From Vulgatibacter incomptus (GTDB lineage Bacteria; Myxococcota; Myxococcia; Myxococcales; Vulgatibacteraceae), in the NCBI RefSeq assembly GCF_001263175.1, contig NZ_CP012332.1, positions 3,349,501-3,413,500 on the forward strand: a stretch of DNA of 64,000 nucleotides, written 5' to 3'. The number at the start of each line of letters is the position of its first letter. Within the stretch, counting starts at the first letter, position 1. The translations under genes were made by a program, and so were the position numbers. Below, in pieces: positions 1-64,000 of the stretch. Below the pieces are notes generated by a model, which made no database searches, had not been told where the DNA came from, and saw nothing but the letters and a program-made list of their open reading frames with translations.

Positions 1-684
1 GATCGCCTTCGGCGTCGATCCCCAGTCCTCGTGGAGCTTGAAGCCGATCGCGCCTGCCTCGATCTGCTCGACCAGGGGACCCGGCTGGCTGACGTTGCCC
101 TTGCCGAGGAGGCCGATGTTCACGGGGAGCCCCTCGACGGCCTGGAGCATGCGCCCGATGTTCCATGCGCCCGGCGTCACCGAGGTCGCAGTCGTGCCCG
201 CGGCGGGACCGGTGCCGCCGCCGATCATCGTGGTGATCCCCGACGTCAGCGCCTCCTCGGCCTGCTGCGGGCAGATGAAGTGGACGTGCGTGTCGATCCC
301 ACCCGCGGTGAGGATCAGGCCCTCGCCCGCGATCACCTCGGTCGACGCGCCGATCACGACCGTCACGCCGGGCTGGATGTCGGGGTTCCCCGCCTTGCCG
401 ATGCCCGCGATCCGCCCGTCCTTCAGACCGACGTCGGCCTTCACGATTCCCCAGTGGTCCACGATCACGGCGTTGGTGATCACGGTGTCCACACAATCCG
501 CGCGAAGGGCCTGGCTCTGCCCCATTCCGTCCCGGATCACCCTCCCGCCGCCGAACACCACCTCCTCGCCGTAGACGGTGAAGTCCCGCTCGATCTGGAT
601 CCAGAGGTCGGTGTCCGCCAGCCGGATGCGATCGCCAGTGGTCGGACCGTAGTGCTCCGCATACGCCTTTCGGGAGATCTTCAC
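1..684 (-). CDS. ureC: Urease subunit alpha, N-terminal part (runs off window)
   Basis: Catalytic subunit of urease, a cytoplasmic nickel enzyme that splits urea into ammonia and carbamate. The first 228 codons are visible. The N-terminus reads [20 protein letters not shown], and further in come the family motifs [14 protein letters not shown] (first nickel-binding His pair) and [10 protein letters not shown]. The carbamylated lysine and active-site flap would lie beyond the window edge, so completeness cannot be judged. I chose the GTG at 684 because it overlaps the ureB stop (GTGA) and gives the usual UreC N-terminus. It is the last visible gene of ureD-ureA-ureB-ureC. The accessory genes ureE, ureF and ureG are not seen here. 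Confidence 0.96.
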
Positions 685-989
685 GGCAGCTTCCCCATCG
701 TCCGTCCGGCGAAGCCGAATACGAAGCGGCGGCCGCCGAGTTCGACGAGCTCCACGGTGCGCGTCTGCCCGGGCTCGAAGCGGATCGCGGTGCCCGCCGC
801 GATGTCGAGGCGACGGCCCGTCGCCTTGAAACGATCGAAGGTGAGCGCGTCGTTCACCTCCGCGAAGTGGTAATGCGAGCCCACCTGGATCGGCCGATCT
901 CCCGTGTTCGTCACCTCGAGGGAGATCGCGGGCCGGCCTTCGTTCAGCTCGATCTCCCCGGGCATCGTGCGGACTTCGCCTGGAATCAT
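681..989 (-). CDS. ureB: Urease subunit beta
   Basis: Structural subunit of the urease (UreABC)3 complex. The 102 residues are a normal length. The start MIPGEV and the motif [18 protein letters not shown] are diagnostic, and the C-terminal part [14 protein letters not shown] is also typical. The stop codon overlaps the GTG start of ureC by four bases, so the two are probably translationally coupled. It lies about 55 bases after ureA in the same operon. I am sure of the family. Urease activity cannot be inferred from this subunit alone. Confidence 0.97.
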
Positions 990-1044
990 CGTGGCACCTC
1001 TCGAACCGCCGCTCGTTCCGAGCCGGGGCGGCTCGTCTCAAGCG

Positions 1045-1347
1045 TCAGCGGATCGGCTCGTGGACCGTGACCAGCTTGGTCCCGTCGGGAAAGGTGGCCT
1101 CTACCTGGATCATCTCGATCATCTCGGGCACGCCCTCGAGGACGTCGTCGCGGCCGAGGAGGGTCGCGCCCCAGGTCATCAGCTCGGCGACGGTCTTCCC
1201 GTCCCTCGCGCCCTCCATGAGGGCGGCGGCGAGGTAGGCCACCGCTTCGGGATGGTTCAGCTTCAGGCCCCGCGCCTTGCGCCTCTCGGCCACCAGCGAC
1301 GCGGTGAAGATCAGGAGCTTGTCTTTCTCTTTCGGCGACAGCCTCAC
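1045..1347 (-). CDS. ureA: Urease subunit gamma
   Basis: Smallest urease structural subunit, 100 residues, the usual length. It begins [20 protein letters not shown] and carries the conserved [10 protein letters not shown] and [13 protein letters not shown] stretches. The GTG at 1347 is preferred over longer in-frame starts because it gives the family N-terminus and follows a GAGAGG ribosome-binding sequence about 6 bases upstream. It lies 25 bases after ureD, so the two are almost certainly co-transcribed. Separate ureA and ureB genes, as here, are the common bacterial arrangement. Confidence 0.96.
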
Positions 1348-1372
1348 GGGAAAACCTCTCGGACCGCTCGGG

Positions 1373-2215
1373 TCACGTGTTCCAGATCCGCGGGATTTCC
1401 GCTTCGCGGCCCAGGCCTGCCGGGCGGAGGATCCGCCAGAGCGCACGGAGCCAGCGCTTCGCCCGCTCGCTCGATCGGCCCAGGTACCGGGCCAGCACCA
1501 GCCCCTCGAAGCATGAGAGGCCCGTGTCGGCGCCGTCCTCCTCGGGGGCGATCGCTCGGCATGCGGCGATGGCGTCCGGACCCGGCGCGTCGCCGGCCAG
1601 GATCAGCGTGGCGAGGACGCTCCGGCCCCTCATGCCGAGCGCCGACGCGAGGAGCGGATCGCCTCCTGTGAGGGCGCCACGCTCGCTCCAGACGAGCTTT
1701 CCGTCACGGCGGATGATGGTCCGCTGACGGATGGCGCCCCTCTCGAAGCGCTCCCCCGAGGCGGTGCGGCCGAGGCAGAGGATCTCCCAACCCAGGAAGC
1801 GCCCGCCGCCGCGCAGCTCGACCTCGGTCTCCATCCGCGCGCGAGCGGCGTCGTAGACGATCGTCTCCTGCGGGAGCCACTCGATCGTCGCGCCGTCGGC
1901 GACGATCGACACCCGCTGCGAGGCCTCGAGGCCCGTGGTGCGGTACCAACGGCCGGCGCCAGGCGTAGTCACGAGGGCGTGGGATCCGGGGCCGAGCTCG
2001 AGCCGCAGGCGGAGGTCGTCTCCGCCAGCGATTCCGCCGGGCGGGTGCAGCACAACCGCGTGGCAGGGATCCGGCCCTTCGGGGTAGAGCGCCCGCTGCA
2101 CCACCAACGGGCCGTACCGGCGTTGGCGAAGGACCGTGCGGCCCCGCTCGCGGCGAAAGTCGAGAGCCAGCTCCGCGCGCCAGCGTCGTCCTTCGTTCGG
2201 GGCCTCGACTCGCAT
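1373..2215 (-). CDS. ureD: Urease accessory protein UreD
   Basis: Urease maturation factor that binds apo-urease and, with UreF and UreG, helps deliver nickel. The 280 residues are family length. Family features visible include [13 protein letters not shown] in the first quarter, [10 protein letters not shown] near residue 90, and [14 protein letters not shown] near residue 120. It is the first urease gene of the cluster and lies about 100 bases downstream of a DUF1275-type membrane gene on the same strand, so that gene may feed transcription into the urease genes. No metal-binding His tail is seen. Confidence 0.95.
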
Positions 2216-2315
2216 GCCTCCATTTCACGAGCGACCCGCGGGCGGATCAAACGCGCCGAAGAGCCGAGCGTCCGCTACCCGGCTCTTCCTCCTCGCGCGA
2301 CGGGCTCCCCGTGAA

Positions 2316-3059
2316 TCAGCGGTGCGATTTTTCCCGATGGGCCTCGACCGACACGAGGATCGCGGCGGCGATCCCCGCGAGGGGCACGAGCTGTGCCCAG
2401 AGGGCCGACGACGAATGGACCAGCCCAGTCAGCGCCGCGCCTGCTCCATAGACGACGAAGGTCGCGGCCTGGAGCGCGGCCATCCGTTGCCAGCTCGTCC
2501 GAACCGCGAGCCGCTGGCCGGATTCGCCGCGAGGAGGGTGCGCCGCGGGTCCGTCGGTCAGCCCCGACATCAGGCCGATGATCGTGCCCGTGACGAAGGT
2601 GGTGCTCACGCCCGGGATCCTCAGCCTCCAGACCACGCCGCTCTGCAGCCCCATCGCGACGGAGACGAGGACGACCACCGCCAGGGCGTTTCCCGTAGAC
2701 GGTTCGAAGTTCTCGAGCCGAAGGACGATGAACCCCGCCAGCAGGATCGCGGCCTCGATCGCGGTGGCGGTCGCGGCGCGGATGCTCCACGCCTCGGCGG
2801 GCGAGCGCCTCCGAAGGGCGGCTGCGCCGGCGCACGCCCCGAAGCTGAACCCCGCCAGGGCGAAGGCCGATCGAACGGCGGAGGCGCCCGCGCCAGAGCC
2901 GATGGCGATCCCGAGGAGCACGGCGTTGCCGGTCATGTTGGCCGTGAAGACCTGGAGCTCGTAGAAGGAGTTCGCGTCGACACTTCCGGCCGTCAGCGTC
3001 AGCAAGAGGAGCCAGGCGGTCGCGAGCCTGCCGCGAGATGGAGCCTCCGGAACCGACAT
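2316..3059 (-). CDS. DUF1275 (YoaK-like) membrane protein
   Basis: Integral membrane protein of 247 residues with about six hydrophobic segments. The family signature is near the N-terminus: LTAGSVDANSFY followed by FTANMTGNAVLLG. The repeated partner motif GVSTTFVTGTIIGLMSGL comes after the midpoint. This two-repeat layout is typical of DUF1275; the transported substrate is not established. The ATG at 3059 was chosen because the first membrane segment begins about 12 residues later, while longer reading of the frame gives only Arg/Ser-rich sequence. Its position ahead of ureD suggests, but does not show, a link with urea or nitrogen use. Confidence 0.9.
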   Translation of the reverse strand: MSVPEAPSRGRLATAWLLLLTLTAGSVDANSFYELQVFTANMTGNAVLLGIAIGSGAGASAVRSAFALAGFSFGACAGAAALRRRSPAEAWSIRAATATAIEAAILLAGFIVLRLENFEPSTGNALAVVVLVSVAMGLQSGVVWRLRIPGVSTTFVTGTIIGLMSGLTDGPAAHPPRGESGQRLAVRTSWQRMAALQAATFVVYGAGAALTGLVHSSSALWAQLVPLAGIAAAILVSVEAHREKSHR

Positions 3060-3159
3060 GGCCTCGCGATTCCTAGCGCCTCGATCGGCGCGCCCCGTCT
3101 CGCGCGTCCTCCGCGCGGACGGGTGGAATCTGGCACCGCGCCCGTCGGCTTTCAGCCGC

Positions 3160-4221
3160 TCAGGGCGAGAGCAGCGCCCGGAGCTCGGTGGTGCCGAGCG
3201 CGTCCTCGAAGACGATCCGCGGATGGAACGAGCAGCGCCCGAAGAAGAGCGAGCGCGTCTCTCCCCTTCCATCCACCGCGTGGACGACGATCGCCGACGG
3301 CAGCTCCTTCGTGCCGTCGGGCACCGTCTCGAGCTCGACCCAGAGCGCACGCCCGGGCGGACGCGAGCGCAGCCATTCGTGCATGCCCGCCTCGTAGGCC
3401 TCCCGCTCCGCCGGCGCGAAGTAGTCCCGGACGATCGTCTGGTAGGCGAGGATCGTCACGCCGGGGCCGACCTCCCCGCCGAGATCGGCGAGGCGCGAAG
3501 GCATCCGGCTCGCCGGCGTGGCCTCGAGCACGGGTCCACCGGGTGCGTTGACCGCCACCCGGAACGCCGCGATCGACGCGTCGAGCCGCTCGAGCCGCGC
3601 CGCCTCTCCGGGCCACACACACGACCGCAGCCAGAGCGCCTCCTCTTCGCGGCTGGCGTCGATCGGCCGCGCATCGAGGCCGAGGCGGCGCGCGATGCGA
3701 GAGCCGTCCGCGAGGGTCGGGATCGCGTCGCCGCCCGCGGTCTGCCAGACCCGGGGCAGCGCGTCGGCGATCAGGTTCAGCCCCGCGCTCGCTCCGAGAT
3801 CGACGAGGGCCAGGGGGCCGTCGATAAACGATGCCGGCCAGAGCCAGGCCACCGCCCGGGTGGTCTCGTTGGTCTGCACGTATCGGGTGCGGAGCGCGTC
3901 CCACATCCGGCTCCGCGAAGGCTCGAGCGCGGCCAGCACCTCGTCCCGGCCAAAGCCCAGGGGCGAGGGCGAGGCGTCGGAGATCGCGCCCCAGAGCGGG
4001 TGCGAGGGCCCTTCCGAGAGCGAATCGAAGCGGAGGGCCGCGAGCAGCAGCAGCGGCCGCCCGTAGGTGGCGAAGGAGGGTCGCTGCGAGAGCGCGGTCT
4101 CCAGGCGGGTCCAGGCGTCCGTGCCTCGGAGCGCAGCGATCTCGGAGAGAAGCCTCCCGTATGCCGGCACCCGCGCCCCGATCATGTTGCGCTGCGCCTC
4201 GAGCTCCTCTACCAATTCCAT
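3160..4221 (-). CDS. DUF2332 family protein
   Basis: Predicted cytoplasmic protein of 353 residues. The middle carries ALVDLGASAGLNLIAD, resembling an S-adenosylmethionine-binding glycine-rich loop, and the C-terminal third has VTILAYQTIVRDYF and LWVELETVPDG, as in DUF2332 proteins. Methyltransferase-like activity is possible but is inference only. The ATG at 4221 was chosen because homologous sequence begins there (MELVEELEAQRNMIGARVPA). The gene reads toward the DUF1275 and urease genes with a 100-base gap. No signal peptide is seen. Confidence 0.85.
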   Translation of the reverse strand: MELVEELEAQRNMIGARVPAYGRLLSEIAALRGTDAWTRLETALSQRPSFATYGRPLLLLAALRFDSLSEGPSHPLWGAISDASPSPLGFGRDEVLAALEPSRSRMWDALRTRYVQTNETTRAVAWLWPASFIDGPLALVDLGASAGLNLIADALPRVWQTAGGDAIPTLADGSRIARRLGLDARPIDASREEEALWLRSCVWPGEAARLERLDASIAAFRVAVNAPGGPVLEATPASRMPSRLADLGGEVGPGVTILAYQTIVRDYFAPAEREAYEAGMHEWLRSRPPGRALWVELETVPDGTKELPSAIVVHAVDGRGETRSLFFGRCSFHPRIVFEDALGTTELRALLSP

Positions 4222-4360
4222 CGCCCTCACCTCGCCCTCCACCAAAACGGAGAGCCCTCCAATAAAACGGACGGCGCATGGCGTCAACCCGGGTGGAGGG
4301 AAGGTGCGCACGCCCACGAGGCGCGATAGGATGGATCGAACCTCGTCAGCGGAGGCTCCC

Positions 4361-4888
4361 GTGCGCTCTCGGCTCGCCCTCGTCGCCCTTCTATCGTGCA
4401 CCTGGCTCGCGCTCTTCGGGGGCAGCCCTGGATGCCAGGTCGACAATCTCGCCAATGGCCCGGCCTGCACGGAGATGGCCTGCCTCGACAGCCTCACGGT
4501 CACGTTCGACCCGCCGCTCACCGCGACGGGCCGCTACGAGCTCGCGCTCGACCTCGACGGCCGCGCGTTCGGCTGCGAGATCATGGTCTCCGGCATCATT
4601 TCGCCGACCTCTTGCGGGGACGTTGCGGTCACCGTGTACGGCCCGAGTCGCTCCGTCACCCACTCGATCGACGGGGAGACAGTCTCGCACTCGGAGGTGC
4701 CGCTCCCGGGGATCGCCGAGATCCGGATGTTCGGGGCGCCTCACGCCGTCGGCCTCGGTGTGCGCCGCGACGGCTTCGAGCTCGTTCGGACGTCGTTCGA
4801 GCCGGCCTACGAGCGCTTTTATCCGAACGGCCCCCGTTGCGGCGACATGGCGTGCGACGCCGCGACGCGGACGATCCAGGTGCCGTAG
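4361..4888 (+). CDS. Small secreted lipoprotein, unknown function
   Basis: Protein of about 175 residues. It opens with a signal segment (RSRLALVALLSCTWLALFGG) ending in a lipobox-like SPGC, so it is probably an outer-membrane or periplasmic lipoprotein. The mature part holds two short Cys-containing pieces near both ends (CTEMACLDSLTVTFD and CGDMACDAATRTIQV). The echo between them suggests a small disulfide-stabilised beta domain. The GTG at 4361 is preferred because GGAGG lies 5 bases upstream and the signal peptide then has normal length. I do not recognise the family. Confidence 0.75.
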   Translation: MRSRLALVALLSCTWLALFGGSPGCQVDNLANGPACTEMACLDSLTVTFDPPLTATGRYELALDLDGRAFGCEIMVSGIISPTSCGDVAVTVYGPSRSVTHSIDGETVSHSEVPLPGIAEIRMFGAPHAVGLGVRRDGFELVRTSFEPAYERFYPNGPRCGDMACDAATRTIQVP

Positions 4889-4996
4889 CCCGGCGAGCGC
4901 CGCCGGAAAGCACCGATCGGCGAAAAATGAATTGAATGTGCGTGTCCGATTTGCGTCGAATGCGGCGTCACCTCTGAAACCTTCCGGAGTTCGCCC

Positions 4997-5608
4997 ATGA
5001 AACGCCTACTTTCGGCTCTCGCCGTTGCCTCGCTCGTCGGAATCGCCGCTCCCGCCCATGCCCGCCTGGAGCTCGATTCCCCAGGGGCGCACGAGGGGTT
5101 CTACCTGCGCATGGGCTTGGGCCCCAGCGCTCTCAAATTCGGGGTCGATGGTCTCGACGTAAAAGGTACCGGGGTGGGCTTCAACTTGGCGCTGGGAGGT
5201 ACGATCGCGCCGAACTTGATTCTCTTCGGAGAGGTCACGAGCTCCGCAGCCTCGAATCCGACGGTCGCCCAGGGAGGTGATATCTGGCGCGCCGACAGAA
5301 GCTCCTTCGCGGTCGTCTCCATCGGACCTGGACTGACCTACTATTTCATGCCTGCGAACGTCTTCCTCTCCGGGTCCCTCCTCCTCACCCAGGTGCAGTT
5401 CTCGGACATGTACTCGAGGGAAGATACCGAATACGGGCCCGGCGCCCGCCTCGCGCTCGGCAAGGAATGGCTGGTGGGACGGAACTGGGGCCTGGGGCTC
5501 GCCGCCGACGCTGCGTGGTCCAGCATCCCGCCTACGAACCCGTCGAGCGGTGCGAAGAACGCAACGACCACGTCGTTCGGCCTGTCGTTCAGCGCCACCT
5601 ACAACTGA
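4997..5608 (+). CDS. Predicted outer-membrane beta-barrel protein
   Basis: 203 residues. A cleavable signal peptide (MKRLLSALAVASLVGIAAPA, then HA) is followed by alternating hydrophobic/polar strands typical of a small eight-stranded barrel. The strands are rich in Gly and aromatic residues, e.g. FYLRMGLGPSALKFG, VGFNLALGGTIAPNLILFGE and SIGPGLTYYFMPANVFLSG. The C-terminus SFGLSFSATYN resembles a last beta strand, though it ends in Asn rather than Phe. The function of such small barrels is not predictable. It stands alone, with a hydrolase gene reading toward it from the other side. Confidence 0.8.
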   Translation: MKRLLSALAVASLVGIAAPAHARLELDSPGAHEGFYLRMGLGPSALKFGVDGLDVKGTGVGFNLALGGTIAPNLILFGEVTSSAASNPTVAQGGDIWRADRSSFAVVSIGPGLTYYFMPANVFLSGSLLLTQVQFSDMYSREDTEYGPGARLALGKEWLVGRNWGLGLAADAAWSSIPPTNPSSGAKNATTTSFGLSFSATYN

Positions 5609-5687
5609 ACCGGGCGGGGGCGCTCTCCGCTCCTACGCGCGCCATCGAGCCGGCTTGGCCCGCTCGACGGCGCGTTCCCTGACTTCC

Positions 5688-7432
5688 TCAGTCCTCCAGC
5701 AATCGCCGGGCGCGCCTCAGCGCCTCGACGGCACCCGGGGGCGGCTCGGCCGTGAGCTCGTCGTCATCGGGCGTCGCCACGATGAGCGAAGGGTTCTCCC
5801 AGAGGTTGTTCGTCCCCATCGCCCAGCGCGCCATCGACACGTTGCTGCGCACGTCGGGGAAGCGGCGGCCGGCGAGACATCCCACGTCGGGGGCTCTACC
5901 GGGAGTCTGTACGAACGACGTCGCGATCGACGCGACGCAGGCATCGACTTCGCCATAGACGTCCAGCATCGTCATGTGCCCCTTGAACGGAACCACCACG
6001 AGGTTCTGTGAAGGCCCGGAGAGGTACCCTTCGACGCCCCCGAGATCCCAGTCGGGCGTCGCGTAGTCGAGGGTACCGTTCAGGAAGAGCAGCGGAATCG
6101 ACGTGTCGGCCCAACGCTTCAGCGATACCGGCACGTCGTACAGAGGCCACGGCCAGCTCTCTCTCCGGTCGGCCCACCGCTCTCCCGTCCCCATCGTGAC
6201 GATCCGATTCCTCGACTCCTCGCGCAGGGACGCCGGCGTCAAGGCATCCTCCCAGAACTCCGAGAACACCACGTGGCGGTTGAGGTACGGGGAGGGATCC
6301 CATGGGTCGGTCCCCGCCCCCTGGCTCGGGGAGAAGAGGAGCAGTGCCAGGTGCTGGAGCGCGGCGACGTCGGCCGGAGCGCAGCGATCGAATCGGTAGA
6401 TCGCCGCGAGGCCGACTTCGATGAGCACCGGATCCGCGAAGGTCTGGGCGAAGACGGCGGAGAGGAAGTTCTTCTCCCCCGGTCCCGCGATCACTCCGCC
6501 GCAGTGGCCGTCCTCGAGCTTCTGCATGAGACGCTCGAGGAGTCCCCAGGGATCGGACGTGAGCTTGCTGGTGCAGAACGCATCGGCTTCGCAATTCTCC
6601 AGCACACGGCGTGCGAGCTTCTCGACCGACTCGTCGCGGTGCAGGATCGTCCGGCAGCCTTCCGCCGGGCAGATCGAGTCGAGGATCGCGCCGGCCGCTT
6701 GGTCGGGGAAGAGGCTCAGGTAACGATTCGCCACGAGGGTTCCGTACGATCCGCCCCACACGTACTCGGGCGTCCCTTCCACACGGAGTGACTGGATCAG
6801 CATCCCGATGTCAATCGCAGCCGCCGTGGTGGAGAAGTGCTGGAGCCCGTCGCCCCAACGCGTCGCCAGCTCTTCGAGACACACGGGTTTCACGTCGTCG
6901 GTCTGCTTGCCGCAACCCAGGGGCGTCGATCGGCCCACCCCGCGGTTGTCGAAGGAATACACGTCCAGGCCCTTCGCCGCGAAGGCCGTCGCGATCGGCG
7001 AGAGGATGAGACCCTCCGACGCCTGGCCTGGCCCCCCGCCAGGAGCCAGATCCGCCCCTTTCGTTCTCCCTTCGCGGGGAGGCTGCGGAGGAAGAGCGAG
7101 ATCCTCTCGCTCGCCTCGTCCGACCAGTCGAGCGGCACGTCGACGGTGGCGCATCGCATGTCCGCCGGGCAGGGCGTCTCGCCCCACCGGATGTCACCGA
7201 GGGAGGCACGGATCGGCACGGGGCCGTCGCCTGGGTCGCCACCTCCCGCGCCACCGCCGGCGTCGCCTCCGCTGCCGGCGTCACCGCCACCGCTACCGCC
7301 CTCGCCGATCTCGCCGCCCGTACCACCCTCTCCGCCGGAGCCGCCGTCGTTTCCCTGGCCCGGGTCCATCGCGCTTCCGCAACCTGCCAGCAGGCAGGCC
7401 CCGAGCGCGGCCATCCAGCCTCGAATCCTCAT
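5688..7432 (-). pseudogene. Secreted alpha/beta hydrolase (TAP-like peptidase family), frameshifted
   Basis: The first part starts at the ATG at 7432 with a lipoprotein signal (MRIRGWMAALGACLLAGCGS), a long Gly/Ser/Asp linker and the start of a hydrolase domain (CATVDVPLDWSD, then RIWLLAGG). The remainder continues in a different frame from GPGQASEGLILSPIA, with the nucleophile elbow VWGGSYGTL (Ser) and a C-terminal TAP-like part containing PLLFLNGTLDYATPDWD. The frames join at a run of six Gs (minus strand, 7037-7032). One extra G would restore a single protein of about 580 residues. Either the gene is broken, the run varies in length, or the assembly dropped a base. The family resembles secreted tripeptidyl aminopeptidases. 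Confidence 0.85.
7032..7037 (-). other. Six-G run at hydrolase frame break
   Basis: On the minus strand the context is GCG followed by GGG GGC CAG. Adding one G would turn this into GCG GGG GGG CCA GGC CAG, encoding AGGPGQ, and rejoin the two halves of the secreted hydrolase. It is one of three such runs in this window. Confidence 0.8.
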
Positions 7433-7621
7433 CACGTCCCATCCTTGTAGAATCGTGAACCACACGTTTACCGACTGAATCAGACGGTGCGAGTTCGAAG
7501 CCTCGAAACGGGCGTTCGATATTCGGGACGGGATTGCTACGAGCGCTTCATGAGACCCACGTCCTCGTGACGTAGGGATAGGGAAAGGGCTCCGGGAGGG
7601 CCGGCGGTCATGCCCGCCCGG

Positions 7622-8308
7622 TCAGGCGGGGAGGCGTGCGAGCGCGCTGCAGAGCGGGCAGGAGGCCACGCCGTGGGGAACGTCGCGCCGATGGAGCTCG
7701 AGCACCGCCCGTGAGATCTCCGCGAGCTCCCGGCGGACCTCGCGGCGGGCACCCTTCACCCGCGCCACCTTCATGTCGTCGTACGCGGTGGTCTGGTGGC
7801 GCATCCACGCGATCACCGCCGCCTCCGCCCGCTGCTCGACGGGGATTCGCTCCGTGCGGGCCACCGTCCCCGAGCCCACCGGCGTGGCGTGTGCAGTCAC
7901 CGCCGCCGCCAGCTCGATCGCGCGGGCGTGGAAGGTCCGGGAGAAGCGCAGCAAGCGGAAGACCGAGTCCGCGAAGTCGTGGACGTAGGCGTCCTGCTTC
8001 TTCACCCGGCGCGCGGCGTCCTGCTCCCTGCGGCGCGCGTAGGCGGGGTCCGCGCGCTCGACCTCGAGCTCCGCCTTCGCCGCCTCGATGTGCGCCGCCG
8101 GCGCCCACACGCCCTTCGAGAACTTCTTCCGCCCCTTCTGCTCGATCACCGTCCAGCTCGGCCCAGCCGCCTTCACGCGGCGGGTCATCCCCGGATCGCC
8201 GGGCGGCAGCAGCGCCCAGCCCTTGGGCGGGCTCGCCGTCCTGCCATCCGGCAATCGGACGAGGCGGGGATCGGCAGTTGGGGAAACGACGAGGCTCTCT
8301 TCGCTCAT
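7622..8308 (-). CDS. DUF2293 domain protein
   Basis: 228 residues, no signal peptide, strongly basic. The DUF2293-like part is in the C-terminal half: AEAAVIAWMRHQTTAYDDMK followed by RREVRRELAEISRAVL. The tail carries a Cys pair in GVASCPLCSALARLPA that could bind metal. The N-terminal half contains KGWALLPPGDPGMTRRVKAA and a helical Lys/Arg-rich stretch (KAELEVERADPAYARRREQD). The function of the family is unknown; the charge suggests nucleic-acid contact (inference). It reads away from the sulfur transport genes, which end about 145 bases upstream on the same strand. Confidence 0.85.
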   Translation of the reverse strand: MSEESLVVSPTADPRLVRLPDGRTASPPKGWALLPPGDPGMTRRVKAAGPSWTVIEQKGRKKFSKGVWAPAAHIEAAKAELEVERADPAYARRREQDAARRVKKQDAYVHDFADSVFRLLRFSRTFHARAIELAAAVTAHATPVGSGTVARTERIPVEQRAEAAVIAWMRHQTTAYDDMKVARVKGARREVRRELAEISRAVLELHRRDVPHGVASCPLCSALARLPA

Positions 8309-8452
8309 GCGCCCGCGTTCTAGCGCAGCGGTGCCGGATGTCGAGAGCCGACGACGATCTCACGCTCGCCGAGGCCCGCGTCCTCCGAAGGCGAGACCGC
8401 GGCCCAGCGCCGCCTCGGGCCGCGAGGCGAGCGCCGGACTTCGCGCCGCCGG
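8309..8452. other. Intergenic region with possible 3' gene remnant
   Basis: Spacer between the YedE-half gene and the DUF2293 gene. Positions 8364-8386 are identical over 23 bases to 12731-12753, which is the 3' end of the dehydrogenase gene. On the minus strand the shared part encodes EDAGLGE in both places. I see no intact gene here; a degenerated gene tail is one explanation. Confidence 0.35.
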
Positions 8453-8914
8453 TCACGCGAGCTTCGACGGTTCGGCGGCGGCGGTCTGCCGGGATCGCTC
8501 CCAGGCGCTCGCAAGCCAGGTGCCTCCGATCATGGACGCCACGAAGACGAACGCGCTGGGCGCACCGGTGGCGAGCGACACGAGACCCGGGCCCGGGCAG
8601 TAGCCGCCGAGGCCCCAGCCGATCCCGAAGATCGCGGCGCCGCCGATCAGCCGTGCGTCGAGGTCGCGCCGGGTAGGCAGATTGAAGTCGCCTGCGCAGA
8701 TCGGCGCCTCTCGGCGGCGGACGATCCGCCAGGTGATCGCGGACACGCCGACGGCGCCGGCCATCACGAAGCCCAGCGCGGGCTTCCACTCGCCGGCGAA
8801 GTCGAGGAAGCCGATCACGTTCCCCGGCTCGGTCATTCCTCCCACGGCCAGGCCCAGGGCGAAGAGCAAGCCGGCGACGAAAGCGACGAACCCCTGCATC
8901 CCGATCGTCTTCAT
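8453..8914 (-). CDS. YeeE/YedE-type sulfur transporter, C-terminal half (DUF6691-like)
   Basis: 153 residues with about four membrane segments. It matches the second half of a YeeE/YedE transporter, a family known for moving thiosulfate or related sulfur compounds. Motifs are [18 protein letters not shown] and [19 protein letters not shown], the latter carrying the conserved Cys of the GxCPGP loop. The start overlaps the end of the upstream half-gene (ATGA), so both halves should be made together and probably pair in the membrane. Transcription probably starts at the sigma-54 site at 9394-9379. Confidence 0.9.
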
Positions 8915-9336
8915 TCCAGTCCTCCCACGAGACGCACCACCAGCACGCTCAGCGCGCCGGTCGCCATGAAGGTGAGGGTCGCGACGATGGAGCGCGGCGA
9001 GAGCCGGCTGATGCCGCAGACGCCGTGACCGCTGGTGCAGCCGCTGCCGAGACGCGTCCCGATTCCCACGAGCGCACCCGCGATCGCAACGAGGGGGAGC
9101 GAGGGCGCGGCACTCGCATCGAAGCGCCCCGGCATCGCGGCATACGCGACCGCGCCGCCAACCACGAGGCCGGCCACGAAGAGCGCGCGCCAAATCTTGC
9201 CGGGCTGACGCGAGACCAGGCCGCCCAGGATCCCGCTGATCCCGGCGACCCTGCCGTTGAAGAGCAGCAGGAGCGACGCGCTCACGCCGATCAGGACGCC
9301 GCCGCCCAGTGCCCACTTGATCGAAATCCAATCCAT
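8911..9336 (-). CDS. YeeE/YedE-type sulfur transporter, N-terminal half
   Basis: 141 residues, about four membrane segments. It carries the family motif [20 protein letters not shown] with the Cys residues known in YeeE to relay thiosulfate sulfur. Together with the downstream gene it makes up a split transporter. The leader contains AAGGAG about 12 bases before the ATG. A sigma-54 promoter matching the consensus lies 32 bases upstream of that leader start. The context, with a persulfide dioxygenase, TauE and a FisR-like activator, suggests uptake of sulfur compounds under control of sulfane sulfur. Confidence 0.92.
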
Positions 9337-9378
9337 CCGAACGAAGTCTCCTTGTTGCAGGAACAGTCTTGGCTCCCT

Positions 9379-9394
9379 CGCAATCCCCGTGCCA
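9379..9394 (-). promoter_or_regulatory. Sigma-54 promoter for the YeeE/YedE pair
   Basis: The minus strand reads TGGCACGGGGATTGCG. It has the GG and GC dinucleotides with exactly ten bases between them and matches TGGCACG-N4-TTGC at every defined base. The predicted start site is near 9368, leaving a 32-base leader before the ATG at 9336. Confidence 0.85.
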
Positions 9395-9457
9395 ACGGTG
9401 GTGGAGCGAGATCTCGCGAAGGTAACGGCGCGCCGCGCCCGGAGGCCGTTTCACCCC

Positions 9458-9485
9458 TGTTCTACGCGTTTCGGCGCGAGCAACA
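9458..9485. promoter_or_regulatory. Candidate activator-binding dyad between divergent sulfur genes
   Basis: Dyad-symmetric sequence of the form TGTT-N3-CGCG-N6-CGCG-N3-AACA. Its centre is about 105 bases upstream of the predicted start for the YeeE/YedE pair and about 135 bases upstream of that for tauE, the usual distance for a sigma-54 activator site. Four GTTTC words also lie nearby (9448, 9468, 9491, 9501). Binding by the activator encoded at 11348 is inference. Confidence 0.45.
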
Positions 9486-9579
9486 GCTCCGTTTCCAACA
9501 GTTTCGCGCGGGAAGGAGATGCGGCGATCGGCCGGGGAACGAATCCTCGAAACGCAAGTCTCGACAGGCCGGCGTCCGT

Positions 9580-17984: not shown

Positions 17985-19208
17985 TCAGTCCACGACCGGC
18001 AGCGCGGGGAGCCAGATCGCCGTCGTCCAACCGCTGATCGGCGCAGCGACCCAGCGACGTGCGCGCCCCCTCCCGCGCCCGACAACGTACCCTGCCGCCT
18101 CGAGACTCGCCAACGTCCGCTGCACCGTCCGCGAGCTCGCGCCCAGGGCCAGCGCGAGCGCCGTCGTCGACCACGACGCGCCGTCGGCGAGGAGCGCGAT
18201 CAGCGCCGCGTCCGCACCCTCGACGGGGGGCGCCAGCACTGCCACGCCGTGAGCGCGTCGAGGCGAGAGCACGAAGCCACCCTTGGTCGCGCGGATCTCG
18301 GCCATCGCGCCGAGCTCCCTGCGAAGGCGTCCGACCTCGACGCGCAGCCGCGCCCGGTGGGAGGCATTCGCGCGAAGAAAACCGAAGGCAATCCGGATCA
18401 GCTCGTCTCGCGCGACCTCGTTGGGCCAGGCTTCGGCGAGAGCGCGCAGAATCGCGAGGAGGATGGGACGTCGCGCAAACGTCAATTGCTCGCCATCCTC
18501 GTGCACGGTCCTCCTGCAGGAATCGACCACCAGCCGCCGTGAGACGAGGAGCGCCTCCACCTCGCGCAGATCGATCGATCGATCGACGCCGGCTTCGATC
18601 CATCGCGCGGCCGGCTGCCGCAACGCCTGCGACGCACGTTCGATCTCGGCGGAGAGCGCGGGAACGCGTGCGTCCCGGGCTGCGCGCCGTGCTCGTTCGA
18701 GGGCGAAGTGCGCGGCCCCGGCGCGGCCCTGCCGCAGAGAGATCTCGAATTCCAGCAGCCCCGCCCGCGCGCGGAGCATCGCCGGCGCCCCGTGCAGCTG
18801 GAGTGCCGACGACTCGAGCTCGGCTTCCGACACCCTTCCCAATAATAGGAGCCGTCTGGCGCGCAACAACCGCGCATGGACGGCGTTGCTCCGATCGCGC
18901 TTCGACTCGAAGACGTCGACTGCGTCATCCAGCGCGCGGTCACCCCCGCCGAGCTCCCTCGCGGCAAGCGCGACCTCGGCCTCCGCCGCGATGCAGCGGG
19001 CTCGCGCGAGCGGCTCACGGGTCCCGAACGCCCGCGCGGCCTTGCGAAGGAGGACGCGCGCCTCCCCGAGCTCGCCGAGCTGAGCCAAGGCGATCCCCCG
19101 CAAGGCGAGCGCCGGCGCGTCGTCGCGAAGCGCGATTCGCTTCAGTGCCGCGAGCGGATCGCCAACCCGCAGCGCCCGAGCTGCCACATCGATCACGACG
19201 TCCATCAC
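17985..19208 (-). CDS. Winged-helix transcriptional regulator with TPR-like N-terminus
   Basis: 407 residues. The N-terminal half is helical, with repeats typical of TPR-like units (ALALRGIALAQLGELGEARV). A middle section resembles an OmpR/SARP-type DNA-binding wing: LTFARRPILLAILRALAEAW then LRVEVGRLRRELG. The C-terminal section has a MarR/GntR-like helix-turn-helix (TTALALALGASSRTVQRTLA). It faces the DUF899 gene at 19351 across a 142-base gap and is followed by the cyclotransferase-like gene, so it may regulate both. The ligand is unknown. Confidence 0.8.
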   Translation of the reverse strand: MMDVVIDVAARALRVGDPLAALKRIALRDDAPALALRGIALAQLGELGEARVLLRKAARAFGTREPLARARCIAAEAEVALAARELGGGDRALDDAVDVFESKRDRSNAVHARLLRARRLLLLGRVSEAELESSALQLHGAPAMLRARAGLLEFEISLRQGRAGAAHFALERARRAARDARVPALSAEIERASQALRQPAARWIEAGVDRSIDLREVEALLVSRRLVVDSCRRTVHEDGEQLTFARRPILLAILRALAEAWPNEVARDELIRIAFGFLRANASHRARLRVEVGRLRRELGAMAEIRATKGGFVLSPRRAHGVAVLAPPVEGADAALIALLADGASWSTTALALALGASSRTVQRTLASLEAAGYVVGRGRGRARRWVAAPISGWTTAIWLPALPVVD

Positions 19209-19350
19209 GTCGAGCGTACGACGGCCCCCCTGCGACGCACCAGCAGAGCATGCGCGTCACGAATGTTACTCCCGGGGCCTTCGGCCCGTAGCTAGGTTTC
19301 GTCACCTCCCGTTCGCACGGTGCGACGGGCTTGCTCGCGGAGAAACGACG

Positions 19351-20052
19351 ATGACGAAGATCGGCTCGAAGCACGACTGGCTCGAGGCCCGAAAGGCCCT
19401 GCTCGCAAAGGAAAAGGAGCTCACCCGGCTCGGCGACGAGCTGAGCACGCTGCGTCGCGCGCTCCCGTGGGTGCGCGTGGACCAGTCGTATGAATTCGAC
19501 ACGCCAGCCGGCAGAAGGACCCTCGCCCAGCTCTTCGAAGGGCGGAGCCAGCTCGTCGTCTATCACTTCATGTTCGCGCCGGAATGGGAGGCCGGGTGCA
19601 AGAGCTGCTCGTTCTGGGCGGATAATTTCAATGGGATCGCGCCCCACCTCGAGCAGCGGGACGTGAGCTTCGTGGCCGTCTCCCGCGCGCCGCTCGAGAA
19701 GCTCCAATCGTTCGGCCGACGGATGGGGTGGACCTTCCCCTGGGTCTCGTCCCATCCAAGCTCGTTCAACTTCGACTTCGGCGTCTCGTTCACGCCGGAG
19801 GCGATCGACCGAGGCACCGGCATGTACAACTTCCGCCGCTACGAGAACCAGATGAGCGACTTGCCGGGAATCAGCGTGTTCGCGAAGAACGAAGCCGGCG
19901 ACGTCTTCCACACCTACTCGTGCTACTCCCGCGGCGTCGAGCTGCTCAACTCCGCCTACCGAGTCCTCGACCTCGTCCCCAAAGGACGCGACGAGGGCGC
20001 CTTGCCCTATCCGACGGCCTGGCTCCGCCTGCGCGATCAGTATGGGACCTGA
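19351..20052 (+). CDS. DUF899 thioredoxin-like protein
   Basis: 233 residues. Typical DUF899 features are LVVYHFMFAPEWEAGCKSCS (two Cys about residue 90, in the position of a thioredoxin-like active site), FWADNFNGIAPHLEQRDVSF, and a C-terminal half with SVFAKNEAGDVFHTYSCYSR. It is probably cytoplasmic, with a redox or peroxidase-like role (inference). The ATG follows a GGAGAAACG-like sequence. The final bases overlap a small membrane-protein gene starting at 20042. It is divergent from a winged-helix regulator. Confidence 0.88.
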   Translation: MTKIGSKHDWLEARKALLAKEKELTRLGDELSTLRRALPWVRVDQSYEFDTPAGRRTLAQLFEGRSQLVVYHFMFAPEWEAGCKSCSFWADNFNGIAPHLEQRDVSFVAVSRAPLEKLQSFGRRMGWTFPWVSSHPSSFNFDFGVSFTPEAIDRGTGMYNFRRYENQMSDLPGISVFAKNEAGDVFHTYSCYSRGVELLNSAYRVLDLVPKGRDEGALPYPTAWLRLRDQYGT

Positions 20053-20350
20053 GCGCGGCGGGTGTTGCAGCACGCGAGGCACCGAACCGTCGACCCGTCC
20101 GAGCCCTGTCCGCCGTGCGCCGTGGATAGGGCTCGTGGCCGGAACCGCGGCGCTTCTCGCTCCGAAGTGCCCGCTCTGCCTGGCCGCCTATCTCTCGCTC
20201 TTCGGCGTGACGCTGGAAGCGGCCAGTGTCGTCGCGCCGCTCCTGCGGCCGCTCGGGCTGGTGCTGCTGGTCCTCGCGCTCGGCGTGCTGATCCGACGCT
20301 ATGCCGCGAGGCTCTCGCGCAGGCGCTCGGCGATCGAGCCAAAGGCGTGA
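20042..20350 (+). CDS. Small two-span membrane protein with CPLC motif
   Basis: 102 residues. The hydrophobic segments are WIGLVAGTAALLAPKCPLCL, continuing into AAYLSLFGVTLEA, and VVAPLLRPLGLVLLVLALGV. The Cys pair in PKCPLC next to the membrane recalls MerC/MerT-type transporters and suggests metal or redox handling (inference). Translation starts 11 bases before the end of the DUF899 gene, so the two are coupled. The 3' end overlaps the end of convergent oxyR by about 50 bases, which is unusual and could cause antisense effects. There is also a Cys pair near the N-terminus (GGCCS). Confidence 0.75.
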   Translation: MGPERGGCCSTRGTEPSTRPSPVRRAPWIGLVAGTAALLAPKCPLCLAAYLSLFGVTLEAASVVAPLLRPLGLVLLVLALGVLIRRYAARLSRRRSAIEPKA

Positions 20351-21213
20351 CCGAACGGCGAGCGACGCCGCCACGCCAGCACGATCGTCCGGCCTGGCGC
20401 GGGCGACGCGATTTCCCGTACCGCGAGGCGTAGGCCCCGGGTCTCCGTGGCCACGGCGATCGCGGGGAGGAGCGTGACCCCGAGGCCCGACGCGACCATC
20501 TGCACGAGCGTGGGGAGGCTGGTGGCGCGGAAGTTCAGCTCGTCCAGGCGCGCCGACGAACAGAACGACAGCGCCTGATCGCGGAAGCAATGGCCGTCGT
20601 CGAGGAGGAGCACGCGCTCTCCCGCGAGCTCGTCGATCGACACCGGGCCCTTGGCGCGCGAGAGACGGTGCCCCCGGGGCGCCGCGAGCACGAACGGATC
20701 CACCGAGAGCTCCACGTGCTCGAGATCGCCCAGCTCGGCCTCGCGCGCGAGGATCGCGACGTCGAGCTCCCCGCGGCCGAGCGCCTCGACGATCGATCCG
20801 GTCTTCGCCTCGGTCCATAGAAGGGTGAGCTTGGGGAACGCCTTCCGGAGGCCGGGGACGATCTCGGGGAGGAGATATGGGCCCAAGGTCGGGATCACGC
20901 CGAACCGCAGCATGCCGGAGAGCGGATCGACGAAGCGCCTCGCGAGCTCGCCGACGTCCCGCGCCTCCACGAGCAGCCGGCGCGAGCGCTCCACTAGCGC
21001 CTCACCCGCCTGCGTGAGCAGCACGCCCGTCCGATCGCGCTCGAAGAGCTGCACGCCGAGCGCGCCCTCGAGCTCGGCCACCTGGGCGGAGAGCGAGGGC
21101 TGGGACACGTGGCAGGCCTCCGCCGCACGGCGGAAGCTGCGCTCGTCGGCGACGGCCACGGCGTACTGGAGCTGGCGGAGGGTGAAGGGGAGGTGCGTGA
21201 AGTCCATGGTCAT
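20299..21213 (-). CDS. oxyR: Hydrogen-peroxide-sensing LysR regulator OxyR
   Basis: 304 residues. The N-terminal LysR helix-turn-helix has FRRAAEACHVSQPSLSAQVA. The sensor domain carries DDGHCFRDQALSFC with Cys209 and Cys218, spaced as the redox-active pair of E. coli OxyR (Cys199/Cys208). It is divergent from ahpC-ahpD, and the OxyR-type site at 21212-21248 starts inside its own first codon, so autoregulation is very likely. The start may be the ATG at 21213 or at 21207; neither has a clear ribosome-binding site, so a leaderless message is possible. Confidence 0.95.
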   Translation of the reverse strand: MTMDFTHLPFTLRQLQYAVAVADERSFRRAAEACHVSQPSLSAQVAELEGALGVQLFERDRTGVLLTQAGEALVERSRRLLVEARDVGELARRFVDPLSGMLRFGVIPTLGPYLLPEIVPGLRKAFPKLTLLWTEAKTGSIVEALGRGELDVAILAREAELGDLEHVELSVDPFVLAAPRGHRLSRAKGPVSIDELAGERVLLLDDGHCFRDQALSFCSSARLDELNFRATSLPTLVQMVASGLGVTLLPAIAVATETRGLRLAVREIASPAPGRTIVLAWRRRSPFGHAFGSIAERLRESLAA

Positions 21214-21248
21214 AGTCTATAACTATCGAACCGATAGAATCCATGTTT
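21212..21248. promoter_or_regulatory. OxyR binding site
   Basis: Reads ATAG-N7-CTAT-N7-ATAG-N7-GTTT. Three of the four tetranucleotides of the known OxyR consensus are exact, all with seven-base spacing; only the fourth (CTAT expected) deviates. It covers the oxyR start codon and lies about 80 bases upstream of ahpC. Confidence 0.88.
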
Positions 21249-21325
21249 TGGACGTATCAGCGCACCAAGGGCATCTTTCCGTTCGTACCGAGGCGATGCC
21301 TCCCCTACCCCAAGGAGACGAGAAG

Positions 21326-21865
21326 ATGCTCACCGTTGGCGACAAGCTCCCCACGTTCGACCTGCAGGCCGTCGTCGGCCTCGAGAAGGGCCGCGAGTTC
21401 CAGGCCATCACCCACGAGAGCTTCGCGGGCAAGTGGAAGGTCCTCTTCCTCTGGCCCATGGACTTCACCTTCGTCTGCCCCACCGAGCTCGCGGAGTTCG
21501 GCAGGCGCAACCGCGACTTCGCGGATCGGGACGCGCAGGTTCTGGGCGCGAGCACCGACACCCACTACTCGCACCTCGCGTGGCGCAACAGCCACCCGGA
21601 CCTGAAGGATCTGCCCTACCCCATGCTGGCCGACACCAAGCGCGAGCTCTCCACCGCGCTCGGCGTCCTCCACAAGCAGGACGGGGTCGCGCTTCGGGCC
21701 ACGTTCATCGTCGATCCGGAGAACGTGATCCGGCACGTGAGCGTCAACGACCTCAACGTCGGCCGCAACGTGGAAGACGTGCTCCGCGTGCTCGACGCCC
21801 TCCAGACCGACGAGCTCTGCCCGTGCAACTGGACCAAGGGACAGGCCACGCTGGAGGTCGCGTGA
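21326..21865 (+). CDS. ahpC: Alkyl hydroperoxide reductase AhpC (peroxiredoxin)
   Basis: 179 residues. The peroxidatic Cys51 is in PMDFTFVCPTELAEF. The C-terminal Cys165 and Cys167 (ELCPCNW) match the arrangement of AhpC proteins that are reduced by AhpD rather than AhpF. It reduces hydrogen peroxide and organic peroxides in the cytoplasm. The ATG follows AAGGAG. The stop overlaps the ahpD start by one base. OxyR control is supported by the site at 21212. Confidence 0.96.
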   Translation: MLTVGDKLPTFDLQAVVGLEKGREFQAITHESFAGKWKVLFLWPMDFTFVCPTELAEFGRRNRDFADRDAQVLGASTDTHYSHLAWRNSHPDLKDLPYPMLADTKRELSTALGVLHKQDGVALRATFIVDPENVIRHVSVNDLNVGRNVEDVLRVLDALQTDELCPCNWTKGQATLEVA

Positions 21866-22395
21866 TGACGGGGATCGAGAGGCTACGAGACGCGATCCCC
21901 GACGTGGCCCGGGATATCCGCCTCAACCTCGAGGCGGTGCTCGGCGCCGGCAGCTCCCTCGGGCCGGCGCAGAAGTGGGGCGTCGCGCTCGCCTGCGCGG
22001 CGTCCACCCGGCAGCCGGCGCTGATCGAGGCGGTCCTCGAGGACGCGAAGCGGGAGTCCACGCCGGAGGTCGTCGACGACGCCCTCGCCGCGGCGGCGCT
22101 CATGGCGATGAACAACGTGTACTACCGCTTCCGTCACATGGTCGGTAAGCCGTCGTACACCGACAAGCCCGCACGCCTCCGGATGAACCGGCTCGGCAAG
22201 CCCGCGACGAACAAGGTCGACTTCGAGCTCTTCTGCCTCGCGGTCAGCGCCTTGAACGGCTGCGAGCTCTGCATCCAGTCGCACGAGAAGGTCGTGGTCG
22301 ACGGCGGGCTCACGGAGGATCAGGTGAACGACGCCATCCGCCTGGCGGCGACGATTCAGGCAGCGGCGATCTCGCTCGAGCTGCCCAAGCCGTGA
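21865..22395 (+). CDS. ahpD: Alkylhydroperoxidase AhpD
   Basis: 176 residues. The redox motif is NGCELCIQSHEK with Cys133, Cys136 and His140, the catalytic CxxC-x3-H of AhpD. AhpD regenerates AhpC, in mycobacteria through a lipoamide system. Conserved helices include NNVYYRFRHMVGK. The start overlaps the ahpC stop by one base, so the two are made together. A hairpin terminator follows at 22406. Confidence 0.95.
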   Translation: MTGIERLRDAIPDVARDIRLNLEAVLGAGSSLGPAQKWGVALACAASTRQPALIEAVLEDAKRESTPEVVDDALAAAALMAMNNVYYRFRHMVGKPSYTDKPARLRMNRLGKPATNKVDFELFCLAVSALNGCELCIQSHEKVVVDGGLTEDQVNDAIRLAATIQAAAISLELPKP

Positions 22396-22405
22396 CGAAG
22401 ACGAG

Positions 22406-22434
22406 GCCCCGGCAGTGACGCGCGCTGCCGGGGC
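22406..22434 (+). terminator. Hairpin after ahpD
   Basis: Ten-base perfect inverted repeat GCCCCGGCAG / CTGCCGGGGC with a nine-base loop, just after the ahpD stop. Only a weak T-containing tail (GGTTCCGTT) follows, so it is a GC-strong terminator lacking a classic U run. Confidence 0.6.
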
Positions 22435-22495
22435 GGTTCCGTTCTCGAGGTGAGGTCGACGACACCGGTTACGCGAGATCGCCGCCGGCGATGGC

Positions 22496-23635
22496 CTATC
22501 GGCTCGTGGGACTGCCATGGAACACGTAGCCGTCGGAGCTCACCGCCACCACGGTAGAGCCGGATCCACTGACTCCGGTCAGGTAGTGACCTCGGGCATC
22601 GGGGACGTCGATGGCGTTCCAGACCTCGCCGTCGAAGTGGACGATCTGCCCCTCGGATCCGACCGCCCACACCGAGCGTCGCGAGCTGCCCCAGACGTCG
22701 TTGAACACCTCCTGGTCCATCGGTGTGGCCTGGAGGTGGCCCGGCTCGCCGGCGTGCAGCGCGCCGGAGCCGGCGGTCGCGAAGAAGCCCTCGCCGTCCG
22801 TCCAGACGTGCTCCATTCCGACACCGGCCTCGATTCGCTCCCAGGAGCTCCCTCGGAAGCGGTAGAGCCCGGTGGGCGAGCTTCCATAGAGTGTGCCGTC
22901 GGGGGCTCCCGCCAGGTCGACGAAAAAAAGGGCTCCGTCGGCGGAGCGCAGCACGTCCCAGCCCGTCTCCCCGCCCCGGACGAGGAGGCCGTCCCACAGC
23001 AAGGCATAGACGTCACCTCCCGCGATCGCGACGGCAGAAAAGAAGCTGCTGATCGGGCAAGGGAGCGTGTGTTCGGAAAAGGAGTGGCAGTCCTCGAACT
23101 CGTCGCTGCGCCACACAAGCTCGATGCCCGCGTCGGTCCGCTCCCAAACGAGGCCGACGTAGGGGGTGCCGCCCGCCACCGCGAATCGATCGCCCCCGAC
23201 CCACCTCAGACTCGGGAAGTGGAAATCGGCGTCCAGGTCGTCGTCCTTCGTCCAGCGCTGGGTCGCGCCGCTCTCCAGGTCGACGAGCTCGAGACCATCG
23301 GACGCCGTCGCCAGGCCGAGGCAGGTCCCCGTGTCGTTGCACGCGACAGCGGAGAAATACGCGGCCCACTCTTCGCTCTGCCACACTATGTCGGTGGCGG
23401 TGGCGCCTCCACTCCCGCCATCCACCGTCGCGCCGCCCGCGCCGCCAGCTACCGTCCCGCCACCCGAGCCGCCAGCTACCGTCCCGCCACCCGCGCCGCC
23501 AACTACCGTCCCGCCGCCCGAGCCACCGTCCACCGTCGCGCCGCCCGAGCCGCCGTCCCCGGTCCCATTCGCCTGCGTCCCGCAGCCGAGCACCAGGAGC
23601 GCCGTTCCCAACATCGATCCGATCGCGATTCTCAT
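22496..23635 (-). CDS. Lipoprotein with Gly/Ser nonapeptide repeats and WxVG propeller
   Basis: 379 residues. The signal and lipobox are MRIAIGSMLGTALLVLGCG. Then six 9-residue units of the GGSGGGTVA type form a flexible linker (residues about 28-82). The remainder is a predicted propeller with blades like GTLYGSSPTGLYRFRGSSWE and RRSVWAVGSEGQIVHFDG. The partial protein at 63521 has similar blades. It is probably an outer-membrane-anchored exported protein, with function unknown. The ATG at 23635 follows GGAGAGG. It is divergent from a LysR gene. Confidence 0.85.
   Translation of the reverse strand: MRIAIGSMLGTALLVLGCGTQANGTGDGGSGGATVDGGSGGGTVVGGAGGGTVAGGSGGGTVAGGAGGATVDGGSGGATATDIVWQSEEWAAYFSAVACNDTGTCLGLATASDGLELVDLESGATQRWTKDDDLDADFHFPSLRWVGGDRFAVAGGTPYVGLVWERTDAGIELVWRSDEFEDCHSFSEHTLPCPISSFFSAVAIAGGDVYALLWDGLLVRGGETGWDVLRSADGALFFVDLAGAPDGTLYGSSPTGLYRFRGSSWERIEAGVGMEHVWTDGEGFFATAGSGALHAGEPGHLQATPMDQEVFNDVWGSSRRSVWAVGSEGQIVHFDGEVWNAIDVPDARGHYLTGVSGSGSTVVAVSSDGYVFHGSPTSR
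23411..23565 (-). repeat. 27-base in-gene tandem repeats
   Basis: About five to six diverged copies of a 27-base unit encode the GGSGGGTVA-type linker of the lipoprotein at 22496. Copies differ mostly at third codon positions and at Ala/Ser and Val/Asp/Ala choices. Because the unit is a whole number of codons, changes in copy number would keep the frame. Confidence 0.75.
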
Positions 23636-23729
23636 GTTCGCCTCTCCTTTTCCCCCAGGACCAAGGATGCAAACAGGCGCTCCCGTAGAGAATCGGTATG
23701 ATCCGGATCGCATTGTACGGAGAGCGCTG

Positions 23730-24623
23730 ATGATGCTACCGGACCTGGAATCGATCCGTTGCTTCGAGGCGGCTGCCACGCACCTCAATTTTCGCAAGGC
23801 GGCTGCAACCGTCGCGCTCTCCCCCACCGCGTTCAGCGACAGGCTCCACGGACTCGAGGAGCTGCTCGGTGCGCCGCTCTTCGTCCGGACCACGCGCCGG
23901 GTGGCGCTCACCGATGCGGGGGAGAGGCTGCTCACGCACGCGCGGCGCCTGCTCGCCGATGCCGCGGCCTGCCACGCCGTGGCGCACGACGAGTCGGCGC
24001 CTCCCTTCGAGCTCACGATCGGGACGCGGTTCGAGCTGGGGCTCTCGTGGCTGACGCCGGCGCTGGAGACCCTGCGCCGCGCGCAGCCGTCGCGCACCAT
24101 CCACCTGCGCTTCGGCGACGCGAACGATCTCCTTTCCCAGGTACGGGACGGCGTGCTCGACGCGTGCGTTACGTCCAGCCGCTTCTCGGGAAAAGCGTTC
24201 CGCTACGACCCGCTCCACCCCGAGCAATACATCTTCGTGGGCGCCGCGTCGGCGCTACGCGAGCGGGCTTTCCGAGGCCCTGCCGACGCCGCGCACCACA
24301 CGCTCCTCGATCTCGCCGCCGACCTTCCCCTCTTTCGCTACCTCCAAGACGCCGCGGGGCCCGGCGTGCGATGGCCCTTCGCCCGCAACGAATATCTCGG
24401 CAGCATCGCCGCCGTGCGCTTCCGCGTTCTCGAGGGCGCCGGTGTCGCCGTGATGCCGCGGTATTTCATCCAGGACGACCTGGAGCGAGGCAGGTTGCGC
24501 CCGCTCCTCCCGACGCTGCCCCTGCAGGCCGACTCCTTCCGGTTGGTCTGGCGCAGCAGCCATGCCCGGGAAGACGACCTCTTCGCCTTGTCGGCGGAGC
24601 TCCGCGCGATCCCGCTGCGATAG
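23730..24623 (+). CDS. LysR-family transcriptional regulator (GcvA-like)
   Basis: 297 residues. The helix-turn-helix is LNFRKAAATVALSPTAFSDR and the linker helix LTDAGERLLTHARRLL. The sensor domain has FELTIGTRFELGLSWLTPAL and GVAVMPRYFIQDDL. No ligand can be inferred. The start at 23730 is backed by GGAGAG seven bases upstream. It is divergent from the repeat lipoprotein gene with a 94-base gap, so it may control that gene or its own expression. It is convergent with the SRPBCC gene. Confidence 0.9.
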   Translation: MMLPDLESIRCFEAAATHLNFRKAAATVALSPTAFSDRLHGLEELLGAPLFVRTTRRVALTDAGERLLTHARRLLADAAACHAVAHDESAPPFELTIGTRFELGLSWLTPALETLRRAQPSRTIHLRFGDANDLLSQVRDGVLDACVTSSRFSGKAFRYDPLHPEQYIFVGAASALRERAFRGPADAAHHTLLDLAADLPLFRYLQDAAGPGVRWPFARNEYLGSIAAVRFRVLEGAGVAVMPRYFIQDDLERGRLRPLLPTLPLQADSFRLVWRSSHAREDDLFALSAELRAIPLR

Positions 24624-24672
24624 CGGCGGGCGTCGAAGCAGGCCTTCTGCCGAATTTGCTCTGCTCGCGGTT

Positions 24673-25143
24673 TCAGGGGCGTGCGGAGTGGCGAGCTTCC
24701 GCGGTCGTCTTGAGGCGTGCGAGCCAATCGATCAGCGAGCGATCGAGTAAGGCCTGCATCTGTCCGGCCCCTGCTGCCTCGACGGCGGGACCGGCGAACG
24801 ACTCGCGGGTTCTCACCACGACGCCGCCGGGGGTCTCACGGAACAGCCACTCGTGGATCCCCACGATGTCTCCGGCGGCGCCGCCCCAGACGATCCGCCG
24901 GGCGGGCTCCAGCGCGTAGATCGTCGACGTAATCTCCATCCCGTACGTGAGCCAGTGGAACGAAACGCCGGGCGCGAACGCGGATTCGAGCGTGGCCTCC
25001 GTGATGTCGCGCTGCCACGTCGGCCACGCCTCGACGTCGACGTGGAGTTGCCAGACCAGCGGGAGCGGTGCCGCGATCGTGACCTCGTGGTCGGCGATCA
25101 CCGGCGCGCCATGGTCGATCTCGTTCGGAATGTTCTGGTGCAT
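24673..25143 (-). CDS. SRPBCC-family (polyketide cyclase/START-like) protein
   Basis: 156 residues forming a single helix-grip domain. Typical signatures are VIADHEVTIAAPLPLVWQLH, VDVEAWPTWQRDIT and FAPGVSFHWLTYGMEITSTI. Such proteins bind hydrophobic ligands; the ligand here is unknown. The ATG at 25143 follows GGAGGAG by about seven bases. It lies 35 bases after the NmrA-like gene and is probably co-transcribed with it, under control of the divergent LysR at 26107. Confidence 0.85.
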   Translation of the reverse strand: MHQNIPNEIDHGAPVIADHEVTIAAPLPLVWQLHVDVEAWPTWQRDITEATLESAFAPGVSFHWLTYGMEITSTIYALEPARRIVWGGAAGDIVGIHEWLFRETPGGVVVRTRESFAGPAVEAAGAGQMQALLDRSLIDWLARLKTTAEARHSARP

Positions 25144-25178
25144 GATCGAATCTCCTCCTGACGAACGTTTCATGGATC

Positions 25179-26039
25179 TCACGCGAACGCGGCCGCGTAG
25201 TCGGCTGCAAAGGTCGAGAACGCACGGGACGGGTGGCCGGTCACGGCCTGAACCGTGGCGGTGACCTCCCTCGCCTCGTCGCGCCGGTAGTGGGCGTAGT
25301 CCTCGATCAGACCGTCGACCTGCCAGGGCGGAATCCCGGCGCCGGCCAGCGCTCCTCGCATCGCCTCGGACGGAACGTCGACGAACGTGATCGCGCGCCC
25401 GAGCGCGGTCGAGAGCTGAGCCGCGATCTCCGCGTGTGTCATCGCCTCGGGTCCGGTCAGCTGGTAGATCTTCCCTTCGTGGCCCGCGCCGGTGAGGACC
25501 TCGGCTGCCAACGCCGCGATGTCGCGCACGTCGATCAAGCTGATCCGCGCGTCCCCTGCGGCCGCGAAGAACCGACCCTCCGACGCGATCGATCGCCGAA
25601 AACCGAGGAGGCCCTGCATGAACAGGTTCGGCCGCAGGACCGTGAACGCCATCCCCGACGCCCGGAGCGCCGCCTCGACCGCCGCGTGGTAGCGGAGAAA
25701 GCGCACGGGGGACGCCGCGTCCGCGGCCCACTGCGAGAGCTTCACGACGTGGAGGACGCCGCTCCGCTTCGCGGCCTCGACGAACGCGAGCTGCCGCGCT
25801 TCGGCGCGCTCGGTCGACGGCGAGAGAAGGAAGGCGCGCTCGACCCCCCGGAGCGCGCGAGCCATCGACTCGGAGTCGTCGAAGTCGCCGCTCACGACCT
25901 CCACCCCAGGCAGCGACCTGAGGCTGCACGAGCCTTCGTCGCCGCGCACCATCGCCCGGAAGGGCACTCCTTTGCGAACCAGCGCCTTGGCGAGCTCGCT
26001 TCCCACATTGCCGGTCGCACCACTGATCAGGATCTTCAT
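25179..26039 (-). CDS. NmrA-like NAD(P)-binding protein (atypical SDR)
   Basis: 286 residues. The Rossmann motif is MKILISGATGNVGSELAKAL. Other atypical-SDR features are VVSGDFDDSESMARALRGVE, FLLSPST, LRPNLFMQG and YQLTGPEAMTHAEIAAQLS. Members act as NAD(P)H-sensing or quinone-reductase-like proteins. The ATG at 26039 follows AGGAGGAA. It is first in a two-gene unit with the SRPBCC gene. The 67-base gap to the divergent LysR gene at 26107 probably holds the regulator's binding site: it contains TGCACCGATGCA and two TTGCA words. Confidence 0.9.
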   Translation of the reverse strand: MKILISGATGNVGSELAKALVRKGVPFRAMVRGDEGSCSLRSLPGVEVVSGDFDDSESMARALRGVERAFLLSPSTERAEARQLAFVEAAKRSGVLHVVKLSQWAADAASPVRFLRYHAAVEAALRASGMAFTVLRPNLFMQGLLGFRRSIASEGRFFAAAGDARISLIDVRDIAALAAEVLTGAGHEGKIYQLTGPEAMTHAEIAAQLSTALGRAITFVDVPSEAMRGALAGAGIPPWQVDGLIEDYAHYRRDEAREVTATVQAVTGHPSRAFSTFAADYAAAFA

Positions 26040-26106
26040 GGGCCATTCCTCCTGACCCGAGGATGCGTCTTGCACCGATGCAGGCAAACTCCTAACTTGG
26101 CAAAGA

Positions 26107-27027
26107 ATGGTTGCAGGATTGCAAGACCTCGAATCCGGTCGCTGGGACGACGTTCGCGTCTTCCTCGCGGCATACCGGCACAAGAGCCTCGGTGCAGCCG
26201 CGGCGCGCGTCGGGGTCGATACCTCGACGATGAGCCGGCGTCTGACCGCGTTCGAGGACGCCATCGGGAAACGGCTCTTCGAGCGTTCGCGCAGCGGGCT
26301 CGTGCCGACCCGGGCCGCTGAGCTCGTCCTCGTCGCCGCCGAGGCGATGGAGTCGGCCTACGCGCGAATCGCGCGCGACGTCTCCGGCGTCACCGCCACC
26401 GCCGAGGGCGTCGTGCGCATCACGGCGGATCCGGGCGTCTCCGAGTTCTTCGTCGCGCCCGCCCTCGCCCGCCTACGGTCGCTCCATCCGAACATCGACG
26501 TCGAGCTCGACACGACGGTTCGCGCGCTCGACCTCACGCGGCAGGAGGCCGATCTGGCGCTGCGCTCGACCGAGCCTCGCGGCGCCGACCTCCTGATCAC
26601 GAAGCTCGCGTCCGCGCGATGGGTGGTGGCGGCTGCGCCGGCGCTCGCGAAGACGCTCGGCACCGTCTCGTCGTGGTCGCCGCTCCCTTGGATCACGTGG
26701 GATCGCGACTTCTCGAGCTTCGCGCCCGCTCGATGGCTGGCGAAGATCGCACCTGACGCGAAGATCGCGCTTCGAACGAGCAACTTCTCCTCTCAGCTCA
26801 CGGCAGCCGCGGCGGGGCTCGGCGTAGGCCTGTTTCCGGAGCCGTTCGTCCACGTGCGCGGACTCACGGTAGTGCGCCCGTCGCGAGGCCTCGCCTCCAC
26901 GCTGAACGCCCTGCCGGAGGGCGGCGTCTGGCTCGTCGGACACCGCGCGCTGCGGGACGTGCCGCGCGTGGCAGCAGTTTGGGAGTTCTTGACGGAGGAG
27001 CTGCGGCGAGCGCTCCGCGCCTCCTAG
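26107..27027 (+). CDS. LysR-family transcriptional regulator
   Basis: 306 residues. The DNA-binding part has SLGAAAARVGVDTSTMSRRL and KRLFERSRSGLVPTRAAEL, and the effector domain has SRGLASTLNALPEGGVWLVG. It resembles the subgroup often found beside short-chain dehydrogenase genes. It is divergent from the NmrA-like/SRPBCC pair with a 67-base shared region, the classic LysR layout in which the regulator controls the facing genes. The effector is unknown. Confidence 0.9.
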   Translation: MVAGLQDLESGRWDDVRVFLAAYRHKSLGAAAARVGVDTSTMSRRLTAFEDAIGKRLFERSRSGLVPTRAAELVLVAAEAMESAYARIARDVSGVTATAEGVVRITADPGVSEFFVAPALARLRSLHPNIDVELDTTVRALDLTRQEADLALRSTEPRGADLLITKLASARWVVAAAPALAKTLGTVSSWSPLPWITWDRDFSSFAPARWLAKIAPDAKIALRTSNFSSQLTAAAAGLGVGLFPEPFVHVRGLTVVRPSRGLASTLNALPEGGVWLVGHRALRDVPRVAAVWEFLTEELRRALRAS

Positions 27028-27142
27028 CAGGTCGGCCTGCCCGCCCTCCTGGCGATCGACCACCCGCGCGGCACGGAAACCGTTGCGGATCCTTCGCGAT
27101 CGCTTAGAACAAGGGGTGGCGACTTCGAGGGATCCCGAGAGC

Positions 27143-28354
27143 ATGCCCTTCTTCTTGCGCACCTCGATCGGCTTCTACCTGCTGGCCACGGCGCTGGGGC
27201 TCGTGCTCCGGATCTTCTTCGTCGCCCCCTTCGGACACCTGGTCTTCGCCAACGCGCTCCACGCGCACTCGCACACGCTGTATTTCGGCTGGGGCGCGCT
27301 GGGCATCTTCGCGCTCGCGTTCCGTCGCCTGGGCGCGGAGGGCAGAGCGTCGAAGGCGGTCCTCGGCGCGATCGCCGCGATTGCGGCAGCGACCTTCGTG
27401 TCCTTCCTCCTGAGCGGTTACTCGCCGCCGTCCATCGCGATCTCCTCCCTCTCGCTGGGCGTGTGGGGGTGGGCTGCAGCGACGATCTGGCGCCGCTCGC
27501 GCGGCTCGACGGACCTCGACGTCTCCTTCCTCCGCGCCGGGATCGTCTACCTCGTCCTCGCGTCGCTCGGCGCCCTGACCCGCGTCGCACTGATCGCGCT
27601 CCAGGCTCCCACGTTCTACAAGTCGCTCGCCGTCTTCGCCTTCCTGCACGACTTCGCGTGGTTTTTCGTGCTCTCGGTCGTGGGCCTGCTGATCGAGAGG
27701 GCGCGCGCACACGGGCTCCATCTCGACGAGCGCCTCCTCCGCTGGCAGCTCCGTCTCTCGGTGCCGCTCGCCTGGCTCACGTTCCCGCTCGGTGTAGCGG
27801 GGGGCGCCAACGGGCTCCTGGGCACGATCGCCAGCGTGGCAGCGATCGCGCTCGTGGTCCCCGCCGGCCTCGGCGCGACGGCCCTCTGGCGCGCCGGCGC
27901 TTCGGCGCCCCGAGGAGGCTTGGGTGCGGCGTTCCGCTGGCTCGCGATCTGGCTCGCCCTCGAGGCGGTCCTCTCGGCAGCCGGCGGCCTCGGCCTCGCT
28001 GGGCTCGCGGTCCACTCGCGGCACCTGGCGATCCTCTACCTCCACGTGCTTCTGCTCGGCTTCGTCACCCTGGGCCTCATGGTGTCGACGCTCTCGGTGC
28101 TCGGCGGGCCGCTCTCGGCCGGCTCCTGGCTTCACAACGGGGGCCTCTCCATCATGGCCCTCGGCCTCGCCGCTGCCGGCCTGCCCGCCTTCGGCCTCGA
28201 GCTGGCACCGCTCGTGCCCCGGCTCGGGCTGATCGTGGCCGCGTTTGGCGGCGCCGTCGTGATAGCGGGAGGAATCGCGTGGTCGGTTGGCGCGTGGCGC
28301 TCGGCTGCGAAGGGTGAAGAGAGAGCCTCCCTAGCGCTCCACGGGCCGCTCTGA
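27143..28354 (+). CDS. Multi-pass membrane protein with His motifs, function unknown
   Basis: 403 residues with about twelve hydrophobic segments. Conserved-looking histidines sit in FANALHAHSHTLYFGW (segment 2), FAFLHDFAWFF (middle) and VHSRHLAILYLHVLLLGFVT (late). Paired membrane histidines of this sort occur in haem-binding membrane proteins such as the NnrS and haem-copper oxidase groups, but I cannot assign it to either. The ATG at 27143 was chosen because the first membrane segment begins directly after it; an in-frame GTG at 27116 is an alternative. It stands alone. Confidence 0.75.
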   Translation: MPFFLRTSIGFYLLATALGLVLRIFFVAPFGHLVFANALHAHSHTLYFGWGALGIFALAFRRLGAEGRASKAVLGAIAAIAAATFVSFLLSGYSPPSIAISSLSLGVWGWAAATIWRRSRGSTDLDVSFLRAGIVYLVLASLGALTRVALIALQAPTFYKSLAVFAFLHDFAWFFVLSVVGLLIERARAHGLHLDERLLRWQLRLSVPLAWLTFPLGVAGGANGLLGTIASVAAIALVVPAGLGATALWRAGASAPRGGLGAAFRWLAIWLALEAVLSAAGGLGLAGLAVHSRHLAILYLHVLLLGFVTLGLMVSTLSVLGGPLSAGSWLHNGGLSIMALGLAAAGLPAFGLELAPLVPRLGLIVAAFGGAVVIAGGIAWSVGAWRSAAKGEERASLALHGPL

Positions 28355-28485
28355 GCAGCGACGGAAGGTGCGCGATGATCGCCCACCGCGACCACTTCTA
28401 GCTCGGCTAACGCGCCTCCCTGGGCTCGTGTCCAGTTTTCAACGGTCGAGAGTTCACGGATTGTGTTGCGTTCGACATCTCGCAT

Positions 28486-28506
28486 AGTGTCAATCTTTAT
28501 GACACT
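28486..28506. promoter_or_regulatory. Palindrome over a start codon
   Basis: AGTGTCA, seven bases, TGACACT: a perfect 7+7 inverted repeat in which the right arm begins inside the ATG at 28499. It could be an operator or an RNA hairpin hiding the start codon. The preceding bases are AT-richer than usual for this window. Confidence 0.5.
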
Positions 28507-29860
28507 TCGAAAGCGTGCAGCGGTTCTTCCTTTTCTCTTCCTCGCAGTGGGTCCGGCCGGTTGCTCCGCCGATTCCGAGCCTCTCGGCGACGACAAAACT
28601 CCCATCGTCGAGTGCCCGGCGCCAACTGGTCCCGGCACGACGCACGAAAAGAACATCGAGGCCGATGAAGTTTGGAAGAGCGCGGACGGACCGCACATCG
28701 TTCCGCGCTCGATTGCCGTTCGCGAGGGCGCGACCCTCACAATCGAGCCGTGTGCGGAGGTTCGCCTCGGGCCCGCCGCGAACCTCACGGTGGCGTATCC
28801 GCTCACGCCAAACACCGGCACACTCATCGCCGAAGGGACCGCCGAGAGGCCGATCCGCTTCACCGGCATCGACGGAGGCAAATGGGGGCACGTGCTCGTC
28901 GAAGCGCCGGGTGTTGCTTCGTTCCGCCATGTGACCTTCGAGAACGGCGGCAACGACCGATCTCCGTTCCATGCCACGCTCATCGTCCGAGGCAAGGGCG
29001 ACCTCCCCCTCTACCGCGACGTCCTCGTCGACCACGTGACCATCTCCGGCTCGGTCGGCTTCGGTGCCGTGTTCACGGGCGTCGCAGGGTTCAAAGCCGG
29101 ATCGACCGACCTCGCGATCACCAAGAGCGGCTCCGGAGACGAGCCCTTCCCGCTGCGCGTCGATCAAAACGGCGTAGGCACCGTGCCGAACGGCAACTAC
29201 ACGGGCAACGGCGTGGACGAGATCCTCATCGCCGTCGAGAAGGAGAGCGATGGCCTCCGAGAGAGCACGACCTTCCGCGATTTCGGTGTCCCTTATCGCG
29301 TGGCGGGACAGAGCCTGCGCGTCGAGGAAGGACCGAGTGGCGCCACCGTGCTCAGGATCGATCCGGGCGTCGTCCTGAAGTTCGAGCGAGCGAGCAACCT
29401 CGAGGTGGTGCACTTCACGGGTCGCGAAGCGGCGACCGCGAGCCTCGTAGCGGTCGGCACCGCGGAGAAGCCCATCCTCTTCACCTCGGCGGCCGAATCG
29501 CCCCGGGGCGGGGATTGGCGAGGGCTATGGTTCGGCAAGATTCCGAGCAAGAACAACAAGCTCGATCACGTCCGAATCGAGTACGCCGGCGCCGACTGCA
29601 AATGCGTCCTCGCGGTCTGCAACGACCTGACGGATCACAGCTCGGCCCTCATCCTGACGAACCTCCCCGAAGAGGGATTCTCGGTCACGAACACGGCCTT
29701 CTCCGACATCGCGGGCAACGGGATTCTTCGCGCGTGGAGCAACGACTACCAGCCCAGCTTCGTTGCGACGAACACGTTCGAGAGGGTGACCGGGTGCGCC
29801 GAAACGCTACCCGCATCCTCGCTCAATGCCTGTCCGAATCCGAAGCCGACGTGTCCGTGA
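28499..29860 (+). CDS. Secreted lipoprotein with beta-helix-like repeats
   Basis: 453 residues. A signal peptide ends in GPAGC, a lipobox. The mature part has repeated strand pieces typical of right-handed beta-helix proteins: GATLTIEPCAEVRLGPAANL, GTLIAEGTAERPIRFTGIDG, SATVLRIDPGVV-like ATVLRIDPGVVLKF, and VAVGTAEKPILFTSAAESPR. The C-terminus is NACPNPKPTCP. It is probably outer-membrane-anchored and of unknown function. No Shine-Dalgarno sequence is evident, and a palindrome covers the start. A second, broken copy of its 3' end lies at 30310-30415, beyond the small gene at 29944. Confidence 0.82.
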   Translation: MTLRKRAAVLPFLFLAVGPAGCSADSEPLGDDKTPIVECPAPTGPGTTHEKNIEADEVWKSADGPHIVPRSIAVREGATLTIEPCAEVRLGPAANLTVAYPLTPNTGTLIAEGTAERPIRFTGIDGGKWGHVLVEAPGVASFRHVTFENGGNDRSPFHATLIVRGKGDLPLYRDVLVDHVTISGSVGFGAVFTGVAGFKAGSTDLAITKSGSGDEPFPLRVDQNGVGTVPNGNYTGNGVDEILIAVEKESDGLRESTTFRDFGVPYRVAGQSLRVEEGPSGATVLRIDPGVVLKFERASNLEVVHFTGREAATASLVAVGTAEKPILFTSAAESPRGGDWRGLWFGKIPSKNNKLDHVRIEYAGADCKCVLAVCNDLTDHSSALILTNLPEEGFSVTNTAFSDIAGNGILRAWSNDYQPSFVATNTFERVTGCAETLPASSLNACPNPKPTCP

Positions 29861-29925
29861 GGCGCTCGTCGCCCTCGTGAGCGGCGTCCCGGCCTCGTCG
29901 AGCCCTCGACTTGCGAGGCCGATTC
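29770..29925 (+). repeat. Left copy of a diverged duplication (lipoprotein 3' end)
   Basis: Covers the last codons and downstream sequence of the beta-helix lipoprotein gene. The core 29825-29881 matches 30379-30435 at roughly 84 percent by eye, and weaker similarity extends on both sides. The two copies flank the SUI1-family gene in direct orientation. Confidence 0.6.
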
Positions 29926-29943
29926 GGGCACATCGGAGGAGCG

Positions 29944-30288
29944 ATGAGCAAGATCGTCTACTCCACCGATCCCGCACTTCAGAAGCGTTGCCCGCGGTGC
30001 AAGGAGCTCGAGGTCTCCTGCACCTGCGCCAAGGCCGCTCGCGTGGTCGAGCCGCCCACTGTCGCCAAGCTGCGGCTCGAGAAGTCCGGCCGCGGCGGCA
30101 AGACCGTCACCGTGATCTTCGACCTCCCCAACGATCCCGCCTGGCTCGCCGAGCTCGCCGGCAAGCTCAAGAAGGGATGCGGAGTCGGTGGCTCTGCCGG
30201 CGAGGGCCGGGTGGAGATCCAGGGCGACCAGCGCGAGAAGCTGCGCGAGCTCCTGCCGAAGCTGGGTTTCAAGACGGTGAAGGGCTGA
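29944..30288 (+). CDS. SUI1/YciH-family translation-factor-like protein
   Basis: 114 residues. The C-terminal half is the SUI1 fold: TVAKLRLEKSGRGGKTVTVI, LAGKLKKGCGVGGSAGEG and VEIQGDQREKLRELLPKLGF. The N-terminus has a Cys cluster (CPRCKELEVSCTC) that could bind zinc. Bacterial YciH-type proteins relate to eukaryotic eIF1 and can inhibit aberrant initiation. The ATG follows GGAGGAG by two bases. The gene is flanked by two diverged direct repeats, so it may have been carried in or trapped by a duplication. Confidence 0.9.
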   Translation: MSKIVYSTDPALQKRCPRCKELEVSCTCAKAARVVEPPTVAKLRLEKSGRGGKTVTVIFDLPNDPAWLAELAGKLKKGCGVGGSAGEGRVEIQGDQREKLRELLPKLGFKTVKG

Positions 30289-30309
30289 GGCCCGGCGGCT
30301 CTTGGCTGC

Positions 30310-30470
30310 CGAGCCTTCATCGTTCCTACGACCAAACGTGACCAGGTGCGCCAAACGCCATTTTCCGTTCCTGCGCTGGATGGCTGTCCGGATCCGAAGC
30401 CGGCATGTCCGTGAAGCGCTCGTTGCCCTGGCGAGCGCCGACTGCGGTCCCTCCCGATCTTCGCGAGTCC
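30310..30470 (+). pseudogene. Remnant of a second lipoprotein 3' end (right duplication copy)
   Basis: In one frame it reads ALDGCPDPKPACP and then stops, matching the C-terminus NACPNPKPTCP of the lipoprotein at 28499. Similarity continues past the stop into the noncoding downstream sequence, so this is duplicated DNA and not convergent protein sequence. The rest of the second lipoprotein gene is missing. Confidence 0.6.
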
Positions 30471-30471
30471 G

Positions 30472-31097
30472 GTGCGCGATAAGAGCGCCCGCCGCAGCCC
30501 CGGCGCACAGAGGATCTATGACCTCGCTTCGTGCGCGCGGGCCGCGTTCCAGGTGCTCGACGCGCTCGGGGTGTCGACCGTCGACTGGGTCGGCAACGCG
30601 TGGGGGGCCACGTCGGCGTGGTGGCGGCGAACCAGCAGCCGGCGCGAATCAACTCGCTGGCCGCGATCGCCTCGCCGTTGCAGCCGCTTCCCGGCGACGC
30701 CCGCTGGAAGATGCGTTGGCTGCTCCTTCCGATGCTGGAGCTGGGGTTGCAGGGCGTCGCCGCCGAGATCCTCACCAAGACCCTGCTCTCGCCGTCCGCC
30801 GGGGCGCGGCTACACGACGAGGTACGCCTGGCCGTGCGGCGCGCTCCGGCGCTCGCCGAGGCGGTGCGCTCGATCTCGCTCGGTCGCGGCGACCTGCTGC
30901 CTGACCTGCCGCGCGTCTCCTGTCGCGCGCTGTTCGTGGCGGGCAGCGACGACGCCCTGTGGCCGCCCGAGCTCGCGGCCACCCAGGCCTCCCGCCTCCA
31001 GCGCGGTCGCGCCGAGTCGGTTGCCGGAGCCGGCCACGCGGTGCCGCTCGAGCGCCCGCGCGAGACCGCCGCGCTGCTCCGCGCGCACTGGGCGTAG
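30472..31097 (+). pseudogene. Alpha/beta hydrolase fragment, 5'-truncated and frameshifted
   Basis: The first frame gives [20 protein letters not shown] and [12 protein letters not shown] second frame continues [20 protein letters not shown] through to [19 protein letters not shown] and [20 protein letters not shown]. The frames join at six Gs (30602-30607), where one more G would give NAWGGHVGV. In this family the position after the Asn-Ala-Trp-Gly elbow is normally part of the nucleophile or oxyanion region, so restoring the frame makes sense. The first 60 or so residues of a normal hydrolase, including the HG oxyanion motif, are absent, so the gene is probably dead either way. Confidence 0.7.
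30602..30607 (+). other. Six-G run at hydrolase frame break
   Basis: Context GCG TGG GGG GCC ACG. Insertion of one G would give TGG GGG GGC CAC GTC, encoding WGGHV, and join the two frames of the hydrolase fragment. It is one of three such runs. Confidence 0.75.
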
Positions 31098-31281
31098 GGG
31101 GGCCGTCGCAGATCAGAATCGCGGCGCCGACTCCGGAAATCAGCGAGCTGAGCCGAAGAGCCTCGCCTGGACGGCAATTTTCTCCAAGTCGGGCGGCGCG
31201 CCCGCGGGCATAGTCGGGAAAACGGCTATCGCCGACGAAGCGGCTGTGCTCAGCCGTCCCTGCCGGACCCGAGTGAACGCG

Positions 31282-32133
31282 ATGCGCACGACGACGTTGC
31301 ACGAGGGGACGGTTGACGTCGTCGAGTATTGCTGCACCGCGCGTCCTGGCGATCCCTCCGTCGTCGAGGTGCATCCGCGCTTCTCGATCTCCTACGTGCG
31401 CCGGGGGAGCTTCGGGTACAGAAGCCGTGGTGCATCGTTCGAGCTCGTCGCCGGCTCGCTGCTCGTTGGATGGCCGGAGGATGAATACGTGTGCTCGCAC
31501 GAGCATCACGAAGGCGGCGATGAGTGTCTCTCGTTCGCGTTCGCGCCGGAGATCGTCGACGAGGTCGGCGGCGATCCCGACGCGTGGCAGATCGGCAGCG
31601 TCCCGCCATTGCCGGAGTTGGTGGTGCTCGGCGAGCTCGGGCAAGCCGCCGCCGGTGGCGGGAGTGACGTTCGCCTCGACGAGGTCGGTCTCATGCTTGC
31701 GGCACGCTTCGTCGAGGTTGTCTCGGGGCGCGAGCGGAGGCCGATCGAAGCCGGCGCACGCGACCGCCGTCGGGCGGTCGAGGCGGCGCTCTGGCTCGAC
31801 GAGCACGCTCAAGAGGCGATCGATCTCGAGATGACGGCTGGTGAAGCCGGCCTCAGCCCGTTCCACTTCCTTCGGCTGTTCACGAAGGTCGTCGGCGTGA
31901 CCCCACACCAGTACGTCGTCCGCTCGCGGCTGCGCCGCGCCGCGCGCCTCCTCGTCGACGACGAAAAGAAGCCGATCACCGAGATCGCGTTCGATGCCGG
32001 GTTCGGCGATCTTTCGAACTTCATCCGGACATTCCGTAGGGCCGCCGGCATTTCACCGGGAGACTTCCGTCGGGAAGCGCGAAACGACCGCAAGTTCCGC
32101 CAAGATCGGTCGCTCGGTCGTTCGCTACGGTGA
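31282..32133 (+). CDS. AraC-family transcriptional regulator
   Basis: 283 residues. The N-terminal half is cupin-like ([40 protein letters not shown]). The C-terminus has two AraC helix-turn-helix motifs: [20 protein letters not shown] and [20 protein letters not shown], the latter followed by [12 protein letters not shown]. It lies about 40 bases ahead of a VOC-domain gene on the same strand, probably an operon or its target. An in-frame GTG at 31273 is an alternative start. Confidence 0.9.
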
Positions 32134-32174
32134 CCCACACATCGACTCCCGTTAGGGGAGCGCAGGAGGTCACC

Positions 32175-32537
32175 ATGTACGATCACATCGGGCTCGCAGT
32201 GAAGGACATCGCGCTCAGCGTCCACTTCTACACGGCCGTGCTTGCGCCGCTCGGGTACGTGCTCTGCTCACGCGACGAGGCGAGCGCCGGCTTCGGCCCG
32301 AAGGACGCTCCCGCGTTGTGGCTCTACGCATCGAACAAGCCCCGGCCGGCGGCGACGCACGTCGCGTTCAGCGCGAGTACGCACGATGCGGTCGATCGTT
32401 TCCATGCTGCGGGAATCGAGGCTGGCGGTCGCGACAACGGGGCGCCCGGGATCCGCGCTGACTATGCACCGACGTATTACGCAGCGTTCCTCGTCGATCC
32501 CGACGGAAACAACGTCGAGGCTACCTATATGAGGTGA
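32175..32537 (+). CDS. VOC-family (glyoxalase/bleomycin-resistance-like) protein
   Basis: 120 residues, one vicinal-oxygen-chelate domain. It starts MYDHIGLAVKDIALSVHFYT with the first metal-ligand His and ends YYAAFLVDPDGNNVEATYMR with the last Glu ligand. Middle sequence THVAFSASTHDAVDRFHAAG is typical. AGGAGGT precedes the ATG. The substrate is unknown. It follows the AraC gene closely and precedes the alkyltransferase gene. Confidence 0.92.
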   Translation: MYDHIGLAVKDIALSVHFYTAVLAPLGYVLCSRDEASAGFGPKDAPALWLYASNKPRPAATHVAFSASTHDAVDRFHAAGIEAGGRDNGAPGIRADYAPTYYAAFLVDPDGNNVEATYMR

Positions 32538-32689
32538 GCCGTCGCGGTCCGGCACCTTGGCGCGCGCCAAAGAAGGTGGCGCGCGCCCGGTTCACCGGCC
32601 CGTGGGTGCAGGAGCTCCTCCTCCCGCCCCGCCGCTGCCCCGCGGAGGACGCGTCCAAGCGTCGGCGATGGGCTATCGTGAGGGCCGTC

Positions 32690-33235
32690 ATGCCGTGGAC
32701 ACTCTTCGAAACTTCGCTCGGAACCTGCGGCCTCGCGTGGAGCGACGCGGGCGTCACATGGGTGCAGCTCCCCGAGGAGACACGGGAGCAGACCAGTGCG
32801 CGTCTTCTGACCAAAGCGAAAGAGGCGGGCGCGCACGCCCTCCCGGAATCGACGCCGAAATGGGTGACCGAAACGATCGCGCTCGCACGTGCGCACCTCG
32901 ATGGACGGCCCCAAGACTTCACGCGGGTTCCCCTCGACCTCTCGAACGTCAGTCCGTTCGCTGCGAAGGTCTATCTGGCGCTCCGACAGGTCCCGGCAGG
33001 GTCGACCGTCTCGTACGGTGAGCTCGCGCGTGAAGTCGGATCGCCCGGCGCGGCACGAGCGGTGGGCCGCGCGATGGCGACGAACCCGGTCCCGATCCTC
33101 GTGCCCTGTCAGCGTGTGCTCGCCGCGGCGGGCAAGCCGGGCGGGTTCTCTGCGTACGGCGGCGTCTTGACGAAGGAGCGAATGCTCGCGCTCGAGGGCT
33201 GGCGACCACGCGACCCGCAGGGGACGCTCTTCTAG
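32690..33235 (+). CDS. Methylated-DNA-[protein]-cysteine methyltransferase, PCQRV variant
   Basis: 181 residues. The C-terminal DNA-binding domain has VPAGSTVSYGELAREVGSPG and AARAVGRAMATNPVPILVPC, with acceptor Cys140 followed by QRV, then GGFSAYGG. It repairs O6-alkylguanine by suicidal alkyl transfer. The family motif is normally PCHRV; His is replaced by Gln here, and that His is part of the hydrogen-bond network that activates the Cys, so activity may be reduced. The start at 32690 matches the usual N-terminal domain and follows GAGGG. The stop overlaps that of the convergent GDPD-like gene. Confidence 0.9.
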   Translation: MPWTLFETSLGTCGLAWSDAGVTWVQLPEETREQTSARLLTKAKEAGAHALPESTPKWVTETIALARAHLDGRPQDFTRVPLDLSNVSPFAAKVYLALRQVPAGSTVSYGELAREVGSPGAARAVGRAMATNPVPILVPCQRVLAAAGKPGGFSAYGGVLTKERMLALEGWRPRDPQGTLF

Positions 33236-34062
33236 ACGCCGGTCCTTTCGTGTTGCCGCGATGCTGTCATGCGATTGAAGCGACTCGGAAACGGCGTGAA
33301 GAAGCCGTCGACGCCCAAGGCCATGAAGCGCTCCGCGTCGGCCTCCGTCTCGACGAGCCAGGGCCAGACGCGCTCGCCCCGCTCGTGCGCGACGTCGATC
33401 AGTCGCCGAGAAAGCACCTGGAGTCCAGCGTGGCGCTCCGGCACCATGACGACGCAAGGTCCTCCGGGTGCAAGCCAATCCAGGCGCACACGCTCCAGGA
33501 CCATCCGCGCGCGAACCTGTCGCGCCGTCGCCGAGTAGAGCCAATCAGGACGAAGCTTCCGTGTGGCTTCGACGACCGCGGTGTGCTCGCTCACGACCAC
33601 GACCCGCCCTTGCGCTTGGTGCTTCTCGACCAGCTTCACCAACTCCCGCGGCGCTTCCCGGTGATGCGTGTGAACATCGAGCGCGAACAGCGCCCGAGGA
33701 TGCGCTGTAAGGAGCTCGTCCAACGTGGGCACTCGCACTCCAGCGCCTCGCTGGACATACGCACCCTGCCCATCCTGAAACCAAAAGCCTGCGTCGAGCG
33801 CCTCGAGCTCGTCCAGCGTCAGCGCGTCCACTCGCCCGCGGCCATCCGTGGTTCGGTCCACGGTTTCATCGTGCATCGCCACCAGGACGCCGTCGCAGGT
33901 GCGCTGAACGTCGACCTCCAGCACGATGCCTTCCGAGATGCTGGCCGCGTGCTCGAAAGCGAGAAGCGTGTTCTCGGGGCGATCTCCGCCGCCGCCCCGA
34001 TAGGCGACCAAACGGAATCCAGGCTCGAGCAGCGGATGTCGGATGTGGGACGTGGCGGGCAT
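33232..34062 (-). CDS. Glycerophosphodiester phosphodiesterase family protein, catalytic His replaced
   Basis: 276 residues with a TIM-barrel GDPD layout: AYRGGGGDRPENTLLAFEHA at the N-terminus, LEVDVQRTCDGVLVAMHDET (His64-Asp65), and ALGVDGFFTPFP at the end. The family hydrolyses glycerophosphodiesters to glycerol-3-phosphate and an alcohol. The first catalytic His of the HRG motif is Tyr21 here (AYRG in place of AHRG), while Glu30, Glu49, Asp51 and His64 are kept. That loss could abolish activity or change it. No signal peptide is evident. It is convergent with the alkyltransferase gene. Confidence 0.85.
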   Translation of the reverse strand: MPATSHIRHPLLEPGFRLVAYRGGGGDRPENTLLAFEHAASISEGIVLEVDVQRTCDGVLVAMHDETVDRTTDGRGRVDALTLDELEALDAGFWFQDGQGAYVQRGAGVRVPTLDELLTAHPRALFALDVHTHHREAPRELVKLVEKHQAQGRVVVVSEHTAVVEATRKLRPDWLYSATARQVRARMVLERVRLDWLAPGGPCVVMVPERHAGLQVLSRRLIDVAHERGERVWPWLVETEADAERFMALGVDGFFTPFPSRFNRMTASRQHERTGV

Positions 34063-34126
34063 GGGTTCGATCTCTACCTCCGCCCGAACGGCCCGTCGTT
34101 ATCCTGGGATAAACGTGGCGACCCTT

Positions 34127-34717
34127 TCAGAAGCGCCCTTTCAACTGTCCGATGATGCGGCTCAGAGAGACCGGCGTAATGCCAAGATAGGCGGCGATTT
34201 GGTGTTGTGGCACTCGGCCCACCAAATCGCCCTGCTCGCGCCGAAACGAGAGGTAGCGGTCCGTGGCGTTCATGCGCAGCAGCTGGTGTTCCCGCTCCTC
34301 GCGTTCGAGCAGCAGGGACTCCGCCACTTTGCGGCCCAGTTGCTGCCAGCAGACATGGCGCTCATAGAGCTGTACGAAATCGGAGTAGTCCATCACCAGC
34401 AGGTCCGTTTCTTCCAGCGCCTGCACGTTGAGGAGCGACGGCGCGCCGCTCAGGAGGGAGGCATAGGCCCCCGCGAGCTGACCTTCCGCCGCGAACCCTC
34501 GAACGACCTCGCCGTCATTCCGGCCGAGGTAGTACTTCCGGACGAGGCCTCGGAGCACCCAACCGAACTCCACCGCGACGTCGCCCTCGCGGGTCAGGTA
34601 TTCGCCCCTGCCGAGGCGCCGAGGGCGGAAGAGGGTTCGCGCGAAGCGCCACTCTTCGTCAGGTACGGGGGCCAGCTTTCGCACGTAAGCCAGCATCGCG
34701 TCGGAAGGGCGGTTCAC
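34127..34717 (-). CDS. Crp/Fnr-family transcriptional regulator
   Basis: 196 residues. A cyclic-nucleotide-binding-type beta roll (LGRGEYLTREGDVAVEFGWV, VQALEETDLLVMDYSDFVQL) is followed by a C-terminal helix-turn-helix (VPQHQIAAYLGITPVSLSRI). No Fnr-type Cys cluster is present, so it is not an iron-sulfur sensor of the classic kind. It is the usual length for short Crp/Fnr relatives found next to hydrolase or oxidoreductase genes. The broken hydrolase gene immediately upstream reads in the same direction. Confidence 0.88.
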   Translation of the reverse strand: MNRPSDAMLAYVRKLAPVPDEEWRFARTLFRPRRLGRGEYLTREGDVAVEFGWVLRGLVRKYYLGRNDGEVVRGFAAEGQLAGAYASLLSGAPSLLNVQALEETDLLVMDYSDFVQLYERHVCWQQLGRKVAESLLLEREEREHQLLRMNATDRYLSFRREQGDLVGRVPQHQIAAYLGITPVSLSRIIGQLKGRF

Positions 34718-34748
34718 ATAGACGAATCTACCTCATTGCCAACTCTTT

Positions 34749-35629
34749 TCAATACGGAGCGAACTCGGATTCCGAATCCAGGAAAGCCGAGGCCTGACGA
34801 ACGAAAGAATCGTGGAACTGAAACAAGGATCCGTGACCAGAATCGGGGTAAGAGAGAAGCATGGCGTTGGGCAAGTTTTCGCTCAACCAGTACGAATTTC
34901 GGACAGGGATCATCTCGTCACGCACCCCGCTCACGACAAGAGTTGGATGGCGGACCTTCCTTAGCTCGGCAAATCGATCGCCGGAAAACTTCTCCCATTC
35001 ACGAAACGCAGCAATCTGAGCTTGAGCCACGGCAGGCCCGGAGACTGGCTCGCGGTCTGCACTACGCTGCATCAGCCTCTCGACAAAGGAAGAGCCGGCT
35101 TTCTGACTGGTCTCAGAAGGTGCGAAGAAGATCTTCTGAAGGACGGCGTACCCTTTCAGCGAAGGATCACTCAGCGGCTTCGCCAGGCTCGGCTTGTCCA
35201 GATGCATGATGTCCTCACCGCCGCGTGGCGCTGTCCCTACCAGAACCATTCGACGAAGAGCCGCTGGCCGATCAAGTGCCATCTGCTGCGCGACCATGCC
35301 CCCCAGCGAGAAGCCGAGGACATCGCAACTCTCGACGCCAAGAGCATCGAGGAAAGCCAGAGCATGCGCCGCCATCCCCCCACCGTCGTCGGCACGGACC
35401 CGCTCGACCGACCTATGCCGGCATTATCGAACAGAATTGCCTCGCGTCCTTTCGCGAGTGGATCCGTAACCGCCGGATCCCAATTGTCCATCGTTCCCGT
35501 GAAATGCTGGAGGCAGAGAAGAGGCATACCGCGACCTGCGCCAAATCGGCGATACGCGTATTTCTCATTGCCGCCCTCAACGAACCTGGTCGGTGCGGTA
35601 ATATTGCTCGCTGCACTTTTTTCGGACAC
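34749..35629 (-). pseudogene. Alpha/beta hydrolase (chloroperoxidase/lipase-like), frameshifted
   Basis: The first part starts at 35629 (MSEKSAASNITAPTRFVEGG) and holds MPLLCLQHFTGTMDNWDP with the oxyanion region and ILFDNAGIGRSSG. The second part, in another frame, has MAAHALAFLDALGVESCDVL, the nucleophile elbow GFSLGGMVAQ (Ser), LVVSGVRDEMIPVRN (Asp) and PDSGHGSLFQ (His). The frames meet at six Gs (minus strand, 35381-35376), where one added G restores a single protein of 293 residues with all catalytic residues present. GC content is visibly lower than in the neighbours, suggesting transfer. Apart from this one base the gene looks intact. Confidence 0.85.
35376..35381 (-). other. Six-G run at hydrolase frame break
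   Basis: Minus-strand context ACG GTG GGG GGA TGG. One more G would give GTG GGG GGG ATG GCG, encoding VGGMA, and rejoin the two halves of the hydrolase. It is the third such run in the window. Confidence 0.8.
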
Positions 35630-35713
35630 CCTTCCACTCCTTCGCAGAGGCAGCTTGGCTGGAGATGGCGAGGAAGGCCTTGGACCAGCGGCCCGATACT
35701 GCGTCGCGCTTAT

Positions 35714-36121
35714 CTACGTTCGCACCGGAAAGCGATCGCCGAACATCGGTTTGCCGCTAGCGGACTCCTTTTCGGTTGCCTCGTCCTGCAGAACGTCCCA
35801 GTGCTCGACGAGCTTGCCGCCTTCGAAGCGGACGATGTCCGCAGCCACCCATGCCGCCGGACGGCCAGTTCCTGAGAAGCGGCCGTGAGCGATGACGTAG
35901 TCGCCCTCAGCGACGATGAGCTGGTTCTCGTAACGGAGGGTCGACGGGAGGCCGCGAACAAGTTCGAACAATCCATCGCGCCCAGGCGGAATATGGGCGC
36001 TGTGCTGGATATAACCCTCGGACCAGAATTGCTCCGCAGCATCGTAGTCGCGCTTGTTGAAGAGCGTGTCGAAGGCGTCGAGCACGAGCTTTTTGTTCTG
36101 CTCGAGTGTGGTTTGGACCAT
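35714..36121 (-). CDS. SnoaL-like (NTF2-fold) protein
   Basis: 135 residues of an ester-cyclase/SnoaL-like NTF2 fold: KKLVLDAFDTLFNKRDYDAA, EGYIQHSAHIPPGRDGL, YVIAHGRFSGTGRPAAWVAA and VEHWDVLQDEA. Members are small polar-ligand enzymes or binding proteins of varied function. The ATG at 36121 follows GGAGGGT. It lies upstream of the broken alpha/beta hydrolase gene, a common pairing, and shares its lower GC content. A possible remnant of a regulator gene sits upstream. Confidence 0.88.
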   Translation of the reverse strand: MVQTTLEQNKKLVLDAFDTLFNKRDYDAAEQFWSEGYIQHSAHIPPGRDGLFELVRGLPSTLRYENQLIVAEGDYVIAHGRFSGTGRPAAWVAADIVRFEGGKLVEHWDVLQDEATEKESASGKPMFGDRFPVRT

Positions 36122-36585
36122 GACTGACCCTCCGCGGGTCAATATAGGTGCGCACGGAGTGCCTCGTTCTCTCGTCGGTCTCCTCCCTTGAGACCCGGCG
36201 AGCCTCCGAGCGCACTTCATCTCCTCGAAGGCAGCCCTCCCAACGTCGAATGCCCTTCGAGCCATCGAGCATGCGTAGCGCGCACATTGGACGAAGAGGT
36301 TCGAACCCCAGCGTTACGCCCGCCGTCAGGCGGCGGAGTCGAGGATTGGCCTCACGACCAGCTTGATCAGACTAGGGCCGATCAAGCTCGCGAACGTACG
36401 CCCGATAGTCAGCTCGGGTCGCGACACCCCAAGCGCCTCGGGAATGGCCCGCTCGCCATGTTACGCAAGACGAACTCGTCGGGTGAGGGCTAACCAATTT
36501 GCACATGAAGAGACGCGGGCGAAACCACGGCGCTCGAAAGGAGGAACGCTCTCGGAGGTAGCCGCCGAGCGAGCGGATCTGCGGC
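36122..36585. other. Gene-poor stretch with a possible regulator remnant
   Basis: About 460 bases without an intact gene. On the minus strand the frame 36460-36326 reads GERAIPEALGVSRPELTIGR, then a hydrophobic helix TFASLIGPSLIKLVV and a stop. This resembles the C-terminal helix region of TetR-family proteins, and a further TetR-like reading, DEFVLRNMASG, continues upstream in another frame. It could be the decayed tail of a regulator gene for the SnoaL-hydrolase genes. No other feature is seen. Confidence 0.3.
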
Positions 36586-37110
36586 TCACTTGGGCGGATT
36601 CAGGAGGGGCTCTCCGAGCCTGATCTCGTACAGCTCGAACTTCTCCACCTGCTCCGGCCACTCGTCGCCGTACGTGTATCCCTCGATGGTGGAAACGCGG
36701 CCAGCGTCGACATAAACCAAATACCCCGTTTCGATTCTCTCCGAGTTCAGCCTTGCCCCGACATCCCCCCAGCGCAAGGAGACCTCCGCGTCGAACACCT
36801 GGAGCTCTTCGGAATCCACGAACTCCGCCATGAAGCCCACGCCGGAGAACCAGCGGTCCAGGACCTCCACCGAAGCGAAGTCCACCCTTGACCGCAAAGG
36901 ATTCAGCCCTCGATCGGCCAACATCCTCTCGATCACCTTCTGTTCGAGCTCCGTTGCTTTCATCCGTGCGTCGATCTCTCGTCGGCAATCTTCTGCTCGA
37001 GCCACTCGTCGAAGCTCAGCTCATACGAACCGCAAGACTACTAGCGGCTCGTCGTGGCGGACGGGGGTCTCCTCGATCCCCGCATCCACCTCCTCGTCCT
37101 CCTCGGCGGC
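36586..37110 (-). pseudogene. Unknown protein gene, apparently frameshifted twice
   Basis: The intact frame 36963-36586 encodes 125 residues (MKATELEQKVIERMLADRGL ... GYLVYVDAGRVSTIEGYTYG) with a beta-rich end. Upstream, a second frame reads YELSFDEWLEQKIADE and a third reads PVRHDEPLVVLRFV. Joined, they make a continuous sensible protein, RFVYELSFDEWLEQ ... ADEIDARMKATE, needing a one-base change near 37022 and loss of a GA repeat unit near 36977. So this is probably a decayed gene, or only the shorter protein is made. The acidic, beta-rich nature recalls immunity-type proteins, but this is not an assignment. Confidence 0.5.
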
Positions 37111-37136
37111 GACGCGGGGCCTGCGGTGCGGCGAGA

Positions 37137-38084
37137 TTATCGCGTTGGAACGGGTGCCGCCAGGTGCTGATGCCCGAGCCGCACATCGATGCGCGGATGT
37201 TCTTCCACGAGCTTCCGCAGTACGCCGAGGCTCGCCGCGTTCAGCTCCTGGTCACCGGTGAAGGAGCCGGGCTCCACGTCGTGCTGCCAGCCCCACGAAG
37301 TGTGTGAGGTGTCGCCGACGAAGAGAACCGGGCCGGTGGCCGTGCGCGCGAGGTAGGCCACCGAGCCGGGCGTGTGGCCCGGCACCCAGATGGCCCAGAG
37401 GGATCCGTCGCCGAAGACGTCCACCACCCCCGCGAATCGGTCTTCGCCAGCCCTGAAGGGCCACTCCTGCACCGGCGCCTGCCCCTCGAGCGCACGGTCG
37501 ATGGAGCCCTGGGTGAACATGTACAAGAACTGCCTCGACGAGGTCTCGCCCGGGCCGGCGTAGATGGGCGTGCCCTTCGGCACGTCCGGCATCCCGGAGA
37601 CGTGGTCGAGGTGCAGGTGCGTCATCAGCACTCCGTCGATCGGCGCGGGCTGGTTCGCCAGCCAGTCACCGAGGGGCATGTGCACAATGAGCTTCTCCAG
37701 GTGCATGGCGCTACGCACGAGGCCGCTCATCGCCGAGCGCTCGGGATCGTCGCGCAGCGCCCGCTCCACGCCGGTGTCGATGATGAACGTGCCGTGGGTG
37801 GGATGGCGCACGACGTGGAAGTAGATCTGGATGGGCTCGTCTCCGTCCTCCAGACGAGCAGCCTTCGCCTTCGGATGGCCGAGGTTGATCACCCCGCTGC
37901 GGGGCACCGACCAGTCTGCCGAGACGACGCTCTCGACCTCCAGCAAGCCTGGCTGGTCGATGACCGCGAGCAGGTCCTTGGACGAGCGCGCGACGCCCAG
38001 CGCCGAGAGAGCGGTGGAGTGGGTCGAGGCGGCGCACGCGGTGAACAGAGAGCAGGCGAGGAGAACCGAAGAAAGCTTCCACAT
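37137..38084 (-). CDS. Secreted metallo-beta-lactamase-fold hydrolase (lipoprotein)
   Basis: 315 residues. A signal with lipobox MWKLSSVLLACSLFTAC is followed by the MBL fold: metal ligands THLHLDHVSGMPD near residue 155, PGHTPGSVAYLA near 235 and FVGDTSHTSWGW near 255. The layout resembles AHL-lactonase/quorum-quenching and related lactonases, but the substrate is unknown. The ATG at 38084 follows GGAGG. It faces a LysR gene across 88 bases, which include the inverted repeat ATGCC-N6-GGCAT, a likely site for that regulator. Confidence 0.88.
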   Translation of the reverse strand: MWKLSSVLLACSLFTACAASTHSTALSALGVARSSKDLLAVIDQPGLLEVESVVSADWSVPRSGVINLGHPKAKAARLEDGDEPIQIYFHVVRHPTHGTFIIDTGVERALRDDPERSAMSGLVRSAMHLEKLIVHMPLGDWLANQPAPIDGVLMTHLHLDHVSGMPDVPKGTPIYAGPGETSSRQFLYMFTQGSIDRALEGQAPVQEWPFRAGEDRFAGVVDVFGDGSLWAIWVPGHTPGSVAYLARTATGPVLFVGDTSHTSWGWQHDVEPGSFTGDQELNAASLGVLRKLVEEHPRIDVRLGHQHLAAPVPTR

Positions 38085-38172
38085 GAACGACCTCCGTTGC
38101 TTTCGAACGGTTCCTACGTTACCCATCCGATTCTGCATGAAAATGCCTGTTTCGGCATGGAGTCATTCGAGA

Positions 38173-39057
38173 ATGGATATCCCGTGGGACGACGTCCAGC
38201 TCTTCCTGGCGATCGCCGAGACCCACAGCATCAGCTCGGCGGCGAAGCGGCTCCGGCTGGGACAGCCCACGGTCAGCCGCCGTCTCGCTCAGCTCGAATA
38301 CGCGCTCGGCTACGCACTCTTCCGGCGTGACGTCACCGGCACCTCGCTCACCACCGAAGGCGAGCGCCTCCTCCTCCCCGCGCAACGAATGGCCGAGTGG
38401 GCGGGCGAGATCGCGCGTGCCGCCTCCTCCACCGAACGCACGCCTTCGGGCAAGGTTCGGATCGCCGCCGCGCCCGGCGTGGGTGTCGACTTCCTCGCGC
38501 CGTTCGCCGCCTGGGTGCGCGACAGGTACCCCAAGCTCCGCATCGAGGTGCTGACGTCGTATCACTACCTCGACCTCGCCCGCGGCGAGGCCGATCTCGC
38601 TTTGCGCATGCGCCCGTCGGCCTCCGACGATCTCACCACGGTCACGTCGTTCGAGCACGCGAACGCCGCCTTTGCGACGCCCGGCTACATCAAGACGCTG
38701 AAGAAGGGCTACGGCATCGCGGACGTCGGCTGGATCTGCTGGGCTCCGCCGTACCAGGATCTGGCGCCCAACCCGCAGCTCGAGGCGCTGATCCCGAACT
38801 TCGTCCCCTCGTTCACCTCCGACAACTTTCTCGTACAGTGGCGCGCGGCGGAGTCCGGCATGGGCGCGTTCATCATGGGAAACGTCAAGCATCGCTTCGC
38901 AGCGCCCTCGGCGCTCGTGCCGCTCGACCTCGATCTCGGACCGTACTCCCGCTCGACCCTTCACCTCGTCTGCGCGAAGAGCGCACTCGACATCCCGCGG
39001 GTACGGACCGTGGCCGACCTGCTCGCAGCCGAGTTGAACCGGGCGAAGAAGCGCTGA
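38173..39057 (+). CDS. LysR-family transcriptional regulator
   Basis: 294 residues. The DNA-binding part has HSISSAAKRLRLGQPTVSRR and LAQLEYALGYALFRRDVTGT; the effector domain has VRIAAAPGVGVDFLAPFAAW. It is divergent from the exported metallo-beta-lactamase gene and likely regulates it. The ligand is unknown. The ATG at 38173 sits 88 bases from the facing start. Confidence 0.9.
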   Translation: MDIPWDDVQLFLAIAETHSISSAAKRLRLGQPTVSRRLAQLEYALGYALFRRDVTGTSLTTEGERLLLPAQRMAEWAGEIARAASSTERTPSGKVRIAAAPGVGVDFLAPFAAWVRDRYPKLRIEVLTSYHYLDLARGEADLALRMRPSASDDLTTVTSFEHANAAFATPGYIKTLKKGYGIADVGWICWAPPYQDLAPNPQLEALIPNFVPSFTSDNFLVQWRAAESGMGAFIMGNVKHRFAAPSALVPLDLDLGPYSRSTLHLVCAKSALDIPRVRTVADLLAAELNRAKKR

Positions 39058-39091
39058 TGCCGCGAGGCGACGCGCGGGGCACGAGACAAAG

Positions 39092-39124
39092 AAAAAGCCC
39101 GCAAATCCGAAGACTTGCGGGCTT
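39092..39124 (-). terminator. Rho-independent terminator of tRNA-Pro
   Basis: Ten-base perfect stem AAGCCCGCAA / TTGCGGGCTT with a ten-base loop, followed on the minus strand by a run of five Ts. It begins four bases after the tRNA 3' end. Confidence 0.9.
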
Positions 39125-39127
39125 CTC

Positions 39128-39204
39128 TGGTCGGGGAGACAGGATTTGAACCTGCGACCCCCTCGTCCCGAACGAGGTGCTCTACCAAGCTGAGCCACTC
39201 CCCG
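39128..39204 (-). tRNA. tRNA-Pro (anticodon CGG)
   Basis: The minus strand folds into a cloverleaf: acceptor CGGGGAG / CTCCCCG, D-arm with GCTTGGTAGAGC, anticodon stem CCTCG / CGAGG with loop TTCGGGA (anticodon CGG), and T-arm with GGTTCAAATCC. CCA is encoded at the 3' end. It reads proline codon CCG. I see no integrase or target-site duplication next to it. Confidence 0.95.
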
Positions 39205-39366
39205 GCATCGGACCTACATCGGACCGCCGCACGGCGCTCGCAGCACGAGAGCCCCCAGAGGGGCCCAAGCGGGATGCTACGAGAGCCGCGGATCTAGCCG
39301 GCCGCGGCGCGGCTGTCAACGACCTTCGGCGCCTTTTGGCTGCCTCGCAAGGAACCGCGGCGTCCC

Positions 39367-40050
39367 TCAGGCCCCAGCGCCGCCGATGGTGCGCCGGAGG
39401 AAGGCGATGGTGCGGTCCCAGGCGAGCTGGGCGGCCTTGGCGTCGTAGGCTTCCTGACGCTTGTCGTTGAAGAAGGCGTGGTCGGCGTCGTAGCGGTGGG
39501 TCTCGTGGTTCACGCCCCCCACCTCGAGCTGCTTCTCGAGGACGCCGACCTTCTCGGGCGTGATCCACCTGTCCTTCCTGGCGAAGTGGCCGAGGAAGGG
39601 GATGCGGATCTGCCGCGGATCGGCCAGCTCGGCGGGTGGGATCCCATAGAAGTCGACGGCCGCGTTGAGCTCCCGCACCCGGACGGCAGCAGCGAGGGCG
39701 AGTCCGCCGCCGATGCAGAAGCCGACGACGGCGGCGCGGCTCCCCGGCGAGCGCTCCTCCAGGTGGACCACCGCGGCCCGGATGTCCTGATCGACGGCGT
39801 CCTGGCCGTTCAACGCGGCCGCCATCTGTCCCGCCTCCTTGGCGTCCTTGGTCACCTTGCCGTGGAACACGTCCGCGACGAGCGCCCGATAGCCGTCGCC
39901 GGCGAGCCGGTCCGCCACCTCCTTGATGTGCTCGTCGACGCCCCAGTGCTCGGGGACGACGACGACGCCTGGAGCGGACTCTCCAGCCTTGGGCATGGCG
40001 AGGTAGCCCCTGGCGTCCTTTCCGTCGGGCCGCTTGAACCGGATCTCCAT
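39367..40050 (-). CDS. Dienelactone hydrolase family protein
   Basis: 227 residues. The nucleophile elbow is VGFCIGGGLALAAAV, with the Cys characteristic of dienelactone hydrolases. The Asp region is GHFARKDRWITPE and the His region YDADHAFFNDKRQEAYDAKA. VVVPEHWGVDEHIKEVADRL contains the conserved Glu. It is cytoplasmic; the real substrate could be any lactone or ester. The ATG lies at 40050. The gene upstream, a GNAT on the same strand, is 100 bases away. Confidence 0.93.
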   Translation of the reverse strand: MEIRFKRPDGKDARGYLAMPKAGESAPGVVVVPEHWGVDEHIKEVADRLAGDGYRALVADVFHGKVTKDAKEAGQMAAALNGQDAVDQDIRAAVVHLEERSPGSRAAVVGFCIGGGLALAAAVRVRELNAAVDFYGIPPAELADPRQIRIPFLGHFARKDRWITPEKVGVLEKQLEVGGVNHETHRYDADHAFFNDKRQEAYDAKAAQLAWDRTIAFLRRTIGGAGA

Positions 40051-40149
40051 GAAGTCCTCCGTGTGGAAGGCCCGAGCCTCGCCTCACGGCAGCGCCCGAT
40101 CAACGCGGCCCCCCCGGAGTCCTGTGCGCTTCACGACGCTCCGCGTCGT

Positions 40150-40680
40150 TCAGGGGAACGGTCGAAGCAGCTCCCACTCGAGGATCGCCTCGTCCCCTCC
40201 GCAGCGCCGGAAGCCGAGGTGCTCGAGCACGCCAATGGAGCCGGCGTTGCTGGCGAAGCAGCGGGCGGCGATCATCTCGACCCCGGGCTGGATGTCCGAC
40301 CACTCGATGAGCGCGCGCACCGCCTCGACGGCGAGCCCCCTTCTCCGGAATGGCGGGACGATCCCGTAGCCCACCTCCACCGTTCCGGTGGAGTCCGGAG
40401 GCCCCTTGAAGCCGACGTCGCCGACCAGGTTCCTGGCGCGGCCGTCGAGGACGAGCCACAGCCCCCAGCACCAGAGCGCCGGGTCCGCCTCGATGGCCTC
40501 CGCGTGGCCGAGGAGGACCTCCCGCAGGTCAGGAGAGGGCCAGGACGGATCGACGTGGACGCGGAGGAGCGCCTCCACGGCGGCGGCGCCGCCCGAATCG
40601 GCGGCCCGGGCCACGGCCGGGGAGCAGGGGACCAGCCGCAGCCGAGCGGTGTGGAGGGTGACGGGGCGAGACGCATCCAT
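40150..40680 (-). CDS. GNAT-family N-acetyltransferase (RimJ/RimL-like)
   Basis: 176 residues. It starts TLHTARLRLVPCSPAVARAA, has the acetyl-CoA loop VPPFRRRGLAVEAVRALIEW and the late motif RCFASNAGSIGVLEHLGFRR, all typical of the acetyltransferase_3 group that modifies N-termini or amino groups. The exact substrate is unknown. It is divergent from pckG, with about 240 bases between. Confidence 0.9.
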   Translation of the reverse strand: MDASRPVTLHTARLRLVPCSPAVARAADSGGAAAVEALLRVHVDPSWPSPDLREVLLGHAEAIEADPALWCWGLWLVLDGRARNLVGDVGFKGPPDSTGTVEVGYGIVPPFRRRGLAVEAVRALIEWSDIQPGVEMIAARCFASNAGSIGVLEHLGFRRCGGDEAILEWELLRPFP

Positions 40681-40919
40681 GGGGGATCCAGTAGCCCCAA
40701 GGCGTCGAAATGGGAACTGCCAGGCGCCGGCGACGAGCGGTTCCGCTTGTCCCGAGTATTAGACGGATTGGACCACGCTTGCGAAAAGTCCCTTGTCGGC
40801 CTAGAGGAGCGGGCAGACGATGCCACCCGGACCGGCCGGACGGGTGTGATGCGGCAGGGCCACAGCCCGGCCGCCCTACGAGCATCGACGAACGAACGCA
40901 CTTCTCGAAGGGAAGAGAG

Positions 40920-42722
40920 ATGAGCACGAAGACGGGAACCGCTTTGGTCGGCGACGCGCCCACGCGCAACTCGCACCTCCTCTCCTGGGTCGGCGAGATC
41001 GCCGCCATGACCAAGCCGGACCGCGTGGTGTGGTGCGACGGCTCCGTCGAGGAGAAGGATCGCCTCACGAAGCAGGCGGTCGACGCCGGGATCCTCATCC
41101 CCCTCAACCAGGAGAAGCGCCCGGGCTGCTACCTCCACCGCTCGAACCCCAACGACGTCGCGCGGGTGGAGCACCTCACGTTCATCTGCACGGACACGGA
41201 GGCGGAGGCCGGCCCGAACAACCACTGGATGGCGCCCCAGGCCGCCTACGACAAGCTCGGCAAGCTCTTCGACGGCTCGATGAAGGGCCGGACGATGTAC
41301 GTGATCCCGTACATCATGGGTCCGGCGGGCTCGCCGTTCTCGAAGGTCGGCGTCGAGATCACGGACAGCGTCTACGTGGTCCTCAACATGCGGATCATGA
41401 CCCGCATGGGCACGGTCGCCCTCCAGCAGCTCGGCGACTCGAACGACTTCAACCGCGGCGTCCACTCGACCCTCGACGTGAACCCGGATCGGCGCTTCAT
41501 CTGCCACTTCCCCCAGGACAACACGATCTGGTCGGTGGGCTCGGGCTACGGCGGCAACGTGCTGCTCGGCAAGAAGTGCCTCGCGCTCCGGATCGGCTCG
41601 TACCTCGGCAAGAACGAGGGCTGGCTAGCGGAGCACATGCTGATCCTCGGCGTGGAGAGCCCCGAGGGTGAGAAGAGCTACGTCGCGGCCGCGTTCCCGA
41701 GCGCCTGCGGCAAGACGAACTTCGCGATGATGATCCCGCCGGCCCAGTTCAAGGGCTGGAAGATCACCACCATCGGCGACGACATCTCGTGGATGCGCGT
41801 TGGACCGGACGGCCGGCTGTGGGCGATCAACCCCGAGGCGGGCTACTTCGGCGTGGCGCCGGGCACCAACGAGAAGAGCAACCCGAACGCGATGGCGTCG
41901 GTGTCGAAGGACACGATCTTCACGAACGTGGCGCTCACGCCGGACGGCGACGTGTGGTGGGAGGGGATGACCAAGGAGCCGCCCCCGCACCTCACCGACT
42001 GGAAGGGCAACGCCTGGACGCCGGGGTCCGGCGAGAAGGCGGCGCATCCGAACGCCCGCTTCACCGCGCCGATGTCGAACAACCCGGTGCTCTCGCCCGA
42101 GGCGGAGGATCCCGCTGGTGTTCCCATCTCGGCGATCATCTTCGGCGGCCGCCGCGCGAACACGGTGCCCCTGGTGCTCCAGTCGTTCAACTGGACGCAC
42201 GGCGTGTACCTGGGCGCGACGATGGGCTCGGAGACGACCGCCGCCGCCACGGGCAAGGTCGGCGTGGTCCGCCGTGACCCGATGGCGATGCTGCCGTTCT
42301 GCGGCTACGACATGGGCAACTACTTCGCCCACTGGCTCGGGATGCAGCACGTGATCACGAACCCGCCGAAGATCTTCCAGGTGAACTGGTTCCGCCAGGA
42401 CGAGAACGGCAAGTTCCTCTGGCCGGGCTTCGGGGACAACATGCGCGTCCTCAAGTGGATGCTCGACCGCGCCCACGGCAAGGTCGACGCGAAGGAGACC
42501 GCGTTCGGCTTCATCCCGAAGAAGGGCGACATCGAGCTCCAGGGCGCGGACATCACGCCCGAGCAGTTCGCGAAGGCGACCGAGATCGTCGACGAGGAGT
42601 GGCGGACGGAGTTCGAGCTCCAGAGCGAGCTCTTCCAGAAGCACGCGGCGACGATGCCGAAGCAGCTCGTGCTCCAGCGCGAGATCCTGATGGACCGCCT
42701 CGACGCGATGAAGGTGGGCTGA
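40920..42722 (+). CDS. pckG: Phosphoenolpyruvate carboxykinase (GTP)
   Basis: 600 residues, family length. It converts oxaloacetate and GTP to PEP, CO2 and GDP in gluconeogenesis. The GTP-type P-loop is [16 protein letters not shown], with the hyper-reactive Cys; next come [20 protein letters not shown] (metal-binding Asp pair) and [18 protein letters not shown]. The guanine-binding late region is [20 protein letters not shown]. The ATG at 40920 follows GGAAGAGAG. It is transcribed alone and followed by a strong hairpin. This GTP form is common in actinobacteria and myxobacteria. Confidence 0.98.
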
Positions 42723-42749
42723 GAGAGCCACTCCGCGTCGTTAATCTTG

Positions 42750-42795
42750 CGGCCCGCCCTGCCCTCTTCCAGGCAGCGGCGGGCCGTCGTCGTTT
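42750..42795 (+). terminator. Terminator of pckG
   Basis: Long GC-rich hairpin: CGGCCCGCC pairs with GGCGGGCCG, extended by CTGCC / GGCAG, with a short T-containing tail (CGTCGTTT). It begins 28 bases after the stop. Confidence 0.65.
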
Positions 42796-42813
42796 CCCGG
42801 GGCCGGCGCTCAT

Positions 42814-42831
42814 GATGAGAATCCTCTCATC
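42814..42831. promoter_or_regulatory. Inverted repeat ahead of the metal-efflux operon
   Basis: GATGAGA-N4-TCTCATC, a perfect 7+7 palindrome 46 bases before the outer-membrane-factor start. It is a candidate operator for the operon's own response regulator or another metal regulator. Confidence 0.45.
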
Positions 42832-42876
42832 GTCGTCTGATGAACGGGCAAGCGCTGGCGCCTAGTCTCCGGCGTC

Positions 42877-44136
42877 ATGAAGCGCTGCGCCACGAGACCC
42901 TGGCTGCTCCTCCTCTGGCTCGCGACCGCGGCAGCCGCCCCCCTCGAGCCCTCGGAGCCCCGGCGGATCACCTTCGACGAGGCGATCGCCCTCGCCGGCG
43001 AGGCGCCGAGCGTGGCGGCGGCTCGGGAGGCGGCGCGAGAGAAGCGGGCGATCGACGGCTCGATCTCCGGACTCGGAAATCCGGAGCTGGTGGTCACGCC
43101 CGGCATCAGGGCCAACTCCGACGTCCAGAACGGCCTCGCGGGAGAGGCCACGTTGGTCCAGCCGATCCCCCTCTCGTCGCTGGGCTCCGCTCGCCGGGAC
43201 GCGGCCCGCGCCGAGGAGCGCGCCCTGACGAACCACGCGGCGGCGGCGACCCTCGGCATTCGCCTGGACGCGGCGACCTCGTTCTGCTCGCTGTGGGGGA
43301 CGGCGCAGGCCCTCGAGCGGGCGACCGAGGAGGTGGAGCTCGCGGAGGACCTGCTGGCGCGGCTCCAGAAGGGAGCGGAAGCAGGCGTATTCACTGCGAG
43401 TGAAGTAGCCGAGGCGCGCACCTACCTCGGCGAGGCCCGCCTCGCCCGGGTCTCCCTCGAGGGCGACGCGCACGATCGCGGCCTGGAGCTCGCCCGGAAG
43501 CTCCAGCTCGCCCGCCCCACTCCGCTGGTCGCGGCGGGAGAGCTGCCCGGGCCGACGCTCCCCGGCCCCGAGGAGCTCGAGAGGCGGCTCGCCTCCATCG
43601 ACGAGCTTCCCGCCGTAGCGCTGAGCTCGGTCCAGGCGGTCGCGGCCCGGGCGAGGGTGCGCGAACGCGAGGCGGAGGCGGCGCCCTGGCTGGGCCTGGG
43701 GGCGAAGTTCAGCCAGGAGGCGCCGGGGGATCGCGCGTGGTTCGGGATCGTCTCCCTCTCGATCCCGATCTTCGACCGGGGGCAACGGGATCGCGGGACG
43801 CTCGCAGCAGCCGCAGCGGAGTCGGAAGGCGGCAAGGCCTCCGCGCTCGCGGACGGGCGGGCGATGGCGGTGATGTTCGTCCACGAGGTGGAGCACACCG
43901 CCGAGGCGCTCGAGGTGATCGAGGAGGTCCTCCTCCCGGCCGCACGCGACGCGGCTCGCCTCGTGGAGCTCGAGCTCTCCGCCGGAGAGGCCACCGCGAT
44001 CGATCTCCTCCGCGCGCGGCGGAACCTCGCACAGGCGGCGGCGCGGGCCCAGCTCGCCCGTGCGGACGCGGCGGCAGCGCGCGCCCGCCTCGCGCTGCTG
44101 CTCGAGGCGATCCCGGCGAAGGAGGCAGCGCGATGA
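42877..44136 (+). CDS. Outer-membrane efflux protein (TolC/CzcC-type)
   Basis: 419 residues. Signal peptide MKRCATRPWLLLLWLATAAA. The two outer-membrane-factor repeats are seen as long helices with ITFDEAIALAGEAPSVAAAR near the start, LVQPIPLSSLGSARRDAARA in the first barrel part, and WFGIVSLSIPIFDRGQRDRG in the second. It forms the channel of a heavy-metal efflux complex with the two following genes. The stop overlaps the adaptor start (ATGA). Confidence 0.9.
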   Translation: MKRCATRPWLLLLWLATAAAAPLEPSEPRRITFDEAIALAGEAPSVAAAREAAREKRAIDGSISGLGNPELVVTPGIRANSDVQNGLAGEATLVQPIPLSSLGSARRDAARAEERALTNHAAAATLGIRLDAATSFCSLWGTAQALERATEEVELAEDLLARLQKGAEAGVFTASEVAEARTYLGEARLARVSLEGDAHDRGLELARKLQLARPTPLVAAGELPGPTLPGPEELERRLASIDELPAVALSSVQAVAARARVREREAEAAPWLGLGAKFSQEAPGDRAWFGIVSLSIPIFDRGQRDRGTLAAAAAESEGGKASALADGRAMAVMFVHEVEHTAEALEVIEEVLLPAARDAARLVELELSAGEATAIDLLRARRNLAQAAARAQLARADAAAARARLALLLEAIPAKEAAR

Positions 44137-45266
44137 CGCCCCACGAGATCGCGTCCGCGCGGCCTGCGGATACCCGGAAAAGGAAGAAGTCGATGAACCC
44201 TCGAATCCTCGCGGCCGTGTCGATCGTCGCATTTGCAGGATGCGCGTCGAAGGCCGACCCGACGGAGGTCCTCGAGCGTCCGGCGATCTCGAGCGCCAGG
44301 AGCCCGTGGGTGCAGGCCCGCTCGCCAGAGGGTCTCTCCCTCCTCGAGGCGCCGGCGACGGTCGTCGGCGCTGCGGAGTCGGAGGCCGCGCTCGCGGTCC
44401 CGTTCGCGGCCCGCATCGACACGGTGCGTGTCCGTATCGGAGACAAGGTAGCGAAGGGCGCGCCCCTGCTCGACGTGGTGATGCCCGAGGTCGTCGGCGC
44501 GGCAGGCCGCCTCGCCGCCGCGCGCGTGCGGATCGACGTGCACGGCCAGCGCAAGGCCCGCCTCGAAGCGCTGAAGGAGCACGGGCTCGTCCGCCTCGCC
44601 GATCTGGCCGAGGTGGAGGCCGCGCTGGGCGAGGCCAAGGCAGAGCGGCTGGTCGCCCGCGCGATCCTCGCCGGCGCCGGGATCGGGGAGAACGAGGCAG
44701 GCCGCCTCCTCTCCGGCTCCGGAACGGTCCCGCTCCGTAGCCCCGTCGCCGGCGTGGTCGTGGCCATCGACGCCCCCCTCGGCTCCGTCCGCGAGGCGGG
44801 CGGCGTCCCCCTCGTCCGCGTCGCGGGAGAGGCGGGCGGGCGCGTGGTCGCGCGCATGTCCGGACCGATCCCGGACGGCGCGGCGCTCTCCTTCGTCGCG
44901 GGCTCCGGCGAGCCCGTTCCCCTCACCCCGATCTCCACCTCGCCGCGGATCGATCCCCGGGACGGAACGCGCGAGCTCTTCCTCGAGCCCGATCGGCCCC
45001 TCCCCTCCGGCACCGCCGGCGTGCTGCGGATCTCGACGCCGCCAGAGCTCGGCGCGGTGGCGATCCCCTCGCTGAGCCTGCTCTTCGAGGGAGGCGAGGC
45101 GTTCGTCTTCCGGCAGAGCGGCGAGGGCGCAGAGCGCGTCATCGTCCGGGTCCTCTCGTCCTCGGGAATCGACGCGCTGGTCTCTGGCGAACTGAAGTCC
45201 GGCGACTCCGTCGCGGCGGACGCGGTCCATTTCGCCGCGGCGACGGCGGAGGACGCCCATGATTGA
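44133..45266 (+). CDS. Periplasmic adaptor of heavy-metal RND efflux (CzcB/CusB-type)
   Basis: 377 residues from the ATG at 44133, which overlaps the upstream stop and follows AAGGAGG. An in-frame ATG at 44193 gives a cleaner lipoprotein signal (MNPRILAAVSIVAFAGCAS) and is equally plausible. Biotinyl-lipoyl-like halves are visible in DTVRVRIGDKVAKGAPLLDV and LRSPVAGVVVAIDAPLGSVR, flanking a hairpin region, as in membrane-fusion proteins. The protein bridges the inner-membrane pump and outer-membrane channel. The 3' end overlaps the pump gene by eight bases. Confidence 0.9.
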   Translation: MTPHEIASARPADTRKRKKSMNPRILAAVSIVAFAGCASKADPTEVLERPAISSARSPWVQARSPEGLSLLEAPATVVGAAESEAALAVPFAARIDTVRVRIGDKVAKGAPLLDVVMPEVVGAAGRLAAARVRIDVHGQRKARLEALKEHGLVRLADLAEVEAALGEAKAERLVARAILAGAGIGENEAGRLLSGSGTVPLRSPVAGVVVAIDAPLGSVREAGGVPLVRVAGEAGGRVVARMSGPIPDGAALSFVAGSGEPVPLTPISTSPRIDPRDGTRELFLEPDRPLPSGTAGVLRISTPPELGAVAIPSLSLLFEGGEAFVFRQSGEGAERVIVRVLSSSGIDALVSGELKSGDSVAADAVHFAAATAEDAHD

Positions 45267-48200
45267 GCGGATCGTCGGCGGCTCGGTCGCCCGGCGCGGG
45301 CTCGTGCTCGGCCTCGCGGCCGGCCTGATCATGATCCTCGCCGGAGTGGCCTCGCGCCTCTCCTTCGACGCGCTCCCGGACATCACCTCGAACCAGGTGC
45401 TCGTCCTCACCCGAGCGCCCGGGCTCACGCCCGAGGAGATCGAACGCCTCGTCACGCGACCGGTCGAGGTCGCGCTCGGCGGCGTTCCAGGGCTCGTGTC
45501 GCAGCGGAGCATCTCCCACCCCGGACTCTCGGCGGTGACCGCGATCTTCTCCGACAAGGTCGATCCCTACCGCGCTCGCCAGCTCGCCGCCGAGCGCCTC
45601 GCCGGCGTGAGCGTGCCCGAGGGCGTGGAGCACCCCGAGCTCGGCCCGCTCTCGGGCGGCCTCGGCGAGATCTTCCAGTTCACGATCTCCTCGCCCTCCC
45701 GCACGCCGGCCGAGCTCCTCGAGCTCGCGGAGCTCCGGCTAGCCCCGCTGCTCCGCGCCGTTCCTGGGGTAGTCGAGGTGAACACCTGGGGTGGAGAGGT
45801 CCGCACCCTCTCCGTCGAAGCGGATCCGGCGCGGCTCGCGGCCCGCGGCCTCTCGCTCTCCGAGCTGAAGGAGGGGCTCGCCAACGCCTCCGGGAGCGCC
45901 GCCGGGGCGAGCGTGCCGGCGGGCGGTGGCCAGGCGCTGCTCCGAGGCGTGGCGAGGCCGGCGGATCCATCCGCCCTCGGCGCTGCGGTGGTTCGAGCGG
46001 ATCCGTCCGGCGAGGTCGTCCGCGTCTCCGACGTCGCGAACGTGAGCTGGGGCGGCCTGCCCCGCCTGGGCGCGGCGACCGCCGACGGCCAGGGTGAGCT
46101 CGTCTACGCGATGGCGCTCATGCTCCGGGACGAGAACGCCCTCGACGTGATGGGCCGGATCCACTCCGTGCTCCCCGATCTGCGGCGAGCGGCGCCGGAC
46201 GACGTCCGGATCAAGCTCGTCTACGACCGCAGCCACCTCGTGGGCGCCACGCTCAAGACCGTCGGCAAGAACCTCCTCGAAGGCGGCCTCCTCGTGATCG
46301 TCGTGCTCTTCGCGATGCTGGGGAGCCTGCGCGCGGGGCTGTTGGTCGCGAGCGCCATCCCGTTCTCCATGCTCTTCGCCGCGGCGGGCATGGTGATGCT
46401 CGGGATCCCCGGCAACCTGATGAGCCTGGGCGCGATCGACTTCGGCCTCGTGGTGGACGGCGCGGTGGTGATGGTGGAGGCGATCTTCCACGCCCTCGAT
46501 CCGCGTCGGAATCCCGCGCTCGCGAGCCTGAATCACGACGCCGAGGCGCGCAGGCGGCACGTGGCTGGGGTCGCGCGCAGCGTGGCGCGGCCCGTGTTCT
46601 TCTCGGTCATGGTGATCCTCCTCGTCTACCTGCCCGTGATCTCGCTCACTGGTGTCGACGGGAAGATGTTCCGGCCCATGGCCCTGACCATGGTCTTCGC
46701 GCTCGCCGGTTCTCTGATCTACGCCCTCACCGTGATCCCCGCGCTCTCGAGCTGGCTGCTCCGGCCCAAGGACGTGCCGAGCCGGGACCCGCTGCTGGTG
46801 CGCGCCGTCGACGCGCTCTACGCCCGCGCCCTCCCCCGCGCCACGCGGCGGCCCTTCGCCGTGGCGGCGGCGGGCGGCGCGATGCTGGTCGCCGGCGCCC
46901 TCGCCTTCTCGGCCCTCGGGACGGAGTTCGTCCCGCAGCTCGACGAGGGCGACCTGGTGATCCAGACCACCCGCGCCCCCGACACCTCGATCGAGTCGGC
47001 GGTGCGCGACGCCGGACGGCTCGAGCGGGTGCTCCGCGCCGCGGCGCCGGAGGTGCTGCAGGTGGCGTCCCGGATCGGCAGCCCGGCGGTCGCGACCGAC
47101 ACGATGGGCCTCGATCAGGCCGACGTCTTCGTCCACCTCGCTCCGAAGAAGGAGTGGCGAAAGGGCCTCACCCGCGATCGCCTCATCGAGGAGCTCGAGG
47201 AGGCGATCCAGCGCGACGATCCGGGCGGCGACTTCGCCTTCACCCAGCCGATCCAGATGCGCTTCAACGAGCTGGTCGGCGGCGAGGTCACGGACGTCTC
47301 CCTGAGCCTCTTCGGCACCGAGCTCGGCGAGCTGCGCGCGCTGGCCGAGAAGGTGCGGGACGCGATCGCGACGGTGCCGGGCGCGGCGGACGTGCGGGTG
47401 ATGACGCCGCCCGACGTGCCGCTCCTCGAGGTGGAGCCGAACCCCCTCGCCGCGGCCCGGGCCGGGCTGACGGCGTCCGAGATCCTGGACGCGGTTCGGG
47501 CGATCCGCGTCGGCATCCCGGTGGGGACCACGTGGGTGGGCGCCGTGGAGGTGCCGATCGTGCTCCGGCTCGGCTCGGGCACCACCGCCTTCGGCCTCGG
47601 CGAGCTCCCGGTGGTGGGCCCGGGCGGAAGGCTCGTCCCCCTCTCCCGCGTCGCTGAGGTGAGAACGCTGAGCACTCCCAGCTTGATCAGCCACGACGAC
47701 GCCCAGCGGCGCGTGGTGATCGGCCTCAACGTCCGCGGCGCCTCCCTCGGCGCCGTCGCGGACGACGCGAAGCGGGTGGCGGAGCCGATCCTCGGCGGGG
47801 CGAGCGGCATCCGCTGGGCTTGGGGCGGGCAGGTCGAGAACCTGCGGGCGGCCAACGAGCGGCTGATGCTCGTGATCCCGCTCGTGCTGGCGACGATCTT
47901 CCTCCTCCTCGTGGCCGCCTTCCACCGCGTTCGCCCCGCGGCGATCCTCCTCGTCCAGATCCCCTTCGCGACGGTCGGGGGCGTCGGCTCTCTCTGGATC
48001 CGGGACATGCCGCTGTCGATCTCCGCGGTGATCGGCTTCATCGCGCTCTCGGGGATCGCCGTGCTCAACGGCGTGGTCCTGATGCACCGCCTCCTGCACG
48101 ACGAGGACGAGGGCATGTCTCCGGTCGAGGCGGCGACGGAGGCCGCTCTCTCCCGCGCGAGGCCCGTGCTGATGACGGCCCTCGTTGCGGCCCTCGGCTT

Positions 48201-48369
48201 CGTCCCGATGATGCTCGCCACGGGCATCGGCGCCGAGGTACAGCGCCCGCTCGCGACGGTGGTGGTGGGCGGCCTCTTCACCTCCACGCTCCTCACCCTC
48301 TTCGTGCTCCCGGTCCTCTATCCTCGTCTGGCGGGACGAGGCCGACGGGGCCAGGCGTTCGCAGGCTGA
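45259..48369 (+). CDS. Heavy-metal RND efflux pump (CzcA/CusA family)
   Basis: 1036 residues, family length, twelve membrane helices with two large periplasmic loops. Helix 4 carries IDFGLVVDGAVVMVE, with the Asp, Asp and Glu that form the proton relay in CzcA. N-terminal APGLTPEEIERLVTRPVEVA and PDITSNQVLVLT are typical. It exports a divalent or monovalent metal ion by proton antiport. CzcA-like Asp/Glu spacing leans to Co/Zn/Cd rather than Cu/Ag, but the metal cannot be fixed. It is third of five genes in a tight operon. Confidence 0.95.
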   Translation: MIERIVGGSVARRGLVLGLAAGLIMILAGVASRLSFDALPDITSNQVLVLTRAPGLTPEEIERLVTRPVEVALGGVPGLVSQRSISHPGLSAVTAIFSDKVDPYRARQLAAERLAGVSVPEGVEHPELGPLSGGLGEIFQFTISSPSRTPAELLELAELRLAPLLRAVPGVVEVNTWGGEVRTLSVEADPARLAARGLSLSELKEGLANASGSAAGASVPAGGGQALLRGVARPADPSALGAAVVRADPSGEVVRVSDVANVSWGGLPRLGAATADGQGELVYAMALMLRDENALDVMGRIHSVLPDLRRAAPDDVRIKLVYDRSHLVGATLKTVGKNLLEGGLLVIVVLFAMLGSLRAGLLVASAIPFSMLFAAAGMVMLGIPGNLMSLGAIDFGLVVDGAVVMVEAIFHALDPRRNPALASLNHDAEARRRHVAGVARSVARPVFFSVMVILLVYLPVISLTGVDGKMFRPMALTMVFALAGSLIYALTVIPALSSWLLRPKDVPSRDPLLVRAVDALYARALPRATRRPFAVAAAGGAMLVAGALAFSALGTEFVPQLDEGDLVIQTTRAPDTSIESAVRDAGRLERVLRAAAPEVLQVASRIGSPAVATDTMGLDQADVFVHLAPKKEWRKGLTRDRLIEELEEAIQRDDPGGDFAFTQPIQMRFNELVGGEVTDVSLSLFGTELGELRALAEKVRDAIATVPGAADVRVMTPPDVPLLEVEPNPLAAARAGLTASEILDAVRAIRVGIPVGTTWVGAVEVPIVLRLGSGTTAFGLGELPVVGPGGRLVPLSRVAEVRTLSTPSLISHDDAQRRVVIGLNVRGASLGAVADDAKRVAEPILGGASGIRWAWGGQVENLRAANERLMLVIPLVLATIFLLLVAAFHRVRPAAILLVQIPFATVGGVGSLWIRDMPLSISAVIGFIALSGIAVLNGVVLMHRLLHDEDEGMSPVEAATEAALSRARPVLMTALVAALGFVPMMLATGIGAEVQRPLATVVVGGLFTSTLLTLFVLPVLYPRLAGRGRRGQAFAG

Positions 48370-48384
48370 TCGGAGGACGGTGCG

Positions 48385-49062
48385 ATGCGGATCCTCGTGG
48401 TGGAGGACGAAGAGAAGCTGGCGCGCCTCGTCGCGCGAGGTCTCACGGAGGAAGGGCACGCCGTCGACGTCTGCGCGGACGGGGATCAGGCCGCCGAGCA
48501 GGCCCTCGCCAGCCCCTACGACGTGATCGTCCTCGACTGGTCGCTCCCGGGGCGCGACGGAGTCCAGCTCCTCCGACTCTGGCGGGAGCGCGGGATGCGC
48601 ACCCCGGTGCTCATGCTCACAGCTCGCGGCACCGTGGGCGAGAAGGTCATCACCCTGCGTGCAGGCGCCGACGACCACCTGGTCAAGCCCTTCGCGTTCG
48701 AGGAGCTCCTGGCGCGCCTCGAGGCGCTCCATCGCCGCGGCGCCGGCGACGTCGGCACCCTCGCGCTGGGAACGGCTCGCGTGGACCGCGGCAAGCGCGC
48801 CGTGGTGGTGGGAGAGAAGAGCGAGCCCCTCACGGCCCGCGAGTTCGCGCTCCTCGACGAGCTGGCGTCGCGCAAGGGCGAGGTCCTCACCCGGACGCAC
48901 CTGCTCAGCAAGGTCTGGGGCCTCGACTTCGAGGGCTCGCCGAACCTCGTGGACGTCTACATCGGATACGTCCGCGGCAAGCTGCGCGACGCCGGAGCGG
49001 AAGACGTGCGGATCGACGCCGTCCGCGGGATCGGCTACCGCCTCACGGTGGAGGGCGAATGA
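48385..49062 (+). CDS. OmpR/PhoB-type response regulator (metal-efflux operon)
   Basis: 225 residues. The receiver has acidic VEDEE at 6-10, phospho-acceptor Asp51 in VIVLDWSLPG, and the VKPF lysine. The winged helix has PLTAREFALLDELASRKGEV and VDVYIGYVRGKLRDAGAEDV. It lies 15 bases after the pump gene and overlaps the kinase gene by four bases. It is therefore the likely activator of the efflux operon, like CusR or CzcR, whose relatives it resembles in order of domains. Confidence 0.95.
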   Translation: MRILVVEDEEKLARLVARGLTEEGHAVDVCADGDQAAEQALASPYDVIVLDWSLPGRDGVQLLRLWRERGMRTPVLMLTARGTVGEKVITLRAGADDHLVKPFAFEELLARLEALHRRGAGDVGTLALGTARVDRGKRAVVVGEKSEPLTAREFALLDELASRKGEVLTRTHLLSKVWGLDFEGSPNLVDVYIGYVRGKLRDAGAEDVRIDAVRGIGYRLTVEGE

Positions 49063-50417
49063 AGCTCGTCACCCGGCTCTGGACCTTTGGCGCCCTCGTG
49101 CCCGCCCTCGGCTGCGCCGCCGCCTTCCTCCTGGCCGGCGAGATCTTCCGGCAGTCGATGAAGGAGTCCCAGGACGAGGCGCTCCTCGCCCAGGCGACCA
49201 CCGAGGCGATCAGCCTCTTCGACGCGCCGGACGCGGCGGTCCACCTCCACATGGAGATCTCGCCGCTCCTCGAGCAGGTGCGCCCCTTCGCGCCGGTTGC
49301 GAGCGTATACGGGCCCGACGGCGCGCTCCTGCTGGTGTTCCCGAAAGACGCCGAGGTTCCACCGAAGGTGGCGCCCTCGCCGCGGATCGAGGAGCCCGTG
49401 CTCCTCACCGACGAGGCTCGCAACGCGCGCGAGCTCCTGGTGACGCTCCATCACCCGAAGGAGCAGCGCCCCTACACCCTGCGTCTCGAGTCCAGCTACG
49501 GCGGGATCGACGCGACCATGCGGCGCTTCCACCTCGCCGCCGCGCTCCTCACCGGGGCGTTCTCGCTCTGCCTGGGCGTCTTCCAGGCCATCGGCGCGCG
49601 CAGCGTCGCGATCCGGATCGCCGGACTCGCCCGCCACGTCGCCGCCGTGGCCCGCGGCGACCTCGAGCGGCTCCCTCCCGACGACCGGGCCGGCGACGAG
49701 ATCTCCGACCTGCGCGACGGCGTCGCCCATGCAACCCTCGAGCTCAAGGGCAACCGCGACGCCCGCGAGCGCTTCATCGCCGACGCGGCCCACGAGCTCC
49801 GCACGCCGCTGGCGGCGATGCGAACGTCTCTCGACCTCGCCCTGCGCCGCCAGCGCTCGCCGGAGGAGCTCCGCGAAGCGCTCACCGAGACACGCGACGA
49901 GGTCGACCGGCTCACGGCCCTCTCCTCCCGACTCCTCGACCTCGCGGCGATGCGGAGCGCGCCCCTCGCCCTCGAGACCGTCGACCTGCGCGAGCTCGCC
50001 GCGTCCAGCCACGCCGCCTACGAGGCGCTGGCGCAGGCCCGCGGCATCCGCCTGGTGCTCGAAGGGGGCTCCGTCCCCGCCAAGGGAGACCCCGCCACGC
50101 TCCGCCAGGCGATCGACAACGTGCTCCACAACGCGATCAAGCTCACGCGGACGGGCGGGACGATTCGCACGAAGATGGAGGTCTCCGGACACCGGGCGGC
50201 GATCGTGGTGGAGGACGAGGGCCCGGGGATCGCCGCGGCCGATCGCGAGGCGGTCTTCGAGCCCTTCCATCGTGTGATCCTGCAGGTGAAAGGGACCGGC
50301 CTGGGGCTGCCGCTCGTCCGCGAGATCGCGAGCCGCCATGGCGGGTCCGCCCGCTTCGAGGAGCCGCCTTCCGGGCGGGGCGCGCGCTTCGTCTTCTCCC
50401 TTCCGCTGCTCGGCTGA
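49059..50417 (+). CDS. Membrane sensor histidine kinase (metal-efflux operon)
   Basis: 452 residues. The N-terminal membrane helix and a second near residue 165 frame a periplasmic sensor of about 130 residues. A HAMP-like linker is followed by the H-box FIADAAHELRTPLAAM (phospho-accepting His), N-box AIDNVLHNAIKLT, G1 VEDEGPGI and G2 GTGLGLPLV. It detects a periplasmic signal, probably metal, and phosphorylates the upstream regulator. It starts by an ATGA overlap. No obvious Cys/Met metal cluster is seen in the sensor; it has HLHMEIS instead. Confidence 0.94.
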   Translation: MKLVTRLWTFGALVPALGCAAAFLLAGEIFRQSMKESQDEALLAQATTEAISLFDAPDAAVHLHMEISPLLEQVRPFAPVASVYGPDGALLLVFPKDAEVPPKVAPSPRIEEPVLLTDEARNARELLVTLHHPKEQRPYTLRLESSYGGIDATMRRFHLAAALLTGAFSLCLGVFQAIGARSVAIRIAGLARHVAAVARGDLERLPPDDRAGDEISDLRDGVAHATLELKGNRDARERFIADAAHELRTPLAAMRTSLDLALRRQRSPEELREALTETRDEVDRLTALSSRLLDLAAMRSAPLALETVDLRELAASSHAAYEALAQARGIRLVLEGGSVPAKGDPATLRQAIDNVLHNAIKLTRTGGTIRTKMEVSGHRAAIVVEDEGPGIAAADREAVFEPFHRVILQVKGTGLGLPLVREIASRHGGSARFEEPPSGRGARFVFSLPLLG

Positions 50418-50480
50418 ATACCGGCGGACCACTGCGCGCCTTGCGAGGCGCGGCACCGGACCGTAAGACTGTCGACCGCG

Positions 50481-51365
50481 ATGCTTCCGACCAAACCCGT
50501 CAGACCCGGCGATCTGCTCGCCATCGTCGCTCCCAGCGGCCCCTATCCCGAAGAGCGGTACGCGAAGGGCCTCGCGGTCCTCCGGGAGCGCGGCTTTCGC
50601 GTGAAAGAGCTCCTCCCGCCGAGGCCTTGGCGCTACCTCGCCGCGGAGGATCGGGAGCGGTCGGCGGCGCTCTCGGAAGCCTTCGCCGATCCGGAGGTGC
50701 GGGCCATCTTCGCGGCCCGGGGCGGTTACGGCGCCATGAGGCTCCTCCCCTCGATCGACTGGGCCGCCGCCGCGCGGAGCGGCAAGGCCTTCGTGGGCTT
50801 CTCGGACGCGACCGCGATCCACCTGACGCTGCAGGACCGCGGCGCGCGCAGCGTCCACGGCCCGGTGATCACGCAGCTCGGCGAGCAGCCGCAGGAGGCG
50901 GTGGATCGGCTCTTCGCGCTCCTCGGCTCCGACGGGGCGCCTCCGCCGATCGCGGGGCGCACGGTGGTGCCGGGAACGGCAAGAGGCCGGCTCGTCGGCG
51001 GATGCCTGAGCCTCGTCTCGCGGCTGGTGGGGACGCCCTATTTCCCGTCTCTCGCCGGCTGCATCCTCCTCCTCGAGGACGTGGGCGAGAGGCCGTACCG
51101 CCTCGACCGGATGTGGACGCACCTCTCCCTCACCGGCGTTCTCGACGAGCTCGCAGGGGTGGCGATCGGCGACCTCACCTCCTGCGACGAGCCGGGCGCG
51201 GGCTTCACCGCCGCTCAGGTGCTCGAGGAGCTCGCGGCCTCCTCGGGCAAGCCGGTGATCTCGGGCCTGCCCATCGGACATGGGGACGTGAACCTCGCCG
51301 TCCCCCTTGGCGCCATGGCCGAAATCCGCGATGGATCGCTGCGTTTCGAGGAAGGCCTCTTGTGA
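50481..51365 (+). CDS. LD-carboxypeptidase (S66 family)
   Basis: 294 residues. MLPTKPVRPGDLLAIVAPSG starts the protein; the nucleophile is Ser in FVGFSDATAIHL; the charge-relay Glu is in LLLEDVGERPYRLDR; the His is in ISGLPIGHGDVN. LD-carboxypeptidases remove the terminal D-Ala from murein tetrapeptides in the cytoplasm, giving the tripeptide used by Mpl. Mpl is encoded two genes downstream, so this fits a recycling set. The stop overlaps the GTG start of the next gene. Confidence 0.93.
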   Translation: MLPTKPVRPGDLLAIVAPSGPYPEERYAKGLAVLRERGFRVKELLPPRPWRYLAAEDRERSAALSEAFADPEVRAIFAARGGYGAMRLLPSIDWAAAARSGKAFVGFSDATAIHLTLQDRGARSVHGPVITQLGEQPQEAVDRLFALLGSDGAPPPIAGRTVVPGTARGRLVGGCLSLVSRLVGTPYFPSLAGCILLLEDVGERPYRLDRMWTHLSLTGVLDELAGVAIGDLTSCDEPGAGFTAAQVLEELAASSGKPVISGLPIGHGDVNLAVPLGAMAEIRDGSLRFEEGLL

Positions 51366-52444
51366 TCGACGCGCTCGCCCGGCTCCTCGACCGAGCGATC
51401 GCGGACGGCACCTGCCCGGCTGCCCAGGCGTGTGTGATTGCGCGTGAGGAGGAGCTCCACGCCTCTGCTCACGGAGCGGACACGGACAGCGAAACACTCT
51501 TCGACATCGCCAGCCTCACCAAGGTGATGGCGACCACGACCGCTGCGTACGTCCTCCTATCGCGAGGGACAGTCTCTCTCGACGATCGCGCTGCCTCGTT
51601 TCTCCCGGAGCTCGCGGGCGGCGGGAAGGACGGGATCCTCGTCCGGCACCTGCTCGCGCACACCAGTGGCCTGCCCGCCTGGCTGCCGCTCTTCGCCAAG
51701 GCCGGGAACCGGCAGGAGGTCCTGTCCGCCGCCGGGGCAGCGCCCCTCGAGACTCGGCCCGGCGAGCGCTGCGTCTACAGCGATCTCGGCTTCATCCTCC
51801 TGGGCGAGCTCCTGGCCCGTGCGTCGGGCATCCCCTTCGACGCGCTCTGCCAGCGGGAGATCTTCACGGCGCTCGCCCTCGACGACACCGCCTTCCGCCC
51901 GCTGCGTCACCGGGCCATCGCGCCGACGGGGCTCCTCCGGCCTCGGCCGCCGGCGCCAGGTCAGGAAGCGCTCCTCCCGGATTGTAGCGGCGTCCCGGAA
52001 GGACCGGGCGTGGTCGACGACGACAATGCCTGCGCAATGGGCGGAGTCGCGGGCCACGCGGGCCTCTTCTCCACCGCCCGCGACGTTGCGCGCTGGGGCG
52101 CCGCCATCCTCGAGGAGCGCCGCGGCGCCGGCCGCCTTGGACGCGCGGAGGTGCTCGAGGTGCTGCTCCGACCCGATCCCCACGAAGGACCGCCGCGGGC
52201 CCTCGGCTTCGATCTCCCGAGCGGCGAGCGACCGAGCGCCGGCTCGAAGCTCGGCCACGGCGGCCCCCTGGGCGCCGCCGGCCACCTCGGCTTTACCGGC
52301 TGCTCGATCTGGCTCGACTTCGATCGCCAGCTCTCGGTGGCGCTCCTCACCAACCGCGTCTTCCCCTCCCGCGCCAACGTGGCCGGAATCCAGCGCCTCC
52401 GCCCGGCCTTCCACGACGCCGTCGTCGAAGCGCTGGACGGCTGA
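51362..52444 (+). CDS. Serine hydrolase of the beta-lactamase class C / esterase family
   Basis: 360 residues, starting at the GTG at 51362 that overlaps the LD-carboxypeptidase stop and follows GAGGAAGG. The active-site motif SxxK is FDIASLTKVMATT, the YxN-like motif is CVYSDLGFILLGELL (Tyr-Ser-Asp), and HGGPLGAAGHLGFTGCSIW is near the end. No signal peptide is found, so it acts in the cytoplasm unless exported another way. Its place between LdcA and Mpl suggests a role in murein-peptide handling (inference). Confidence 0.88.
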   Translation: MIDALARLLDRAIADGTCPAAQACVIAREEELHASAHGADTDSETLFDIASLTKVMATTTAAYVLLSRGTVSLDDRAASFLPELAGGGKDGILVRHLLAHTSGLPAWLPLFAKAGNRQEVLSAAGAAPLETRPGERCVYSDLGFILLGELLARASGIPFDALCQREIFTALALDDTAFRPLRHRAIAPTGLLRPRPPAPGQEALLPDCSGVPEGPGVVDDDNACAMGGVAGHAGLFSTARDVARWGAAILEERRGAGRLGRAEVLEVLLRPDPHEGPPRALGFDLPSGERPSAGSKLGHGGPLGAAGHLGFTGCSIWLDFDRQLSVALLTNRVFPSRANVAGIQRLRPAFHDAVVEALDG

Positions 52445-52531
52445 AGAACGGCGGCCTGCCCGCTGCGGCCGAGGCCTTGTCGGTGGTATGGAAGCCCCAG
52501 CGCGGCAGACGCGCAGCAAGGAGCGAGGGCG

Positions 52532-54013
52532 ATGGGTGAAGCCGTGACGAGCGCCGCGATCGGCGAGGCCGGACCTCTGGAGCGGATCCCTGCAGGCGTC
52601 CGGCGGATCCACCTCCTCGGCGTCGGCGGCACCGGCATGGGCGCGTTCGCCGCGCTCCTGAAGGCGGCGGGCTACGAGGTCACCGGCTCCGACGAAGCGC
52701 TCTACCCGCCCATGAGCGAGATGCTGCCGAAGTGGGGCATCGACGCCTTCCAGCCCTACGCCCCCGAGAACCTCGACCGCGCGCGCCCCGATCTCGTCGT
52801 GGTGGGCAACGTGATCCGCCGCGTCAACGTCGAGGCGGAGGCGATGCGCGAGCGCGGCCTGCCCCACGTCTCCTTCCCACAGGCCCTCGGCCAGCTCTTC
52901 CTCGAGGATCGCCACTCGATCGTCGTCGCCGGCACCCACGGCAAGACGACCACCACGTCGATGGCCGCGCACCTCCTCGCCGCGGCGGGCCGGGATCCTT
53001 CGGTGCTGGTCGGCGGCGTCGCCGGAAACTTTGGCGGGAACTTCCACCTGGGCACGGGCGCCGACTTCGTGGTGGAGGGCGACGAGTACGACACCGCCTA
53101 CTTCGACAAGGGGCCGAAGTTCTGGCACTACCGGCCGCGGACGGTGATCTTCACTTCATGTGAATTCGATCACGCCGACATCTACCGCGACGACGCGCAC
53201 TACGAGTCCTCCTTCGAGCGGCTGATGGAGCTGGTACCCGAGGACGGCCTCGTCCTCGCCTGCGCCTCGACCGGCGCGCCGGAGCGGATCGCGCGCGCAC
53301 GCTGCAAGGGCCGCGTGGAGACCTACTCCGCCATGCCCGGCGTCGAGGCCGACTGGATCGCCGACGAGCTCCGCAGCGGACCGGAGGGCACCCGCTTCAC
53401 CGTGCGCCGCCACGGGGAGAAGCTCTCCGAGGCGCTCCTCCCGCTGGGCGGCAGGCACAACGTGGAGAACGCGCTGGGCGCCATCGCCGCCTGCATGGAT
53501 CGCGGCGTCACGGCGGAGGCCCTCGCCGCCGGCCTCGCAGACTTCCTCGGCGTCCGTCGTCGGCAGGAGCTCCGCGGCGAGCCCAACGGCATCCGCGTGA
53601 TCGACGACTTCGCCCACCATCCGACGGCGGTGCGCGAGACCCTCGCGGCCGTGGCCGCCAAGAACCCCGGGCGGCGGCTCGTGGCCGTCTTCGAGCCCCG
53701 CTCCAACACCAGCCGCCGCTCGCTGCACCACGCAGCGTACGCCGCGAGCTTCGGTGAGGCCTCGCTCGCGATCCTCCAGGCGCCGCTCAAGCACGACAAG
53801 GTGCCCGAGGACGATCGCCTCGACGTCCAGAAGCTCTGCGCCGACATCACCGCCGCAGGCACGCCCGCACGAGCCTTCTCCACCCCCGACGAGATCCTCG
53901 CTTGCCTGCTCGAAGAGGCTCGCCCCGGCGACGTGATCCTCCTCATGTCGAACGGTGCCTTCGGCGGCCTCCCGGGCCGGCTGGTAGACGCGCTTTCGTC
54001 GCGCGCCAGCTGA
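52532..54013 (+). CDS. mpl: UDP-N-acetylmuramate:murein-tripeptide ligase Mpl
   Basis: 493 residues. It carries the Mur-ligase ATP loop VVAGTHGKTTTTSMAAHLLA, an N-terminal UDP-binding domain (HLLGVGGTGMGAFAALLKAA), VEGDEYDTAYFDKGPKFWHY, and FDHADIYRD. The last two are closer to Mpl than to MurC. Mpl joins recycled L-Ala-D-Glu-mesoDap tripeptide to UDP-MurNAc. It lies 87 bases after the serine hydrolase and probably ends this murein-recycling unit. The start was taken at the ATG at 52532, which follows GAGCGAGGGC. Confidence 0.93.
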   Translation: MGEAVTSAAIGEAGPLERIPAGVRRIHLLGVGGTGMGAFAALLKAAGYEVTGSDEALYPPMSEMLPKWGIDAFQPYAPENLDRARPDLVVVGNVIRRVNVEAEAMRERGLPHVSFPQALGQLFLEDRHSIVVAGTHGKTTTTSMAAHLLAAAGRDPSVLVGGVAGNFGGNFHLGTGADFVVEGDEYDTAYFDKGPKFWHYRPRTVIFTSCEFDHADIYRDDAHYESSFERLMELVPEDGLVLACASTGAPERIARARCKGRVETYSAMPGVEADWIADELRSGPEGTRFTVRRHGEKLSEALLPLGGRHNVENALGAIAACMDRGVTAEALAAGLADFLGVRRRQELRGEPNGIRVIDDFAHHPTAVRETLAAVAAKNPGRRLVAVFEPRSNTSRRSLHHAAYAASFGEASLAILQAPLKHDKVPEDDRLDVQKLCADITAAGTPARAFSTPDEILACLLEEARPGDVILLMSNGAFGGLPGRLVDALSSRAS

Positions 54014-54079
54014 TCCGCTCTCGAGGCTCGAACAGAGGCCTCCACGACCGCGCCCAGCCCGCTCGCGACTCCTCCCGGT

Positions 54080-54772
54080 TCAGTGGATCGTCCGACCTTC
54101 GCCTTCGGCGGCCGGCGCCTGCTCGGCGCCGACCTTCGTCGCCTCGGCCACCTTGCCCTCGAGCTGATCCCCGAGTTTGTCGAGCTGCTCCATCGCGCGC
54201 GCCCTGGCTGGCGCCATTGCTTGCCTCTCTCGCTCGGAGACGGGGAGCAGGAACGCTGCCGCCGCGCCAAGGGCGACCGCGCCCAAGAGGAGGCCCGCGA
54301 GCTGCTCCTCCGCCCGCTCCTGGAAGCGGGCCGAGAGCTCCTCGCCGGAAGGCATCTGAGCCCGCGCCCGGGTCATCCGCTCCCTCACCTGGCCGCGCCG
54401 CTGGGCCGCTCGCTCCTTCGCCCTGGTCAATCGCTGGGATGCGCGCTCCCGCGCCGCGGCGATGCGCTCCGACGCCGGTGCGCCCCCGAGCTGCGCCTCG
54501 TGCTCGGTGAGACCCTCCTCCTCCTTCCGGGCGCCCATCAGCCGGGCGGCCATCGCGCCGATCAACCCGCCCGCCGCAGCGCCCATCAGCCCGAGGGCCG
54601 TCGGGCTCTCCGAAGCGCGAAGCCTCATTCGATCCGCAGCATCCATCGCCATTCGCCTCGCCTCTCCGGAGACGTAGCCGGGGGTCGCTCTCCTCGAGAT
54701 CTCGTCCGCTATGTCGTTCAGGTTTCGCTGCGCGCGTGCGATCGCATCGAGTGCATCCTCTCGCTCGCCCAT
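54080..54772 (-). CDS. Membrane-anchored helical protein (DUF3618-like)
   Basis: 230 residues. It starts MGEREDALDAIARAQRNLND, a stretch typical of DUF3618-like small envelope proteins that tether to the membrane. There are two hydrophobic segments (ALGLMGAAAGGLIGAMAARL and LAGLLLGAVALGAAAAFLLP) among charged coiled-coil-like helices (RIAAARERASQRLTRAKERA). No enzymatic motif is seen. GGAGGAG precedes the ATG. It overlaps the upstream holin-like gene by 55 bases. It is third in a row of three similar small genes. Confidence 0.78.
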   Translation of the reverse strand: MGEREDALDAIARAQRNLNDIADEISRRATPGYVSGEARRMAMDAADRMRLRASESPTALGLMGAAAGGLIGAMAARLMGARKEEEGLTEHEAQLGGAPASERIAAARERASQRLTRAKERAAQRRGQVRERMTRARAQMPSGEELSARFQERAEEQLAGLLLGAVALGAAAAFLLPVSERERQAMAPARARAMEQLDKLGDQLEGKVAEATKVGAEQAPAAEGEGRTIH

Positions 54773-55563
54773 CTGCGCTCCTCCTCGATGACCCGCGCCG
54801 CGTCCTTGGGAACCGGCCGGACCTGCTTGAGCTTCACCACGCCGCCAAGTGCCGCGATTGCGCCGAGACAGAGGACGACGATCCCGATCAGGATGGCGGA
54901 GAGCCACAGCGGGATCACCAGAGCCAGGGCCACGATGCCTCCGGCGACCAGGGCGAGCACGCCCGCGAAGGCCAAGGCGGAACCCATGCCGACCGTCGCG
55001 CCTCCGGAAGCGGTGGACCTCACCTCGTCCCGGATCTCGGCCTTGGCGAGCCGCAGCTCCTCCCGAGCGAGCCGCTTCGAGTCCTCGAGGAAGAGCCTCA
55101 CGAGCTCCGGGGTCGACATCGCGTCGTAGCGCTTGCCGGCCGGGGCGCGCTCTCCCCCGGGCGGCGGCTCCCTCCGTCCCGGCTCGCCTCCAGGAGGCGC
55201 CCCCGGAACGCGGGTCCGGGCACGAATGCGCCGTGGGTGCACGACCCTTCCGGCCTCCACCCGCGGCGCCGCCCTGGGAGCTTCGCCGCCGCGCTCCAGC
55301 ACCTCGCTCTCGGCCTCGCCGTGCTTCCTGCGGGCTGCCGCCGCGCGGCGCCTCTCCTCATGCAGCTCGTCGAGGGCCGCGGTCGTCACCTCCCGGAGGT
55401 TTCCCTCCTCGAGGGTTACGCCCGCCCGCTCCGCCTCCTCGATCGTGTGGCGATCGGCGGCGCTCTTGTAGAAGCGCTCGTCGCGGGCGCCCTCGAGGTC
55501 GCGCCTGGCCGCCTTCTCCTCGAGCTCCCGCTTCTCACTCTCGGTGTATCCCTCGTGTTCCAT
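54718..55563 (-). CDS. Phage-holin-family/YqjE-like (DUF1469) membrane protein
   Basis: 281 residues. The N-terminal half is hydrophilic and Arg/Glu-rich. The C-terminal half is a DUF1469-type domain: LVRLFLEDSKRLAREELRLA, KAEIRDEVRSTASGGATVGM, then two membrane segments FAGVLALVAGGIVALALVIP and LSAILIGIVVLCLGAIAALG. In E. coli the related YqjE lies with YqjD in a membrane-stress operon. The long charged N-terminal extension is unusual. The 3' end overlaps the next gene by 55 bases. Confidence 0.82.
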   Translation of the reverse strand: MEHEGYTESEKRELEEKAARRDLEGARDERFYKSAADRHTIEEAERAGVTLEEGNLREVTTAALDELHEERRRAAAARRKHGEAESEVLERGGEAPRAAPRVEAGRVVHPRRIRARTRVPGAPPGGEPGRREPPPGGERAPAGKRYDAMSTPELVRLFLEDSKRLAREELRLAKAEIRDEVRSTASGGATVGMGSALAFAGVLALVAGGIVALALVIPLWLSAILIGIVVLCLGAIAALGGVVKLKQVRPVPKDAARVIEEERRWASERMHSMRSHARSET

Positions 55564-55569
55564 GGCTCG

Positions 55570-56079
55570 TCAGCTCCGCAGGAGTCTCACTCCGAGGAAC
55601 CCCAGCGCAAACGCACCGCCGAGGATCACGCCTGGATGCGCCTTCACGCTCTCGCTCAAGTCTTCGATGACCTCGGACGCGGAGCGCTTGCGCAGGATCC
55701 CGGCGGCGTTCCGGATCCCCTCCGCTGCGCCCGAGGCGATCCGCTGCTGGGACTCGTGGCCCCGTTTCCCGAGCACATCGGAGAAGTCGTCGAGGGAGGA
55801 AGCGAACTCCTCGAGGCCGGTGACGAACTCCCCCTTCCTCGCCTCCGCCACCGTCGCGATTCGCTTGCGAACGGGCCGGTGCGCCTCCTCCGCCTGCTCT
55901 CCCTCCTCGGTCCCCTTCGTCTCCCTGGCTTCCTCCGTTTCCTCCGCTTCGGATTCATAGGAGGCAGAGACGCGCTCTCCTTCCGAGAAGGACTCGGTCC
56001 GCATGTCGGATCGCTCGTATTCCTCGAGCCTCTCCAGCGGACCCCTGGGGCGGGATCCCTCGTTGCTCTTCTCGTCCAC
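55570..56079 (-). CDS. Membrane-anchored YqjD/ElaB-like protein (DUF883-like)
   Basis: 169 residues from the GTG at 56079, chosen because GAGGAGGAGG lies just before it. The N-terminal half is very acidic (EEARETKGTEEGEQAEEAHR). The second half has helices and ends with HPGVILGGAFALGFLGVRLL, the C-terminal membrane tail typical of YqjD/ElaB. Those proteins bind ribosomes to the membrane in stationary phase in E. coli; a similar role here is inference. It is first of three co-oriented envelope genes. Confidence 0.78.
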   Translation of the reverse strand: MDEKSNEGSRPRGPLERLEEYERSDMRTESFSEGERVSASYESEAEETEEARETKGTEEGEQAEEAHRPVRKRIATVAEARKGEFVTGLEEFASSLDDFSDVLGKRGHESQQRIASGAAEGIRNAAGILRKRSASEVIEDLSESVKAHPGVILGGAFALGFLGVRLLRS

Positions 56080-56223
56080 CTCGCACCTCCTCCTCGGGCC
56101 GGCGCTCCGCCGCGGGGCGTCCTTCACCCCAACGTAGGCAGCACCATGCGGGTAGTGAATGAACGTGGGCGGAGACGGTCGCCCTGCGGGCAGGCAACCG
56201 ACGTGAGACGAGTGTGCGCGCCT

Positions 56224-57042
56224 CTACTCGAGAGGCTGACAGTGCGGGCAGAAGACGCTCGAGCGCCCTCCCAGCACGATCTGCTGGAGCTCGTTGCCAC
56301 AGCGGGGGCAGGCCTCTCCCGCCCGCTGGTAGACCAGGAAGGGGTTCTCGCTCCCCGGCTCCTCGACGTATTTGATCTCGTCGCCACCCGTCCATTCGAG
56401 CGTGTGCTCGATCGCTTCGTCGATCGCGCGGACGAGGTCTTTCACCTCCGCGAGCGAGAGCGTCTTCGCCACGCGCGCCGGGTGGATCTGGGCGCGGAAG
56501 AGCGCCTCGGTCGCCTGCACGTTGCCGAGCCCGGCGATCACGGCCTGATCCATGATCGCGACCTTCACCGTGCGTGCGGTCCTCTGCAGCTTCTCGTGGA
56601 GCCGCTCCGGATCGAGGCCGTCCAGGAGCGGATCGGGGCCGAGCTTGCGGATCACCGGGAGCTTCAGGAGCTCGCTCGCCCGATGGATGGCGATCCGTCC
56701 AAAGAGGCGTTGGTCGTCGTAGACGACGAGGTCGTCTCCCTCGAGCGAGAGCGTCGCCCGCGCGTGGTCCGGAGGCGGATCGTCGGGGGAGCGCCGCAGC
56801 CACTTACCGGTCATGCCCAGGTGGCTGAGCATGCCCACGTCGTCGTCGAAGGAGAGGAGCAGGTACTTGCCCCTCCGATCGATCCCCTGGAGCGTGCGCC
56901 CGCTCAGCTCCTTCTCGAAGGCGTCACGGCTCGAGCCCCGGAAGATCCGGGTGTCCGGCGCGGAGGCGCGCTCGATGGTGCGGCCCTCCATCCAGCGGCG
57001 AAGACACCGGGCGGCGAACTCGACTTCCGGCAGCTCGGGCAT
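56224..57042 (-). CDS. mutM: Formamidopyrimidine-DNA glycosylase (Fpg)
   Basis: 272 residues. It starts with the catalytic N-terminal MPELPEVE (Pro1 nucleophile, Glu2). It has LSHLGMTGKWLRR, GNVQATEALFRAQIHPARVA and a C-terminal zinc finger CPRCGNELQ ... CPHCQ. It removes oxidised purines such as 8-oxoguanine from DNA. Four Cys in the finger are intact. The 5' leader holds a 17-base near-perfect hairpin (57082-57118) and a 30-base element also found upstream of the ALDH fusion gene. Confidence 0.96.
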   Translation of the reverse strand: MPELPEVEFAARCLRRWMEGRTIERASAPDTRIFRGSSRDAFEKELSGRTLQGIDRRGKYLLLSFDDDVGMLSHLGMTGKWLRRSPDDPPPDHARATLSLEGDDLVVYDDQRLFGRIAIHRASELLKLPVIRKLGPDPLLDGLDPERLHEKLQRTARTVKVAIMDQAVIAGLGNVQATEALFRAQIHPARVAKTLSLAEVKDLVRAIDEAIEHTLEWTGGDEIKYVEEPGSENPFLVYQRAGEACPRCGNELQQIVLGGRSSVFCPHCQPLE

Positions 57043-57081
57043 CGTCCCCTCGCAGTCCCGACAATCCGGGCCGGAGCGTGT

Positions 57082-57118
57082 GAAGAACTCGGTCCCGCCA
57101 CGCGGGCCCGGGTTCTTC
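57082..57118. repeat. Strong hairpin ahead of mutM
   Basis: Arms of 17 bases (GAAGAACTCGGTCCCGC and its near complement) with a three-base loop; 15 of 17 pair perfectly, one more is G-T. It has no T run, so it is not a standard terminator for either strand. It is a candidate RNA-structure or REP-like element 40 bases before the mutM start. Confidence 0.65.
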
Positions 57119-57130
57119 AGCTCGCGCTTC

Positions 57131-57160
57131 GCGCGAGAGCGCTCCTTTTCGTTTGCTCCG
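57131..57160 (-). repeat. 30-base element, copy 1 (upstream of mutM)
   Basis: Matches 61471-61500 at 28 of 30 positions. On the minus strand its core is AAAAGGAGCGCTCTCGCGC. It begins 89 bases before the mutM start, almost the same distance as copy 2 from its gene. Confidence 0.6.
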
Positions 57161-57176
57161 CCTTCGGCTCCGCGAG

Positions 57177-57199
57177 AGTTCGTGAGTTCCTCACGAACT
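57177..57199 (-). terminator. Hairpin directly after the HIT gene
   Basis: Perfect ten-base stem AGTTCGTGAG / CTCACGAACT with a three-base loop, two bases past the HIT stop. No T run follows, so termination activity is uncertain. Confidence 0.5.
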
Positions 57200-57200
57200 G

Positions 57201-57623
57201 TCAGTCCGAGACCTGCTTGTAGCCGAGGCTTCGCAGCGTCGACCGCAAGCGCTCGGCGGCGGCGTCGAGATCGGCGGGGTTCGGGTTCCGGTCCTGGTTG
57301 GCGAAGTTCATGTCCTGGAGGGTGCGGATCGGCACCAGGTGCAGGTGCACGTGGGGCACCTCCAGGCCGGCGATCATCATCCCGACCTTCACCGGCTGGA
57401 AGGCCTGCTGGATCCCCTTCCCGACCGCCTGGGCCACCTCGGTGAGGTGCGTGGCCAGGTCCTGCGGCAGGTCGATCCAGTGATCGATCTCGTCGCGGGG
57501 CACCACCAGCGTGTGGCCTGGAGCGAGCGGCGCGATGGTGAGGAAGGCCACGCAGCGATCGTCCTTCCAGACGAACCGGCCAGGGAGCTCGCCGCGGATG
57601 ATGCGGGTGAAGAGGGACGCCAT
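57201..57623 (-). CDS. HIT-family nucleotide hydrolase
   Basis: 140 residues. The histidine triad is VPHVHLHLVPIRT. The N-terminus is MASLFTRIIRGELPGRFVWK and FLTIAPLAPGHTLVVPRDEI. HIT proteins hydrolyse adenosine or dinucleoside phosphates such as AMP-lysine or Ap4A; the exact substrate is unknown. A hairpin lies directly after the stop. The M20 peptidase gene lies 90 bases upstream on the same strand. Confidence 0.94.
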   Translation of the reverse strand: MASLFTRIIRGELPGRFVWKDDRCVAFLTIAPLAPGHTLVVPRDEIDHWIDLPQDLATHLTEVAQAVGKGIQQAFQPVKVGMMIAGLEVPHVHLHLVPIRTLQDMNFANQDRNPNPADLDAAAERLRSTLRSLGYKQVSD

Positions 57624-57712
57624 CTCGTGGACCTCGTCGGTAGACGCCCGGCGGACGGCCGGGCGAATTTTCGAGCGATGGTAGAGCGGCGGCGCCGATG
57701 CCGGAAGCCAAA

Positions 57713-59059
57713 TCACGCCGTGCAGAAGCGGGTCACCGCGTCGTGCAGGAGGCGCATGCCGAAGCCGAATCCGTCCACCGGGATCCGCTCGTTTTTGTCG
57801 TGGAAGAGCTCCGCAAAAGGGAGCCCCGGCGGGAGGCCCACGGGAGCGAAGCCGTACCACTTGGTCCCGAGGCGGGAGAACGCGAGGGCGTCGGTGAAGC
57901 CGGGGACCATGTAGGGCACGGGGATTCCCGCGGGATCCGCACGCCGGATCGCCGCGGCGAGGGCTTCGAATAGCGGCGTCCGAGGCGAGACCTCCAGCGC
58001 GTCGAGGACGCGGACGACCTCGAGCTCCACGTCCTCGCCCACCACCGCACGAAGCTCGTCCAGGAGCCTGGCTCCCGCAGCACCCGGGAGCGTGCGCCCA
58101 TCGAGGCCCGCCTCCGCCCTGTCGGGGATCACGTTCAGCTTGTCCCCTGCACGGAGCATGGTCGGCGCCACCGTGTTCGAGAGCACCGCCCGCAGGGATC
58201 TCGCCAGCGCCCTGTCGGGCAACGCGCGGAGGATCCATGGAGCGAGGCGGGGATTGAGCAGCGCCCGGAGCGCGAGCCCCTTGGGCGGGCCGACGGCCTG
58301 CGCCGCGGTCTCCAGGAAGCCGCGGGTCGCGTCGGTGGCATGGATCCGGAGCGGCCGCCTCTCGAGGCGGGCGATGGCGGCGGAGAGCTTCCCGACCGCG
58401 CTCTTCTCGCGAGGCATCGAGCCGTGGCCGCCCTCGCCCCTGGCGGTCGCCTTGATCCAGAGCACGCCCTTTTGCGCCACCTGGATCGGGTAGAAGCGGC
58501 GGCCCTCCAGGTGGAGGGTGAAACCGCCGATCTCACCCAGCGCATACTCTGATCTCACAAGCTCCGGGTGGTGATCCACGAGCCAGGCCGAGCCCAGGTC
58601 GCAGCCCGCCTCCTCGTCCGCCACCAGCGCGAGGATCACGTCCCGCTTCAGCTTCGCGCCGGTGCGAGCGAGGGAGCGGAGCAGGGTCACGCACATGGCC
58701 GCGTGGTGCTTCATGTCGATGGCGCCGCGGCCCCACACGAAGCCGTCGCGGATCTCGCCGGCGAAGGGCGGGTGCGTCCAGCCTTCACCGGCGGGGACCA
58801 CGTCGAGGTGGGCGGTGAGCAGGAGCGGCGGGGCCTCGCCCGAGCCCTTCCAGCGGCAGACGAGGTTGGTGCGATCCCTCGCGCCCTCGAGGAGCACGGG
58901 CTCGAGCCCATCCTTCCGCAGCAGCTCGGCGCACGCTTCGGCGGCGGGACGCTCGTTCCCCGGCGGGTTCGTGGTGTCGATCCGAAGGAGCGTGACGAGG
59001 AGGCGCAGCGCCTCGTCCACCCACTCTTCGGCGAGGTCCCCGTAGGTCGTCTCGTGCAC
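57713..59059 (-). CDS. M20-family metallopeptidase (ArgE/DapE/ACY1-like)
   Basis: 448 residues from the GTG at 59059, preferred because GGGAGGGGG lies ahead and homologous sequence starts soon after (LVTLLRIDTTNPPGNERPAA). Metal and catalytic motifs: LLLTAHLDVVPAGEGW, GRGAIDMKHHAAMC, ALVADEEAGCDLGS and a late ELFHDKNERI. It hydrolyses N-acyl amino acids or short peptides; the substrate is unknown. The dimerisation domain carries EGGHGSMP. It is followed 90 bases later by the HIT gene. Confidence 0.93.
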   Translation of the reverse strand: MHETTYGDLAEEWVDEALRLLVTLLRIDTTNPPGNERPAAEACAELLRKDGLEPVLLEGARDRTNLVCRWKGSGEAPPLLLTAHLDVVPAGEGWTHPPFAGEIRDGFVWGRGAIDMKHHAAMCVTLLRSLARTGAKLKRDVILALVADEEAGCDLGSAWLVDHHPELVRSEYALGEIGGFTLHLEGRRFYPIQVAQKGVLWIKATARGEGGHGSMPREKSAVGKLSAAIARLERRPLRIHATDATRGFLETAAQAVGPPKGLALRALLNPRLAPWILRALPDRALARSLRAVLSNTVAPTMLRAGDKLNVIPDRAEAGLDGRTLPGAAGARLLDELRAVVGEDVELEVVRVLDALEVSPRTPLFEALAAAIRRADPAGIPVPYMVPGFTDALAFSRLGTKWYGFAPVGLPPGLPFAELFHDKNERIPVDGFGFGMRLLHDAVTRFCTA

Positions 59060-59085
59060 CGCTTCCCCCTCCCGCGCCTGCGGTC

Positions 59086-61380
59086 CTACTGCGGCGCGCC
59101 GCGCTTCCCTTCCGACTGCGGGGCAGACGCTCCGGACCTCACGACCTTGCCGCGGGCGAGGAAGCCCGCGACGACCTCGCCCAGCGCCGCGAGGCGGCCG
59201 CCGGCACCCGACCTCAGCTGCGTGAGGCCGCGCGCGAGGCGGAGCACCGAGGCGTCGTACGGGTACCACCACAGCTCCCGCTTGGCGCGGCTGCGGTCGA
59301 CCAGGACGAACCTGGGCCGGGTGAGCTCGTCGAGCATGTGCGGGCTGTTGGTCACGCCGAAGCCGCTGCCCCGCACGCCTCCCCAGGGCGCCTGCGCGAG
59401 GCCGCCCGTGAAGGCGTGGTTGTTCACGGTGATCACCCCGGCGTGGATCCGCCTGCCGAGGCGCTCGGCGCGATCCGTGTCCTTGGACCAGACGCTCACG
59501 GTGAGACCGTAGGCAGAGGCGTTCGCTCGCTTTACCGCGTCCTCCTCGTCCCTCACCCGGACCACGGGGAGCACGGGACCGAAGGTCTCCTGCGCCACGA
59601 GCGCGAGGTCGTCGGGAGGCCCGAGCACTAGAGTCGGAGCCAGGTGGAGTCCCTTCTCGCCGCTCTCGCCTCCCGCGACGGAGACGCTCCGACGGCGGGC
59701 CTCGTCGAGCTGCGCGTCGACGATCGCCTTCTGGGCGGGCGTGGTGAGGGGGCCGATCTCCACGCTTCCCTCGGGGCCCGGCCCCACGCGGAGCGCCGCG
59801 ACCTTCTCGCGAAGGAGCACCTCGAAGCGATCGGCCACCGACTCCACGACATAGCAGCGCTCGATCGCCGCACAGTTCTGTCCCGCGTTCGCGAACGCGC
59901 CCCAGACCACGCCGTTGGCGGTCCTCTCGAGGTCCGCGTCCGCGAGGACGATCGCCGCGTCCTTACCCCCGAGCTCCAGGGTCACGGAGGTGAGCTTCTC
60001 GGCGCAGGCCCGCGCCACCGCGCGACCCGTGCGAGGCGAGCCGATGAACACCAGGTGGTCCACGCCAGCGCCCACGAGGGCGCTCCCCTGCTCGCCGCCG
60101 CCCTGGACCAGGGCGAAGAGGCCGGGGGGCAGGATCCCGTCGAAGATCCTCGCCAGGAACGCGCCGCTGCGGGCTGCGTGCTCCGACGGCTTGAGGATCA
60201 CCGCGTTCCCCGCGAGGAGCGCGGGCACCACCGTGCGGAGCGGGAGCATCAGCGGGAAGTTCCACGGGCTGATCGCCGCCACCACGCCGCGGGGCAGGTG
60301 CTCGACCACGCCGCTCTTTCCGGGGAAGAGCACCGGGTTCACCGGCACGCCATCCGCCTGGAGGAGCAGCGGTCCCTTCGAACACCAGTAGTCAAACAGA
60401 TCGGCACACGGGACGATCTCGGAGAGGTAGCTCTCCGCGCGGGGCCTGCCGTTCTCCTCCTCGAGGATCGCGGCGGCCTCCTCGGCCCTCTCGAGGAGAC
60501 GCTTGCCCGCCTTGCGGAGCAGCGCCGCCCGCTCCTTCACGGGCCGCAGCGCCCACTCGTGCTGGGCATCTCTCGCCCGGGAGACGATCCCCGCGAGCTC
60601 GCCCGCTGGAGTGATCGCGAGGGGCTCGAGGGGCGCGCCGTCGATCGGCCGCACCCCGCGGATGAAGCCGCCCTCGATCACCGGGGTCGACGCGGCCCCG
60701 GGCTCCGAGCCCACGCTCCGCCACTCGACCTTGGAGGGATCCGGCTGCACGCAGGAGGCGAGCTTGGCGCGCTTTCCCTTCACGAGGATCCACGCCAGGC
60801 AACCGAGGCCCACGATCGCCTGGATCGGGCCTACGACGTTCAGCGCGGTCTGGAACGGCGCCACATCCTTCACCGGAGGTGCGAGGCCCGCGTGATAGGT
60901 CTCGTAGGTCCCTACGTGGAAGTACTGGTCCCAGGTGACGAGCCAGATCAGGATCCAGGCGCCCAGGCCGAGGACGACGTTGGCGATCGCCCAGCCCATC
61001 TTCCCCGTGCGGACGAGGTGGAGGGAGACGGCGGCGCCGGCAGCTCCAGCAGCGACTACCGAAACGAAGAAGACCGGCGAAACCCAGACCAGTGAGAGCT
61101 GCGACTCGGGCAGGAGGTAGGCGTACATCCACGCCGGCCAGCTGAAGAGGAAGTACTGCACGGAGATCGCGAAGACGACGACGAAGAGCATCGCCACGCG
61201 AAAGGCCGCACGGCCCCGCCCCGCGCGCACCAGCTTCGTCCCGAGGAGGACGAAGAGCGCGGCGAGGCCATATGCGGTGGGTGGGTCGAGCGGGACGGTC
61301 GGCGCAGCTCCTGGGGCGGTGGGCAAGGTGGCGGCCGGCCGCCTCGGGGGAGCCGAGCCCCCGAAGCTTGATCCGAGCAC
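59086..61380 (-). CDS. Aldehyde dehydrogenase fused to an N-terminal membrane domain
   Basis: About 764 residues if translation starts at the GTG at 61380 (start uncertain; no clear ribosome site). Residues about 25-215 hold five membrane segments, e.g. TAYGLAALFVLLGTKLV, VVFAISVQYFLFSWPAWMYA, FFVSVVAAGAAGAAVSLHLV and VVLGLGAWILIWLVTWDQYF. The rest is a full ALDH: SPWNFPLMLPLR, VTLELGGKDAAIVL (general-base Glu), NAGQNCAAIERCYV (nucleophile Cys) and QETFGPVLPVVRV. The active site is complete. ALDHs normally lack such a domain, so the enzyme is presumably tethered to the inner membrane. The 3' end lies 27 bases before the M20 start. Confidence 0.85.
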   Translation of the reverse strand: MLGSSFGGSAPPRRPAATLPTAPGAAPTVPLDPPTAYGLAALFVLLGTKLVRAGRGRAAFRVAMLFVVVFAISVQYFLFSWPAWMYAYLLPESQLSLVWVSPVFFVSVVAAGAAGAAVSLHLVRTGKMGWAIANVVLGLGAWILIWLVTWDQYFHVGTYETYHAGLAPPVKDVAPFQTALNVVGPIQAIVGLGCLAWILVKGKRAKLASCVQPDPSKVEWRSVGSEPGAASTPVIEGGFIRGVRPIDGAPLEPLAITPAGELAGIVSRARDAQHEWALRPVKERAALLRKAGKRLLERAEEAAAILEEENGRPRAESYLSEIVPCADLFDYWCSKGPLLLQADGVPVNPVLFPGKSGVVEHLPRGVVAAISPWNFPLMLPLRTVVPALLAGNAVILKPSEHAARSGAFLARIFDGILPPGLFALVQGGGEQGSALVGAGVDHLVFIGSPRTGRAVARACAEKLTSVTLELGGKDAAIVLADADLERTANGVVWGAFANAGQNCAAIERCYVVESVADRFEVLLREKVAALRVGPGPEGSVEIGPLTTPAQKAIVDAQLDEARRRSVSVAGGESGEKGLHLAPTLVLGPPDDLALVAQETFGPVLPVVRVRDEEDAVKRANASAYGLTVSVWSKDTDRAERLGRRIHAGVITVNNHAFTGGLAQAPWGGVRGSGFGVTNSPHMLDELTRPRFVLVDRSRAKRELWWYPYDASVLRLARGLTQLRSGAGGRLAALGEVVAGFLARGKVVRSGASAPQSEGKRGAPQ

Positions 61381-61433
61381 CGTCAGCCAGTGTAAACGCC
61401 CTGGAATAGCGCGACATGCCGCGCGGATTCCGT

Positions 61434-61463
61434 GCGTCCATCGGACGACGATCCGATGGACGC
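61434..61463. repeat. Perfect 12-base hairpin ahead of the ALDH fusion gene
   Basis: Arms GCGTCCATCGGA and TCCGATGGACGC around a six-base loop. There is no T run on either side. It lies between the 30-base element and the predicted start, in the same place as the hairpin before mutM. Confidence 0.65.
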
Positions 61464-61470
61464 GGCGCCA

Positions 61471-61500
61471 GCGCGAGAGCGCTCCTTTCCGTTTGCTCGG
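61471..61500 (-). repeat. 30-base element, copy 2 (upstream of ALDH fusion)
   Basis: 28 of 30 bases equal copy 1 at 57131. The minus-strand core is GGAAAGGAGCGCTCTCGCGC. It begins 91 bases before the predicted ALDH start. Next to it, 61513-61545 contains repeats of CTCCCCTGGGG. Confidence 0.6.
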
Positions 61501-61555
61501 CTGCTCCAGCTCCCCTGGGGCTCCCCTGGGGCTCCCGGGGGGCTCGCGGTGCCGA

Positions 61556-62857
61556 TCAGGCCTCGAAGAAGCGCGCAAGGACCGCCGCCATTCGCTCCGG
61601 ATCCTCGGCGCCCCCCTGCTCGCGGATCGAGTGCATGGAGAGCATCGGATTCCCGACGTCGATGGTGCGGATGCCGAGCCGCGCGGACGAGATCGGCCCG
61701 ATCGTGCTCCCGCAGGCGAGATCGGTGCGGCTCACGAACTTCTGGAAAGGGACGTTCGCGTCCCTGCAGAGGAGCTCGAAGAAGGCCTCGCCCTCCGCGT
61801 CCGTAGCGTAGCGCTGCTGGGCGTTCACCTTGATCACCGGGCCGCCGTTCAGCCGGGGCTGGTGGTGGGGCTCGTGCTTGTCGGTGAAGTTCGGGTGGAG
61901 CGCGTGGGCCATGTCGGCGGAGATCTGCCAGGAGCGCGCGGAGGCCCGATGCAGCGCCTCGGCGCCACCTGCCGCGATCCGGGTGAGCACGTCCTCGACC
62001 AGCGAGCCGCCCGCGCCAGAGGTCGAGCCGCTCCCCACCTCCTCGTGATCATAGAGGCAGGCGATCTGGGTGGACTGCGCCGCCGGCGCGCGGAGGAGCG
62101 CGGTCAGGGCGGCGTGGCAGGACGCCTGATTGTCGAGGCGGGGCGAGAAGATGAACTCACCGCGCAGACCGCCGACCGCGGGCGGCTGCACGTCCATCAG
62201 CGAGAGATCCCACGAGAGGATCCGCTCCTCCTCGACCTCGAGCTCGGCGGCGAGGACTGCGCGGAGGTTCTTCGGAAGCGAGTCGTCCGTCAGCGCCAGC
62301 ACCGGCGGGAGGTGGAGCTGGTTGTTCAGGATGAGGCCCTTCTTCGTGACCTCGCGGTCGAGGTGGATCGCGAGGGAGGCCACCCGTGCCATCGGACGCG
62401 CCATGGTCACCAGGCGCCGCTCCAGGCCGCCGGGCTCGTCGCCGCGGAGCACCACCTTGCCGGCCAGGCCGAGGTCGCGGTCGAGCCAGGTGTGCGTGAG
62501 CACGCCGCCGTAGACCTCCACGCCGAGCTGGCGGTAGCCGTCCTTGGTGAAGTCCGCGTTCGGCTTCACCCTGAGGTTGGGCGAGTCCGTGTGCGCGCCG
62601 ACGAGGCGAAAGCCCGCGTCCGCCGCAGCGCCCATTCCCACCCGGAAGAGGACGATGGCTCCGCTGCGGGCCACCATGTAGCCGCGGCCGGGCTCGAGAT
62701 CCCAGGCGTCGCCTTCTTCCACGCGCAGGAATCCCGCCGCGGCGGCGCGGCGCTCGACCTCCGCCACGCAGTGGTACGGCGTCGGGCTGGCCTCGATGAA
62801 CGCGAGGAGGTCTGCCGTGGTCGAGTGGATCGAGGGAGGCGAGGAGGGCTTGCGCAA
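61556..62857 (-). CDS. apeB: M18 aspartyl aminopeptidase
   Basis: 433 residues, starting at the TTG at 62857, since no ATG or GTG lies between it and the conserved part TTADLLAFIEASPTPYHCVA. Metal ligands are in GAHTDSPNLRVKP, SPRLDNQASCHA, LYDHEEVGSGST and LSMHSIREQGG. It removes N-terminal acidic residues from peptides and is usually a large tetrahedral cytoplasmic enzyme. GGAGC lies upstream of the TTG. It is separated from apaG by 162 bases. Confidence 0.93.
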   Translation of the reverse strand: MRKPSSPPSIHSTTADLLAFIEASPTPYHCVAEVERRAAAAGFLRVEEGDAWDLEPGRGYMVARSGAIVLFRVGMGAAADAGFRLVGAHTDSPNLRVKPNADFTKDGYRQLGVEVYGGVLTHTWLDRDLGLAGKVVLRGDEPGGLERRLVTMARPMARVASLAIHLDREVTKKGLILNNQLHLPPVLALTDDSLPKNLRAVLAAELEVEEERILSWDLSLMDVQPPAVGGLRGEFIFSPRLDNQASCHAALTALLRAPAAQSTQIACLYDHEEVGSGSTSGAGGSLVEDVLTRIAAGGAEALHRASARSWQISADMAHALHPNFTDKHEPHHQPRLNGGPVIKVNAQQRYATDAEGEAFFELLCRDANVPFQKFVSRTDLACGSTIGPISSARLGIRTIDVGNPMLSMHSIREQGGAEDPERMAAVLARFFEA

Positions 62858-63019
62858 GGGAGGTGCTCCGGAGAGAGACGTTCGCTCCGGATTACCCGCG
62901 CCGGGAGGCCAGCGTCAACCGGCGTCGGGCTTCACGGACCTGCGCATGCCGGAACCCGTTCCGCTCCACGCGGGGTGAAGCGCCCGCGGCCACCAGTCGC
63001 CCCGCGCGGGGTGGGGTCC

Positions 63020-63403
63020 TCAGTGAAGCGCGTCAGGCAGCGCCAACACGAACTCGGCCACCTCGGCCTCGAAGGTGCTGCCGTCTGGCCGCTCCATCGT
63101 GAACGTGCCGCGCATCGTCCCGATGGGCGTCTGCAGGGGCACCCAGCTCGTGTATTCGAATGTTTCACCAGGAGAAAGATTGGGCTCCTTCCCCACGACG
63201 CCCGGACCCTCGACTTCCTCCTCCCGGCCCACGCCGTCCTGGATGAACCAGTGGCGGCGCCGGAGGCGGGCGGGCCCCTCACCCTCGTTGCTGATCCGGA
63301 TCGTGTAGGTGAACGCGTAGATCCCTCTTGCGGCGTCGGAACGCTCCGACCAGAAGGCCGGACGGACCTGCACGCGGATCCCCTGGGTGACGGCGATGGA
63401 CAT
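63020..63403 (-). CDS. apaG: ApaG protein
   Basis: 127 residues. It starts MSIAVTQGIRVQVRPAFWSE and has the family features YAFTYTIRISNEGEGPARLR, RHWFIQDGVGREEEVEGPGV, GKEPNLSPGETFEYTSWVPL and GTMRGTFTMERPDGSTFEAE. ApaG is a beta-sandwich protein of unclear function, sometimes linked to diadenosine tetraphosphate metabolism and efflux. The ATG at 63403 is chosen from the usual N-terminus. It reads toward apeB. Confidence 0.95.
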   Translation of the reverse strand: MSIAVTQGIRVQVRPAFWSERSDAARGIYAFTYTIRISNEGEGPARLRRRHWFIQDGVGREEEVEGPGVVGKEPNLSPGETFEYTSWVPLQTPIGTMRGTFTMERPDGSTFEAEVAEFVLALPDALH

Positions 63404-63520
63404 GGCAGAGGGTATGCCCCGCGGCGCGCCCAAATGCAAAGGCGCGCCGCGCGGTCGACACGTCCGATCGCCGAGGCCGCGCGGCCCGTCGAGGCTCGCG
63501 CGGACCCGGCACGGCAGCGC

Positions 63521-64000
63521 TCAGCGGTAGAGAGCCACGCCGACTCCCACGGAGATCAGCTCGCCGGATTCCAGGCCCCAGAGCGAGATCGTGCCGTTCG
63601 GCGCCGCCGGCATCGCGGTCCAGGTGGTGCCGTTCCAGCGCCGGAGCTGCTTCCCGGTGATGAGGAGGATGTAGGCCTCGTTCGGCGAGACCACCCAGAC
63701 ACCGCCGATGGTGTCGGTGGTGCCGGTGGGCACGTGGGTCCAGCTCGAGCCGTCCCAATGGACGGCGACGCCGTTCTCACCGACCGCCCACACGTCCGTG
63801 GCGCTGCTGCCGTGGATCGCGTTCAGCTTCGCAGTGGTGTTCGACGCCTGGGACAGCCAGCCGGAAGGACCATGGGCGAAGATCGTCCCCGCGTTGCCAA
63901 CCACCCAGGCCTCGCCGCTCGGCGCCGCCCAAAGGCCGTAGAAGCTCTCCGTGGTCGCGAGGGTCTCCTTCGTCCAGTCGCTGCCGCTCCAGCCGAAGAG
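63521..64000 (-). CDS. Beta-propeller protein with WxVG blades, C-terminal part (runs off window)
   Basis: The last 159 residues are visible; the start lies beyond the window. Repeats such as YGLWAAPSGEAWVVGNAGTI, GSSATDVWAVGENGVAVHWD and LWGLESGELISVG form propeller blades, like those of the lipoprotein at 22496. Proteins with these blades are usually exported in myxobacteria and carry lipoprotein signals, but the N-terminus is not visible. Function is unknown. It ends 118 bases upstream of apaG on the same strand. Confidence 0.85.
   Translation of the reverse strand, partial: LFGWSGSDWTKETLATTESFYGLWAAPSGEAWVVGNAGTIFAHGPSGWLSQASNTTAKLNAIHGSSATDVWAVGENGVAVHWDGSSWTHVPTGTTDTIGGVWVVSPNEAYILLITGKQLRRWNGTTWTAMPAAPNGTISLWGLESGELISVGVGVALYR

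Follow-up and report, generated by a model that had tools for sequence, protein, structure and literature searches.

Aldehyde dehydrogenases (ALDHs) are usually soluble or are held by a single membrane anchor. The window analysed here, a stretch of 64,000 nucleotides from the soil myxobacterium Vulgatibacter incomptus, contained one minus-strand frame in which a complete ALDH was preceded by five membrane helices, which raised the question of whether the two parts form one protein and what a membrane domain of this size contributes to the enzyme. The source genome was a single contig of 4,350,553 bases, and the literature places the V. incomptus genome below 5 Mb (PMC12093494).

The frame showed no stop codon from position 61578 down to the stop at 59086-59088. 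The start codon was uncertain, with GTG at 61380, TTG at 61326 and TTG at 61578 as candidates; translation from GTG 61380 gave a gene at 59086..61380 and a product of 764 residues. The product contained a five-helix membrane domain of about 190 residues (60751..61299), a disordered linker some 20 residues long (60688..60750), a complete ALDH domain (59308..60654), and a C-terminal tail (59089..59277) beginning with ELWWYPY and carrying two predicted helices, all on the minus strand. The tail lies beyond the ALDH core, was kept in fused and adjacent forms, and is part of the conserved protein. The AlphaFold2 model gave the same order: five long helices (61243-61287, 61141-61215, 61009-61092, 60937-60999 and 60751-60861, minus strand), a linker of low confidence (pLDDT <50) and an ALDH fold. 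A sequence-only reading had described a single frame with five membrane segments followed by a full ALDH; this was borne out by Pfam, by AlphaFold2 and by the presence of the catalytic residues, and the junction it had named at about 60740-60760 corresponded to the low-confidence linker. Upstream of the fusion gene lay an M18 aminopeptidase gene (61556..62857, minus strand), which among the fused loci was found elsewhere only in the closest relative, G001. The next gene downstream, 26 bases past the fusion, encoded an M20 metallo-hydrolase (57713..59059, minus strand) that scored over the cut-off of the PRK07906 subfamily.

The ALDH and the five-helix domain are a genuine single protein of mildly unusual build, since a handful of related genera carry the same fusion. 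When the membrane part alone was used as a query against 60 relatives, matches were obtained in frames of 794, 748 and 734 codons (G001, G014 and G009, respectively), each holding the same ALDH in the same domain order; homologs of this kind, proposed as a check in the sequence-only reading, were thus present in three further assemblies, with identities of 44-57%. The fusion was found in a total of four genomes of two families, and the four proteins aligned end to end with 44-61% identity to the first row. Two of the fused-form genomes were metagenome bins (YF1.bin66 and BP4.bin7), and a fifth candidate (G019) was cut by a contig end. For the closest pair, pN/pS was 0.60 in the membrane domain, 0.55 in the ALDH and a near-neutral 0.92 in the linker, while a second comparison gave 0.56 for the membrane domain and 0.62 for the ALDH, these ratios being comparable only among themselves because synonymous sites were near saturation. 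The membrane domain and the ALDH are both under purifying selection and the linker is not. An artefact in which a missed stop or a frame error merged two genes would agree with the unfused, directly adjacent genes of one relative (G163), but separate assemblies of four genomes, one of which is a single contig, had the same continuous frame, and both parts were under selection in one frame; a sequencing error or missed stop was therefore ruled out as extremely improbable. A search of contigs with very conserved peptides returned only two f9 genomes, both already known, and a search of plasmids produced no match. A 676-codon frame in G093, at first sight a fusion of the domain to another partner, looked like a shadow frame of the GH1 gene and was set aside.

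The ALDH part matched the Pfam family Aldedh (PF00171) with 402.6 bits (cut-off 23; E 2.5e-120), the only Pfam domain in the protein. The active-site Cys within NAGQNC (59872..59874), the general base Glu (59974-59976) and the catalytic oxyanion Asn (60259-60261), all on the minus strand, were kept in all fused and adjacent forms; NAD(P)+-dependent aldehyde oxidation is the predicted activity. The modelled core matched many ALDHs of solved structure, with a TM-score of about 0.9 by target length. Among curated families, the succinic semialdehyde dehydrogenase (SSADH) GabD2 (NCBIfam PRK09407) scored highest for this part and is the nearest named group, but the score of 352 bits was under the cut-off of 521. 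Glu515 and Ser498 (human numbering) are conserved in all SSADHs (PMC11681614). The window ALDH shared Arg213 with GabD2, while Ser498 and Glu515 were replaced by Thr and Arg334 by Ala, and it bears the extra membrane domain. Membership of the succinic semialdehyde dehydrogenases was rejected on the score and on the two conserved residues, Ser498 and Glu515.

A membrane-held ALDH of another type is fatty aldehyde dehydrogenase (FALDH, ALDH3A2), whose membrane helix and gatekeeper helix, the latter at the C-terminus, serve membrane-derived long-chain aldehydes (PMC8160307). Like FALDH, the window protein would be an NAD(P)-dependent, membrane-held ALDH, and in each the core is followed by a helical C-terminal tail. 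FALDH, however, has one C-terminal membrane helix, whereas the window protein has five N-terminal helices and soluble C-terminal ones, and its core scored best with GabD2/betaine-type models. The best sequence and fold matches listed for the core were not of ALDH3 types. The resemblance is a functional analogy only.

No Pfam or NCBIfam match was obtained for the N-terminal 190 residues. A profile built from eight sequences detected the membrane family in 31 of 195 Myxococcota genomes, nearly always as proteins of about 190-200 residues and usually separate from other domains. A profile search and common motifs identify these standalone five-helix proteins (alignment A4) as the same domain; they differ in being unfused and in adjoining mostly GH1 glycosidase genes and in some cases GMC oxidoreductase genes. 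Across 33 members, no Pfam or NCBIfam family matched more than two, and all matches were weak; those to Cyt_bd_oxida_II (2 members) and MFS (1 member) were isolated and were taken as effects of composition. AlphaFold2, supplied with 33 sequences, modelled the domain confidently (pLDDT 94.7) as a compact bundle of five long helices. Foldseek found no counterpart of it among the viral models or in the PDB, where the best probability was 0.14. A known transporter or oxidase fold was rejected, as no match was produced by Pfam, NCBIfam, PDB sequences or Foldseek.

Conserved motifs in the domain were D-P-P, W-M-x-x-Y and Y-x-x-x-G. W63 and Y67 were invariant in all 33 sequences, and G136, G144 and D11 were nearly so. 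Lys and Arg residues in the loops numbered 3.35, 2.27 and 3.23 per sequence on one side versus 0.00, 0.83 and 2.58 on the other, the positive charges gathering in the loops that join helices 1-2 and helices 3-4 and in the segment following helix 5. This distribution, read with the charge rule and the model, predicts an outer N-terminus and an inner C-terminus, and the ALDH would consequently lie in the cytoplasm. With that topology, the most conserved residues would fall on the predicted periplasmic face, opposite the ALDH.

Standalone forms of the membrane protein most often had a GH1 glycosidase as neighbour. In family f4 the membrane protein gene usually stood directly downstream of the GH1 gene, an order seen in loci L022, L057, L059, L061, L062, L063, L065 and L067, and in several f4 genomes a 390-residue protein with no Pfam match followed the membrane protein (L057:7502-8677). 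A GMC oxidoreductase adjoined the membrane protein in three genomes (G035, G047 and G159); it lay about 4 kb away in G158, and a GMC-like neighbour in G072 was doubtful. Both kinds of neighbourhood were united in one locus (L058:7217-11639), where GH1, GMC oxidoreductase and membrane protein formed a tight row. In two other loci (L021:8466-11025 and L023:890-3453) the membrane protein shared a gene row with a Gluconate_2-dh3-like protein and a GMC oxidoreductase that has a Cys-rich stretch, an arrangement that looks like a membrane-bound alcohol dehydrogenase. Distant family members adjoined acyl-CoA synthetase (AMP-binding) and thiolase genes, and one adjoined a lipoprotein diacylglyceryl transferase gene. 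In two families the distant branch followed thiolase-like and AMP-binding genes (L074:3268-7500 and L075:6787-10872), while in L071:6544-9047 the neighbour of a distant member showed a marginal GMC_oxred_C match (E 0.006), no PDB match, and is possibly a divergent flavoenzyme.

Separate-gene homologs, which the sequence-only reading had named as grounds for doubting the fusion, do exist; they did not refute it, and show a possible route to fusion and not an error. With genes in related loci called by a simple script, which leaves gene starts there approximate, the membrane-protein gene of G163, a genome of another order of the same class, ended in TAG and the ATG of the ALDH gene followed with zero bases between. 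The G163 ALDH was 51% identical to the window ALDH, both had the ELWWYPY tail, and an enoyl-CoA hydratase gene lay upstream. G008 and G069 contained an ALDH alone followed by the M20 hydrolase gene as in the window. These standalone ALDHs were about 46% identical to the window ALDH, with a similar tail, and 50-51% identical to that of G163; they differ in that the protein has no membrane domain and none was detected beside it. The ALDH-M20 order was kept in the window and in four other genomes (G008, G069, G009 and G014). In three genomes (L109:5275-10781, L019 and L020) the ALDH and M20 genes had a TPR protein gene on their upstream side; a thiolase preceded the TPR protein in two of these rows, and an alpha/beta hydrolase stood in between in G008. 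The simplest history is that an ALDH-M20 pair gained the membrane gene upstream and that fusion came afterwards. A single origin of the fusion was neither supported nor rejected by the membrane-domain tree (AU p = 0.24), and in the ALDH tree the unfused protein of G008 grouped with the fused ones (support 82/89).

For the function of the fused protein, the explanation given here is an inner-membrane-tethered ALDH that oxidises a lipophilic aldehyde, to which we assign about an even chance; topology, catalysis, the lipophilic substrate and any active part played by the membrane domain are inferred. A formerly independent small membrane protein and an independent M20-paired ALDH would have had their genes joined in two myxococcal families, and the five-helix domain and flexible linker would hold the enzyme on the cytoplasmic face. 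The ALDH would there oxidise, with NAD(P)+, a lipophilic aldehyde formed within the membrane or at its surface, where tethering would raise the local enzyme concentration. The recurrent fusion, the directly adjacent unfused genes of G163, the shared ALDH-M20 order, the catalytic residues, the loop charges, the lipid/aldehyde-type neighbours and the FALDH analogy are consistent with this; GMC, enoyl-CoA hydratase, acyl-CoA synthetase and thiolase genes fit lipid or alcohol/aldehyde chemistry, though the neighbourhoods are mixed. The commonest neighbour being a GH1 glycosidase argues against it, as do the position of the conserved residues away from the ALDH and the water-soluble substrate of the nearest named group, GabD2, though the protein scores far under the GabD2 cut-off. 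With GH1 as the commonest partner, the role of the domain may be wider and need not concern aldehydes. The sequence-only reading had proposed more specifically that the membrane domain could supply the ALDH with a membrane-derived aldehyde; such direct hand-over is only one possibility, because the conserved residues face away from the enzyme and most standalone relatives adjoin a glycosidase and not an ALDH. Plasmalogen breakdown as the aldehyde source was unsupported, because the CarF-type plasmalogen desaturase (PF10520) was absent from every fusion genome (G000, G001, G009 and G014); it was present in other Myxococcota.

The domain may instead work in its own right at the periplasmic face, where it would transport, sense or bind a ligand or partner, with ALDH, GH1 and GMC enzymes as several cytoplasmic partners acting on the compound brought in or exposed. 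This is possible though somewhat doubtful. It would account for a domain that is mostly standalone, has varied partners across the 31 of 195 genomes that encode it, folds as a compact, confidently modelled bundle, is under purifying selection equal to that on the ALDH, and has its three motifs clustered opposite the ALDH. Many transporters, however, would be expected to have a conserved charge or metal ligand inside the membrane, and here none was seen; the sole near-invariant charge, D11, sits at the membrane edge, and the best Foldseek probability gave no transporter fold. It is rather unlikely that the domain is a mere anchor and that the ALDH serves as an ordinary semialdehyde dehydrogenase in the breakdown of amino acids or polyamines, functionally tied to the downstream M20 hydrolase. 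The ALDH-M20 pairing kept without a membrane domain in G008 and G069, the semialdehyde dehydrogenases as top NCBIfam models and the retained Arg213 of human SSADH agree with that proposal, but the substitutions at Glu515, Ser498 and Arg334 and scores far under the equivalog cut-offs do not, and a pure anchor needs no strongly conserved periplasmic motifs. A bolder proposal, quite unlikely on present evidence, is that with this domain a new family of small membrane modules is recognised for the first time. Such modules would bind or admit a lipophilic substrate from the periplasmic side and pass it to a cytoplasmic enzyme, whether glycosidase, GMC oxidoreductase or ALDH; in the fusion, module and enzyme would have become one protein.

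What sets this locus apart is an ALDH bearing a polytopic membrane domain, as against a soluble form or a single anchor. Through the fusion, a membrane-protein family that otherwise has no name but is widespread in Myxococcota is connected with a defined enzyme, and since the activity of that enzyme is easily read out as NAD(P)H, the function of the family becomes testable. On the plus strand, 54083-61095 contained several long frames (348-828 codons) overlapping the minus-strand genes, which were taken as shadow frames of GC-rich DNA.
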